Assembly: GCA_950295325.1 (NCBI GenBank)
Contig: OX485809.1
Coordinates: forward strand, 8,680,001 to 8,744,000
Direction of reading: 5' to 3'
Length of the DNA stretch: 64,000 nucleotides
Origin: Polytrichum commune
Taxonomy: Eukaryota > Streptophyta > Polytrichopsida > Polytrichales > Polytrichaceae
Program-made: the position numbers and the translations under genes
The notes under the pieces: generated by a model
What the model saw: the letters and a program-made list of their open reading frames with translations, nothing else
Told to the model about the DNA's origin: nothing
The model's database searches: none
Part shown: positions 1 through 64,000 of the stretch, one piece after another
Layout of the letters: the number at the start of each line of letters is the position of its first letter
Numbering within the stretch: position 1 is the first letter of the stretch

Positions 1-505
1 ATATTAAGTGCGCTTTGGATGAGTTTAGAAGGAGTGGAATAATATATTTTGAATTCGTCCGGACTCATTAGAGTGGTGTCATTAGGCATGGTGATTTGGT
101 CTAGTGTGGTTATATTATGTACTAGTAATTTGTATAATAATTTAAGTGAGATGTTGGGATTGAGGTCATGGAGTGTTGGTGCTTCCTGCATCCATGCATT
201 TTCAAGTGGGGATGGGGTTAGTAAGAAGTTATGTAGTGTACTTTTTAGATGGACTCCGGCTTTATGTTTGAGCAGGAATAATGTTCTAGTGATGGGCGAC
301 CTAACACAATGATGGTATTTAATACGAGTGATATCCTTAGAACCCCCATATTTGGCGAGTATGAATTGTAGTAGCCCGGCATATATCTTCCCAATTCGAC
401 CTTTATCGTTGAGGGCGTTTTGTAGTTGTTCTCCTATGCATCTTAAGTAGGCATTTTGTAATGAGAATGCTTCAATTCCGAATAGATTGTGTGGGAGTTG
501 GGTAG
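1..505 (-). mobile_element. LINE (non-LTR retrotransposon) C-terminal fragment, runs off the left edge
   Basis: Read on the minus strand, one frame stays open from about 505 to the window edge, about 165 codons with no stop. The translation holds a stretch reading SIATQLP, then FGIEAFSL and NAYLRCIGEQL. I infer that this is the region downstream of the reverse transcriptase core of a LINE. The frame has no convincing start and is cut by the window edge. At its other end it abuts the Copia remnant, so one may have inserted beside or into the other. The open frame is seen directly; the family assignment is by resemblance only. It may be the same LINE lineage as the RT fragment at 32.9-33.7 kb. 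Confidence 0.5.
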
Positions 506-2045
506 CGATGGATTGTGATCCAACTACTATAGCTGAGGCTTGTAATCAAAATGATTGGCCCATGTGGGAAGTGGCAAAGAGATCTGAACTAGAGTCTTTG
601 ATATCAACGAAGGTGTTTAATCCAGTTGAAACAACGCCAAAAGGGGTTAACCCAGTGGGTTGTAAATAGGCATTTGTAAAAAACAAGACATGTTTTGAAA
701 TGTTTCCGGATACAAGTACAACTAATTGCCCAAGGTTTCATCCAACGTCCAAACATTAATTATAAAGAGACATATTTCCCTATGATGGACTTAATTATGT
801 GCAAATATTTCTTTAGTTTTGTAGACGATAAGAAGTTTGAAACAAAATTGATGGTTGTAGTTATCACAAACTTATATGGCAATTTGGATACTAACATAAA
901 CATGAAGTTCTTTGTGGGGTTGGAATTCCAAAACTCTTAAAAACAACCACAGTGCCCTAAACTTGAAAGGGCATTGTGTGGCCTTAAACATGCCGGTAGT
1001 ATGTGGTACAACTGTCTAGGAGATTTTTTAATAGAACGAGGTTTTAAAAATGATGAGGTTTGTCCATATATCTTTATTAAACGAACTATCACAAAACTAG
1101 TTATTGTGGTTGCATATGTTGATGACCTCAACATCATCGGCACGACTTGCGTCATCTTCGAGATTGTTTCTCAACACAAAGGACAATTTGAGATGAAAGA
1201 TCTTGACGAAACCACCTTTTGTCTTGGCCTACAGGTTGAAAAATTAGTTGTAAGTATTTTTCTAGATCAGAATTTGTATACTCAAAAGCTACTCAATTGT
1301 TTCTCAATGGATGTGGTTTACCCACTAAGTTCCCCGATGGTGGTACGGTCATTGAATCTAAAGAATGATGAGTTTAGACCATGTGATGAGGGGAAAAAGT
1401 ATTTGAGACCAGAAACTCCATACTTGGCAGCAATAGGTGCATTAATGTATTTGGCAAATTGCACCAAGCCTAACATTGCATTTGCCATTAATTTTCTGGC
1501 TAGATTTAATGCTAAGCCAACAAAACAACATTGGAATGGTGCCAAACATCGTATGATACCTCAAGGGCATTAAAGATCTAGAATTATTTTATTAAGTTGG
1601 AGAAGATAGCAACATCAAAGAATATGTGGATTACCTTTTCGATCTACATAAATGAAAATCACAAACATATTATCTTTTCCTTAAACGAGGAGCAACAATG
1701 TCTTGAAAATCAATGAAGTAGAGCCTTGCAAGAACATCCTCAAACCATTTAGAAATCATAGCCCTACGAATGCGTTTGGTTGAGATTGGTGGATGGCTTC
1801 ACCAAAGGTTTTTATGGTTTTTCCCAATGTTCCAAAATCTCCAATAGTGATCTATGAAGATAATGCGGCATGCATTACTCAGATAAAGGCGGGCTACATC
1901 AAAGAAGACCGAATCAAGCACATCTTACCAAAGTTATTTTTCACTTATGAGTTATTGAGATAAGATATTGATATGATGCAATTTAGGTCTTCTAATAACC
2001 TAACAGACTTATTCACTAAATCATTACCAACAACTGGGTTGGCTA
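487..2045 (+). mobile_element. Decayed Ty1/Copia retrotransposon: reverse transcriptase and RNase H
   Basis: Successive frames, broken by stops and frameshifts, follow the Copia pol order. First comes the entry to the RT domain (W..A..SEL.SL, then GVNPVGCK near 640-670). Next is AQGF..RPNINYKETYFPM near 725-785, then LCGLKHAGSMWY near 980. The catalytic YVDD motif at 1115-1126 is intact, in the frame 974-1573. The usual LGLQVE, LMYLANCTKPNIAFA and LARF blocks follow. RNase H residues (YEDNAACI..., then RIKHI and LTDLFTKSLP) are readable from about 1850 to 2035. No gag, integrase, LTR or primer-binding site was found. The element is a 5'-truncated non-functional remnant, about 1.55 kb of a usual 4-5 kb. 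Confidence 0.85.
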
Positions 2046-2108
2046 CGGGGCAACTAGACCACCCGGTGTGGCCATGGTATGAGAGAGGCTCATCCCTATA
2101 CTCTTTAA

Positions 2109-2481
2109 AAGTGGGCTACTACACTAAATATGGCATATAGTGTCACCAATTCTATTTGTCTTGCTCACTACTCATTACAAACCCCTTGTGTAGTGTCACC
2201 AACACTAAATGTAAACTTAACACTATTTGCTATTTCTTGTAAAAACATTTGAGCATTATAGATTTCATAATGTTGTGATTTATTGTCACTAAGAAAACTT
2301 TTCATCCAAATTTCAATCATCCATGACATTCTTTCGATACAAAAATATTAGGATGCATAATTTACCAAGTCTTGTTCCACCAATTGACTTAGATTTCATT
2401 CAAATTTCAATCATCTGTGACAATACAAAATTTGATGTAATAATTAAAATGAGGATTCTTTTGGCATGAAAGGGTTACAGA
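2109..2481 (-). mobile_element. Small TIR element, 'CACTAAATA' family A, reverse copy
   Basis: The stretch opens with ACTACACTAAATATGGCATA followed by GTGTCACC. It shares internal phrases (gacaaatagaattggtgac and the aatttcaatcat motif, reverse-complemented where needed) with copies at 12.8, 45.2 and 61.7 kb. It has no ORF. The far end is blurred because the next element begins there. The family resemblance is seen directly. The transposon class is inferred from the termini only, and no target duplication was resolved. Confidence 0.5.
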
Positions 2482-2976
2482 GCTACTCCATTTCTAGTAT
2501 TTAGTGTCACATGCATAATAAATGTCTCTTACCCTATTTTGAGGCATATACTAGGTTACAAGAATGATCAACAACTTCACCATCAATATCACCTCATGAA
2601 ACTTGGTGTTCAAGTGCACTCCCTAATATCCTAGCATGAGGATGTTCAAGTGTTCATGAAGTGTATCATGATGTAACACAATGGTCTACAAGTTGACTAA
2701 AGTGTACACAAATGACAATTGGCATTAGTATGATCAAGAATATCTTCCCCCTACATACGAAAAATGTAAACACAAGACACTTGCCAATGGTATGCCCCTT
2801 ACATACTAAATTGCAAAACTATCATCTCCAACATCCCAAATGTGAATAATGTTTGGCTTAAAGAAGTTACTAATGTTGACAAGTAGAATCATTGTGACAA
2901 TTAGCAGACGTGACAATAGGAATCTAATTTAGGCCTTCACAAATAGTGTAAGTGACACTAAACACCATAAATGGTG
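2482..2976. mobile_element. Small TIR element, family B (related termini to family A)
   Basis: The ends are imperfect inverted repeats: CTACTCCATTTCTAGTATTT then AGTGTCAC on the left, and GTGACACTAAACACCATAAA then TGGTGTA on the right. The interior matches the reverse complement of the element at 14.02-14.53 kb, including the ggcaagtgtcat phrase. There is no coding capacity. No target duplication is visible. Confidence 0.55.
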
Positions 2977-3336
2977 TACTGGTTATGGCAGAACGCAATT
3001 AGTATTTTGCGTACACACTATAGCTTTCTGACTTATTTCCTAAGTTACTGGTGTATGGTGGAGGCTTTCAGACATGCCAAGATGACACAAACAGGATGAA
3101 TTTGAGGTGTGGAATTTCCAGTTGGACCTCCATGATAAAGCAGATTGTATACTGCATTTGCAGAGTGAATGATACAGCCGCACCAGAAGTTCTTATCAAC
3201 ACAAAGCTTGCCTCAAAAGTTTATCATTAAGATATCACAAGCACATACTATTACGCGCAATTGTTTGTGGAAGTTATAAATAACTACAAAGGATTTTTAG
3301 GCAGACTCGGTGTTGAACACAATTTTACTTTTGATC

Positions 3337-4257
3337 TCAGGACATCATGACTCTTAAACGTTTGAGAGGCCCAGACTGGGACGTCAGGTCATTGACTGCT
3401 TGCAGACACTTTCTGTTTGAGGCTCTCATTCTCAACCCACAGCCTTCCCTCATCACCCGACCTCCACAATATTTGATCAGTATAAGGAATGTGGGCACTT
3501 CCAACCTCGCATACTATTTAGATCTTTGAATCAAATGAGGACTTTTCTCATCCAGTTGACAATTAGGAATCATGCAATTTGTCATTTCAAGTTCCAACAT
3601 CAGAGTTTAATGCACTAGTCATATGAGGTAAATGAAGATTCTCTTTCTCTTTAAGTGATCACACAAGCCATCCCAGTTGATTTAACAATTAAACCTATGA
3701 TGGATGATTCGTTTTGAGCACATAGCCCACTCTCATCATAGCACATGCCTTTTTGGTGTCTAATCTTTTCTACAAACCTTGCCATATACCACTCAAATAA
3801 AGGCTTGCAAGCAAGAGGACTGACCACGTAAGGCCCACATACCTTGGTCACACTTGAAACAGGACTCCAAATCTCTAGGCCCCTGCAATGTGGAAGAGGG
3901 AAAATATGAGCTGCACCTTTGGATATACTGCACCCCAGAATTATAAACATTTGAATTTAATGTTAATGTTGTCTCTACATTTGGAACTTGGCTCACCCAA
4001 GAACACAATGGATAAAAAGAAAATCTACAAACCTCAACTAACATTCATTGCTTAAATCATTTGAAAAACAGAAAAAACTCTTTCACGCCACTAAGCAGCA
4101 GATTTCCATCAGGAGAATTGGATGGCAACGCTTGTTACTCCCTGTAAACTCTTTGATTTATAGCTCCAACTCTTGTCCCCAGTTGGTGGAGCAATTTGGA
4201 AGCTTTCATCTCCACATCCTTAAACATTCCAACAGGCCCTATTGCCCAGGTTCCCAT
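3337..4257 (-). CDS. Unrecognised small spliced gene, about 111 aa, three exons
   Basis: Exons read on the minus strand are 4257-4139, 3882-3843 and 3513-3337. The phases agree: 119 nt leaves two bases of a Glu codon, 40 nt restores phase 0, and 177 nt ends in TGA. The total of 336 nt gives 111 residues. The exon 2 borders are strong (TTGCAG before, AAG then GTATGT after), while the donor of exon 1 (GTAACA) is weak. The ATG lies in a good context and has an in-frame stop just upstream, though further upstream exons cannot be excluded. Exon 1 has an amphipathic stretch (KASKLLHQLGTRVGAINQRV). Exon 3 is Arg/Cys-rich, with CGGRVMREGCGLR and a basic end, GPLKRLRV. I do not recognise the family. 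It lies about 640 bp downstream of the GET1 stop on the same strand. The alternative is chance open frames. Confidence 0.45.
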
Positions 4258-4896
4258 TGCTCGTCTTCAATGAAGATAACAATAAGTGAAGATGAATCAA
4301 ATATAACTCTCAAATTTGATAATTTGGTGGATTTCCACCATCAATTCAAGACATGATGGTGTAGAGTAGGTAACCTCGCATCCACAAGATTGACAATAAT
4401 CTCCATGTCTCGTTTCTCCAAGGATTCTGATGTAAAATGGCAACTCATTTGACGAGTGGAAGATCTTCCTCAAGGAAATTCAAAAAATGCCTGTGCATAT
4501 CATGATTGCAATGCTCTTCATACTCTTTAATGACACTGATTTAAATGTCACTACAATGAACCTACATCTTGACAGACCTCCTACACTACAAGACATGCGT
4601 TCCACACTCTTGAAAGGTTTGAACTGAACAGTCCGGGGACTGGCTCATACATGGTTGATCAATTCAACCTTCATACCTGCCAAAAGAAAAAGTGCAGATA
4701 GTAAAGGTGCAGCAGATGCTAGAGTCCAGTCTCTTGTGTAACAATAAGCCTATGTGAAGTGAGCCTATAGGACTTAAAACCCATTAAACAGAGTTTAGCC
4801 TGTCTACAAATAAATAGCTAACCAAGTTTTGTAACAAGAAATAAATTGGTCACTGACCTGTGCCATTACGGTTTTATAATCCTCATATCAATCTCA
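4258..4896. other. Spacer between GET1 stop and downstream gene; probable 3'UTR
   Basis: No ORF or splice-bounded coding segment was found. The half nearer 4896 is presumably the GET1 3' untranslated region, by position. No repeat or hairpin was noticed. Confidence 0.4.
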
Positions 4897-7800
4897 TCAT
4901 CTTTGCCACACATTGGCGACCAAGTAGCTGGCAACCTGCGTGCTCAAAACTAGCCATGGCATCATGCTTACCTGCACCATCCTCCGATCAAAACATTCCT
5001 ACTTCAAGATTTGACCACATGCTTTTCCTCACAAATGCACCAAGTCTTGAAATAAGAACAATAAGCTTAGATTGTGAAATAATAAATTTCCTTTCATGGA
5101 TGATTTAACTACCAGAACTTTTTGCCATTTCGTCAATCTGCTGCTTTTTGATATAACGACTTCTAGAATTACATGTCTTGTGGAAGGGTAATATATGCAG
5201 ATTCATTCCCATCGGTATTGAGATAGTACTCACATTGAGCAGTATTGGGTCACCTTGTAAAGATCCCCGTTTTGCCAGCATTCCGCCTGTTTAATCAGGT
5301 CAAAGAAGAAAGTGGAAGTCACAAGGAGAGAGCAGAAAACATGGTACAGTCCCAGTTCCAGTGAACTTCATGCTTCACTTGCAAGAAACTTGAGATTACA
5401 TACCATGTCTAAGGATTCCAAGGTGTTCACAAATAGTAATAATAGAACCACAAGATATTGCCATATCATTGTTCTCACTGCCGGAGTGCTTCATTGACAT
5501 TGCCATCAAATTCCAAACGTATACAACATGTACATATTGGATGCCACAACCTGTACAACATTCATGCCAAAACTTCTCATAGGCCCACTAGATCACTTAA
5601 AAGCACTTCGTCACTATGAAATTTGGTTGAGGACTCCTACCAAAGGGCTGCAGCAAAGATGCAGGAACAGAAGCCACTGATGTGTGTCTGAACCATCCTC
5701 CCAGTCCAAGGATAATAATTCCCTATATTGCATCACAAATTGAATACTTCAGCCCTTCGAGGTCCGAGCCAGCCAACTTTAAAAATTAAAAATTAAATAA
5801 ATAAATAAAAAGGTCCAATTCTAAGCTTAGCAATGAAATACCGTCCTTCTAGCACATGCTGAATATAGACCAGACTTGTCATCAAGGATGGGTAGTTCGA
5901 CATATACTTTCCTTTCTCTGATCATGTTACAATAAGTATAGTATTACATGAAATTGCCTGCAAAGACTACACCTATTGACAGTTGATTAAAGAAATACAG
6001 CAGACAAAAGATAGCGATGCACCTTCAGTAGTAGCGATGGAGAAAGTTGTCTAGCAACCCAACTGTAGTCTATACCACTTGATGATTTCACTGCAAGGAA
6101 ATACCAGTCATGCATCATCACCTTACGGCTGATTTACACCTAAGGTCAAGACCAATTTTTCTTGGTGCCTATGCAATGAGATTTCAGCCCAATTAGCCTT
6201 GAGGCTGGTCTCAAGTACTCATTAGAATAGGCCAATCCTCCGATGTCTAATGGCTGTGAAGCCAAACAACGGAGGCCATTACATAAGCCTTCAAGGGAAG
6301 AGAAGAGAGGGAGCCGTTTACATTTCCAATCAATCAAATGACCTAAAAAGCTTCAAAAATAATAATTTTATATTCAGATCTGATATTGGTCCCAAGGCCA
6401 AGAATCAGCCTTCCATGAATGATGCACTCCTTTGCTTGAGCTCAGACCATGTCAGATGATGTCTTTTGTGAATAAAAAACATCTTTTGAAAAAATCAGCT
6501 TCACCCTAGATGTAACATGGTTGGGACCAATTTCAGAAATTGAACCAATGAGAAGCACAGTTTCCAGCCTTATGACACAAAAAATCAGTCTTGGATCCAA
6601 GTGTCAACCAACCCATAATGTCCCCTAAGTTGTGAGTTACTAAGTTCTGCTTGTGTGATGTACATTCAACTGGTTCTATAAGAACTCAATGAAAACTGCT
6701 ACATTCTTCCGAAGCCCTGAATCTTAGGGTACAAGGGTAGTGCATTCATATCTGTCCTCATCCGATCATGCATTATCACCTTAGGTCCCCTAGCTTATGG
6801 AACATTAGCTTGTGTTATGTACATTCAACTGCTTGTATAAGGACTCCTTAAAAACGCCTGCATTCCTTCAAGGCCCTGAAGCTTAGGGTACAAGGGTAGT
6901 ACATTAATGTCTGTGCTCATCCGGTCATGCATCATCACCTTAATGTCCCCTACCTTATGAAACAGGGGAGGCATTGTTTCAGTAATCAATGCTGCCCTTG
7001 TGATGTACATTCAACTACATAGTTCTCTAAGAACTCCATGAAAACTCCTACACAATTCAAAGTCCTGAAGCTTAGGACTATAATGGTAGTACAGTGATAT
7101 CTGAGGTCATACTTGCAAGAGTTAGATTGACACTTACACAGGGCAAGCTCCTTCTCTTTCGCCACGGCAGCACGCCTCAACTTTGAAGACTTGGCAAAGG
7201 TTGCTGGCCTGACAATCATTCGACAATCACTTACAAGAAAGTCCGGAAAATTATTCAATAAAATAAAATAAAAATCTCTAGATGAGCTATGCAAGGCATT
7301 TCATTGCATAAATCAATAAATGCAACTGATAAAAACCAGCTCATAACCGTAACGGGGAACAAGGAACATGCATACATAGAAAGTGCATCAGCGTCCCGAT
7401 ACAATTGCTTGATCTCGTTCACCAGTTCGCTCTCTTTCGCTGACACTCGCTTCTTCTTCTACACATAACCCCCACATCATCACTACTCACACTACATCTG
7501 ATGAAATACTTCACATGATCCCTTCTCTGGCCAAGAGCCATGCACAATATGAGGTTTCAAAAATTCACTGTTCATTCATACAGCAATCGCATCAATCAAA
7601 TTGAATAATTCAATAGCCTTGTGTTTTCCATGGAATTGGTGATAACATAACCCCCACATCATCACTCACACCACACTGAGGGTCTACTTCAACACAATCA
7701 CTTCATTGAACAAGGGCAACAACAAATCTTCATGCCTGGAATCAACATGCGGTTCTACCAAAGAATTGACTCCAGTAAAGAGAATTCAACGGCGGAGAAG

Positions 7801-7941
7801 GAGGCCGGGATAGGGGTAAGTCCTTACAGCAGGGGCAATGAAAGGAGCTAGGAAGCGCAATGCGAGTTGTAGAAGCAGCATGAGCAAAAAGAGCTGCACA
7901 GCCAGTAATCCTCCATTTTCCTTCTCAGCCTCGACTACCAT
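4897..7941 (-). CDS. GET1: GET1/WRB-type tail-anchored protein insertion receptor, seven exons
   Basis: Coding exons on the minus strand are 7941-7828, 7458-7376, 7208-7138, 6090-6023, 5722-5641, 5286-5234 and 4971-4897. All borders are GT-AG, phases agree throughout, and the total is 546 nt or 181 aa plus TGA. Known plant GET1 proteins are about the same length. In that family GET1 pairs with GET2/CAML at the ER membrane and receives tail-anchored proteins from the GET3 ATPase. The layout fits. A first membrane helix lies at about residues 12-36. A charged cytosolic coiled coil at about 39-90 contains ESELVNEIKQL and then TFAKSSKLRR..VAKEKELAL. A second helix lies at about 101-123, followed by SVPASLLQPFGGML. 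A third helix lies near 160-179, containing MMPWLVLSTQV. The start is the first ATG before the hydrophobic segment. The residue 91-112 stretch (exon 4) is poorly conserved against the plant proteins I remember, but its phases fit on both sides. Confidence 0.9.
6655..7060. repeat. Three imperfect tandem repeats inside GET1 intron 3
   Basis: Units begin near 6655, 6813 and 7000, at the phrase gtgatgtacattcaact, and share the order 'ctcaatgaaaac', 'ccctgaa(t/g)cttagggtac' and 'catgcat(c/t)atcacctta'. Unit length is about 160-190 bp with clear divergence. They explain much of the 1047-bp length of intron 3 (6091-7137). A further stray match (catgcatcatcacctta) sits at about 6113. Confidence 0.7.
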
Positions 7942-8383
7942 CTTCAAGGATGAATCTCCTCGCCCTGGCTCGACCTCCTTCTATACAACGACAACTAACC
8001 TAATTGTAGGTTGACGATGAGGAACAGCCTTATGATTGATTGAAAAGCTTCTGAAGCATCATAACATACTAAGTGCTTTACAGTCCTTCCGAGAAGATGT
8101 TGAACACTACTTAAACAAGGCCGACTTCAATTGGGAACCGAAATTCAACTGCGTAGCTCGAAACTTGCGCAAAAAAATTCAATTCCTAAGTCACTGCGAG
8201 GTCTGTCTGAAAAGGTCACGGTTGTAGGGTTTGGGTGTCTTGGGAGAGACGAAGTTTCCGTCCACGTTCCCTAAGTTCCCACACGGGAACGGGTCCATCG
8301 TGGAGTCACGCCCGCCAGCACCACATAGAAGAGTCTAATAGTGTGGGCCACATTATTATCATTCCATACCCCACACTAACTTA
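7942..8383 (-). promoter_or_regulatory. GET1 5' leader and proximal upstream region
   Basis: This is the stretch between the GET1 start codon and the MITE at 8384. It is upstream of the gene on the minus strand and must hold the transcription start. I could not identify a clear TATA box. The short open frame 8036-8227 on the plus strand has no support as a gene. Confidence 0.45.
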
Positions 8384-8888
8384 TGCCCCCTCCCCACTTG
8401 ACATTAGCTAAGCCTAAAAGTGGGTTCTTAAAAATGAGTGTTCACACCATCGACATTATCTAGTGCCGAGCCTAGTTGGCAAATGATGTGGCATGGCTTA
8501 AAAGTGGAGGTTTAAAACTACCGACCCTCCCATCAGTACCTAGACATGAGGCAAGAATGTAGGACCTCTAAAAGTGTTGCCTCCCGCTCTTGTGATTGGT
8601 TGCTTTTAGTCTTAGCTATGAGGGCACGAGGAGCTTCATTAACAAAAACCGATGGTAAGTATTAAGGCATTTGGAGATGGGACAAAATCTATCCAACATT
8701 CATTGGTTGGTAGATAAAACAATGAACACGTGTGAAAGCTACTTAACTAAAACCTACTTGGAAATCTCCGGAGCAAGTTCTTGTAGGTGCATTGGGATAG
8801 CCGGACGTGTCCGCTATAACCGAGGGAGCTTTACCCGGGTTTTAGGGAACTCTTTGGTTATTTGCTAATGTCAAGTGGGGAGGGGGCA
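8384..8888. mobile_element. PIF/Harbinger (Tourist-like) MITE, 505 bp, TTA target duplication
   Basis: The ends are a perfect inverted repeat of about 25 bp beginning TGCCCCCTCCCCACTTGACA. They are flanked by TTA at 8381-8383 and 8889-8891. A 3-bp TTA duplication with long GC-rich TIRs is typical of PIF/Harbinger derivatives. No transposase is encoded. The interior is shared with copies at 11121-11651 and 40839-41357. It sits about 440 bp upstream of the GET1 start codon. Confidence 0.88.
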
Positions 8889-9029
8889 TTAGTGTAAACT
8901 ATTGCAGCATGCTAGGTAAATTAATTGTCCAATATGCATTCACAACCGAAAGCAGCCTACGGGTGAAGAGACTCTTCATTTGCGCTTGCTTTCCCATGTA
9001 GCTATCATTCTTATTCTATTCTTATATGC

Positions 9030-9620
9030 AACATTCAATGTTCCAATCCGGAAGTTTTCCATGTAAGTTGAACATTTGTACCTGATTGCCACATAAAGTA
9101 GGGTACAATCCTAAGATTAGTCAATATCTAACGATAAAGACATTACAACTCTCAAGCTATGTACATAGTTAAAGAAGATCAAACACATGGGAGACATCCA
9201 GTCCTTGTTTTTCAATCAACATTCTCTAAGGGTCATTTTAAAAAGAGAAATCTCATATGTTTGATCTTCTTCAACTATATAATACACTACCTAATATGGG
9301 CGTGTGCCATCTTAGCCCATTGCACCTATGCATGTGAACAAATTGTGGTCACATCATTTTAATGAGGTCCTCATGTGGTCAACCACCCCCCCCCCAACAC
9401 ACACACACACAAAGAAAAGAAAAAGAAACCAAATTAATGAGTCAATGGTCTCAACATCCATGCATGTCCTACGTTGTATAGCATATAACTTGAGAGTAGT
9501 GTTGTTTTTAAATTTTGATGTTTGCCAATCTCAATAGTGGGCCCTACTTTATGTGGCAATCAAGAACAAGTGTTCAATTTACAAGGTTGACCTCCTTTGG
9601 AGCATCGAATATTGAATATT
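9030..9620. repeat. Large imperfect foldback, about 590 bp
   Basis: The left arm, about 9030-9155, includes gattgccacataaagtaggg and ctctcaagctatgta. It pairs with the right arm, about 9480-9620, which reads ccctactttatgtggcaatc and acttgagagt in the reverse sense. The intervening loop includes the CA-rich microsatellite and a C-run at about 9383-9430. This looks like an old foldback or MITE. No terminal duplication was resolved. The rest of 8889-10476 shows no gene. Confidence 0.6.
9383..9430. repeat. Poly-C / (CA)n / purine-rich simple repeat
   Basis: A run of ten C is followed by a (CA)n tract and an AAAGAAAAG-rich tract. It lies in the loop of the foldback described above. Confidence 0.9.
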
Positions 9621-11120
9621 GGAATAAAGGAGCATCAATTCGAAATATCACTTGCTTATATGAGAAAATATGATTTAGGATTTCTCTTGGTCATGACTAT
9701 GGACTAAGGGCTCTAACCATGAGAAATCCACATCTCTTTTTGGAAGTCTTGGTCACACGATATAATGTAAAGTTGACTTAGATCATATGAGAAGGAGCTC
9801 CATAACTTTTATAATGTCTACGTGGAAGCTCCTATTAAAATAAAGTAAAAGATCTCAATTCTTGTGTGTCCCCTAGTGCAGTGTTAATCAATTATTCATG
9901 ATGTACGTTGGTACCCAGTCCGACAAAAAAACTCTCCCAAAAGGAGATGCCAAATAACGATGGAAAATATAACCACGTTATATTGAAAATATTTAACTTA
10001 TCCTTTCTCAATTGCTTTTTTTTTTTTGCAAAATTGCCACTTTTCCCAAGAATATGTGGATGTTTGTGGGTAATGAAGTTGTAGCATAAGATGCAGACGA
10101 GGAGCTCATATTGCAATCAAATACATTCAATCTCATCTCCAAACTATATAGGTTAACGGCCAATTGCAAGGCTATGTCGAACTTGGTTAAAATCTTCCTT
10201 TTAACTACACATAGATAGTGAACTAGATTGAAAATTTGTCCAACCAAGAGAAGTTGCAAAATCAAACAATCTACCATTTCTTGCAACATATTTTAGTAAG
10301 CTTTTCCAAGACATGTAGGAAGTTCAATGAAGAAAATGTGTTATTAAGAAAAATTTCACCCTTTATAAATAAATTTGGGGTTAAAGTACTTTTCCATGAG
10401 GGTCATTTACAAATACATAGAAAGAGGCTACCAGGGCTCCCTTGCCCTACATCTCAAGTTTGTCATTATCCCACATCTCGGGGGGTGCACTGTACTAAAC
10501 ATGTACGAGTATACGTGAGTGCACATGAGGTGTATTGATTTGGACCTTGCCATATTACGTATACATATGGTATACATGTTATAATTTATAGTTATGTACA
10601 TATATGAAAGGCCTTTAAAAAGTATACAATAATTGTACTTGTATGGTAGTGTTACTATACTACATATCATAAGTTTTCATATTGGATGAAATTAGGATTA
10701 ACTAGGATTAACGAATTTTGTTAGCAACCTTATAGGGTAGTATGAACCATGTACAAGGTATCAAGGTAATATCGGGGAAAGAGGCAGTATTAGGGTTCTG
10801 AAATGATTCGTTCAGCTCAAAGTAACAAGGACCCTTTTCCCCTCCCATCCCTAGGTTTTTGTTTTCTCTTTTTGTTGGGCGCCGAAGGTTTTTGTTTTCT
10901 CTTCTGGCATAGCCTGCTTCTTTTGCCGACAACTGCTTTACTTTTCCTTCTTTCACCTGTTGCTTCCAGTGCTTCTCGGCGTCCCTGCTGCCGTGGGAAT
11001 CACCGAAAGTCCTGACATTGTCATGGCCTCGTTCTGAAATTCCCTCTCTATCAAATGCAAAGTTTGTTGTGGCTTATGTAATGGTAGGGGAGTCTAGAAT
11101 TTTAAAAAATACACTTGTTA

Positions 11121-11651
11121 TGGGGCATTCCCACTTGACATTAGTTAGAAGTAGTTTTAGTCTAAAAGCGGTTTTAGTTATCTAGGGTTCACACATACGG
11201 CTCTTTTTAGTGCCGAGCCTAGGTGGCAAATGATGTGGCATGGCTTAAAAGTGGAGGTTTTAAGCCTCAACCACCGACCCTCCCATCGGTACCTAAACAT
11301 GAGGCAAGAATATAGGAACTTTAAAAGTGTTGCCTCCCACCCTTGTGATTGGTTGCTTTTTAGTCTTAGCTATGAGGGCACGAGGAGCTTCATTAACAAA
11401 AACCGATGGCAAGATAGGTGAGTAGTAAGGCATTTGGGGATGGGACAAAAACTACCCAACATTCATTGCTTGGTAGATAAAACCATGAACATGTGTGAAA
11501 GCTACTTAACTAAAACCTACTTGAAAATCTCCGGAGCAAGTTCTTGTAGGTGCATTGGGATAGTCGGATGCCTCCGCTATAACCGAGGGAGCTTTACCCG
11601 GTTCTTAGGAAATACTTTGGGTCTTAACTAAAGTCAGGTGGGAATGCCCCA
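11121..11651. mobile_element. PIF/Harbinger-type MITE, 531 bp, nested in the TIR element
   Basis: TIRs begin TGGGGCATTCCCACTTGACA on the left and TGGGGCATTCCCACCTGACT on the right, reading inward. TTA flanks both sides (11118-11120 and 11652-11654). The second copy of the host element has the uninterrupted phrase cacttgttagtcaattgaa, reverse-complemented near 44270-44290. Insertion at TTA with duplication is therefore shown directly. It belongs to the same family as 8384-8888. Confidence 0.93.
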
Positions 11652-12154
11652 TTAGTCAATTGAATGGCAATCCTTCTTTGTGTAAAGATCGGTTGACTCA
11701 AATTAGAGTTGGCATATTATATATGAAGCCTAAACTCCTGAGTGCTGGAAACCATGACACTTTGTTAAAGCTTGGTTGTGACTGTGTTATGTGTTTTTTG
11801 AACACACCTGAAGCTAAAACTGTGAAAAAATGAGGTAGGCCAAAAAAATCTACTCGAGTCAAGGTTTGGTTTGTTGGGAGAGTTTATAGGATGCGGAGGA
11901 AGTTTGGTAATCGTGGAGTGGAGTATAGGGATCCAATTGACTTGATGGACCGTCCATCAAACGTGAAGATTGGTTTATGTTGGTATCAAAAAGGGGCTAA
12001 CAACAAGTGGACATATGATCTTACTGATCATTTGATGGTAGACTTAGAGACAATAATTGCATTGGCTATAATGAAATATATTGGTGAATCAAATATTTAT
12101 GAGTTACATCCGGGAGATGAAAAAATTTCCAACGACTTTGTTGATGAAAGCTAG
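11652..12154 (+). pseudogene. Cargo ORF of TIR element copy 1, AT-hook-like motif, broken
   Basis: The frame matches the ORF of the second copy: a stretch with KLGCDC..CFLNTPEAKTVKK, then GRPKKSTRVKVWF, MRRKFGNRGVEYRDPIDLMD, and an end at ...GDEK..NDF.DES. GRPKK next to basic residues is the core of an AT-hook, a DNA minor-groove binding motif. A TGA at 11831-11833 replaces the CGA found in copy 2, and the MITE splits the upstream part. The conserved tail still reads open from 11834 to the stop at 12154. No transposase motifs are seen, and I do not recognise the protein. It may be captured host sequence. Confidence 0.6.
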
Positions 12155-12549
12155 GATATTTTGTTATACATATAATAGGGGTTGATTGTTGTTCAAAAAT
12201 ATATTTGTATACTTATGTTAATGACTATATATGAATGGATGTTTTTTTGTGTATACATATTGTTACTTGTATATTTATTGTTGCAATTGTATGTGTATTA
12301 CTTCATTTCACAAAAAATAACTTGTATATAGGGGGTTTTTAGAGTATGCAGTGAACGCACGTGATTCTAGGTTTTAATGAAAGGTGCACCCCCCGAGTCC
12401 CACATACATTTTGGCTACTACTCCACTTGTACAAAGGGTAGATCATAATTCATAAATGAATACATGTACATTGATTGCTTACTAACGAACAATCCAAATT
12501 GATAATTTTTTAAGGGAAAAAATAACAAGATGAAAAAATACTTACACCT

Positions 12550-12789
12550 TTAAGGTTGTTGGCAGTTTTCTTTTTTCTTGGGGGTCGTCCTCGTTTTCCA
12601 TTGAGACAACATGTTTGAGTTCTCTTTTGTAAAATCCAGTTGCCACCAAACATTCTCTATTTCATAATTGTATGTAGGGTTTTGTTTCACTTTATCGCCT
12701 ATGCTCATACAAAGTAAATCGTATCTTTGGTGGCATTTTGTAAAGCATAGTGGGACCACCATCCATCTCTCACTCAACCAGTCAAACAT
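12550..12789 (-). pseudogene. Unrecognised coding-looking exon fragment
   Basis: An 80-codon frame begins MFDWLSERWMVV, continues KCHQRYDLLCMSIGDKV, and ends in a basic run near KTRTTPKKK. A plausible splice donor (AAAG then GTGTAAGT) lies just past the stop in another frame. Upstream, a miniature element at 12819 cuts the frame off. The composition looks like real protein, but no family is recognised and no partner exon was found. Confidence 0.35.
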
Positions 12790-12818
12790 ATTTTGAAATG
12801 GTGTACAAGGCCCTTGGT

Positions 12819-13180
12819 CACTACACTAAATATTATATTTAGGGTCATATGGGATTTTATATCACTATGGTAACTTTTTAAATGGCACTTCTAAAGAATG
12901 AGTGATACAAGTATGGTCAACTTAACTTTTTGTTTTTAGTTCATCCACTTTTACTTTGGTATATTATGTATCCTAATATGTCCATAATGAAATGTTCTTA
13001 GGAATGGTTGAATTTGGATGAATAATCACTTAGTAAGTGATAATAATTGCAACATTGGCCCAATTTTTTCTACAAGAAATGACAAATAATGTCAGGTTTA
13101 CATTTAGGGTTGATGACACTATATTGAGCAAGACAAATAGAATTGGTGACACTAAATACAATATCAAATAGTGTATTCTA
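12819..13180 (+). mobile_element. Small TIR element, family A
   Basis: It opens CACTACACTAAATATTATAT then TTAGGGTCATATGGG and closes with GGTGACACTAAATACAATAT. It is noncoding, about 360 bp. The left end begins CACTA, which would suit a CACTA/EnSpm derivative, but no clear 3-bp duplication was seen. Closest relative: 61693-62095. Confidence 0.6.
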
Positions 13181-13394
13181 AACATGCCCTAAATTATCAC
13201 ATAGAAGATGTTGACATATGTTTCAATAATTGGCATTTGGATGAACTAAAAGTAGGTTGGGATGACAAATACTTGTAAACATTAGTCAACGGAAGAGTCA
13301 TTGGAAAAGTCACCATGGTAACATATGGTAACATACCATATGACATTGAATCTATTTGTTAAGGTGTATATTTGTCTAATTTGGTTACTTATCT

Positions 13395-13720
13395 AAATTA
13401 GATGTCTTTATTTGAGTGGTATGTGGTTAGGTGTGGCTCCAAGAATAGACACAAAAAGAAATAAAGAAATAAATGTTAATAAGAGATTGGACAACATGCT
13501 CAAAATATGATAACCATTCTAGGCTCAAGAATCATTGTAATTGGGGGTGGGGGACCTATATGAGCATTTAATGAGCACAAGAATCTTCACTTTGATAATG
13601 AATAAGGTGTATTTATATATGAGCTCCAACAATTATGAGGAAATTGACAATGACCTCGATTTGAATGTGCTAACCTTCTTGTACTAATTGTGTGTTTCAT
13701 ATCTTAGGAGTGTGGGCCAA
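13395..13720 (+). repeat. Dispersed repeat D, copy 1
   Basis: It contains gagtggtatgtggttaggtg, then ataaccattctagg..caa, ggggacctatatga and cactttgataatgaataagg. The same phrases occur in the same order at about 42108-42720 and 59300-59998. It is noncoding and the element class is unknown. No gene is seen from 13181 to 14017. Confidence 0.55.
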
Positions 13721-14017
13721 TTAGAAAAAATAACCATTCATGACCCATCTACCTTATTGCACTTTTCAATCACAAATGTAACAAGGGAATGTGGCTTCAC
13801 CACAAGAGGCTCCGTCCTAAAATGACATATATAAAGTAATTATATGTAATTACTAGCTCTTGCTCATTTATTGCAAATCCCACTAAACTTCCACTAAGAT
13901 TCACCAAACCTTATCCATTAGGTTCTGACATTACCCAAAGCCTATTACCACTCAGAGGCAATCTCCACAATGCCTTCATCCCATGATAGGGGAGTAAGCC
14001 AACAAACAAGTGTCTAG

Positions 14018-14528
14018 AACTGCACCATTTATGGTATTTAGTGTATCATACACTATTTGCAAATAGATCAACTAGATGCCTAGAGGTCTCAAAGTATCAA
14101 AACCTGCTAATTTCTAATATGATTCCATTCACCAACATACTAACTCCTTTGATTGAAAAATAATCTACATTATGACATTTAGAAAAGCACATTAGGTTAC
14201 ATTTGATGATAGTCTTGCATTTTAGTATGCAAGCGGAAGAAATTTTTGAGCGTACTAATGGCAAGTGTCATGTGTTTACATTTTAGTATGCAAGAGGAAA
14301 ATATTCTTGAGCATACTAATGGCAAGTGTCATTTATGTACACTTTAATCAACTTATAGACCATTGTGTAATATAGCATGTACCTCACAACACTATTGAAC
14401 ATGCTCATGCCAAGATATTAAAAATCACACTTGAATGCCAAGTGTTATGAGGTGACAATTATGATGAAATTGTTAATCATCAATGTAACCTAGCATGTGA
14501 CACTAAATACCATAAACGGTGTAGTTCA
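14018..14528 (+). mobile_element. Small TIR element, family B
   Basis: The ends are CTGCACCATTTATGGTATTT on the left and GACACTAAATACCATAAACG then GTGTAG on the right. Inside there is a doubled phrase (attttagtatgcaag.ggaa and cttgag.gtactaatggcaagtgtcat, at about 14219-14271 and 14279-14332). It is a noncoding element of about 510 bp. Confidence 0.6.
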
Positions 14529-14748
14529 AAGCTTGACTCTATTTTGTCTATCTAGATGTCCAAAAGTATTCCCTTGTCTTAGTGCATCTGTAACTAACAG
14601 CCGGTTCTCCATGTTAATTGTCCTTGTAGATATATGAAACCAAGCAATTAGTGCGAGATGATTAATGGAATCTAAATTGTGCCCTATTTTTAAAGAGCTC
14701 ATGTGAAAATCTGATGCATTATCAAAGTGAAATACTCTTGCTCATTAA

Positions 14749-15175
14749 GGGCGTCCCCAGCAGCCTCGCCATGGGGCATGCCAACGCCAAAAATGGGGCA
14801 TCCCGGGTTCTTAGGTGGCGGTACCGGCATAAATTGAGCCCCACCAATGTCCGGTCTGCCATAATTTAGAACCGGCCCGGGTATAGTAAAGGCCTTCCAA
14901 CGCCATAAATGGTTCATATGGCGACCCTCCTCCGGCCCGCCAAGAGATTACTTTAATATCAGATACTCCGATATCCTACTTTATCCCATGTTAGATAATA
15001 GGTGTCGTTGTCTTATTGATTGCTTCCTAATTATACCGGGGGTATGCCTAGGCTTTGGTGGGCTCTGACTCAAGATGAGATGCCCCGCCCAAGATGGAGG
15101 GCTCCCCAAACACCCTAAACACCATATAAAACATTATTTTTGGCGGGTTGCTTACTATCTCTCCTGGGCATGCCC
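14749..15175. mobile_element. PIF/Harbinger-like MITE, 427 bp, GC-rich, TAA target duplication
   Basis: The inverted ends are GGGCGTCCCCAG and CTGGGCATGCCC, with TAA on each side (14746-14748 and 15176-15178). The interior is distinctly GC-richer than the flanks. It has no coding capacity. The open frame 14699-14917 lies across its edge and is not a gene. Confidence 0.75.
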
Positions 15176-15178
15176 TAA

Positions 15179-16490
15179 GTGGTTATACATGCCCCCCAAA
15201 TCATGTTGACTATATTTGAACATAGAATGATTAGCATATTTTGAGTATGTAGAGTAGAGGGACCCATAGCCGATCATCTTAAGAGATTTTGTGCCATATT
15301 TGGAGAAGTATAAGGAGGTGCAAATTTTTGTGTTGAGGGAGATAGAAATAAGGAGGATTGAATTTTTTGATAAATTTATTCCTCAAATTGAAAATATAAA
15401 GAATTTTTGAATATTTGGCCCAAATATATTACCAATGTTTACGGTCTGCCATAACCACTCATTACTCCTTACATTAGCACTCAAAACCATGACATGTTTC
15501 ATGGCATTATTGATTCCATCATGATTGAATTTCAATCCTAGCCTAATTGAAATTCTAGGACCCTATAGATTGCTGATGGGGTCCTAATTGGGAATAGGAA
15601 CCTCTACTATAGTTCAATCTATTTTAAACACATGTTCTATTTCAACCTTATTTGTGTTTGTTTTTAGATCCACACCTAACCACATACCATGCAAATAAAG
15701 GTGTCCAAATGAATGCTACGTTTGATTGAGGCACGTGTATCTTGGTGGTGGTGGTGACCACTTCTCTACCTTTAGAGTCGCCATTTGGTTAGCAATACAA
15801 TCCAATCCAATGCATGGACATCAATAATTTGCATCAATCCTTACTTATAACCCAATTTATTTGTGGGTGCAAGCATGGTAAAGTGGACCAAAAAAGTGCT
15901 ATGGTATACTAAAACCATAATTTTTTTGGTCAAAGGCCTAAAAGTAGTAGCAAAGAGTTATTTAAATTGGAATTTTTTTATGATGACCTCTATTGTTGTG
16001 TTAAATACTCAAATGTAGAATATCAAGTTGAGATCTTCAATACTTAGCATCAAAAGTGATGCTAAAAAACAAATGGTTGAGTCTGGTTTTGGATGTAGAT
16101 TTCATGACCTTAACTATTTTGAAGTTAGATTTTTTTTCCTTGAATTCATTATCTACTTGAGGGCATCACCACAAACTTTGTAAAAAATCATCAATTTAAT
16201 GTAATTTTATCATATTTTAAACAAATTTTAGACAGTCACTTATCACCTACTTGCACGCCACTTGCACCGTCTTCTAAAATAGGTAGACTTTTCTTGGAAT
16301 TCTTTTTGTCATCATAAATTGCTTGGCTTTGTAGATCAAGATGTTTTTTAAATGTCTATGGTTTATTTCTTCACAAAATTCAAAGTTAGTACATAAAATT
16401 GAATCACTTTCACTTAAACACTAGGCAGGGATCAGGAGTTGTCCACTTTACCGTGCTTGCACCCTTGTAACATGGGCCACTATTGGTACA
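15179..16490. other. AT-rich intergenic DNA, no gene seen
   Basis: I found no coding frame, splice-bounded segment, hairpin or target-duplicated element. A phrase near 15655-15700 (cctaaccacataccatgcaaataaagg) matches the start of dispersed repeat D in reverse, so a decayed copy may lie here. Confidence 0.5.
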
Positions 16491-16815
16491 TGTTGACTAG
16501 AACTAAGATAACGGTAGTCTAGAATAAGTTTAAAGTAAAAGCATAGAGTTCATTATAGTTGAACTTGCTTTTTACTTCGGTTAAACTTAAGATAACCGGG
16601 CATGGTGGGGGAGATATATAAAGGGCTCTTGCGTAAGAGTAAGGGTCCTTTATCTTATCTCATGGTTGGGTGGTTCATGCCAAAGAAACTTCCAACAAGG
16701 AAGCAGAGTTTTGTTACATTTTTGGTATCATAGCGGGTTTTAATTTCAAGAGGAAGATGGCATCTCTTGAGATGAATGATAAATCTCAATCACACAATTC
16801 TTTATTCAGATGACA
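16491..16815 (+). mobile_element. Copia-type 5' LTR with initiator-Met primer-binding site, truncated
   Basis: A candidate LTR of about 228 bp runs from TGTTGACTAG at 16491 to TTACA at 16718. It has a TATA-like box (gatatataaagg) near 16612. Four bases later, at 16723, is TGGTATCATAGC, one mismatch from the initiator-Met tRNA complement used by plant Copia elements. An ATG follows near 16758 and opens a short gag-like frame (MASLEMNDKSQSHNSLF). The body of the element is missing beyond about 16815. No matching 3' LTR was seen. Confidence 0.7.
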
Positions 16816-17065
16816 CGAGGCCCAATATTGAGAAATACTCCTTGCTCTCATAACATTTGCTTCCTACCAACACTACACCAATCCTCACTCACCACAATGG
16901 ACTCCAACTACCCTAAAATGTTTTGCATTGGCATTAAGCCATACTAGTCACACATTGGTATGCCCAACCCATAGTTAAAGCTAACCATAAATCACTCAAC
17001 CACATTACTATTCCCCTCCTTAAACCCAAGCTTAAACCCTAACTAATCTCCTTCCCAACCATTAC

Positions 17066-19375
17066 TTAATATTCTAGCCTCCCCTGGTCCACCAGTTTAC
17101 CACTGGTTCCGTGGACGCTGCCCATGCTCTCGGCTTTGAGAGCCGACCTCTTGATTTGAATTGGGCTTCCCTCTAGCCAAATGGTCCCTTCTGCTGAGAG
17201 GCAGCGTATCCCAAACAACCAACTCTTCAATTGGTCACTTGCTTCCGAATTCCCGACGCCCAAGTTCGATGCTTCTACCCCCCCCCCCCCCCTGTTCCCT
17301 CCATTCCTCACTAGAGGCTGATGCCCACATTACAATGTTGCCCACTTGACTTGTCTCGCAAGCCTTGATCTTAGACTTATCCATTGAATGCAGTTGCCAC
17401 AAGGCCATATGTCGCCAAGTTCGGCCCTCAGCTAACGTTGTTTCTTCGACAGGTTGCGAATTTCCAATCCCTTCATGCAGTTCATAAGTTGGATGCACCC
17501 AACATTCCTCAGTCGGTTGCATCCTTGGAAGCCTTCCGCATGATGAGTAGTTGACCCCCCCCTTAGGCATAGATTCCAATACAAATCCCTTCACTTTAGC
17601 TCCTTCTTCAGGAATAATTCATTTTAGATCACAACAATTGTGGCAGAGCAATTCAAGATGAGGGTTTAGACAAACTTGATTTGATACATTGGCCTAAAAT
17701 ATGAATGCACTCAACAGGGCAAGCCCCCGGCCCCTCGGCAACCTCTTGCCACCTCCGCGCTTCCTCTCGCCGCTTTGACTCACTACCGGCAGACACCACC
17801 TCATTCATTCTGCATCCCGAGCTTGAGCTCAGTTGCTTCCGCTCCTTCACCGCCGCCAGTTGTCTCTTGACCCAACTTTGCATGCTTAACAACCTTCTCC
17901 AGGCCCCTCATGATCCCATCCTTCCGCTGATCCCTTCCCAGTACCATCATGCTTAGCGCCTAGAGGCCGCAACCATCCCCAACCAACCTCTACCACCACC
18001 TGTCCCGAGATTGTTGCCCACACGCACCGTTCCAAGGGCCTCTTCTTCCCCGATCTGAGAATCAGGATCCTAATCCATTCGGCAGGGCCCCCCTCCCCTC
18101 TAAACAACTAGACACTCAGCCTAAAATGAACAATTAACCTTGGCTCAAGCCACAAAAACCAATACTAACCTAAATCCTAACCCCGCTAACTCTAAGCTTA
18201 ACCTAACCATTAATTAACCCCCAAATCAATTCTTCTAGCCTCAACTCAAAATAACACCTACACAAGTCTTTAAACTCAACTCAAACCTAAACATAAAAAC
18301 TTCATTCTTTTTATCTTTTTGAAAATTCAATGCAAATCTAAAGCCTAAGTTTTCAATGATTTTAAGGTCAAGAACACATGTGGGCATAATATTGGGCTCA
18401 CACTGTACATACCGAGATTTATAACGAGGATGGTTCCGCGACCTCTCCTTGTTGATTCTTGTTGGATGCCATGTGCCCTCGTATACTCGCTCTAACTCTG
18501 CTGACTTCCTTGGAATTCTTTCCCAATTCACCAACTATTCCGGGCTTGCTAATGGATGACCCTTCCCTTTGCGATGAACACCCTGCTACTTTCAAACTTG
18601 TCTGAGTTATGACAGACTTGATTTTTTTCTGTTCTCGTGGCATGTTTTTTTCCAGTTCCTTGAATGGGTCCCAAATACCCGACTTCCGTTCTTGCTCTAC
18701 TGTCATGTGGCCTTGGACAGCTAGTAATATGACCACATGGGAACCTAACATGGTTTTTGTGATTTGAGTTTCTTCTTTGAACAAAGCCTGGTGCAGAGTT
18801 AACAACTCTACTCTCAAATTATCATACAATTCCTCTCTCTAGTCCACTTTTTCCCCATTGAGTACATTAATTAGTTTTTGTACAAACTGGGATGGAATAG
18901 TAGTTGCATCCGTCCTCAAAAGCGATAAATAGTTCAATAACCTTAAGGATATCTTCCATTCTCCCACCTTGCAATCACTAATCTTAAGGTTTTCTGGCCT
19001 TCTTTCTGCACCTTTGAGGTTAGGAAACAATTGTTGAATACTCATCTGATGTGCATGGTTTGTGACTTCAGTGCTTCGTTGATGCGGCGTGAGGTAGAAA
19101 ACCGACTGCATCTGAATCTTCCAATCTTTTTGGAAAATGCTTATTTTTTTGCCATTGAGCTGAGTTTCAAACGTTGCCGTCGAAAATTCCTCTACCACCT
19201 CCGCCATTACTTCTGGATTATTGACTCCCCATGTTACGATAGATAGAAACCTATATAATCCCAGTTGTTGCATGAGTACCTCCTCCTCCATAGAGAACTT
19301 GTATTTAAGAACCCCTAGTTCTTTCTGATACACTATATCAGCCGCGGACCTCATTCTTTTGGCCTTACCCTTCAT
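17066..19375 (-). pseudogene. Retroelement gag-like pseudogene and GC-rich flank
   Basis: The minus-strand frame 19375-18422 is open but for one TAG at 18839-18841. The pattern (a LGLYRFLSIVTWG segment, a later LNGKKISI, then a F.LTP block) resembles the DNA-linked 'plant transposon protein' or gag-like ORFs found in non-autonomous retroelements. It is similar in style to the frame at 48.6-49.4 kb. After about 18240, GC-richer DNA down to about 17080 contains only broken frames (79-119 codons) and a 15-base C-run at 17278-17292. The family assignment is by resemblance only. The initiating codon is uncertain. Confidence 0.45.
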
Positions 19376-21229
19376 GGTTCTTCTTGCCTATAACTTTGTC
19401 CTAGTCTGTGATTCACCCTCTGGACCGATCCTTTGGCTACCTCTTGAAACCGCCCTTGGTTGTTGTATGAGTACTAAACTGCTATCAATATCTCTCAACC
19501 TAGTTCAAAATAACAACATCCTTTGTAATGTCAGCTCTTGCTTCCTCCCTTGTCACTCTATGTTGTATCAGTTGTTGTTGATCGAAACATGTCCCTAACA
19601 AGTTATCTCAATCAGCCTATCAACAAAACAATCTCCTTACAACCCTGCTTGTCTCCCTCGTTCTTGCACACCTTGAGGTAACCGACGCCTAAGTGAGATG
19701 GCCATTGTTGCTGTCCTAGTTGGATTAAATACCTTCTTACTTTGTTCGTTGATTTCATGGGAACAATTTTAGCTGAATATGTTTCAATGGTTATCAACAG
19801 TTCCCTGTAACTAACTCAAGCAAACCCTCTTGGTCATTATGAACTTCTTGTTTGAGTACTAATACTCTTAGTGGTAAGTGCTGTGGTTAGGACTTCATCC
19901 ACAACTAGGAGATCCGGTTCACCCCGTTGGTCTTTGCCCCTTTTCTTGGGGTCTCATTCGTCATACCCCTCCAATATAATTCCAAATTGGAGAATGAATT
20001 TCTATCTAAAATACATGAATATTTGATTCATCCTTATAAAGATAATTTTTGTGAAGGCCTGCTTCCCTTCATAATTCATGTATATATCATCCTCAATGGC
20101 ATACCTCATCCATAAAATAACTTTCATTCATTGTTTATTCCATCTATTGTAGTTTCCATCCGCTAAACTTTTATCCAATGATTATCTATCCTTTGCAATT
20201 TTTAATCACTGCAGTTTTCATTCACTAAGAAATTCATCCACTACAATTCTATCTCCTGAAGTTTTCATCCAATGTACTTCATTGACATTCATTAATCTAC
20301 TCAAAACCTCTTATCTTTTGCTTGAATAGTTTTCTCTCAAGTGTACCATCTTAATTCTAATCCCTACTTAAATATACTCTTAATATCAATTCCTTGACAT
20401 TTTATTTACAAAATTTCTAATATTCACGCGATCCTTTAATTCTTGTATTTCACTAGATCAATTGAGACTCACCCTTCTTTGTAAACATTATTTCTATTTT
20501 AAGTAATTATGTGCCCTACTATCTACTATCTTCCTTTTTGATAGATTATGATCCTTTGGTTGGTTCAAATTCCTTCGAACATTTTTGAAATTGTTTTATA
20601 TTGCTTGATGCCAATATCAATTGTAAGATTTCTTTTCAAAAAGTAAAAATTCATTACTTCACCGCTTTCATCCACGTATCTTCCCATTTATAATTATTGA
20701 TTTTGATTTTTTGATTTCTTTAATTTTTAATGTCGTATTGAAGAATAAACGTTGTTTATTCTAAAGTTGAATATTTTGGTAAGGCCTCTTCCTCCTCATT
20801 TTGCTGTTTGTCGATGGAAATTTGAAAATTCTAATTGACTAATACTCCATCACCATTTGGTAAACTTCTATGTCTTCTTGCACTTCGTCACTTAGACAAT
20901 TCCATTCCACCCTAGTTTGTTTAGCTTTCACTTTGTGTTCTTTCTTTGTATGAATGTTGTACTCATCACACTTCTTTAAGTCTTCGAGTTTCACTAGGAT
21001 TTTTACTTTTTTTCCTTGTAAATTGACTAACTCCACTTGTTGATAATGTATTCCGTTTACAATGAAAGACACTTTCCACTCATCTTTTTATTTTCTGATG
21101 ATCTTTTGCCCACGGTAAAACATTAAAGAGGTTCCTCCTCCGTCGGTGGTTAATCGCATACTACGATTATTCTTTTTAAGTTGCAATAGTGTTTCGGCCG
21201 TGTTATTTGTTTTCTCTTATTTCTTCAAT
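19376..21229. other. AT-rich spacer between retroelement fragments
   Basis: No convincing gene. The minus-strand frame 20839-21072 (77 aa, charged, with a QGKKVKILVKLEDLKK segment) could be retroelement polyprotein debris next to the integrase tail at 21230-21430. Confidence 0.4.
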
Positions 21230-21430
21230 TCTTCTTTTAGATTGCGACATGCTAGTGCTTGTAAAGTATATGCTGCGGCCGTTTCGGGCTCATCGTATAG
21301 TATAATTTTAATCATGTTTACTCTTCCCAACTTTCGGTGTTCAAAAGTAGTGACATCTACTATGCCGTTGTTGTAAACCTTCTTGATTATATAAGGTCCG
21401 GCCCATCTAATTTAGAATTTCCTTTGTCAT
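21230..21430 (-). mobile_element. Gypsy integrase C-terminal tail fragment
   Basis: On the minus strand the translation IRWAGPYIIKKVYNNGIVDV near 21360-21420 matches the W.GP+.+.K.+..G.V+. pattern that closes Ty3/Gypsy integrases. It is followed by a frame ending in ELKK and a stop near 21228. A frame break lies just upstream. No RT or LTR was identified around it. Confidence 0.55.
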
Positions 21431-22690
21431 GGCTTCTTTTATTTCAAGTGCCATAAAATCCGTTGATTGGGGTAGCCCCCTTCGAGGATGAGTTTGACCT
21501 CATTGAAGCTAACTGTCGGGGCGTGAATGAACAAGTCAACGTTAAGGTCTAAATTAAAGACTTTGACAAAGATGAAGTAGAGGTACTTATAATGTAGAAT
21601 TTTTTTTTCTTGCGGCCTGTGAACCTCTAGAATGGTCTACCACTCCGTATGATTATTTTTTATTTAGGATAATAACATTAAAATTTATAACTGATAGGGA
21701 ATTTAGGGAAAATTAATTCATTTAGCATTTAGCTTAGAAAAAAAAAGACGAATTATGGAGGACTTCGGGCCTTCAACTAGAAGAATAAAAAATCTAATGA
21801 AGAGTAAGGTTGGCCAAAATTGAAATTTAGTGTTAGAAAATAACGAAGTAGAAAAAATATGGTAGCTAGTAAAAACAACTAGCTAAGATTTAAGTTAGTA
21901 GATGCTAGCTAAATAAATATTAGTTTATTGATTAATATGGGCCACATAAGACAATTGAAGGTATTTGGAGTAAGAGGGCGAAATTGGCCTGAAAATTTTG
22001 GAAGAAAAAAAAAAAAGGACAAAGGGGCTACTTGCCCACTTGATGGTGAAATTTAGAAATATTTTTAAGGTCTCCTTTCGGAGCCATCTCGACGAGAGGG
22101 TGGCAACTTCCACCGGGAAAATTTCCGAGTCTAAATTTTGGAAAATGATTCAAAAAATGGAGCCAGTGGTGGAGGGGTCCAACTCTTTTTTGAAAGGATT
22201 TAAAAACCTTCTCCTTTCACTTTATACTATCTCTCTCTTCTAAATGCTGGAGCGAAGCCTTGCTTCTATGTAGTTAGGAAAAAATTCCTATCTTGCATTG
22301 TTAATGGCCTAATAGTAAGGTTTGAAAAAAATTCTTTCCTAGTTAGAATGTGTGTTTGTTAACATAAAAAATTCTTCATTTTTTTTGTAGAGATATATTA
22401 GATTGTATGATTACAAGCGGAGGCATTATAGACCTTAGCCGCCGATGGTCTGAACGCTTAGTTCATGATTTAAGAAAAAACAAATATCATTCTTTCTCTT
22501 ATAGAAATTTTCTATAGCTATATGTAGCCATTTTCCATTTGTAATTTGGTTAAGGTAGCAGTTAATTATGATTTTTTAAAGATGAAATAGAAAAAATGAT
22601 GTTTCTTTGGGTAACGGCTGCTGGATCAAATCTGCTAGCCCAATAAAAATTCTAATTTTGCAAAATTATATTTTTTCCAAGTAGGTATTT
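21431..22690. other. AT-rich DNA, no gene seen
   Basis: Only short frames without family resemblance. The overlapping frames at 21925-22243 run through a poly-A/T stretch. Confidence 0.5.
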
Positions 22691-22697
22691 TGTCTAC

Positions 22698-23235
22698 CTT
22701 TCAAAGATTGTTTAAAATGTTTTATTTGAATAAGACATGAATTAGATATGAATGTTTGAAGGCAAATACGTAGTTTGAGATTTCCTGGTTGACTTTTGTA
22801 TTACAGGGAATCTGTTGGATTCATCTTGGCTTAAGTTGCTAATAATATATTTTATCAAATACATCTTCTTAATATCTTTTCAAATTTATTTAGAACGTTT
22901 GATTTGAATAAGAAATGAATTAGATATAAATTTTTAAAGACGGGATACGTAGTTTGAGACTTCCTGGTTAATTATTGTATTACAAAGAGGTTGTTGGATT
23001 CATCTTGGCTCAACTTGCTGATATCATATTTGCATCAATTAGACCTTGTTAATAGGTTTTCAATGGTGTATTAGAAGCCTAGATCCAAGTAAAAATGAAT
23101 TTACTATGAATTGTTGAAGTTGGAAGTTGGATAGGTAGACTGGAATTATCAATTGAATCGACCTCGTACTTCCAACCCTCATAAGTTTTGCATTTTTTGT
23201 CCGATTGAAATGATTTTCTGATCGTTAGAAAAATA
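22698..23235. repeat. About 180-bp tandem repeat, three degenerate units
   Basis: Units start near 22698, 22878 and 23056. The first two share tttgaataag.aatgaattagata, acgtagtttgaga.ttcctggtt, tgtattaca and gttggattcatcttggct in that order. The third is more diverged. The spacing of about 179 bp is close to a nucleosome repeat length, but three units are too few to call it a satellite array. Confidence 0.7.
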
Positions 23236-23799
23236 ATTATGTGTACCAAGTAAATTTATTATACTTAGGCCTAAATTACAGTGCACAAAAATGATGTTTT
23301 AATCGTTAACTAACGTAAGTTTTACAATCAAACTAGCTACAAAGAAGAAAACAATATCAACATCCGGGACGTGGAACAATGAAGGAGGCAGCGGCTCGGC
23401 CTACATCGAGCTCAATCAACCGAGGAGAATTGAGGTAAAATAACTAATCGTAGCCTTTCATTTAAGGTTGGAAGGAGCGCGGCCAAGGTATGCATCCCTA
23501 AACCCATTTGCCTATCTCGTAAGGTTAAGTGGCTTGACCACTTGACCGCCAAGGGGGTACCTAACTTCATTGTTTTCGGGCATCTTGATATGTTTTGTGG
23601 TAGTAGTTTTATTTATTAGGAAGTTCCGTATGTGGTAAGTTGGATTAATTACCAACACGATGTGAGCCCAAGTTGGGGTTCATAATTGTGGTTAACCTTT
23701 AGAACGGTTAAAATTTAGGCTTTAATTTTTCATTATATTATTTAAAACATAAAAAAATTGTGAGTTGAGTGGAAGTTGAATTTAGCTTCATTAGGGGTT

Positions 23800-25050
23800 G
23801 GCTTGTGTTTTTGTGAGTACTGCATTAGTGGAAGTTAGTTTGAGCTGGGTTAAGAAGAACTCAGGGCAAGTAGGTAGGTATGGGTTAGGCTTAGAGTTAA
23901 TTGTTTTCTTGAGGTAGTCAGGTGTTTATTTTAGGCACTTGGTGGCTTCGTGAAGGGGTTGTAACCGTTTCCAGTTGGGTGAGGTGTTGGAATCCCGGAT
24001 CTGAGAAGGGGAAACTCTCTATTCGGTTGGGAAGAACACTGTGCACACTCTCTCGAGGTGGCGGCCGAGGTTGGCTGAGAACGGCGATGCCTTGTAGGTT
24101 GGGGGCTCCAGCAGAATCGTTAGGTTGTAGCAGTTAAATTTGGTTAGGGGAGTAAGTGGCCGAATGCGGCAAGGCTAAAGCAGGGGCGCTGGGAGGGAAT
24201 AGTCTCTTCCGTGAGAAAAGGGCATGAATCACACTAGAGGCAGAACACATAGTCGGCACAAGGGCTGGGAATGTAGGAGGCTGAGTTCTGAGAGGTTGGC
24301 ATCGAACAACAAGGGCTGGGAGGAATGCGCAATGCAAGTAGAGGAGGCTTAAACCCTACTGATCTGCACCAAGGGAAGGGAATTCGTGAGGTTGGAAGAG
24401 ACTCCAGCTGCCAGAAGGTGGCACGGATTAGACATGTTACAAGAGAATCGAATTCCTACACAATGGGTCAGTTCAAGTTGCTAATGCTACTGAATTTTGT
24501 GACTTGTTAAGTGAAAAGGGAAAGGCATCAACGATGAATGGATGCACTGGGTTCGGCTTCCATTGCTGGAATTGGGCTTCAGGATAGATCTGCCTTTGCG
24601 GCAGAGAGAAAAATTATAATGCCACGAGGCTGTATGATGATCTGTAGTCAGTAGCAATAGTAGCGGTGAAGGATTGCTCTGCAATGGGCAACAAGGTTTT
24701 GGAGGATGTGGCCAAGGAGCTTGCTGCGGAATCTACGTAGCTGAAGACCAGTGCAGATACCGCTCTCAGAGTCAGGTGTTAGGCTGGTGTGGACAGTGGT
24801 TGAGCTCGCTGCCTCGAGCTACGGGAGCTCCACCCTGTGACGGGTTCTGAAGGGCAGTGAAGGGCATTGATGAGCTTAGGCCCAGGAGGAACAACGTAGT
24901 ATCATAGGCTAACCGAGATGACTGAAGGCTTCGGGCTTAGCTTAACTTGAAGGGCATATAACCGTGCATCCATGGGTGAAAATATTACAATTAATGGATA
25001 GTTGGAATTAGGGATAGGGCTAGCTTAATTAGTGGGATTAGAGGTTTTGA
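23800..25050. other. GC-richer noncoding stretch, possible retroelement UTR
   Basis: Many short frames on both strands (60-71 aa), none with a recognisable motif. The composition (guanine-rich plus strand, frequent aggttgg and ggggct) recalls the reverse complement of 17.1-18.2 kb, so it may be an old relative in the other orientation. The tracts on either side (23236-23799 and 25051-25614) show no genes. Confidence 0.3.
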
Positions 25051-25614
25051 TTAGGTTAGCGGAGCATTAGCGGAATGTGTGGCCATAATGATTGTTTAAG
25101 TGGTGTTTTCTTATGTGTTATGATATCAATGTGGGTGTTAAGCGATCACAAGGTGCCAGAGTGTTTGTAAACACTAATTACCTTGTGCGCTCTAAATAAA
25201 GTTGAGAGATTTATAAATGCTTCCATTAGAACTAGCATGACTCAAGGTCACTAGATCAGGCATAAGGATTGGGTGTATGTTAGCCTTAGCTCTCACTTGC
25301 ACTATGACATATTAAGGGTAGAGGTTTAGGGTTGACACACGACCACTCTGAATGTTGTTGGTGGAAATGTGAGATTAATGACCCGCAATTTCACTATTAT
25401 GTTGTTGGCCCTGTGCATAATGAGTAATGGCGCCAATTTTTTAAAGATTGTGCAACAGGTTGAACCTACATGTTGTTCGTCATTCTAGTCCCATTAAGTT
25501 GCATTTCGTGATCTATCCTGTATAAACATACCTAACAATTAAGAACATAAAAAAATCATAAACCCTTATTGGAAAGAGATCCGTATCGAAAACTTAATTC
25601 GGTAGGATGATACC

Positions 25615-25643
25615 ACCCTTCGGACCGTTGAAGTCCGAAGGGT
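25615..25643. repeat. Perfect 11-bp stem hairpin
   Basis: ACCCTTCGGAC, a seven-base loop, then GTCCGAAGGGT. It lies in noncoding AT-rich DNA. It is not part of a recognised element. Confidence 0.8.
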
Positions 25644-26473
25644 TTGAGATGTCACTCGACCTTCAAAGGACCTGTACGAGGCCTTAGAAGATTCCGAGCT
25701 AAGGAATGTATTAACTATGTAGGGGTGATGCCTAATATATGAATGTAGTAAGGTAGGATATGTAAACAAAATTAACTAAATAAGAAAGAATTTGTGTAAA
25801 GGGTGGGATTTAGGCCAAGTCATCCCGCTTAGGAAATTAAATATAACTAAGTAAAGAAATTAAAAGAAATTGAATGGTCCATCAAATCGTCGTTGTTCCG
25901 TTCATTGAGCTAGGGGTGGTATGAGTTACACTCGGGTGGTGTGTATCAGAACCATCTCAATTTACAAGTTAAGATTGTCTTGGTTCCAAAGGTGTGTCTA
26001 CGCTTAGAATAAGTTGTAGGTTTAGATTAGAACTAGATATGAAGTTGGTTAGTGGAGTGTTAAGCCACAATAGTAAAAAACTAAGGTCCAACCTCCGGAG
26101 GTACTATAACGCATATTTAATTCCCCTCCAAAAATCTAAGTACTCACGTTGTACACCTATCATCCGGGTTCGGCTTGGGCACCTGCAAGTGCATGTCATC
26201 TTCACCGAAGGGTTTGTGTGATACTTTTAGGCTCCCTCGGAAGGGGGTGGCCTTAAAGCGCCACACAAAGCCAAGTGGCTTTGATGGTAGAACTCCCCCG
26301 CCGAAGTAAAAAACATGAACAAATTTTCCTCTGCTCTTCCTCTCAGGGAGAAAATTCTCGAAAATTGGCTCAACAAAGCTTCTTTCTGGGTTCAAGTGCA
26401 TCTACAATTTCTTCTTATCTATTTGTTCTTTTTTCTACTTCACATTTTTACCTATTGATTTTTCTTATCATAG

Positions 26474-28050
26474 TTGGAAAAGGGGGTTGAGGCTGAGATC
26501 CCATCATTTGAAAATGAATGTTCCGTTGACATTGAGTGGGGTTCTATAAAGGATATTTTGCAACCTGCCAATTATATTGAGTATTGGAGGCTCATTATGT
26601 GGGACAAAGCTTTCTGGGTGTATTTTGATGACAAGGGAATTTTGAAATTTATTAAAGACCTTGATCTCATGGAGTTTGAGGAAGGCCCCATAGCAATCAA
26701 ATGCGTCGCTTACCGGTAATCTTTTGAGTTGTTATTTAGTTTATACTATCTTTGTTTCGTTTCGTTTCCACCACTGTTTTTTTTTCTGATGTTCTTCATT
26801 TTGTAGGTACATTCACTGTGGGTTCGTTGTGAAGAATGTTTTGCCTTCTTTGTGCTTGCCTACTTTCCTTCTAGATTGGGTCGACAACAACTCCAATCTT
26901 TGTGTGTATACGGGCATGCAACTTGCAAAGTTTCCACTCATGCACTTGGTGGTTGGTACTTGGATTGCTCTCGTGGATTCGTGCCCGAGGTGGAAGAAAC
27001 CCTTTACAATAGCCTTGTAAGCTCTGCCCCTGAGGTGATTGAATTAGAGAAAAAGCCGGAAGAAGATAACCCAACTCCTCCATCCAATGAGAAGGAGGTT
27101 GCGCCAGTGAAAGACAAGGGCAAGGGTAGGAAGGTTGCCGCACAAGCATAAAACGTGGCCCATTATTTTTTTGTAAAATTAATATAGGGGCTGAAGATAA
27201 GGATCCTAGAAGGTATGTTTAGTATGGTATGTAAATGGGTTTAGGATTCACGGAGATGAATGATAATTGGGATTTCCGTCTGTCCAAAATTACTTAAAAT
27301 GAATATATAGTACAAAAATTGCAGTGACTTGGACAATATATGTAATAGAAGGGTGCAAACAAATGGGTCATTTTTGAAATTTAAGTAATTGTAGGGAGAC
27401 TTTAATTCAATCCTAAAAGGTAAATAACCCCAAAACAAAAAACCCCCAGCCGCACGTGGTGCACAAAAATGCCTTAGAGTGATCTACCCGTGATCCATTT
27501 TTTTTATACCCTTGTCTTTTGCATGCATGTATTTCTAACTTTCCCTTGGACATTTCATGTAGACCCGCAAGTTCTTCATCAAGGTCCTCATGCGTAATGA
27601 ATTCATTTTGAATGTCCGTACCTCGGACTTTGAGGACATGGGTTACAATCTCAAGAGAGATAGTTGGCTCGACAGTTTCATTGATGAGAAGAATCAAACG
27701 ATAAGGGAAGACGGGGTGCCTTGGAGAGGTGCTCGTAAAAAATGACACGAATTTTTCTCCATTCATTTCTCCGCCCTCACAGACAAGGACGATATTATCA
27801 TGGATTGGCAATGTGGCGTCGGTTCATTCTTTATTTTTTTGAGTTTTTTTTTTTCCATTTTCTATGTTCTTATTGCATTTCCCATTCATTCCCTTATTCT
27901 TACATTTTTTTGATGTTTTAGGGGGTTCCGTCATTGCTTGCCGTTCCATTCAATACCATATTGTGGTGCTCGAATCGGATATCGACATCTTCAAGTCTCT
28001 TCTCATCCCCATGCGTGAGCCTAAGGATGATGGCGAAGCAGAATTTTGAT
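26474..28050 (+). pseudogene. Decayed spliced gene, possible amino-methyltransferase-like C-terminus
   Basis: Coding-looking segments lie at 26474-26713, 26808-27148, 27560-27810 and 27922-28049, with splice-like borders: CCG then GTAATC; TTTGTAG; TTCATGTAG; TTTTAG. Recognisable pieces are HALGGWYLDCSRGFVPEVEE in segment 2 and a later FF..I.ALTD.DDIIMDW.CGVGS. Segment 4 has a G.VIACRS..YHIVVLESDIDIFK run. The last two resemble the X-I motif order of beta-class N4/N6 amino-methyltransferases (a D..CG.GS glycine loop). Segment 1 and segment 2 do not share a frame, and a stop follows RGARKK. It could instead be transposon cargo. The family call is an inference. Confidence 0.38.
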
Positions 28051-30590
28051 TTGTTGTGTGCATAACTTCGATTTTGGCTTCCAACTTGTTTGTTTGCATT
28101 TCCATATTCTCGGATCACAGTTTTTTGCATGTGTTCATGTTTATTTTTTTTCGGCTTGTATGTTCAGAGTTCCAAAGGAGAGTCCAATCCATGTCCTCAC
28201 TGCGGACATGTTTGCAACCCCTTGAACAATGTTTGAGCTCCCTTCGTATGCTACTGAGTTTGCCCGTCATTTCGCGGAGGCACCGTCCCCACCTCCTTTT
28301 CGCACCGGCCCTTTTAACAAACCAGTCTTGGATTTCCTAGACATAGAGGCCAAGTAGGGCAAGGATAATGATAGACACGATAGTCCAAGCTATTGATTAG
28401 GCCTTGTGGATTTGGAGACTCAAGCTCGTATGCTATGTTTTTATTTGAATTCTTTTGAGTTCATCTGTTTTGTTTCCATCTACCTTTTGCAAATCCCCAT
28501 TCCACTCGTTCTTTATGTTATGTTGATGTTTCATTCTGCTTGCTGATGTCAATTCTAATTTAATCCTAAATCATTTAGAAACCATACTACAAGAACTTTT
28601 ACAAGAAACACATTCTTCCACGACTCCACGTTCTACTTGCTGGTGGAATTAGATAAAGTTATAATCTCCATGGGATTGGGGTATTTTTTTTAACAAATTG
28701 AACTCAAAACATCTCAAAATTCCACTATCATATGCACTCCTTCTATCAAATTTGTCCATCATAATTCAAATTCTTCCCTTTCCAAAATTCGCTTTCCGCT
28801 CTTTGCTCTCCACTCTCCGCTCTATGCTCACACTATTAAGTTTCCCTCTCCAAAGGAAGGGGAAGATGATGGTGTCCAGGCACCCGTTGGGGGGGGGGTT
28901 CTAGACACTCTTGGTGAGGTTGCCATTGACAAGGATTGTCTTATGAGGGCTAGGCCACTAGTGGGCGGAAAAACTGTGCAATGTGGGAAGGGGGTCCCAA
29001 AGCTTGGACTTTGAGAAATTGTTGCCCACCACCCCCACTCACCTTTGGGACTAGCTTGCCCCTCTTGTTGAAGAATTCATCACAAGATTCTCGCCCGAGG
29101 GTGAGGCAAAGGGCGTGATTGCAGTACAAGAATAAGACAATGGTATTTGTGTTATTTAGCCTCATGAAACTCCACACTATCACGTGAACTAAGTCTTGGA
29201 CCTCACACAAAAAATGCCACAAACCGGGACGAACTCATACAACCTTATGGTTCAAGAGAATTTCCCCATTATAGTCCATTTCAGTTGGTGAGAATGCTAC
29301 AAATGTGCTTTCGTGAATTGAATGGGCATTCTTAGAGCTAGGTTATTTTGTCATCATGAGGAGGGACCTTGTCATCGGATCAATTAGCCACACCCTTCTC
29401 CACAATTAACAAAGGTGCGTTCGTAACATTTTCCTCAATGAATGCCTCTACCACAATCTCCATGTCCATGAGATTGTCATTTGCCTATTGGGATTCCTGT
29501 GTCTCAAGGATGGGTTTAGTGTCATCGGTAGTTCCTCTAGCTCAAGAATGTTCATATGTACAATCTCAATTCTTGTAGAGGCTCCGGTCTCCTTAAACTC
29601 CATCTTGTTGACACCTTTGTAGTCATTGGATTCTCTTACGTATCTTTCACATTGTTTGTGATTTGTGCACTACCATCATCCAACCTAACTATGACCATGG
29701 GAAAAGTTGTGAATGTAGTTGTGTCCATTTTTGTAGAAGGTAGAGCTTTAGATTGCTCGTATTCAATGGAAATGTAAAGGAAGAGGCATGAGAAACAATA
29801 AGGTTAGAATAAGGCTATAATGCTAGTCTAAAGAGGGATAAAAATTATCCCATATTGTTTGTATAAACCAATGAAAAGAAGAAAAACAATAAAATGTAAA
29901 GCAAGGAGATCATGAGACCATCTCACTCCAAGCATTGCTCATATGCTTTTGTGTATGTGTAGATACTTGTCCAATCTCATCTCTAGTCCTATTGACATCC
30001 AATAAGTTATGGGCTTATCATGCAAGTGAAGTGCCTTAGAAATTTGATTGCATTGAGGTTGCGGAATGGATTTTGAGGGGTTGGCACTTTGGAGCTTCAT
30101 ATGTTGGAGGTGTCTGAGGGCGCATTTGGTTGTTATAAGTTTTGTTTTTGTTTTTTTTGCTTTTGCTTAAATGTATGTTTGATGCAAGAATATATGATTT
30201 GAGTTTTTTGAGTGTTGAGAGATTTGGAGGTGTTTAGATTTCAAAAACATTTGATTGGAGTGTTTTGAGCGTTCAAAGGATAATTTGAGAGCTTTGAAGG
30301 TGTTTAGACTCCAATAGAATATGACTTGAGAGGCTTGAATGTTTAGAAATTGATTTGAGAGTGTAAGACATATTTAAGGTGAAGATGACCTTATTTGACT
30401 GATTTGAATGTCTTAAGAACACTCTTGAGGTGCAGAAAATCTAACTTGAGGCAATTGAGAGTGTTAGGTATTTGAGGTGAAAAAAAATCTAGAGATGGAT
30501 CCAAGTGGGAGAAATGAAGGCCCTACAATGGTCGTTTTGGATGAATATTTCAAACCATCTTTGTGTGATGACGGTGAGGAGCGCGAAAAA
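28051..30590. other. Mostly noncoding, with fragments and a degenerate minisatellite
   Basis: At 28165-28345 one frame resembles a continuation of the preceding decayed gene (FELPSYATEFARHF...). The minus frame near 29222-28950 has a short coding-like run ending in a GTGAGT donor, but no partner exon. From about 30190 to 30490 a loose repeat of ttgaga/tttgagtg words forms a degenerate minisatellite. No complete gene was found. Confidence 0.4.
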
Positions 30591-30593
30591 TAA

Positions 30594-32040
30594 GTGGGAG
30601 ATCACTTGGTTGCAAATGAAGAAACAATCGAAATAACCGTGAAGAATCACGGTCGCATTGATAGATTTGGCATAGATGGAAAATGTCCTAAGAGGGAGCG
30701 GCGCCTAGTTGGAAAGTGGTGGAAGAATCATATTCTACCCCAACACGCCGAAGAACGGACCAATGTGGAATTTTTGGACGATCTTTTGAATTTGTGCAAA
30801 ATGTTAAGATCCGAAAATGCAAGCAAGTGGGAGGCTGCAATGCAAGAGGAATACAACTCACTAATGGCCAACGGTCTATGGAATTGACCAACCTTTATAA
30901 GAATCGCAAGAGTGTAGGATGCCAATGGGTGTTCCGCACCAAAAGGGATGCATAAGGTGAAATTGTTAGATATAAGGCGCAGTTAGTAGCAAAATGATAT
31001 TCTTAAGTGGCCAAAGTGGATTTCAATGAGACATTTATCCCTGTGGCCAAATTTATCACCATTAGGTGCATTATCACAATAAGAGTGGCTATGGATTGGG
31101 AGATCCACCAAATGAACGAAAAGACATCATTTTGAATGAAATATTGGATGTGAAGATTTACATGGATCAACCGGAGGGTTTCATACAATCACCTTGTGTG
31201 CAAACTCAAGAAAACTTTGTACATGTTCAAGCAATTATCGAGGGTGTGGTACATTATATTGACTCATTCTTCATCAACGAGGGCTATTGTAGGATCATTC
31301 ATTATAAGTCAAATAAGTAGGTGAGTATTTGTTGGCGACAATCCTCTACGTGGACAATTTGATCATATTGGCAAACAATGTAGCCCAGTTGAAGTGGCTC
31401 AAATTGGAACTCGAGAAAGAATTTGAAATGAGCAATGTCTAAGAGTTGTATTATTACCTAGGAATGGAATTTGAGAGGAATAGGGAACCCCGTATCATTA
31501 CCATGAACCAAAGGAACTACATTGAGGAGGTCCTTAAGCATTTCAACATGGAAGAATGTAAACCGGTTGGAACTCCATTCGATGCGAATTCAATATTGTT
31601 ATTATTTTCGGATGAGGAATTTTGGAATGTACAAAGAAAAATGGAAGGTGTTCCATACAAGGCCAGGGTAGGATCTCTCATGTATGCAATGGTGGCCACA
31701 ATGGCTAATATTGCATTTGCGGTGAGTACGGTGAGCCAATTTATGTCGAAAGCCGGTCCACCGCATTGGATGGCCATAAAATACATCGTGAGGTATTTGA
31801 AAGGCATTTCAAATTATGCCTCATAGGCTAGATATCACTTTTAGAGGATTTTGTGATGCGGATTGGGGGTGATATGCAAACAACTAGCAATCCATCACAG
31901 AGTATGTGTTTTTTGTTGGCGTTAGAGTCATTTTGTGGAAATGCAAGAAACAACCTACCATTGCATTGTCTACGACGAAGGCAAAGTACATGGCCACTAT
32001 CCTCCCCAAGACACAACAAAAATTATGGGAGAAACAACTA
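30594..32040 (+). mobile_element. Decayed Copia retrotransposon: RT and RNase H, catalytic YVDN
   Basis: The RT entry is readable (ASKWEAAMQEEYNSL, then KSVGCQWVFRTKRDA in a shifted frame near 30900-30950). The catalytic box at 31347-31358 reads YVDN instead of YVDD. Next come YYLGMEFERN, MNQRNYIEEVLKHFNMEECK and RVGSLMYAM (frame 31446-31826). RNase H starts near 31830 with G.CDADWG and ends with TTKAKYMA near 31970-31995. Many stops and frameshifts are present. No LTR or integrase was found. Confidence 0.85.
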
Positions 32041-32059
32041 AGTATACTTCATAACATTT

Positions 32060-33730
32060 GAAAAGCAATCCACACCACTTGTAGTTATCCCCACACACAA
32101 CTACATAATTACCTAGACATGTTAGCCATACAATCGCCAAACGTCCCCAATGTCCCATCAACCCTAAATCCAACAAATCTCGCACAATAGATAGAAACAA
32201 TAGCTAACATTGGAAGAACCGCCAAGAAAGAACCCAAAAATTCCCTCAAAACAAACCGCAATAAAGTGCAAGAAAACCATAACCAAATACCAAACCCTAC
32301 TAGAGAAAAAACCAAAAATAATACACAAACGTATTCCAACCCACTACCAACACCACTCTTGATTGCCTCAAAGATCCAAATAATAACATCCTTAGAGCAT
32401 CCTCAGCCCACACAAGGTACTCGCTCCCGGCATCAAAGTTTGCAAGGAGCCCGGCGAATGGGAGGGAGGAAGAGGCGGGAGGGGGGTCCAGCCGTGCGCC
32501 CGGCAAGCGCCCCCAGCACACAAGCTTCGCTCCTCCTCATGCCATGGTGGCCTCTGCTAGTACAGTAGCGGGAGGACAAATTCTCACTGCAAACTCGAAA
32601 AAAGTGCTGAGAGCGGGAGTGCTTTTGATGGGACCCGCTCCATAACGGGACGGGTAGCGAGGCCGTTGGCCCGAACCCCGGGCACCCTAATCCCGGCAGT
32701 TACCGTTGCTGGGAGAACACCATGTCCGACTGAGGATGCTCTTACAAAACCAACAAACATAGCCAATGAAATATACCGCTCTCAACAAGCATCATTCCAA
32801 AGACAAACACACATATGAGACGATACTACGGATCACCCCGATACATGCATGTGTGCCATCCAAAAATACCCATGGCATACCCCCAATGGCATTATTTTAG
32901 AAAATAATGCCCAATGGACACACTCTTATATAACAACTTCTCCCACAAAATATATGATCAAAGCCCCAAACAACTAGCACGTGAAAAAACTCCAGGATTA
33001 GACAATATCCCAAACAAAATAATGAAAATACTTCCACAATCCTGCCAGGTTATGCTCTTCATGTTCTTACAACAATGCTACAAACAAAAGGAAATCTTGA
33101 CCTTCTGGAAACACAACAAAACCATTCTTTTAAACAAGAAACGACCCACTCCTCCTTACCAACTATAGACCTATCGCGCTAGCCAACACAATATACAAAT
33201 CTTACATTAACACACTAACATCACTCCTCAAAAGTTATGGAGAAAAACATAGAATATTACACTTTAGTCAAGAAGGATGTAGACCTCAATGCAATACCAC
33301 AAGGCAAATCCAAACAATCATCGCAACCCTCGAAGATGCACAACTCACAAATAAAGACATAAACCTAACATATATCGACTTTTGAAATGCTTGAGATCCA
33401 TTGACCACACTAGACTACTAGCCCTAATGGAAGACCTAGGCTTCCCCCATGATGCAGTAGAATAATAGGTTGCATTTATGTAGACTCAACTACATCATTC
33501 TCAAGAAACCACTTCTGCAACATGTTACCAATACAAATAAACAACGGATGGAAAGTAAACCCCCTCATAACTGTCACAACCGGAGTAAGAGGCGCCATAC
33601 ACAAATACTCAATAAAAAAAAAACTCAATGACCTCACCATTCCCAAACCCACCATTAAAGCTCTCATGAGAAAAATACACCAAAATGCCATCGAATACCT
33701 CATATACATGTACTCAATAAAAGAAAACTA
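32060..33730 (+). mobile_element. LINE reverse transcriptase fragment
   Basis: From 32914 the frame reads REKTPGLDNIPNKIMKILP and, after a frame change near 33150, NYRPIALANTIYKSYI. These are classical LINE RT blocks (P.G.D.IP, then NYRPI.L). FSQEGCRP and TYIDF.NA (motif A region, now with TGA stops) follow near 33280-33390. A third frame (33522-33731) is a more distal stretch, so the segment holding motifs B and C (A/YADD) seems to be deleted. The part from 32060 to 32394 is AC-rich, possibly upstream LINE sequence. The GC-rich MITE at 32395 interrupts it. Confidence 0.7.
32395..32741. mobile_element. PIF/Harbinger-like GC-rich MITE, 347 bp, TTA target duplication
   Basis: The inverted ends are GAGCATCCTCAG and CTGAGGATGCTC, with TTA at 32392-32394 and 32742-32744. 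GAGCAT(C)-type termini with a TTA duplication are common in plant PIF/Harbinger MITEs. The interior is strongly GC-rich against the AC-rich LINE flanks. The open frames over it are not genes. Confidence 0.82.
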
Positions 33731-34267
33731 GACAATAGACAAACCAACACCCCCCCCCCCCCTTACAAACATACAAAGAACTCACCTTCCGAAAGGAAGG
33801 CAAAACACCTTAACCTGCATCATGGATAACCATGATCAATTCAAGGTCAATAACTTGAATTCAATGGACTCACATTCACGCTGGTACATAACTCCAACGT
33901 TATTATTCTTTTTCTTTTTCTTTTTTTGGGAATGCATGGATCAATGTAGTTTAGAAGTGGAATCCACCCAAACTAAATTGATCTACATATTCCCATATGA
34001 AGCTGAATTGTTTCATGTTGCAGTCCTCAAGGTAGGTTTCAATCGGCTCAAACACAATCAACACAAAACCTGCAATAGGGTGGGAATAACATCGTGGTTT
34101 GAAACCGCATTTATTGTACATATAACCAGAATCTGCCAGTTTTTTCTTTATTGTTTTTGTTTCCGAGGGAAATCCTTTGCTACACGCCAATTCACATATA
34201 ACTTAGTACACGGAATTCAGACTTGCATTCCAAGAGTTACTGAACGTAGACCGGAAGTATGTGTAAG
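33731..34267. other. Spacer with poly-C and poly-T runs, no supported gene
   Basis: It contains a 14-base C-run near 33749 and a T-rich stretch near 33900-33930. A 179-aa frame, 33822-34361, crosses it but has no protein-like features beyond a phenylalanine run read from poly-T. Confidence 0.5.
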
Positions 34268-34705
34268 CGTCGTTGTGGATAGTGAAACAGCAAATTTCTA
34301 CTCCAGCTTTTGCACAAAACTGTTGTCTCCGACACGAACATCATCTACTTACACTTGCTAGGTATATGCTACGTTTTAATTTCAACACTCCCCAAGGCCT
34401 GCAGCAATTCTACTTCAAGAGGTGAAGTATGTTACAGAGAGATGTTAAGTATGTTACAGAGAGATGTTTGTGTGATCACCTTATGGTCCACCGCATCGTT
34501 GTAGACAGTGAAACGACAAAATTTAACTCCAGGTCTTCCATAAAAACTGTTGTTTTTGAAACGAACATCACCTACTTACACTTACTATGCAATATGGGTA
34601 TCCTGGTTTCAACACTCCCGAAGGCCTAGAGCAATTGTACTTCGAGAGATGAAGTATGTTACAGGGAGACGTTTATGTGATAACCTTATGTTCCATCACA
34701 TTGAG
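34268..34705. repeat. About 230-bp tandem duplication 3' of the minus-strand histidine-rich gene
   Basis: Unit 1 is about 34268-34495 and unit 2 about 34496-34705. Both carry gtcgttgt.ga.agtgaaac near the start, then acgaacatca.ctacttacac, then aggcct..agcaatt.tacttc and gaagtatgttacag. Unit 1 also contains a 22-bp direct duplication at about 34424-34467 (aagtatgttacagagagatg). It lies directly downstream of the minus-strand stop codon and may form its 3'UTR. Confidence 0.8.
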
Positions 34706-34720
34706 CATTCAGTAGTTTCT

Positions 34721-35395
34721 TCAGGGCGAGGGGTTGATGTTGTCTTTGTCGTTGTTTTTCTCGTCGAGTGCCATGACAGCCAGTGCTTCATTGGCTTCCT
34801 CCACGCCCTCCGCAGTGACAGGGACGAGGTTTTCGACGTCGTTGATCGGTACATTAGTCGTGGCGGAGCTGCCTCTCTCACCAGAATGGCAACAACGATC
34901 AGGAGGTGAAGCGCATCGCCTCATGCCGACATGGCGGTTCAAGTGACCGAAATGATGACATCTCTTAACTATATGGTGGCCGCCATGGCGTTTCTTATGG
35001 CCACAATGTCGGTGTGGAACAAAGTCGAGAAAAATCATCTCGGTGATAGCAGGCCCTTGAGAAGGACCTGAATCGTCGTTTCCGGTTTCTGGATGGAGGC
35101 AATGCTCTTGTTCAGAACTGGATGATGGAACCATGCCGACATGGCCGTTGAATATCAAGTGGCCATGGTGATAGTGGCTGTGGTGACCATGATGGCCACG
35201 GTGGTGCCGCCCGACAAATCTCGGAGGTCCAGAAGAAGTTGGACAATGGTGAGGATGGCTGCCATGAGGAGGAAGGACAAGTGGATGTGATCTGTGGTGT
35301 AATTTGAAGTGATGGTGAGGGCGGAGACGACATCCATAACCGTGTTCTCTTTCTCCCGAAAACGGCGTTAGTATCATCGTGTCTGCAGCCACCAT
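34721..35395 (-). CDS. Histidine-rich protein, 224 aa, intronless, paralogue 1
   Basis: A single uninterrupted frame runs from ATG at 35395 to the stop at 34721. The protein has about 35 histidines (near 16%), in clusters such as RHHRGHHGHHSHYHHGH. The amino end is M.AADTM. A central island reads HCLHPE...GPAITE, followed by an F.P element. The carboxyl part reads HSGERG..ATT..PI.DVE and ends in MALD...D.NPS. These blocks recur in the divergently transcribed neighbour (37398-38462), while the His-rich segments between them differ in length and order. There is no signal peptide or membrane helix. His-rich proteins often bind metal, but nothing here proves that. The leader has two imperfect copies of one segment. 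I recognise no family. The conserved protein ends argue for a real gene. Confidence 0.7.
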   Translation of the reverse strand: MVAADTMILTPFSGEREHGYGCRLRPHHHFKLHHRSHPLVLPPHGSHPHHCPTSSGPPRFVGRHHRGHHGHHSHYHHGHLIFNGHVGMVPSSSSEQEHCLHPETGNDDSGPSQGPAITEMIFLDFVPHRHCGHKKRHGGHHIVKRCHHFGHLNRHVGMRRCASPPDRCCHSGERGSSATTNVPINDVENLVPVTAEGVEEANEALAVMALDEKNNDKDNINPSP

Positions 35396-35972
35396 AATTT
35401 GATTTTAAGGCACGAAAGCTCCTAGAGAAAATTCCTTAAAAGAGTCTCACAACAACGCGATGCAACTGGTACTGAGGAGAAAAGTCTGATTTCGAGATGG
35501 GCTATGGTATTAAAGAGGAGGACTCAGATAAGTCCCTCTGATCGCAATAGCTTCCGATCGGAATTGCGAGGCAAACTTATTAAGGAGAGCCAACCTGGGA
35601 AGAAATTTGGTTAATAGGCAAGCTTCTAGTCTCCCTTTGAAACTTCGCAAGAGAAAGAGTTCTCAAATTAAAGACTCTCAGCACAAAGTGCAAGAGATAA
35701 AGAACAACCTGATCTTCAGATGGCTGTGGTGTTGACGAGAGAATGGTGCCGACAAGTCCCGTGGCAATAACAGCTTCAAAAATTGTGAGGCAGTTTCGTT
35801 AAAGAGCGGATTTCTTCGTAACAAAGGAGGAGAATCTTCCCGAACTCAACGATGAATTGCTGGTGTGAACACACGGGGCTTTCATAGGGGGTTCGGAGGA
35901 GAGCAATCGTGCTACTCAAGGCTCCCTTAAATAAAAAAAGAGAGTCGGTGATCAGCCTCGTGACTTGTGTGG
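35396..35972 (-). promoter_or_regulatory. Leader and promoter of paralogue 1, internal duplication
   Basis: Read on the minus strand, this matches the upstream region of paralogue 2: ACGAGGCTGATCACCGACTC at about 35965-35945, CTCCTCCGAA, and ACACCAGCAATTCATC. At the TATA position there is TATGAAA (35880-35886) instead of TATAAAA. The segment GCCTC.CAATT...AAGCT.TTG...GGGACTT occurs twice, at about 35790-35745 and 35575-35525. This makes the leader about 130 bp longer than that of its partner. GTGAGACTCTTTTAAGGAAT near the start codon is conserved in both. Confidence 0.65.
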
Positions 35973-36941
35973 CAAGCATCGTATCATTAGGAGTGGGCCA
36001 GACCGGAAAGGAAGCTTCCACACTTCTTGCTGGTATGTATACTACTTGTGCTTTCATTTTAACAGGTATTAGCATATTTCAATAAGAAAATGAATAGTTG
36101 TTAGATCAATCATCGCATCTTGACGTGCAAGGATTAATCTTCTCACTTATTCGACCTGGAAAGTTTCTATGTAAGTAGTGTGTGGTCATTTGCAGGATTA
36201 TGAGTAAGTTCCAATACACCGAAGTCACTAGAAAAATCATGTTTAGAAACGAACTGGAACCATGGAAGTTTGATGGCCAGGAATCCTGTGCTTGAAGGGC
36301 TCTAATCTGTGGAGTTGTTTCCAAGGTTCTTCACGTCTGGTAGATTTGGTAATTTTAATTTAGACAAGAAATACAATAATGCGATTAGGTGAGTAGAGCT
36401 TTTCCATAAAGATGTATCAGATTTTCCAATTAGGGTTTCCCCATGACAAGAACTCTGCAATGTCGAGTCTGCGATTGTTCTTTGTGCAATAAACTTCTCG
36501 GATTTTATGAATTTTAGAAACCTTTGGTACGTAGAACTTCAACTCTGAGCCAATTGATGTCGCCAAGAAATTGGTCAGTGAATGTGAAGTTCAGGAATTA
36601 TATTGGAAGCCTTCTTCTATGTCTCATCAATTGGACTTTTCCCTCTCGGCAGGGAAGAGCCTCACGCAGTCCCAGATTATTTGAAACTTGTTCCTGTCCT
36701 TTTTGGTGCAATTGTCGATAAAATATTTTGGAAGCTGATCAAACACTGCAATCCTTACTATATTTGAGGTCTTCCATATATTCTGCTTGTTTGCTTTATG
36801 AGCTAAATATCGATTGTTTCCAATTTTAGCTGATTACAATAATGAGTAACTACGTTCTGACTCTGCACGCAAGCGAAAGAATCCATAGAAAAGTCTCCAA
36901 GTTCAAGAAATTACCTCTGACGCTCTGATATAGTTCTTGGG

Positions 36942-37397
36942 ACACAAGTTACGAGGCTCATCACCGACTCTTGTTCTTTTCGTCCGGAGGACGAGCCTTG
37001 GCTACCACGTTTTGCTCCATCTCCTCCGAAGTCTATAAAACTCCCATGCCCACACCACCAATTCATCTTTGCTTCTCAGGATTTACATCCTCCAGCTTCT
37101 GATTACTTCTCATCTTACTCCTCGCTGTAAGTACAGTACCTTCAATCCTGGTGAGTGCGCTCTTTGTTAACGGAGAATCCCTCTTTTTCTACAAGTCTGC
37201 CTCCCAATTCTGAAGCTGCTATCGTCGAGGGACTTGTCTGTCAATAGCATAACCATCTGGACATCAGGTTACTCTCCTGTCAGTGCGATTCGTCGAAGTG
37301 AGACTCTTTTAAGGAATTCCCTCTCTTGCGATACCAGATCTCAGTTGGTTTCCGGGTTGTTTGTTTGTTTTGAAAGTGTAAGCTGCATCCAGTATCC
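36942..37397 (+). promoter_or_regulatory. Promoter and leader of paralogue 2
   Basis: It is homologous to the paralogue 1 upstream region from ACAAGTTACGAGGCTCATCA at about 36948 to GTGAGACTCTTTTAAGGAAT near 37298. It holds a TATA box (37034-37040), a CCACGT element near 37005, and a six-base inverted repeat TCGTCC-GGA-GGACGA at 36980-36994, about 40 bp before the TATA box. That inverted repeat is absent from paralogue 1. Confidence 0.65.
37034..37040 (+). promoter_or_regulatory. TATA box of paralogue 2
   Basis: TATAAAA in the context GTCTATAAAACTCCC, 358 bp before the start codon. The aligned position in paralogue 1 reads TATGAAA. Confidence 0.7.
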
Positions 37398-38462
37398 ATG
37401 GCTGCTGCAGACACGATGATGGTGGTGAGCCCCATGGGTGAAGGGGGACGCGGTCATGGTTGCGGATTACTCCATCATGATCGCCTCCGCCCACACCAGC
37501 ACCGCTTCAAACCTCACAGACCGCATCCGCTCCTCGTCCCTCCTCCCCATGGCAGCCTCTGTCCACCTTCTTGTGGACCTCCCAGGCCTTTCGGGTGTCA
37601 CCACCACCCTGGCCATAGCCATGGTCGACACCTGATCCCCCATCACTCTTGCCCTCATGTAATGGGAGGTGAGCTGATTGGCTTGGATGATCAGGATCCT
37701 ATCGTGCCTCCTCATCATCACCATCACCCTGGACCTCCGGCTTTCGCTGGATTTCTTGGCCCGCACCTTCACCACCCTGGTCACCGCTCTCACCACCGCC
37801 GCCATGGCCGCGTTAACCCTGACGCACATGACGTCGGTGGGCTTGATCCCTCGGTGGCTGACTGCTCCTTATCTGGTTCTGAAGAAGAGGATTGCCTCCA
37901 TCCAGAACCCCGGAATACCGATGGATTCCCCCTGGGGGGTCCTGCAATCACCGAGAACTTTGTCGAGAATTTCCGGCCGCCGCCGCCGCCCCCTCCTGCC
38001 CCCATGCATATGATGATGATGCACTGGGGACATGCAGGTCGATTTATGCATGCAGGTGAGCTACCGTTGCGTCATAGGGGTAGCGAAACTCCACACGACT
38101 TATTAGCTGACTTAATACGAATACGCGATGCGAACTCTTCCTTCGATCATGACCTCGAAAAGGCCCTCCGGATTCGTTTACTGCGACATGGTGGCCGCCG
38201 CATGAGGCACCATGGCGGCAGGCGATGCACTTCAGTACCTCATGGTACTCCTCATGGTTGCCACCCTCACCCGGATGCCGCAGTTCTCATGCGTGGCCAT
38301 TCCGGTGAGAGAGGCAACATTGCCACGACTAGTGCACCGATCGATGATGTCGAAACCCCTAACCCTGGAGCTGCAGAGAAGGGTGTGGAGGACACCAATG
38401 ACGCACTGGCTCTCATGGCACTCGACGACACTACTAAAACCGACGTCAATCCCTCGCACTGA
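37398..38462 (+). CDS. Histidine-rich protein, 354 aa, intronless, paralogue 2
   Basis: The frame is uninterrupted from ATG at 37398 (context ATCCATGG) to the TGA at 38460-38462. There are about 47 histidines (near 13%), with runs such as PPHHHHHPGPP. Then come a CLHPE...GPAITE island, a seven-proline run (FRPPPPPPPAP) and an MHMMMMHWGH stretch. An extra segment of about 50 residues (ELPLRHRG..LADLIRIRD..EKALRIRL) has no counterpart in paralogue 1. The end repeats HSGERG..ATT..PIDDVE, ALALMALD and D.NPS. A CAG then GTGAGC donor-like site at about 38053 could mark an intron, but the open frame does not need one. There is no signal peptide or membrane segment. The family is unrecognised; metal binding is only a guess. 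Other-frame ORFs over this gene are shadows. Confidence 0.72.
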   Translation: MAAADTMMVVSPMGEGGRGHGCGLLHHDRLRPHQHRFKPHRPHPLLVPPPHGSLCPPSCGPPRPFGCHHHPGHSHGRHLIPHHSCPHVMGGELIGLDDQDPIVPPHHHHHPGPPAFAGFLGPHLHHPGHRSHHRRHGRVNPDAHDVGGLDPSVADCSLSGSEEEDCLHPEPRNTDGFPLGGPAITENFVENFRPPPPPPPAPMHMMMMHWGHAGRFMHAGELPLRHRGSETPHDLLADLIRIRDANSSFDHDLEKALRIRLLRHGGRRMRHHGGRRCTSVPHGTPHGCHPHPDAAVLMRGHSGERGNIATTSAPIDDVETPNPGAAEKGVEDTNDALALMALDDTTKTDVNPSH

Positions 38463-38529
38463 TCCATGATACTACTATACACATAATCATATTGTATAGT
38501 GCAATCACTTGAACATCTGATCCCTACAA

Positions 38530-38668
38530 CGCCGATCTTCATTCTCTTCGTATTTGTGCACATAAATATCCGTCTGCAAGCTACCATGTTGTTGTCTATA
38601 CCAACATTGTGGAAGCTCTGGAACAGGACATTGATGTGTTCCGCCCTGACTATACTGCATGATCCACT
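38530..38668 (+). pseudogene. Short coding-like fragment related to the decayed gene at 26.5-28 kb
   Basis: One plus-strand frame reads a run ending SYHVVV..., then EALEQDIDVFRP, and a stop. This resembles YHIVVLESDIDIF in the segment at 27922-28049. It is about 45 codons with no start. It lies just past the histidine-rich gene, in another frame. The similarity is short, so it may be coincidental. Confidence 0.28.
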
Positions 38669-39439
38669 TTGGCCTTCACTGGAATTCACGTGAAATTTTA
38701 CCATCTGCTCAATTATCACTACAATAATATGCGGATTTAATCCGCGACTTTCCCAAACTTGTGCTGCATTTGTATGAATGGTGTATGAAATTCATTTTTT
38801 GGGAGTGCATAATCTGTAGTTAAATTTTGTAGGACTGACTGCACGTTTTCTTCCGGAGGAGTGCACTCATCCATCTGAAGTAGTTTATATCTGCTTGCTT
38901 GTGTAAGAATTCTTGAATCGAAAAGCTGAATCTTAAGGTCAGGTTCTCCTTTGTGTCAGTATGGTTTTTGCTGTGGCTCTTGAGTACATTTAGGTTACGC
39001 ATACACATACCAGCAAGATATGAAACCGGCTCTTGATCATGCGCATACAATTTCGCAACTTATACTCTGATCACAATTTTCAACCTCTTAAGACGGATGA
39101 ATTGCAACTTCTCCTCGATAGTAGGAAACCCCATGATCCATCCAGCATATTGAAATTAGGTCTTCATTATTGACAATTGGAACTGCGTTGATCTGCACTA
39201 GTAGCCTGTTATCTGCGTCACGAATTTCCATATTCTTGCACTTCGAATGTTCTGGAGTTATACTGTGTCTAGACTCTTCAATGCCTGGCCCGTCCGTATA
39301 CATGAAAAATTGCTACAACATCTTATCAATTGCACACAACATCACACAATAGAGTTATCTTTCAATTCCACCGGAGATTTGGGTCGGAAGTAGGTTGTTT
39401 TGCATACAAAACTTTGCATGTTCGGTATGTTTTTGGTGC
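38669..39439. other. Spacer, no supported gene
   Basis: The minus frame 39303-39088 has a protein-like run (KCKNMEIRDADNRLLVQINA), but no splice partner or family match was found. The frame 39050-38820 is not convincing. Confidence 0.35.
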
Positions 39440-39918
39440 AGCTTGACGCTGGTTTGGAAGTTGGAACGAAGAACATTCTATATCGATTCGTTGGAGGCCA
39501 AATTGATTTTGATTGCCCAATTTGGAAGAGAGACTTGAGCCTCCCAAGTACCACATTCTCCAATAGTGAAGGGAGCTTATCTCTAATGGAGTTGTAGAGG
39601 AGCCACTCCAACAAAGAATGTGCCTCATTTCCAACTACACTGTAAGATCAAAAATGGCATGATGTGCTAGCTCGAAGGATTGGAGATAGTCAACCACTTG
39701 CCAATTTCAATGGCAAGTCTATGATGCGAGGCGAGGTAAGCAACAATGATTTTGGGCTCGTATGGTGTCAATGGTTGCTTCGAGGATGCTCTACATTCAT
39801 TGAGGTGGAGGTCATCTAATTTCTTTTCTGTGAGGTGGAAAGAGTTTTGACTCTTTAGCAAGAAAGGCCTCTTTGAAAGCATCAATGTGCTGCCACTAAC
39901 TTTTGGATACTTAACCAT
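39440..39918 (-). mobile_element. Decayed retroelement-like C-terminal fragment
   Basis: Minus-strand frames, broken by a stop near 39680 and frame changes, give YLASHHRLAIEIGKWLTI. A later piece reads VGNEAHSLLEWLLYNSIRDK then LENVVLGRLKSLF. This order (SH.LAIE.G+W, then NEAH.LLEC..Y) is familiar from the C-terminal zinc-binding end of some non-LTR element proteins. The cysteine expected before PLY is a tryptophan here. The assignment is an inference. Confidence 0.42.
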
Positions 39919-40838
39919 TTTAGAGTCAGGAATTGTGCATTTGAAGCCTGCACAAACAATGATCAGTTACGCCGTCTTACTATATTCCCTTTTGCGCAAC
40001 AGACTTTTGTTTTGCGGCAATTCCAGTTAACCCTTGAAATTCGCACAGATTTAGCTTCAACATATTCACGCAGACTCATCTGGGGAAATTCAAAGTTGGG
40101 TACTGTGCACATCAATTAAAACAATCCAACAAAATCCGTTATACCACATGTGTTTTTGGGATGGAAGAGTAGGTACATAACTGAAGCATGAACAACTACC
40201 ATGATGATAATGAATGTGATTGGGATACCAGTTTGTATGCCACCAAGTTCGCTGCCCTGGTGTAGCTCAAACTAATGGAAAGAAGTGCAATGTGTCCTAG
40301 ATGGAGTTACAAATGATTGAACTAAGTATGTTGAAGCGGGGAGTGAAAAGTTGACATGAATTACCAAGTCAGTGGCCAGTTCGCTTTGAATCTTGATGAA
40401 TATCTCAGTTGCATGAACCTATCATATACTGTGACCTATAATGAATGGATTCTAGCATATAGATACCATAACATTATTGAGTGTGCAACTCTCAATCTGT
40501 GGGTCCTTAGAATATAATAGTGAGAGATGTTCAAAAAGCTATGCAAGGAGACTCAAATTCAGATTGAACTCCAAGCATCTCACTGTTATACTCTGAGGGT
40601 CCACGTCACTAGGTAATGTTATGACATTATATCCAAGTTTCAAATATACATTTCTAAAAGAAAATCACTATAAATCATTGTGACTTTCATTCGGGAGTGT
40701 AGAAGAGAGTCACCTTGACTCCAAAACTAGAAGCTTACACTCATGTTCACCATTTGGATTTGTTAATGTGTGTGTGCAACATTTATTGTGCTATCAAAAG
40801 TCTACACATCATGTTGAAATGTAAAATATCAACAATAA
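39919..40838. other. AT-rich DNA, no gene seen
   Basis: I see no long frame, splice-bounded segment or inverted repeat. Confidence 0.5.
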
Positions 40839-41357
40839 GCCCCCTTCTTCCCATCTGACTTTAGCTTAGCCTAAAAGTTTGGTCTAAATACATGACCTTC
40901 ACACCCGTTGATGCTATCTAGTCTTAAGCCTAGTTGGCAAAGGGCATGACATGCTTTTAAAGTGAAGGTTTTAAAGCTCAAGCACCGACACTCCCATCAG
41001 TATGTGAGGCAAAAGTGTAGGACCTTTAAAAGTGTCGCCTCCAGCCTGGCTTATGATTGGTGGCTTTTAGTCTTAGCTATGAGAGCGCGAGAAGCTCCAT
41101 CAACAAAATCGATGGCAAGATAAATGAGTGATAAGGCATATGGAGATGGGACACAAACTATCCAACATGTCATTGCTAGGTAGATAAAGCAATGAACTTG
41201 TGTGAAAGCTACTTAACTAAAAGCCTACTTGACAATCTTCGGAGCAAGTTCTTGTATGTGCATCGGGATAGCCAAGTGCCTCCGCCCTAACCGAGAGAGC
41301 TTCACCCGGTTTTTGGGAATGACTTTGGTTGTTTGGTAAAGCCATATGGGGATAGGC
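40839..41357. mobile_element. Third, diverged copy of the TTA-type MITE family
   Basis: The interior follows 8384-8888 phrase for phrase (tagcttagcctaaaag, ttttagtcttagctatgag, gatgggacacaaactatcc, ggagcaagttcttgta). The ends are decayed: GCCCCCTTCTTCCC on the left and GGGGATAGGC on the right. TAA precedes the left end, but a matching right-hand copy is not clear. Confidence 0.75.
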
Positions 41358-41646
41358 CTATAGGTAGGTACACTCACCTTCACTACTAACGTGTGAGTTC
41401 TTGTTGGTAGTCGTCATGTGTTACTTGAGGAAATATGCAGGTCTATGATTGTGATCGATTTATATATTTTCTAGTAACATAGGACAATTTTCTAGTGACG
41501 CATGTCAATGACCCATGACTCATATGCTTGTAGTGCTTACACGGGCTTTCTTGGTTGAGATGCTCAGATCCACATGTTGATGTCCACACTACTATTAGGC
41601 AATTGAACAATCAAACATCCAAGAGGAAATCATCTTTTAGTCATGT

Positions 41647-41886
41647 ACTAGTAGCACTAAATATGATAATTTAGTGTCACTTACTATTTGGAGTTACACA
41701 ATGTTGTATCTTTTGTATCATTAATGTAATTTATTTACCAAGTAAAGATGTTAATGTTCTATAATGTCCAAACAACCAATTCGACCCTTTTTCAGCAAGA
41801 AACATATATATTTAGTAAAATATTTTAGTCTTCTGTAAATTCAAATAGTAAGCGACACTAAATACAATATTCTAGTGTAGTTACTT
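41647..41886. mobile_element. Small TIR element with palindromic subtermini, about 240 bp
   Basis: The left end is GTAGCACTAAATATGATAAT then TTAGTGTCACTTACTATTTG. The right end is its approximate complement, CAAATAGTAAGCGACACTAA then ATACAATATTCTAGTGTAG. The middle (taccaagtaaagatgtt and caaacaaccaatt) recurs inside 45876-47097. Confidence 0.65.
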
Positions 41887-42107
41887 ACAAACGATTTTCA
41901 AGACATTTTGGCTTGAACAGCCACATCTGCATCTTCCGAACGTATAAAACAAGACATAATATGCGGACTCTACTCCATGACATGATCATCAACATCGACT
42001 CAGACTTTGGAATGAAACTTGGATCTTATAACAAGACCATCAAAATGATGGGGCTTTGAAGGTGGATGGGTCTTGAGTAGCTCATGTTCTCAATTGGATC
42101 CCTACAT

Positions 42108-42720
42108 GTATTTGATTGGTATGTGGTTTGGCGAGTATCAAAGAGCAACCATAATGAAGACACATGTTTAAAAGAGATTGAACTATGTCTTTAAATATTG
42201 ATAACTACTCTACACTTAATAGTGAACATAACTGGGAGGATCCATGTATTCAATTAAGAAATCAACAAACATGCATTTTCGATAACCATAATTGAATCAA
42301 GGAAAATCTGATTTTTCAATTTGGTTTTTGCGTATGTTTCAACGTAGATTTGCTAATGCGATATGAGCTTCGATGTGCAAATCTAATAAGTGGAAATCGA
42401 AGAGCATATTTCTATCAATGATGTTTTAGTGAATATTGCTTACGGATGAAAAGAAAAGACTATGGCTGAAAAAGTTTAGAGCACAAGTACTCACTAATGA
42501 GCATAACCTAAGGACGTATATGGTCAATCAAGGAGAAAATAAATCTTCACTCTGATAGCGGATGAGATTTCATACGGGCTTTGAAAGTAGAGGGAAATGG
42601 TCATAGGCTTCATGTAAATTTGCTACTCATCTTATACCAATTGTGTGTATATTTGAATTTGTACTAATCATTGTGTGTTAATTTGGATTTGCTACTTGAT
42701 CATCTTGTACCAATATTGAA
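42108..42720 (+). repeat. Dispersed repeat D, copy 2
   Basis: It has the same order as copy 1: ttgattggtatgtggttt, an agagattgaactatg.ct stretch, ataactactct, then cttcactctgatagcggatg and a final tgctactcatcttataccaattgtgtgt. No coding capacity. The neighbouring DNA from 42721 to 43528 has no gene; the paired frames at 42953-43248 mirror each other over a GTTGTT-rich stretch. Confidence 0.5.
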
Positions 42721-43536
42721 AGGTACATCACCTTCAACAATAATACCAACAATTCTTTAACATCCTCACCATGAACGTTGATTCAAAAGTGGTCGGAAGA
42801 CACTACCAACATATGAGTCCCATGCAATTTTACTCCATAAGGGACAACTATGTGCATATTTACCATTGTCTTAAATGTACAAATTCTTCAATGACGTATG
42901 GTAATAATTGTCCAAGTTTCAGATAACTAGTATTTAAGTATATTTTGGATTTATGCATGAATTTTGGACAATTTCAACCGCCAGTATGACGTACACTAGA
43001 TTGCAAAATTACACAAAAACGGTGATTGATGAACATGGAATACAAACATTTGAAGATGTGGTTGTTGTGTTGTTTCTTTTGTTGTTGTCATTTGATGTTT
43101 TTGTTCCCACAGGTGCACTTGTAACCCTTAATAATTTTGGACAATCGGTTTGTCCAAATACACTTAAAATGTCATGCTTGTGGTGAGACACTAATTGGAG
43201 GTGGACAAAATTGGCACAAGTAGCACACCTCATGCATTGTGCAAACAATCAAGAAACAATCACAACGGAAGAATGAAATGGAGAAACATTGGGCAACCTT
43301 TGGGATATCGGATAATTCAAGTGCAAAAGATGAATGTTCGACAACTACTTTAGGAGAATGAAGTCAAGTTTCGTGAAGGGAGAATTTGAGCCTATAGTTT
43401 GCTCAAATTAGATAGAACTTAGAGCCACTTCACAAATGAGCCAAGAGTTGTGACCTTGTAATGGTGAGGACCCTTGACTCTCATCCAACGGCTGTACCAT
43501 GGGTGTTGGGAAAGCCATTTTATGTAGTCTTGGGCC

Positions 43537-44955
43537 CTCGGGGGGTGCACCTTTCATTAAAACCTAGAATCACGTGCGTTCACTGCATACTCTAAAAACC
43601 CCCTATATACAAGTTTTTTTTTGTGAAATGAAGTAATACACATACAATTGCAACAATAAATATACAAGTAACAATATGTATACACAAAAAAACATCCATT
43701 CATATATAGTCATTAACATAAGTATACAAATATATTTTTGAACAATAATCAACCCCTATAATATGTATAACAAAATATCCTAGCTTTCATCAGCAAAGTC
43801 GTTGAAAACTTTTTCATCTCCCGGATGTAACTCATAAACATTTGATTCACCAATATATGTCATTATAGCCAATGCAATTATTGTCTATAAGTCTACCATC
43901 AAATGATCAGTAAAATCATATGTCCACTTGTTGTTAGCCCCTTTTTAATACCAACATAAACCAATCTCCACGTTTAATGGACGGTCCATCAAGTCAATTG
44001 GATCCCTATACTCCACCCCACGATTACCAAACTTCCTCCGCATCCTATAAACTCTCCCAACAAACCAAACCTTAACTCGAGTAGATTTTTTTGGCCTACC
44101 TCGTTTTTTCACAGTTTTAGCTTCAGGTGTGTTCAAAAAACACACAACACAGTCACAACCAAGCTTTAATAAAGTGTCATGGTTTCTAGCACTCAGGAGT
44201 TTAGGCTTCATATATAATATGCCAGCTCTAATTCGAGTCAACCGATCTTTACACAAAGAAGGATTGCCATTCAATTGACTAACAAGTGTACTTTTAAAAA
44301 TTCTAGACTCCCGTACCATTACATAAGCCACAGTTGACTTTGCATTTGATAGAGAGGGAATTTCAGAACGAGGCCATGACAATGTCAGGACTTTTGGTGA
44401 TTCCCACAGCAGTAGTAACCACAGGGACGCTGAGAAGCGCTGGAAGCAACATGTGAAAGAAGGAAAAGTAAAGCAGTTGTCGGCAAATGAAGCAGGCTAT
44501 GCGAGAAGAGAAAACAAAAACCTTCGGCGCCTGACTAGAAGAGAAAACAAAAACCTTCAGCGCCCAACAAAAAGAGAAAACAAAAACCTAGGGATGGGAG
44601 GGGAAAAGGGTCCTTGTTACTTTGAGCTGAACGAATCATTTTAGAACCCTAATACTGCCTCTTTCCCCAATATTACCTTGATACCTTGTACATGGTTCAT
44701 ACTACCCTATAAGGTTGCTAACAAAAATCGTTAATCCTAATTTCATCCAATATGAAAACTTATGATATGTAGTATAGTAACACTACCATACAAGTACAAT
44801 TATTGTATACTTTTTAAAGGCCTTCCATATATGTATGTAATTATAAATTATAACATGTATACCATATGTATACGTAATACGGCAAGGTCCAAATCAATAC
44901 CCCTCTTGTGCACTCACGTATACTCGTACATGTTTAGTACAGTGCACCCCCCAAG
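43537..44955 (-). mobile_element. TIR element copy 2 (14-bp TIR, 8-bp TSD), uninterrupted
   Basis: The ends are CTCGGGGGGTGCAC at 43537 and GTGCACCCCCCAAG ending at 44955, with one mismatch in 14. The perfect 8-bp direct repeat CTTGGGCC flanks it at 43529-43536 and 44956-44963. It is 1419 bp, inverted relative to copy 1, and lacks the nested MITE. It has one extra unit of a purine-rich direct repeat (agagaaaacaaaaacct) near 44500-44590, three units against two in copy 1. Confidence 0.88.
43780..44382 (-). pseudogene. Cargo ORF of TIR element copy 2, broken by stops
   Basis: The frame is open from about 44382 to 43948, then a TAA at 43947-43945 replaces the CAA (Gln) of copy 1. A second stop follows where copy 1 has a Glu codon. 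The reading resumes to a TAG at 43782-43780. The AT-hook-like core KKRGRPKKSTR is intact here. An intact ancestor would have had at least about 200 residues. The first codon of the open frame is not ATG, and the true 5' end, possibly spliced, is unknown. No transposase motif or family is recognised. Confidence 0.6.
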
Positions 44956-45225
44956 CTTGGGCCCTCAAGCATAGTGTGAAGTAAGAATGAACCACATTGC
45001 GGGACCATTGCATATTTTGTTGGCAGAAAAAGAGGGGAGGATTTGGTTAAATATAATATGTTTCAAACTTTATCAATTTAAGAGAACTATTTGGTGGTGT
45101 TTGTCTATCTTGGAATCTGTTCTAGAATCTTCCATGCATTCTGTCTTGAAATTTGTCCTACTGGAAGAAATATATTGAAATAGTCATGGTCTCCCGGAAG
45201 TTGCATCAGGCCCACCTCTTGGAGA

Positions 45226-45546
45226 CATTAACATTTAATTGTCACATTAACTAAATGTTTACCCCACATAATTTGTCATTCCTTGTAAAAAATTTGGGGG
45301 TAGAAGATTGATAGTGTTGCAATTACTGTCACTTAATAGGTATTTTTTCCATCCAAATTTCAATCATTCATGCCAATATTTCATCATAAGTTGTTGACAA
45401 GAGAAGGTAGGGTTTTGGGCAATAGATGGACTCATCCATCATCCATGACATATAGACTTGTTCACTTATTCATAAGAAGTGTCATCCAAAAAGTTACCAT
45501 AATGACACTAAATACCATATGATACTAGATATCATAATTTAGTGTA
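45226..45546 (-). mobile_element. Small TIR element, family A, partial reverse copy
   Basis: It ends in GACACTAAATACCATATGAT then a short palindrome and AATTTAGTGTAG. Before that is the family phrase gtcatccaaaaagttaccat. The left end is decayed. The copy sits beside a CACTACACCG sequence at 45862, which suggests that this family lands near its own kind. Confidence 0.5.
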
Positions 45547-45875
45547 GTTTTAGGGTTTAGGGTAAACAAGGGTAATTGGTGCAACCTTGTCAATGACCAA
45601 CCTAAACCATGTCCACATTTGGGAGCTATCACAAGTAAAGGCCAAGCAAAGTGCACACGTCCACATTGATGTGGCTTGGGATGGAGAAGTAAAAAGGGGT
45701 CATTGGTTTACGTTGGTGGAATTATACATCATATCATAGTGATGGGTCGTATAGGTGGTATGGGTTTCATAGTGACCTCAAAAGGTGAGAACGACTCTAC
45801 AAAAGCTTCCACACCTACTATACCTTTCAATAAAGTGGTGAGAGCTCAAGGCAATGTGGACCACTACACCGTTTT

Positions 45876-47097
45876 AGGTAGGTAAGCGGGACCACGACAC
45901 CGTTTATGGTATTTAGTGTCACTAACTCTTGGGAGGTATGCTAATTCTAGTGTAATTTCTTACCAAGTAAAGATGTTGTTGTCACATAGAAAAGATGTTG
46001 TTGTCGAATAGGTCTTATTTGTATCATAATTTAGATTTTATATATGAAGTGGAGCCATTTATCACACTAAATTGAAAAGCTTAGTATAAATACATGGTCC
46101 ATATTCTAACTTGCCATTAGTACATGTACATTTATTTTTCTCTATAATCTTCATGTATGTAGGGAGTTTAATTTCATAGCGACCCATGCACATCATTTAG
46201 GTTTTTGATGAAGAGTCCACCTCCAGGTAAAAACTCTTCTAACATCTTCATACATAGGATGTAAGTCATGATAATCCAACCCTAGAACACATGTCCTTGA
46301 AGCTAAGGCAATAAATGACAATAGATGATTCAAGTAAATTGGATGAAGCAAGCACATCTATTGTCATCTTTACCTCTGAACTTTGGCCCACTTCAGTACA
46401 TTGTTTTTTACTTCAAAGTTCTTGATGGTGTTTTTAAGTGTACAAATTGGAAAAAAAAAATAAACATTACCTCTCCCTTATGTATACTATGTACACCAAT
46501 GCCTCAAATAACATTCTTGAACTACACTCACATTAGAATGTACATGGTATGAAGAATCTACTCATTGGGAATTTTAATCTTAAGTTAATGTTTTGAAAGA
46601 ATCGAAGTCATTCCTACAACCAAAATGAAATGGAAAAAATTATCCTATCGGGTGTCTCCGAGAAGGAACCATCGTAAAGGAAGGGGGAGCCGGGGGTGAG
46701 GGGTGTGGGGCATGATAACTTCCACTATAGGTGAGAGAAAACAGCTTAAATTTTAAGGTGTATGCACCTCAAATGTGACACTTACAAGACAAGTTTAGCA
46801 ACTTCTTGCCAAGTGAAATTGAGCACCAAGATTTTGACACATGTCAAAAATGAGGGGTCTTAACCTTAACACTTACTACAATCATATGCAACAACACCGT
46901 TCATGGTATTTAATTGGGAGTTATGGATTACCAATGTAAATTCTTACCAAGTAAAGATGTTCTTGTTATATAGTGTTCAAACAACCAATTTGACTTTTTA
47001 TTTATCAAAAAATGAGATCCATAGTGAAAAGTTATAGCACAATAACTTCAAGTAATAAGTGACATTAAATACCATAAACGGTATAGTGGTCCCGCTT
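45876..47097. mobile_element. TIR element of about 1.2 kb related to family B
   Basis: The inverted ends are TAGGTAGGTAAGCGGGACCA on the left and its near-complement on the right, TGGTCCCGCTTACCTGCCTA. Inside each end comes ACCGTTTATGGTATTTA or its complement. TA or TTA could be the target site, but the duplication is ambiguous. The interior includes an internal copy of the terminal phrase at about 46890 and no transposase. Confidence 0.6.
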
Positions 47098-47829
47098 ACC
47101 TGCCTAATTAGACATGTGTTGCACCAACCTCTAAAGCAAACACCCTTATCATTTTCTAATATAAGGTGAATGCACACATGTTATGGATGTTTTTAGCATT
47201 TCACCATATATAGAAGTTTTGTTTTAAAAACATATCAAATGAGCACATGAGCATTCACACATGAGAAATCTCATAATTGATGTTGTTGTATTTGGAGACA
47301 AAGTCAATTTTCTGTGCATTTTCTTGAGTGAAAGTCATAGATGATTTATACTGAGTTTCATTAAGTGCATTTCCATACGTCAGATCCAGGTCACACATGG
47401 TCCCAAGTCCTAAGGCTCAATTCACTTGAGGTCTATCTATGCAATCTCAACCGTTGAGGGCATGGAAGTTGGGACTTACCACTTCACATGGGGTCCCAAG
47501 TCCTAAGTCCCAAGTATGACATGGATGCCTTCATGTAATTGGCCCAGCCTTAGAACCAATGAACGGAGACAATCAACACTAGTTACAGATGCACCAGTTA
47601 AGTTTGAGAAGTAACAGGTTCTTGTTCCAAGACTCCAGAAAATTAATTAATCATTATTTAGGGATCTATGGAATACATTTCAAATTACTAAAGAAAAACC
47701 AAACGATCACAACATGTAACCGGTTGGACTTGGAAACACTAGGGTTTTGACCGATCATGTCCTAAAATTTCCATAGACACTGCTTAGAATTAACTCATTA
47801 GTTTAACCCCCAATTTGGTTTACAACTTA
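47098..47829. other. Spacer, no gene seen
   Basis: No coding frame. The phrase ggtcccaagtcctaag occurs twice, near 47399 and 47500, as a short local duplication. Confidence 0.45.
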
Positions 47830-48158
47830 AGGAGCCGATTGGGTGTCATGCGATTGTGTTGGAATTTGTTTTCCCTCAGCATTCTACTGGAAAATTTGAT
47901 ACTCTTGGCCAAGATATGATAGCCCACCCACACAACTGGTGTGGGCCACCAGTGAACGGTTTCTACAAGCAAGGGCCACTTTTAGAGTTGGTTTAACTAG
48001 TGAGAGCCATTGGATGCAACCAATGTTGGTACTCCCTGTTCACTAGTGACCCGCACCAGTAAGTGTGGGTGGGCTATGAATGAAAAGTTGAACAATTTCG
48101 GAATGTGTGTGGGAACCTGTAAATGCACGGAATTCCAGATTAACAGCCAAACCGGACT
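47830..48158. mobile_element. Tourist-like MITE, 329 bp, strong hairpin, TTA target duplication
   Basis: The ends are AGGAGCCGATTGGGTGT and, inward from the right, AGTCCGGTTTGGCTGT. TTA flanks both sides (47827-47829 and 48159-48161). An internal stem pairs ATAGCCCACCCACAC with GTGTGGGTGGGCTAT and continues through ACTGGTG and CACCAGT. Confidence 0.72.
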
Positions 48159-48557
48159 TTAGAGGGGAAATAGCTTGTTTGTTTTAGTTAGGTTAGGGGA
48201 ACTTAGGGTAGCTTAGTTGTTTTAGAAAGTAAGTCTTTGTACATCCGTCCGGCGCAATAAAATGGTTAAAACAGACTCTTTAGCCAGGCCGGAACTGGAC
48301 CGAAAATACCATTAGATAACTGCCAGTTCCGGAGTGGCCGGAATGATGGCTGTTGTACAGAAACAAAACGGTTACCACAAACGGTTATGAAGCCGGACTG
48401 AAGGAGGAAGGAGGCACTTAAGGAAGTCAACCGCCCCCTTAGAGCCATTTGCGCTGTGCGGTATTGCAGAGAGAAAGAGTGGTGAGGAATTCTTTTCGAA
48501 TCATCAGCAGTTGAATTGCTGGGATTCTGTTTTGGGACGGATAGGGTTTGTCGCACG

Positions 48558-50577
48558 ATGCCGGAGGTTAGGGAGGAAGATGAGGTCTTCCCGATTCCAC
48601 TTAGGAATGTAGTGCCCGCCATTCCAAAGCGGGAGTCGGAGATGAGAGAATTAATCGAAGACCTCTCCTGGATGGGATGCGAAGGTCTCCTTGCAAAACC
48701 CTGGAACCTACAGAACGAGGCGATGCTCAGGGAATTTTTGATCGAGAGAGGGAATCAGTGGGAGAGGACAATGAGGCAGGAGCCGGAACAGTGGACCGTA
48801 GAAGTGTGGGCGGATGTTTATGGGTTCGCACCGAAGAAGGGAGAAGGGTGGGCAAGCTGGAAGGACACTTACTTCGTAAGAAAATTCAGAGCAGAGCATG
48901 ATCCGAAGGATGGGTTCTATCCGGTAGATTGCAGAAATCCTAGGGAGCGTAGGGTAATAGAATTTCTCCTCCCAATCCTCTACCCAGAGAAGCCCAAGAG
49001 GTTGAGTGTTACAATGGCCAACACCATCTTCGGGGCACTGTCCAGAACACGGGCGATCAATTGGGGGCGACTCATCCAAGCATTGGTGGAGAAATCGATC
49101 CCCCACATCGCCAAGAAACCCTCTCCTCTCTCCTCGTACATTCTCCACCTCTACCAGCGGAATGGGTGCATCAACGAGGCGGAGGAGGATGCCTTAACAA
49201 TTGCAGAAGACGATGTCGCCTACAAGCTGGGACCGGAGATCGATCCAACGGAGGCGGGAACAGAGGAGTTGTTGAGTGACCTCACCGTCCCTGAGCCGCC
49301 TCCTGCTGCACCCACCCCCGATTCAAGGAAGACAGCTGCTCCTCAGCCCCGAGACGAGGCAGGCCCAAATTAGGGGACTGCACTGGAGGGACATCGACTT
49401 GTCCTCCTTCGAGTATCTGCAAACCCCCTTCAAGCGAGTCCGGGATGAGCTGACCAACCTTCAGAATCAGTATTTTAGGCTGGAGCACATCACCCGCGGC
49501 GTAAGCAGGGTGATGGACAACTACGAGCCCGAAAACATTCTCCGGGAATTGGCCAAGAAGACAAACCGGTCAAAAGTGGACGCACTGGAGACTGAAAAAG
49601 CTCAATTGGCCGTGCAGGTGGCAACGATGACTTAGGAGCTTGTGCAAAAAAGCGAGGAGATCTACCGCTATCAAGCGGAACATACAGTAGTGCTGAATCG
49701 AGTCCGGAACCTAATCGGACATCCCGGAGAGATTGTCAACAAGGCTCATCTGTATGACAAATTCATGGAAACGGCGGATCCCTCCTCGGCCAGACAGACC
49801 TTGCGGATCATGGTCAAGTACTCGAGGTCGATGAAGGACCTACTGAGGGAAATACAGAAGTTCCTACCCCCGCGCGGAACCCCGAGGCGGATGATAGACC
49901 CAGGCATGCCCGGATCACCCACGGCCAAACTTTACAAAGTGATAGGTGAGGTAGAGTTCGTCCCAACCTCCCAGGCCATTGCCAAGCCCAGCCAAGCCGC
50001 AGGGGCATTGAAGCAGCAAAAATCCGGCAGAGTTCCGGATCGTGAGAAGACTCCAATTCCGGAAAAGACCCAGTTGCCTCCGATTCGAAGAAAGAGTACA
50101 GAGCGCTCGGCGATGTCAGGGCGGGTCCAATCCCCAATGCCGGAAAGGGCTAAGACCCGGGAAAGGGCTAGGACTCCGGAGCGAGCCAAAACCCCGGATC
50201 GCGGGAAGGCCCCTATTGCGTCAGTTTCGCAGCCGCCCACACCCGACTGCATGATTGTGGAACCATGGGGGCACCCACCTCCTCAAGCATTGACGATCCG
50301 GAAGCGAAGGATCGCCCCAATCCCATGTGACCGGAATAGGGAGAGGACGGTGGAAAACAATCATTCAGCACGGCAGGGCTCCAGAAAGAAGAAGAAGAAG
50401 AAGAAGAAGGTGCCTATGAGGAGGTCACCCCCTCTCCTAGCATGCGCAAGATCTTCACCCGACTCCAGGAGGGAGGCTCCTGACTCCAGGTGGAGGGGCG
50501 TCTGGAATCAGTGGGCCAGCAGGCCAGCAGGCCAATCCAAGGTCGGGACGGCGACAAAGAAGCACCGAACCACTTAA
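48558..50577 (+). pseudogene. Retroelement-type ORF with coiled coil and basic tail, one frameshift and one stop
   Basis: Frame one runs from ATG at 48558 (context GCACGATGC) to 49373. It holds the pattern W..DVYGF....G..W, RRVIEFLLPILYPEKPKRL, MANTIFGALSRTRAINWGR and SSYILHLY. This is typical of 'plant transposon protein' domain ORFs carried by non-autonomous retroelements. The reading then shifts frame near 49300-49370 and continues 49276-49635 with a coiled coil (KRVRDELTNLQNQYFRL). A TAG at 49633-49635 breaks it before the tail. That tail (49642-50577) has PERAKTRERARTPERAKTPD repeats and eight lysines in a row. Intact, it would be about 670 residues. The family link is by pattern only. 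Confidence 0.6.
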
Positions 50578-50669
50578 GTCCGGAATAGGATAGCATGTAG
50601 GGACGAGGTAGTTCAAATTTTGTGTCAGCGTAGAAATAGGATATGAGATCCGGAAATCCCGCAAAGGTG

Positions 50670-51840
50670 CTGTTCTAGGACACTATCTCAGCTTGTTGCA
50701 ACCCTTGCTAGTCCCCTTAAAAAACTTGCCAATTTCCATTCCTAGCAAAGGTTACGAGTGCTAACCCTTTGCATACCGCCATGCTAATGGTTAGCTCCTC
50801 CTACCCTGGACCTTATAGTTCATAGGAGGGAACCAACCCTCCTATTTTGCTTTCGGGATTCACCCCTTAATCGGTAACCCATTCCTAGATGTGGACTTCC
50901 ATCCATGGAAGTCCAATCCCATGTTGATCATCGCATTGCCGGAGCAACACTACAACAACCCGAACCATACTAGGCAACTATGGCCTCACATTGGGCCAAT
51001 GCCCATGGAGGCCGTGCCGTTCGGCCTCGGGTGGGTGAGGCCACACCACCTCACCCATATAAGCCTCTAGGACTCTACGCAGGGCCCCTACCCCACCGTC
51101 AAGAGACCTCTTGTCTCTCTACCAAGAGTTGGGGCCAAGTAGACATATTCCCTTAGTTGTTGGGCCTAGAAGCCCCCAGCAGCTTTAGACCATCATAACT
51201 TCCTTGTATGATGTCTGATGCTAACAAGCGACCACTCCATCTTCATCTACGCTTCACGTAGATGCTGATGGACTCCTCACTTGCCCCATTCACGCAAGTA
51301 TTAAGGAAGTTATTCCTGTTTGAACCTTGGCAGTCCCGGGAATCACACCCAGGCACTGCTGTACCAGGGCGCTGTCCCGGGACAACGCCCCACTCAAATG
51401 GCCATAACTCCTAGCTCACACCTCCGATTGAGGTGTTCTTGAGCATTCTAGAATCAAAACGCCATGAGCTACGCATAGCTCATGGCCTTACCCTCATGCC
51501 TCCTAGTCTCCGTGGGTGGGAGTCGTTCCCAACACCCGGGGCCCTCACCCACACTAGGATCACTTGGGCCCTCTCACCAACGGCGCCACAAGTCCCGGGT
51601 GTCACTCCGGGGTCCCCCTTGTGCCCATGGTGTTTTGGGCACTCCTCATGGAGAGGTGCGCCACACAACTAGGGTTTTTCACCACGGCCAACTGCGTTGC
51701 CACTTTAGTTAGGGATAGGAGCCACTATTTAAGATGTTGTGAAGTTGGAGAAGGTATCTTCTTCTCTCTTGTTGTTGTTTTGTGCTTTCTACTCAATAAA
51801 ACTCTGATTCTCTAAAGCCCTGGTGTGTTTGTGCACAAAT
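50670..51840 (+). mobile_element. LTR-like stretch, possible solo LTR
   Basis: No ORF fits a protein here. The composition differs from both flanks, which share CCGGA-rich wording. Near the right end an AATAAA lies at 51795-51800, followed by actctgattctctaaagccc, as in the R/U5 part of an LTR. I could not fix TG...CA ends or a 5-bp duplication, so the boundaries are approximate. The 60-80 aa frames at 51433-51815 are not supported. Confidence 0.4.
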
Positions 51841-51930
51841 AGTCCGGAGAATGTCAAAGTATCAGAGAGAATAGAAGGCTTAGGAAGCCAGGACAGAACA
51901 AGGGGGAAAGGCCCGGATGGATTCCGACTA

Positions 51931-52722
51931 CCGGATTGGGTTGATCACTTTTGAGGTGTAGTGGGAGTGAAGCCTCGCTATTTCGTTTGCATGTATAACT
52001 TCTATGTAGGAAAACCACTGTTAAGACTAGGTAAGGTTGCGAGGGGTACTCAAACTTACGCCATCCGACCTTCTGATGAGGTCCCACAGTACATGGGAGG
52101 GGTAGTACAGAAAGCGATACGGGTCGCTCAATTATCCCAGATTTATTAGACCCCAATCACCTGTAGCTGGAATGGTCTGTCGGAAGAGGGAGAAAAACCA
52201 GATAGGTTAAGATGCTGGATCGGGTTGATCACTTCTGAGGTGTAGTGGGAGTGAAACCTCGTTGGTTCGTTTGCCTGTATAATTTCTATGTGGGAAAACC
52301 GCTGCTAGGACTGGGTAAGGTTGCGAGGGGTACTCGAACTTACGCCATCCGACCTTCTGATGAGGTCCCATAGTACCTGGGAGGGGTAGTACGGAGAGCG
52401 GTACGGGTCGCTTAGTTATCCCATATTTATTAGACCCCAGTCACCTGTAGCCGGAATGGTCTGTCGGAAGAGGGAGAAAAACCAGATAGGTTAGGATGTT
52501 GGATCGGGTTGATCACTTCTGAGGTGTAGTGGGAGTGAAACCTCGTTGGTTCGTTTGCCTGTATAACTTCTATGTGGGAAAACCGCTGTTAGGACTAGGT
52601 AAGGTTGCGAGGGGTACTCGAACTTACGCCATCCGACCTTCTGATGAGGTCCCACAGTACCTGGGAGGGGTAGTTTGAAGAGCGGTACGGGTCACCCAGT
52701 TATCCCATATTTATAGACCTTG
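51931..52722 (+). repeat. 284-bp tandem repeat, nearly three units
   Basis: The phrase ggttgatcact..tgaggtg begins at 51939, 52223 and 52507, a period of exactly 284 bp. Units 1 and 2 are complete. Unit 3 ends near 52722 at a catatttatagacc variant. Units are about 90-95% alike by eye. They lie 3' of the retroelement-type ORF and share its CCGGA wording, so they may be its untranslated tail. Confidence 0.88.
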
Positions 52723-55121
52723 GGCAGATTTAGATCAATTTTTTGTTGTAGTTCCAAGCATACATTACGGATTCTCTGTGTGACCTGCCAGGCCGGATTA
52801 AGTTGATCCGGACTTGTTGTGAGGGGATACCAGAACGTGGCCACAGTGGGGCATCTTTCTCAGATGAGCCAAATCACCATCGGAGGTAGGAATTGAGGAG
52901 GTAGGAGTAGGAGTAAGTCTTAGCTTTAGTGGTTCATCTGGAAGGTAAGTCCCGGAAGTGAGGATTTCCAAGTAACCATCCGGAAACGGAAAGGCCATTC
53001 CGCCCGGTGGTTGATTTTCAAACAAGGAAGGAGAGGAGCTACCATCTTACACTTCACAAGGTCACTGGAACAATACTCGGATCATCCGGACAACCGGATT
53101 AAGCACTAAAAATGCTTAACCGGATCCTTTTGTCGATCTCGTGTTCCGACAATGTGGCATTCAAAACTACCGACAACACTGACCCAAACAACCAAGATGT
53201 AAAGAAAATTACACATGCATATTTAAAAACTTTTGGAAATGATAATTTATTCCCATTCACATTTTGTCATCCAACTTAGGTATGTTGTTGTTGTTTGAAT
53301 CATCTATCATGTTCTTCATCTTCTATTTGACCAACTATACATTTTCGAATGTGAGTTACGTTAGCAAATGTATGATTCGGAAACTTCAGCAATAATTTGC
53401 AAGATTGACAACCAAGTTCTCCTAGATTTAGTATGATTGTCATAAGTGTGTGTTTGAAGATTCTTTAAAGGAATATATAGGCCCTCCCATCTGTGTTCAT
53501 TATTGAAGGTGGAGTGGTTAAAGAAGTTTGAAGAGGCAGTCTAATCTCTACTAAACATATGCCTTTATGGATTTTGTTTTTTTGATCCTTGCCTAATCAC
53601 ATACCAAAAAGCCAAAGCCAAATTCAATAACCTTTATGTGCTTTACTATTATGCAGGTAGGTTTAATTTATCACTTGAGTATGTGGACTTCAAAATTCTA
53701 AAATGTGGCTATCTGCCAGTGATTTGCGATTCTAGAAATAGGAATTAAAATATATATTGATTATTCCATGGCTTTGTGGATGAAATAACCAAGAACATAC
53801 CTAAAATTTATAAAAATTAGATGAGATTGCCCATTTTTAGATGAATGTGTAAAAAAATTGGATGAAACTTTGTATACTCATCCATATGTGGTTTCATCAT
53901 TGTAACAGTCGTAGCCAATGCATTTCTCTTCAAAACTTGACATAAAATTCACTGGTGGAGTTAGGTGAAGAGAAGTTGGAGGAAAAAAAGAAGTATTTAT
54001 GTAGGTGGAGTTATTACTACCAACATGTATTTTTGACAAAGTATTTGCAAGTTTTTGACATTTGACACGCAAACTCTTGCACCTCAAAAAAAAAGCACAC
54101 CCACAATTTAGAATCTGACGTGTAGTGTGACTTGTGAAAAAAGTCTCCACACATCAATTGACACTTTAGAAATGGAAATGACACGTACTATTATGCATGT
54201 GACATTGAAGTGACGCTTTAGAGAAACCATAGCTGTCAATTGACATTCATTTTTGTTTTTGAGAATGTCACTTGACACTTTGGATTTAAAGATGAACGTC
54301 AAGTGAAATTTGTCAAACATACACAAGGATTACTACATACTACACAACGGTTTTGGGATGGTCCAAATTTTGGCTTTTAATAGAAAAATCCAAAAGTGTT
54401 GAAGGAGTCAAGTCCTGCCTGTGCAAACTACACATTAAATAGTGGAATATACTCTGCATTATTCTATAAATAATGTACAATGACATGTAATATATTCCTA
54501 CTAGCAATTTTTTGTTGCCCATGCAAGTTACAGACCAACCTGTTGCATATCCAATAGAACAAATACTCTTTCTTCTATTTGTTGTGGGTTCCTAAATAAT
54601 GTGCCATCATATAAGGGTTGTGTGTTATGATTTAGTTACATGTATATGATTAACAATGACATATGTTTGGTAAAATGAAGTGGTTCAATAAAACAATTGT
54701 TGCTTGCATAAGTCATTCCGCCAACACCATTTTTTGGCAACCACTCCTTGCACATGGTCATCAATCCTTGCAAACAAATGTTGCTATTGTCAAAGTGGAC
54801 AATATCTTTACAAACTATATATTAAGATCACTTGTCATGCCTTGAAGCCACCACTAGTTGACGTGAATAGTGAGTTTTGACCTTTTATGGCGGTTAAGTG
54901 TGTGCTTGAGGACTCCATCCTGCATTAAATTATGAAATGTATTGTCTCCAACACCACAGTTATTATAACATTGACACATGTCATTGTTATGATTTAATTA
55001 CAATCATGCCATCTACAGTACAAACAACTACAATCTTTAGACATGTGGTGATTGTTTTGGACTTAGAAGTTGGAGGAGGCAATGAGAAGGATATAGGCTG
55101 AAAGTAAGAGGAAGTTGCACA
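52723..55121. other. Retroelement tail, then AT-rich DNA without genes
   Basis: From 52723 to about 53150 the CCGGA-rich wording continues. It ends at a hairpin at about 53093-53126 (CCGGATTAAGCA, loop, TGCTTAACCGG). After that, AT-rich sequence with only short unsupported frames (60-90 aa). Confidence 0.45.
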
Positions 55122-55124
55122 TCT

Positions 55125-55370
55125 CACTAGAAGAAAACTTGTCCATTACAATCGTCTATTTCGGCTTGGCCATTGTGACTCGTGGCGAGAATATGCGTAA
55201 ACAAATCATTTTGGTTGTCAACCGAAGGTTTTTGGTTGTAGTTTTTGGATAATTGACAACCGCAACCCTTTGGTTGACAATGAAAATGATTTGATTATGC
55301 ATTTCCTCGCCATGAGTCACAATGACCAAATCACAAAGGATGGTTGTAATGGACAAGTTTTCTTCTAGTG
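55125..55370. mobile_element. CACTA (EnSpm-type) MITE, 246 bp, TCT target duplication
   Basis: The ends are CACTAGAAGAAAACTTGTCC and its exact complement, flanked by TCT at 55122-55124 and 55371-55373. CACTA termini with a 3-bp duplication define this superfamily. The two halves are complementary over nearly their whole length (gccattgtgactcgtggcga pairs with tcgccatgagtcacaatg), so the element can fold into one long hairpin. No coding capacity. Confidence 0.93.
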
Positions 55371-55373
55371 TCT

Positions 55374-56839
55374 CCACCCCCAGTGAGTGGGTGAGATAAA
55401 ACATAGTCCTAAGTTGGTAGACAATGCATATGAGAGGACTATTGAGTGGATTATAGCGAGATGTTTTGATCTCCTGTGATAGGAGACAATCTTTAACTAG
55501 TATTTACAAAATGTAGCCAGTAAACAATGCATCAAAGATTTGTATATGTGTATTTATGTTGTGCATACTTTAGCGTGTGGAGTTGGTGTGTTGTCACAAA
55601 GAGTGACCTTGTGGAAATGTTGCAAAAATGTATGAGCATAGTCATTGAGAGAGTTGGACTAAACATCTATGTGAGAAAGAAGGCTTGATTCATGAGAATC
55701 AAGTACGCAAGCAAGAAGGAGAGGGAATGGGAACTTGAAGAGCAAGGAATGAATGAGGCTGGGGCGAACCAACCTGTACACTAGTTCTTTGAAAGCAAGG
55801 CTTTAGGCATCTAACAAAGAACGAGTGTATGGATTGGTTCGTCCAAATCAAATGAATGAGCAGGTATGAATTCAGAGGGGAGTGATTTGCAGTTGGGCAT
55901 TTTGGAGTACGATATTCAATTTTTCAAGTTTCATTTTTCAGGTTTCTTAAATTTTAGCCCTTCAATTGAAGGGTTGGTTCGAATCCAAAGACGTCAATCC
56001 AAGAATATAAAAATGAAAGACAAAACTCATATTAAAATTGTGCATGAATTATATGGTACATGTTTTTAGTACAATGTGAAGAATTAAGAATCAACCATCT
56101 AACTCCACTTTTGTAGTGACAATGCCCCACGCTTGTTGGTTTTTGTAATGGGCAAATTGTACTGAAGACTTCAAGTGATGCCTTCATTTTCAATTTGGGG
56201 TTGTGTTTTGAAGGACTATTTTGAGAGAGGTATGTTTTGAAGGGCCAAATCGCGTTTGAAGGCCATTGAAGACTTCAATCTTGAATGCTTGTAGCAACCT
56301 ATCTAAATAGTCTACTCCTTTCCCTCCCATCCAATCACACCTACCGCCACCCACACACCTTTACATTCAATAGTTCGGTGTTTTGACCCACGTGCCAACC
56401 CCGGGAAAGCTTGGCAAAAAGCTTCCAAATAGACTAGGCCCACTCCGCGGGTTGGGTAGAAAGGGAACCACATCAAATCCAATCTCAACGGAAATCGGCT
56501 CTTTTGTTGCACTTGTGTGTATCTCATAGATTAGGATATTCTTCACTCAAGAGAAAGAGGGTAGGGTCCAAAGGTAAGATCACATAAAACACATTACAAG
56601 GTCAATATTCTCAATATCTTTTCAAAAATCATCATGGAAAAGAAAAGTTGTGGTTTAGCATGAATGGCAACACAATCACATGCTCAATCAATGAAAGAAC
56701 TTCTTCCAAGAAACACATATTCGAGTAAAGTTGGACCAAAGCCTAGTCCTCAACAATGATCACATGTTGGCGTCCGTGAGGTCAAGTCACCTCTTGTGAT
56801 GATGACAATGAAGATGTGAAGTATATACCCAAAAACATC
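55374..56839. other. AT-rich DNA, no gene seen
   Basis: Only frames of 67-71 aa with no motif. One B-box-like word at 55976 was tested and rejected as a tRNA gene. Confidence 0.5.
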
Positions 56840-56847
56840 ACATGACC

Positions 56848-57258
56848 CACTGGGAGGTCACTCCATTGTCAAGTTGAAAACCACGTGCGAACAAAGTTTG
56901 CTACCCCTATATTATATGCCATAGATAATTTTTAAATTTATGATAATTTTTCTATATATACATATCCATTGATAATATCTTTTGTATATTTTTTTGAAAT
57001 TTTTAGTCATCTCCATTTTTTCTAGTAATTTTTTTGGTTCAATTTTGCGTCATTCCAGTTAGAAACGGTATGTTTTCTAGAAGAAAAAAATTTATCAATT
57101 TTGGTTATCAATTTTTACTATGTAATAGATACCATGTATATGTACTCATAAAAAAATTTGATAAAATTTTGACCCATTTTATTGATGCAACTTAAAAAAA
57201 GTAGATTTTTTTTGTTCGCACGTGGTTTTCAACTTGACAATGGAGTGACCTCCCCGTG
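56848..57258. mobile_element. hAT-type MITE, 411 bp, 8-bp target duplication
   Basis: Inverted ends of about 47 bp start CACTGGGAGGTCACTCCATT on the left and CACGGGGAGGTCACTCCATT from the right. The 8-bp repeat ACATGACC flanks it at 56840-56847 and 57259-57266. Long TIRs starting CA with an 8-bp duplication fit hAT derivatives. The interior is AT-rich and noncoding. Confidence 0.92.
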
Positions 57259-57779
57259 ACATGACCACGTCTTGTAAGTCCGATGTTTTACATATGAGTG
57301 AATGGACATGATCAACCCCTGATGAATTGTGAGGTCAATTGTTATTTTGCAGTTGACATGGTGATTGACTATTACCTAGCAATTGACATAGTGGTCAACT
57401 TCTAAGTCGACTATTATTTGTAGTTGACATGCTAGTCGAATGTCAAATTGACTATTATTTTGCTGCTACTTGACACAGTACTCAACATCGTTGTTAACTT
57501 TTAAAAAATTAATTTTCTAACATTAGGTCTTTTTTAATGCAAACTCTTATAGTCTATAATTGTCGTTGATTTTTTTTTGGATTTTTTGGTCTTTTTTTGA
57601 AGTCAACTACTAGTAGTAGTTGTCGCAACCCAAACCCACACTTAGTTTAGAGGCAACATGTTTGTGTGATAATGACAATCGCCAAATAGAAACTAAATGG
57701 AATCGCAAAGCCACAAATGAGTTAGTTTCAATTTATTCACTAACCTAAATGCAACATAACATTATTCAACTGCATGGTT

Positions 57780-58290
57780 GTATTCCATTTTATATTTAGC
57801 CTCTAAGATGACCTCCACTATCTTACCTTCATGGGAAGAATGTTAGATAATAGGAAGAAACTAACGCCGGTAGGAATAGTGATTGATGCTGGTATGAATA
57901 ATATGGATATTGTGAATAGTTTCGGTATTTTTAGTGAATGTGCGGCTATGAATAGTATTTTTAGTGAATGATGCCTGGATGAATAATACTTCATATGAAT
58001 AACACCAAGACGAATAGTGATTCCTATGAGTAGGCAGGGAGTATAACTCCACCCAAATTCTAGTGTCAGCCTAAATGTATGAATAGCAAATGAATGTTAC
58101 TACTTTGTTCGAGGTCCCAAAAAATATAATTAGCATATTTTATGGTCAATGGAACTGGCCCATATGGCTGAATAATATTATGGAGTGCATGGTACACGCG
58201 CCACTACAAGATACCTTGGATCCCAATGTTAACATGGTTTTGGGGTCAGGACCCACCGTGAACCATGGTCCTAGGGTCATGTCATGAACT
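57780..58290 (+). repeat. Dispersed repeat E, copy 1
   Basis: It shares ordered phrases with 62215-62650: tatttagc.tctaa, ccactatctt.ccttcatgg, ttagataata.gaag, and a run of gaatagt/gaataat words. Then comes gtatgaa.a..aagca with ctactttgtt. The AATAGT/AATAAT-rich middle looks like an expanding simple repeat. No gene is supported in 57267-59299. Confidence 0.6.
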
Positions 58291-59299
58291 TCCCGCAAAG
58301 CTACCAATAACACTCATTAGCTACGAGACTCTCTCTTCAAAATTTGGGACATGCCCTTATTGGTGCGGGTTGCCAAGGAGCACAAACGGCTCCACCAGGA
58401 CTAGCCACACAATACACTAAATATGGGAGTGGGGGATGTCCTAGGAAACTGCCCCTAACTCCACTATCCTTCTCCACTCATGTAACCCTTGATTTATGTA
58501 ATACTAGGTATAGAGATAGAAACACAAGGTTCATTGTTCCTCCAAAAGGTGAGCTTTAGGAATAATCAATATCATCCTTTAAAAGATAGATCATTTTCTA
58601 AGAGGTACATGAGATGCTTATGTGGACGACCTATACGCCATTGTGGAAATGCGTCTAACAAGATGAAGATATAGATGGTGGGGAGGTGGTGCTTTCGGAC
58701 AATGACATCCATTGTTGTGTCTAGAACATACATGTTGTACTTATTAGCACATTACTTACGTAAACTTTGTTTGTGATATGATGCCTCTACTATATACAAC
58801 TACGAATCAATAAAGTATTAGTTCATGTAGATAGCATCTTAAATTCTATGCAATTATACATAACATAATAAGTCCCCTTATGAGTTAAAATTACCTATAG
58901 AATACAAAAAATATATAGAATTTCAAGTAGTTAATCCCCCCAAAACACACAAAAACACACAAAACACACACTTAAATACCTCATCCTTGGATATGAAATT
59001 TTCAATCTTTTACATACATGCAATGTTGACAAAGGGCAAGGCCAAATCTCTGTAGTAGGTATACATGTCCCACATGCACATTTTAAAATATCATGATCCT
59101 TCTGCATGCGGATAATATTATCACACTTATTATCTTGTATGTGTGCCATGCAATAAGAGAGACAAAGGGACTCAAGAGATCTAAAATTCCACTTGCCCCA
59201 AAGTCCTCTAAGAAGAAATCCTCTAAAAGTTCCAAGGGCACTTGTGCTTGTGGTTGAATTTGCAAGTAAAGTAGACGTGCCTAATTCGACCATAGCCAT

Positions 59300-59998
59300 A
59301 ATATGGACACCTCTATTTAAGTGGTATGTGATTAAGGTTGAGGCATTCATGGTCAACCATGTGCATTTAGCTGCTCACTAGGGTCATGTGATCTCAACAC
59401 GGATGAGATCTATGTTTTTTAGGTGAACGAAGTTAAGGTTTATGTGATGGTGATGGCTTGTGATTGATTACCCTCATGAGAATTTTGACAATTGTCGTAG
59501 ACAAGCATTAGCATTTAGATGAGAATTTATGGGTTACCCTATAGATCAACTATGTGTTACTTTAACTTTACCAATTTGAAATTTGTAGCATTTTCCATAT
59601 TCATGAAAAGTAAAATAAAAGATTGCAATCTTTTTAGAATTTGTTTCACTTTGCAAGAAAAATAGTTACTTGCTATTACTCATCCTAAACAAATGCAAGC
59701 TCTCTTATCTTATTGGTCATAGATGCAACAACCTCATGTGTGAATCTAAGCACAAATAGTCACCAAAAAGGACATGTGTTACAAAAATATTGGACTACGC
59801 TTTCAAAATTTGTTAACCATTCTAGGTTTAATAGTCAAACATGATTAGTGGGGACCTATATGACTACTTGTTGAGCTGGAGAATACTCACTTTGATAACG
59901 AATAAGATATTCATATGAATTTTAAAAAAATTCCAAGGAAAATGGTTACATGCACGATCTAGATTTGCTAGTCATCTCACACTCAAATAGTATACATG
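59300..59998 (+). repeat. Dispersed repeat D, copy 3
   Basis: It contains tttaagtggtatgtgattaa near its start, then gttaaccattctaggtttaa, ggggacctatatgac, cactttgataacgaataaga and gatttgctagtcatctcaca, as in copies 1 and 2. It ends directly at the SINE. Confidence 0.5.
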
Positions 59999-60006
59999 TT
60001 TCATAT

Positions 60007-60374
60007 TGGCACCACGGGCCTTGGCTTGGTGGTTAGGGCTCATGGCCCCCAATGAGGAGGTTGTGGGTTCTATTCCCCATACCGGCGTGGTGCTCACCAC
60101 CTTAGTCCACCCAACTATGGTGGGGGGTCCTTGGACCTTGTTGTATGGGTACCTCAAAGCCCTTTGGGGGGATACCATGTCCAGTATCTTCAAGGCACTA
60201 GTGGCTAGCTAGGAACTAGTATAGTGTGTCACTATAGTGTTCATCCTCGAAAGGGGAGAGTAGTATTTGTCCCAATGTCCCCTTGTCCAGTGGGCATCGG
60301 GTCATTGGCATTACGAACGGACACTTTATTCACGCCGGCCCCTTGCTTGAAAGGGACCGGAGTTTCTATCTATC
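60007..60374 (+). mobile_element. tRNA-derived SINE, full length, 368 bp
   Basis: The head is tRNA-like, with an A box TGGCTTGGTGG at 60022-60032 and a B box GGTTCTATTCC at 60066-60076, giving an internal Pol III promoter. The 3' end is a short (TATC)n tract. The 8-bp direct repeat TTTCATAT flanks it at 59999-60006 and 60375-60382. The open frames over it (60006-60212, 60224-60475) are not genes. Confidence 0.88.
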
Positions 60375-60382
60375 TTTCATAT

Positions 60383-61692
60383 CCTATGAGAAGTGGGTGC
60401 AAAGAGAAAAGTATCCAAATAACACACTTCTATCTTGAAACAGGGTGGGAGAAAGAGCGACTTGAATATTCATAGTATGTATGTTATCAAATGTATCTAG
60501 AAAGTTAGTATATGCTTCTTAAATTGCATTTTTTTCCAAAAAAAACTCAAATGAAAACTTTCAAATTTATGAGCGGCACTTCAGCATTTCAAAATGCTAC
60601 ATGTTGGCTCTCCAAAGGGCAAGTCAAATTCGTTTGATTTTCATTTGGTTTTCCCACCATCATATAGAGAGCATTTAGATTTCAAGAGCGAATCTTATGG
60701 ACCCCTAAAAGGTTGTTTACATAATGGATTATGAAGTTATCCCAAGGTCCTATAAAATATGTGATTGGTTGTTGAACTCGTCTTGGGACCACTTTGGTTT
60801 ACACCAAAGAAAAAATGTCAAAGTGACCATGAAGTTTGAGGTCCCCAAGAGACATATCTTAAGGCCTACATTATCCACTGACATGATCCAACGGGTTTTG
60901 CGGTGGGAGAGGCAAAAGAGGTGCTCTAGTAGGAAAAGGCAAGGGCCAATGCTAGAATAATGTTGTTATAGTGAGCTTTTAAGAAAACAAATTCGGGGAA
61001 GAGAAGATGAAGACAAGAGGAGACAAGAGAACGATGAAATTTGATTATTTATTTATTTTCAAAACTACCTTTTTTAGGCATATATTTAGAAAATCTGCAC
61101 ATTCACATTTTGGTACATGGTCATTCCTCTTGGTCCACATTTGGTTTACACCTAATGAGGAGCCCAAAGGCTTTGTAAATTGATTTTTTTTTTAAAGAAA
61201 TCGGACCATGGAAATAGGACCATGAAGTTGGACCATGGAAAAAGGCCATCTTCCATGGTCCGACTTTGTGGTCCATGGTGCAAACCGGCCCTAAGTATGG
61301 TAGTAAGCAATGTTGTCCAATCAATGCAATATTCCCACTACCATGTATATTGACTTCTTTAAACATGGGTCTTATGAAAATAAGCAATGTTGTCCATTCA
61401 ATGTAATCCTTGAATCTATATAACATACTATAGAAGGCTCTCTATTTCACCTTTACCTGTGCTGGAATGTAGTTTCCACTCGGAATACAATTGGGTCTTA
61501 GCAAATATGTGCATGACACGTGACAAAATTTGAAGGGAGAATAATACATTTGTGTTGAAATAGAGAGCCCTCTATGATAATGTCCACACCATATATGTTT
61601 AATGGGCAAGCCATGTGGATAACGAAGGCTCCCACGTGGTTATTTGGTGTCTAGTTACGCACAAACCTCCGAGGCGTAGCAGAAGGAGAGCA
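60383..61692. other. Intergenic DNA, no supported gene
   Basis: The 78-aa frame 60724-60960 has no recognisable feature. A hairpin (next entry) is the only structure found. Confidence 0.45.
61217..61274. repeat. 24-nt stem hairpin
   Basis: The left arm ggaccatgaagttggaccat continues with ggaa. The right arm ttccatggtccgactttgtg continues with gtcc. They pair with three mismatches around a ten-base loop. Confidence 0.75.
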
Positions 61693-62095
61693 CTGCACTA
61701 AAAATTGTGTTTAGTGTCATATGGTAATCTAAGCCACTGTGGTCATTTTACTAATGATGTTTCTTATGAATAAGTTTACAAGTATTGTCATGGATGAATG
61801 ATATTTGGATGAAGTTGATGCCAATTATAGAAATAAAGTTTGGAATATTTTGCATCCTAACGATTTTGTCAATGAAAATATTGTCATGGTTGATTAAACT
61901 TTGGATGAAAATTCACATAGTAAGTGACAAGACTTGCAACATTGTAAATCTAAAATGCCCAAAAAATTTAGGCATGGAATGACAAATAATGTTAGGTTTA
62001 CAATTAGTGTGGGTGACACTACATGGGCAGTTTAGGGTTAGAATTGAGCAAGACAAATAGAATTGGTGACACTAAATACAATATTTAGTGTGGCT
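61693..62095 (+). mobile_element. Small TIR element, family A
   Basis: It opens CACTGCACTAAAAATTGTGT then TTAGTGTCATATGG and closes GGTGACACTAAATACAATAT then TTAGTG. The subterminal sequence is itself nearly palindromic. It shares atgacaaataatgt.aggttt and gagcaagacaaatagaattg with 12819-13180. Confidence 0.65.
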
Positions 62096-62214
62096 TAGAC
62101 ATGGAAATCAAAGCTTGGATCACTTTGGTAGCAACCATAAGTCTTAACCACTATTCCAAAGGCTTGAACATGTTTAGCATTTGATTACTTTCGTTATCTC
62201 ATAAGATTATTCAG

Positions 62215-62650
62215 CCTTATGGTTGTTACGTTTTTATATTTAGCATCTAACAAGGGCCCCCACTATCTTTCCTTCATGGAAAGAACTTAGATAATAAGAA
62301 GGAATTGGCAACACTATGAATAGTGAATAGAGTCCATATGAATAATATGAATAATGTCAATATTTCAGTGAATAATGTTGCTATGATTTTTTATTTTTTT
62401 GAGTAATGTCAGAATGAACATGCTACATAAAGAACAGTGTAGGAATAAACATTGCTTCGTGCAAACGTGTCATGAATATGCCTCCATCCAAAATTTCAAG
62501 TTTCAACTTGAATGTATGAACAATAAGCAAATACTACTACTTTATTTGGAAGGACCACAAAATATAGTATTTAAATTCTAAGATCCAATGAACGAACAAC
62601 TATGGCTGAGCAAAGCTCACTAGAAATGTCAAGATATTATATTTTATAAT
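62215..62650 (+). repeat. Dispersed repeat E, copy 2
   Basis: Second copy of the repeat at 57780-58290, about 4.4 kb away in the same orientation. It has the same order of phrases and a GAATAAT-rich middle. Confidence 0.6.
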
Positions 62651-63209
62651 AACTTTTTGAAGTTGGTTTTTGTTCAATCTTAATTTAATCTACACCGATC
62701 TATTTCTTAATTATGTATAATTTTGAATCGCATAATTTTAGTCCATTGTTAATGCTCAAAGTTCTCGTTTCAAGAGACTCCTCATAGCAAAGCGGGAAGG
62801 CAGTTCTTGAATACCCACATATTAGGGTTAATGTTGGACCACACCCATGCATGCAGTTAGGGATTAATCAGCCATAAATTATCGTTGCATGGTAAGCAAA
62901 TCTCTCACTTAACAACAATGAAAAAAAGTGTTCTTCAATATAGTACGTGAATTGTCAATACTTTCTACTTTTTTATATAAAAAGTCAAAAAGAGAAAGTG
63001 ACAAGAGAATAAGCTTCAAATACCCCGAATCCCAATTTATGATGAAAGCTTGCATAATCACTACAGTCTAACCCTGATAATATGACACATTTCCCATCGA
63101 CCAAACTTTCTAGTGTTAATTTACCCCGACATTATAATTACGATGTTCGTAATGTGGCATTTGTTATGATCAAATTGTCATGTAATAGAGGTAATTAATG
63201 TGTGCATGT
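62651..63209. other. AT-rich DNA, no gene seen
   Basis: No coding frame or structure was noticed. Confidence 0.5.
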
Positions 63210-63220
63210 GATGGGATCCA

Positions 63221-63894
63221 TATATATAGATAGATAGAAACTCCGGTCCCTTTTTAGCAAGGGGCCGGCGTGAATAAAGTGTCCGTTCGTAATGTCAATG
63301 ACCCAATGCCCACCGGACAAGGGGACATTGGGGCAATACTACTCTCCCCTTTCGAGGATGGGCACTATAGTGACACACTATACTAAGGTAAGGGTGGCAA
63401 TTTCCGTGCGGGTCCTAAAGTCGACCCCTATGTCGGAAGCACCTATTTAGGTGCTTTTACCTGGGTTTACAAAAGCACCTATCAAGATGCTTTTACCGTT
63501 CACAGCGCTGCCAACATTTCATTGGTTGCCAGCGGTCGGTTTTAGAAATCCACCCTGTGGATATACCACGTACCCTATGTGCGAGTGTTGGTCACTCTAC
63601 AAGGTATCCTTTAAAATTTTGTAGGAAATCATAAACATGCTGGAAAATTTTGATGTTTTCATAGTTGCTCTTGCACCAGCTTTGCGGAGCGCTCAAAATT
63701 TATAAAAAAATAGTTTCAACATCCCAACTAGGCACATCTGAAATTTGGACGGAAATTGCCACCCCTACCTTATTTCCTAGCTAGCCACTAGTGCCTTGAA
63801 GATACCGGACATGGTATCCCGCCAAAGGGCTTTGAGGTACCCATACAACAAGGTCCAAGGACCCCCCACCATAGTTGGGTGGACTAAGGTGGTG
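63221..63894 (-). mobile_element. Second SINE copy, 5'-truncated, interrupted by a nested element
   Basis: On the minus strand it matches the SINE at 60007 from the caccaccttagtccaccc point to the (TATC)n tail. The tRNA-like head is missing. The perfect 11-bp direct repeat GATGGGATCCA flanks it at 63210-63220 and 63895-63905. Without the nested element it is about 287 bp. Beyond it, 63906-64000 shows no feature. Confidence 0.88.
63386..63770. mobile_element. TIR element of 385 bp nested in the SINE, TA target site
   Basis: The ends are AGGTAAGGGTGGCAATTTCC and, inward from the right, AGGTAGGGGTGGCAATTTCC, flanked by TA at 63384-63385 and 63771-63772. The intact SINE copy reads straight through this site, so the insertion is clear. 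A TA duplication would suit Tc1/mariner-type elements. The GGGTGGCAA terminus is also seen in hAT MITEs, but no 8-bp duplication fits. Confidence 0.75.
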
Positions 63895-64000
63895 GATGGG
63901 ATCCACATTAAGTATATACCTTGGGATCGGGGAGTGATTGGTGAATTCATCAAATGGTTAACTTAATTTAACTCAAGTTCATTGCGTTAAACTCCGGTTT

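Follow-up and report, generated by a model that had tools for sequence, protein, structure and literature searches.

Two histidine-rich genes, A and B, are arranged head to head in the window analysed here, a stretch of 64,000 nt from the genome of Polytrichum commune, a plant whose sperm probably swim (contig OX485809.1, positions 8,680,001 to 8,744,000). The genes and associated features, in window coordinates, are the following:

34721..35395, minus strand: gene A, histidine-rich protein of 224 aa, 15.6% His, one open frame
35396..35840, minus strand: presumed leader of A, 445 nt, zero ATG
35941..35961, minus strand: promoter footprint of A, ACGAGGCTGATCACCGACTCT, contains ACCGAC
36907..39196, plus strand: B-C duplication unit, partner copy C (C7:8671343-8672404, minus strand)
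36951..36971, plus strand: promoter footprint of B, ACGAGGCTCATCACCGACTCT, contains ACCGAC
37034..37039, plus strand: TATAAA of B, present in C too
37066..37397, plus strand: presumed leader of B, 332 nt, zero ATG
37398..38462, plus strand: gene B, histidine-rich protein of 354 aa, 13.3% His, one open frame

The first-pass annotation had described A and B as paralogues with common terminal and internal segments. Frames and coordinates were confirmed, and the relationship is supported by tblastn matches of the C-terminal part (E 2e-12 with A as the query, 9e-17 with B) and by a protein alignment with 114 identities among 220 aligned residues, in which the N-terminal M.AADTM, CLHPE...GPAITE and HSGERG...VE...MALD are common to both proteins. 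A and B are head-to-head paralogues produced by an inverted duplication. Outside the window, about 45 kb to the left of B, there is a third copy, C, whose product is 98% identical to that of B. Throughout the 408 Mb genome, the loci matching A, B and the C-terminal block of B were A, B and C, all three of which contain this block; query A produced two additional weak matches, both with stops. The earlier remark that genes nearby are decayed received a light check only, on 10 other ORFs (9 in the window and 1 to its right), of which 3 had a Pfam match at E<=0.01. The ORF to the right of the window matched an alpha/beta hydrolase, and two inside it matched fragments of the reverse transcriptase RVT_2, in one case with a score under the family cut-off.

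The remark that no such family was known was supported, with nothing significant in Pfam (A and B), PDB (B only), GTDB genomes or IMG/VR. In Pfam, A had no match at E<=1, and B had a single sub-threshold match, to DUF6988 (E 0.31; 11.3 bits against a cut-off of 27); PDB searched with B returned nothing at E<=1; and none of the 30 pattern matches in GTDB genomes or the 58 in IMG/VR was confirmed. Among the papers listed on histidine-rich proteins in mosses, liverworts and bryophytes, on desiccation and on orphan genes, titles and abstract openings contained nothing recognisable as this family. Both proteins are hydrophilic (GRAVY -0.82 for A and -0.74 for B), with computed net charges of +1.5 (A) and -3.4 (B) at pH 7 and +26.6 and +30.3, respectively, at pH 5.5. 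In the predicted structure of B, the mean pLDDT is 38.1, 316 of the 354 residues are below 50 and no residue reaches 70; this low AlphaFold confidence suggests that the products are intrinsically disordered, although for a model built on a 3-sequence alignment it is weak evidence. The C-terminal block contains no helix of at least 4 residues in this prediction.

Similarity between A and B includes the DNA upstream of the frames. The footprint block is also found in C; in B, it begins 71 nt before the first base of TATAAA, and A has TATGAAA in place of the TATAAA of B and C. The A/B promoter alignment has gaps of 5, 1, 4, 2 and 2 nt. The 21-nt footprint, a pattern derived from the very sites it recovers, had no further match in the window with up to 3 mismatches allowed; RCCGAC alone is frequent there, with 23 occurrences where 16.7 are expected, and 9 of 100 shuffles contain at least 23. 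Two stretches of the leader of A (35826-35751 and 35578-35424) are diverged counterparts of segments of the leader of B (37162-37324) that overlap each other. With leader starts at assumed positions for both genes, the absence of ATG has a shuffle P of 0.013 for A and 0.014 for B, two tests that are not independent because the leaders are partly homologous; 0.04% of the 445-nt and 0.23% of the 332-nt stretches of the window are ATG-free. In B, an ATG immediately follows TATAAA, upstream of the assumed leader start. Because homology extends to the upstream DNA, what was duplicated, as an inverted copy, was a unit of promoter plus gene. A shared bidirectional promoter is not favoured, given that A and B each have their own footprint, about 1 kb apart.

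The survival of long open frames, also pointed out in the first-pass annotation, looks like the result of selection. The A-B dS is 0.88, about 0.44 per lineage, a distance at which neutral drift would in most cases have interrupted the frames. Gaps in the BLAST alignments of the coding sequences total multiples of three or cancel out, unlike the gaps of the promoter alignment. In neutral simulations, the frames of A and B stayed open in 23% and 15% of the runs, respectively, at 0.1 substitutions per site, 6.7% and 2.1% at 0.2, 0.6% and 0.3% at 0.4 (3000 runs), and 0.07% and 0% at 0.8. Among the codon sets compared by pairwise maximum likelihood, only the complete set of 220 aligned codons gave a significant omega (0.557; 2dlnL 8.55).

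The interpretation of the conserved ends as functional islands fared less well. The dN/dS values were not significantly below 1 in the N-terminal block (69 codons, 0.66, 2dlnL 1.48), the middle block (22 codons, 0.46, 2dlnL 1.73) or the pooled shared blocks (145 codons, 0.70, 2dlnL 2.36). A ratio near 1 in these blocks had been named at the outset as evidence against the proposal, and such is the value, obtained with low power, for the C-terminal block (54 codons, 0.96, 2dlnL 0.01). This block is low in synonymous difference as well (pS 0.27 versus 0.52 overall), which, together with its omega, leads us to reject functional islands as the only cause of the shared blocks. With synonymous divergence this low, the similarity may stem from homogenisation of the DNA, perhaps by gene conversion between A and B in the C-terminal block.

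Homogenisation is better seen between B and C, which diverge by about 1% over the coding sequence and near 3' flank and by 14% farther out. They differ at 14 of 1446 sites over 37352-38797, and past the stop at 3 of the first 335 sites, then at 54 of 385 (Fisher P 1.4e-12). The unit edges are more divergent, at 12 of 94 sites on the left and 34 of 184 on the right, so we rejected the possibility that C is an assembly duplicate of B. Synonymous differences number 4 in about 252 sites, alongside 7 nonsynonymous changes, and two estimates of omega, 0.54 and 0.63, do not differ from 1. Recent homogenisation of B and C by gene conversion thus has good support in the sequence comparison. Synonymous or RNA-level constraint is a less likely cause of the likeness because low divergence continues for 335 nt past the stop and then jumps, and because A and B have no match beyond the stop at E<=0.01; as a counterpoint, the comparison of B-C synonymous sites with 37001-37351 reaches just P 0.063 (P 0.004 with the whole of 36907-37351). 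Capture by a mobile element was also considered and rejected: by eye, the borders of the B-C unit have no clean ends or target-site duplication and fade into divergence.

Histidine content behaves differently from histidine position. Only 19 of the 41 alignment columns with histidine in A or B have it in both. Simulations starting from B average 9.0-16.2 histidines, and the 34 of A were never reached, either in 6 settings of 300 runs each or, in a second set, in 4 settings of 1000 runs each. In the reverse direction, from A towards the 26 histidines of B, retention was weaker (P 0 to 0.043 in 6 settings; 0.005 to 0.054 in the 4 settings of the second set). No comparable retention was found for Gly, Pro, Arg or Asp (200 runs each), and that of Glu was borderline (P 0.01-0.095). 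Sequence comparison therefore supports the conclusion that histidine content was kept while under half of the positions persist, and selection probably acts on histidine density. Expansion of CAC/CAT repeats could explain part of the histidine richness.

We tentatively favour the explanation that A, B and C form an orphan family, with respect to Pfam, PDB (searched with B), GTDB genomes and IMG/VR, of disordered histidine-rich proteins that are probably stress-regulated metal or pH buffers. Under this explanation, a promoter-leader-CDS unit would have been duplicated locally and in inverted orientation, yielding A, B and C, and the copies would later have been partly homogenised by gene conversion. 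The putative genes would be expressed under the control of a DREB-type promoter responding to dehydration or cold, and the products would most likely be soluble low-specificity binders of Cu/Zn/Ni-type ions as well as pH-responsive polyelectrolytes, given the charge shift from pH 7 to 5.5. During water loss, they could limit free metal and macromolecular damage. The assignment as metal binders draws on the analogy with the histidine-rich stretches of dehydrins, which bind metals according to PMC10358736. A narrower formulation, which we consider rather doubtful, is that of a clade-restricted spore-plant family under selection for histidine density and not for sequence, in which the products would be disordered pH or metal sensors, positions would turn over freely and ectopic gene conversion would keep two inverted copies near-identical.

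That the family is instead weakly constrained and on its way out, with frames open mainly by chance and gene conversion and with no important role, seems unlikely. The block omega values not significantly below 1, the nonsynonymous majority (7 of 11) of the B-C coding changes, the TATGAAA of A and the visible B-C homogenisation would all fit such decay, but A and B remain open at dS 0.88 with indels in frame, histidine content is specifically retained, the presumed leaders lack ATG, and the genes share a conserved footprint in their promoters. Slightly less probable still is a nuclear or condensate regulator, in which histidine runs would direct the protein to condensates or to speckles in the nucleus, and a partner would be recruited through the C-terminal segment NDALALMALD. 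The C-terminal block is common to all three copies, and a run of five histidines is present in B (once) and C; against this, the longest run in A is three, no Pfam domain was found in A or B, and the C-terminal block has an omega near 1 and no predicted helix. Least probable is a dehydrin-like protector of membranes or enzymes, with histidine-rich parts touching lipid head groups or metals, which would suit hydrophilic, probably disordered products and the ACCGAC footprint, but neither A nor B has a match to dehydrin PF00257 in the Pfam scan at E<=1.

If confirmed, the favoured explanation would make this locus a small self-contained case for what selection keeps in a disordered protein: in the A/B alignment, position is nearly free and histidine content is not. 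Were selection on composition only to prove true, the family would offer nature's own clean test of it. The locus also counsels caution, in that conserved ends and diverged middles can arise by uneven DNA homogenisation and not from functional islands. A possible role in desiccation or metal handling would be of interest to the stress biology of spore-bearing plants.

The known proteins closest to A, B and C include histidine-rich dehydrins (HIRD, LTI30, citrus CuCOR15), which resemble them in high histidine content, probable disorder and a possible stress promoter. The difference lies in the dehydrin profile PF00257, which A and B do not match at E<=1; the two matches found in this genome are both on another contig, C4. 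Metal and lipid binding, including contacts of the histidine-rich flanks of LTI30 with lipid heads, are reported for histidine-rich dehydrins in PMC10358736 and would be conjecture for A, B and C. Human homopolymeric-histidine proteins differ from A, which has no run above three, and from A and B in that no Pfam domain was found in these; the run of five is the feature that B and C share with them. According to PMC2644819, 15 of the 22 identified nuclear human proteins with runs of at least five histidines accumulate in nuclear speckles, and histidine repeats are proposed to diversify gene duplicates.

Genes A and B, the head-to-head pair of His-rich genes, are open frames with the coordinates, strands and lengths proposed in the first-pass annotation, and their paralogy was upheld: in a tblastn search of the window with B, A was matched at 9e-17 and 6e-9, and 114 of 220 residues in the A/B alignment are identical. 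The DNA homology is more extensive than had been noticed. Because it begins 5' of the promoters (at 35986 and 36926) and the final matching piece stops at both stop codons, the inverted duplicated unit comprises promoter, leader and CDS.

34721-35395, minus: gene A, open frame, 224 aa, 15.6% His
37398-38462, plus: gene B, open frame, 354 aa, 13.3% His
C7:8671343-8672404, minus: copy C, genome match to B, ~45 kb left of B
35941-35961, minus: footprint ACGAGGCT[CG]ATCACCGACTCT, upstream of A
36951-36971, plus: footprint ACGAGGCT[CG]ATCACCGACTCT, upstream of B

Directly past the 3' end of A lies a direct repeat of ~180 nt (34267-34446 and 34493-34673, 79% identical).

Searches of the assembly (408 Mb, 64 contigs; the window is C7:8680001-8744000) with B at E<=0.001 and with its final 55 residues at E<=10 each yielded 3 loci, in the former case B, A and C; only the best candidates were scored, and copy counts are lower bounds. 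With A (E<=10), 7 matches were obtained, 5 of them within these loci and two on contig C2, weak (E 0.32 and 1.19) and with stops inside. The promoter and leader DNA of B matched B and C only, missing A.

The footprint block is present in C too; no third site was found in the window with up to 3 mismatches allowed, the pattern being derived from the two sites themselves. Within it is ACCGAC, the DREB-type core; this hexamer starts 71 nt 5' of TATAAA in B and C, at the position of which A has TATGAAA. Since RCCGAC alone is not rare (23 hexamers in the window vs 16.7 expected), we treat a link between the footprint and stress as a hypothesis.

Several observations bear on whether the frames are coding. 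When neutral mutation was simulated separately for A and B (3000 runs), the share of runs with the frame still open fell from 23% and 15%, respectively, at 0.1 substitutions per site to 6.7% and 2.1% (0.2), 0.6% and 0.27% (0.4), and 0.07% and 0% (0.8). A and B have diverged by a Nei-Gojobori dS of 0.88 (~0.44 per lineage) and a dN of 0.40. In the A/B BLAST alignments, gaps in the CDS cancel or total multiples of three, and those in the promoter are 5, 1, 4, 2 and 2. The 445-nt presumed leader of A and the 332-nt one of B, with start sites assumed from the TATA position, are both free of ATG (dinucleotide shuffles, P 0.013 and 0.014). These two tests are not independent because the leaders are partly homologous; one ATG lies in B between TATAAA and the assumed start.

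A codon model fitted to all 220 codons gave omega 0.557 (2dlnL 8.55 vs omega 1). The earlier suggestion of conserved functional ends is disfavoured, as omega does not differ significantly from 1 in any block shared by A and B: 0.657 in the N-terminal (69 codons), 0.46 in the middle (22 codons), 0.957 in the C-terminal (54 codons) and 0.695 in the pooled blocks (145 codons; 2dlnL 2.36). Synonymous difference (pS) is 0.27 in the C-terminal block; for the N-terminal part it is 0.51, and overall 0.52. We read the low C-terminal value as a mark of younger DNA, perhaps produced by an old A-B conversion; on this reading the C-terminal likeness is no proof of protein constraint.

Divergence between B and C is distributed unevenly along their common unit, which spans 36907-39196.

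Mismatches/aligned sites between B and C
36907-37000: 12/94
37001-37064: 2/64
37065-37351: 14/286
37352-37397: 0/46
CDS: 11/1065
335 nt directly 3' of the stop: 3/335
successive stretches beyond those 335 nt: 20/201, then 34/184

The near and far 3' flanks differ in divergence (Fisher P 1.4e-12); synonymous sites compared with 37001-37351 gave P 0.063, and with 36907-37351, P 0.004. The 11 CDS mismatches comprise 4 synonymous and 7 nonsynonymous changes. The best explanation of the pattern is that the duplication is old and its core was homogenised recently, probably by gene conversion.

A contributes 34 His to the aligned part and B 26; at least one of the two proteins has His in 41 columns, and both do in 19. 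Simulations from B under window base frequencies (distances 0.6, 0.9 and 1.2; omega 0.56 or 1) lowered the mean to 9.0-15.6 His, and none of the 300 runs per setting (six settings) reached 34. When the equilibrium frequencies were taken instead from the CDS or from its third codon positions, the mean was 13.5-16.2 and 34 was reached in 0/1000 in each of four settings. In reverse, from A towards the 26 His of B, P was 0.043, 0 and 0.003 (omega 0.56) and 0 (omega 1) with window frequencies, and 0.054, 0.008, 0.044 and 0.005 with CDS-derived ones; all these retention results depend on a single protein alignment. Gly, Pro, Arg and Asp showed no retention above simulated expectation (200 runs each), and Glu was borderline (P 0.01-0.095, 200 runs). 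Expansion of CAC/CAT repeats could have contributed to His content, which is 15.7% among the 134 B-only residues. What goes beyond the ordinary here is that His content is kept while His positions turn over, proof of which requires relatives from other species.

The Pfam scan also found an RVT_2 reverse transcriptase frame, which we take to be of copia type, and radial-spoke matches in the genome exceed the family cut-off; together, these sequence matches suggest that the plant has flagellated sperm. Plants of this kind are bryophytes, lycophytes, ferns or cycad/ginkgo relatives. Left of the window, two plus-strand frames of 1356 and 1047 codons (C7:8660009-8667220), in the same reading frame with a single stop between, presumably represent a Ty3-type retrotransposon. 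An inverted repeat pair ~32 kb apart (10477-12397 and 43537-44955; two pieces, 89% and 97% identical), both arms of which carry a frame with GRPKKSTRVKVWFVG, is probably a mobile element. The GC-rich (~52%) region 48486-50577 contains two long frames, measuring 295 and 313 codons between stops, without a Pfam match at E<=0.01. In 51933-52719, self-matches at ~284 and ~568 nt offsets (93% and 90% identical) probably reflect tandem repetition of a 284-nt unit. Right of the window, an alpha/beta hydrolase open frame (C7:8752428-8753015, plus; PF00561, E 1.4e-17) resembles, we assume, the KAI2/D14 receptor family.

The A, B and C proteins are probably disordered: AlphaFold, run with an alignment of these three sequences, gave mean pLDDT 38.1 and pTM 0.17, with two helices predicted within B residues 232-267 and pLDDT nowhere >=70. 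Computed charge rises on acidification from pH 7 to pH 5.5, for A from +1.5 to +26.6 and for B from -3.4 to +30.3. There are 8 Cys in A and 9 in B. The family is probably functional, and the mechanism we favour, tentatively, is that its members would serve as metal or pH buffers under stress.

No known family was found for these proteins, in line with what was initially supposed, in Pfam (no match for A; for B, DUF6988 alone, E 0.31, under its cut-off), the PDB (searched with B, which had no match at E<=1), and GTDB and IMG/VR (zero confirmed relatives). The two dehydrin matches found in this genome are both on another contig, C4, away from A, B and C. In PMC10358736, His-rich parts of dehydrins are described as binding metal and lipid, and PMC2644819 reports that His runs target human proteins to nuclear speckles. 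These parallels establish no function for A, B and C, which are a genuine uncharacterised family: the general kind is known, the family is not.
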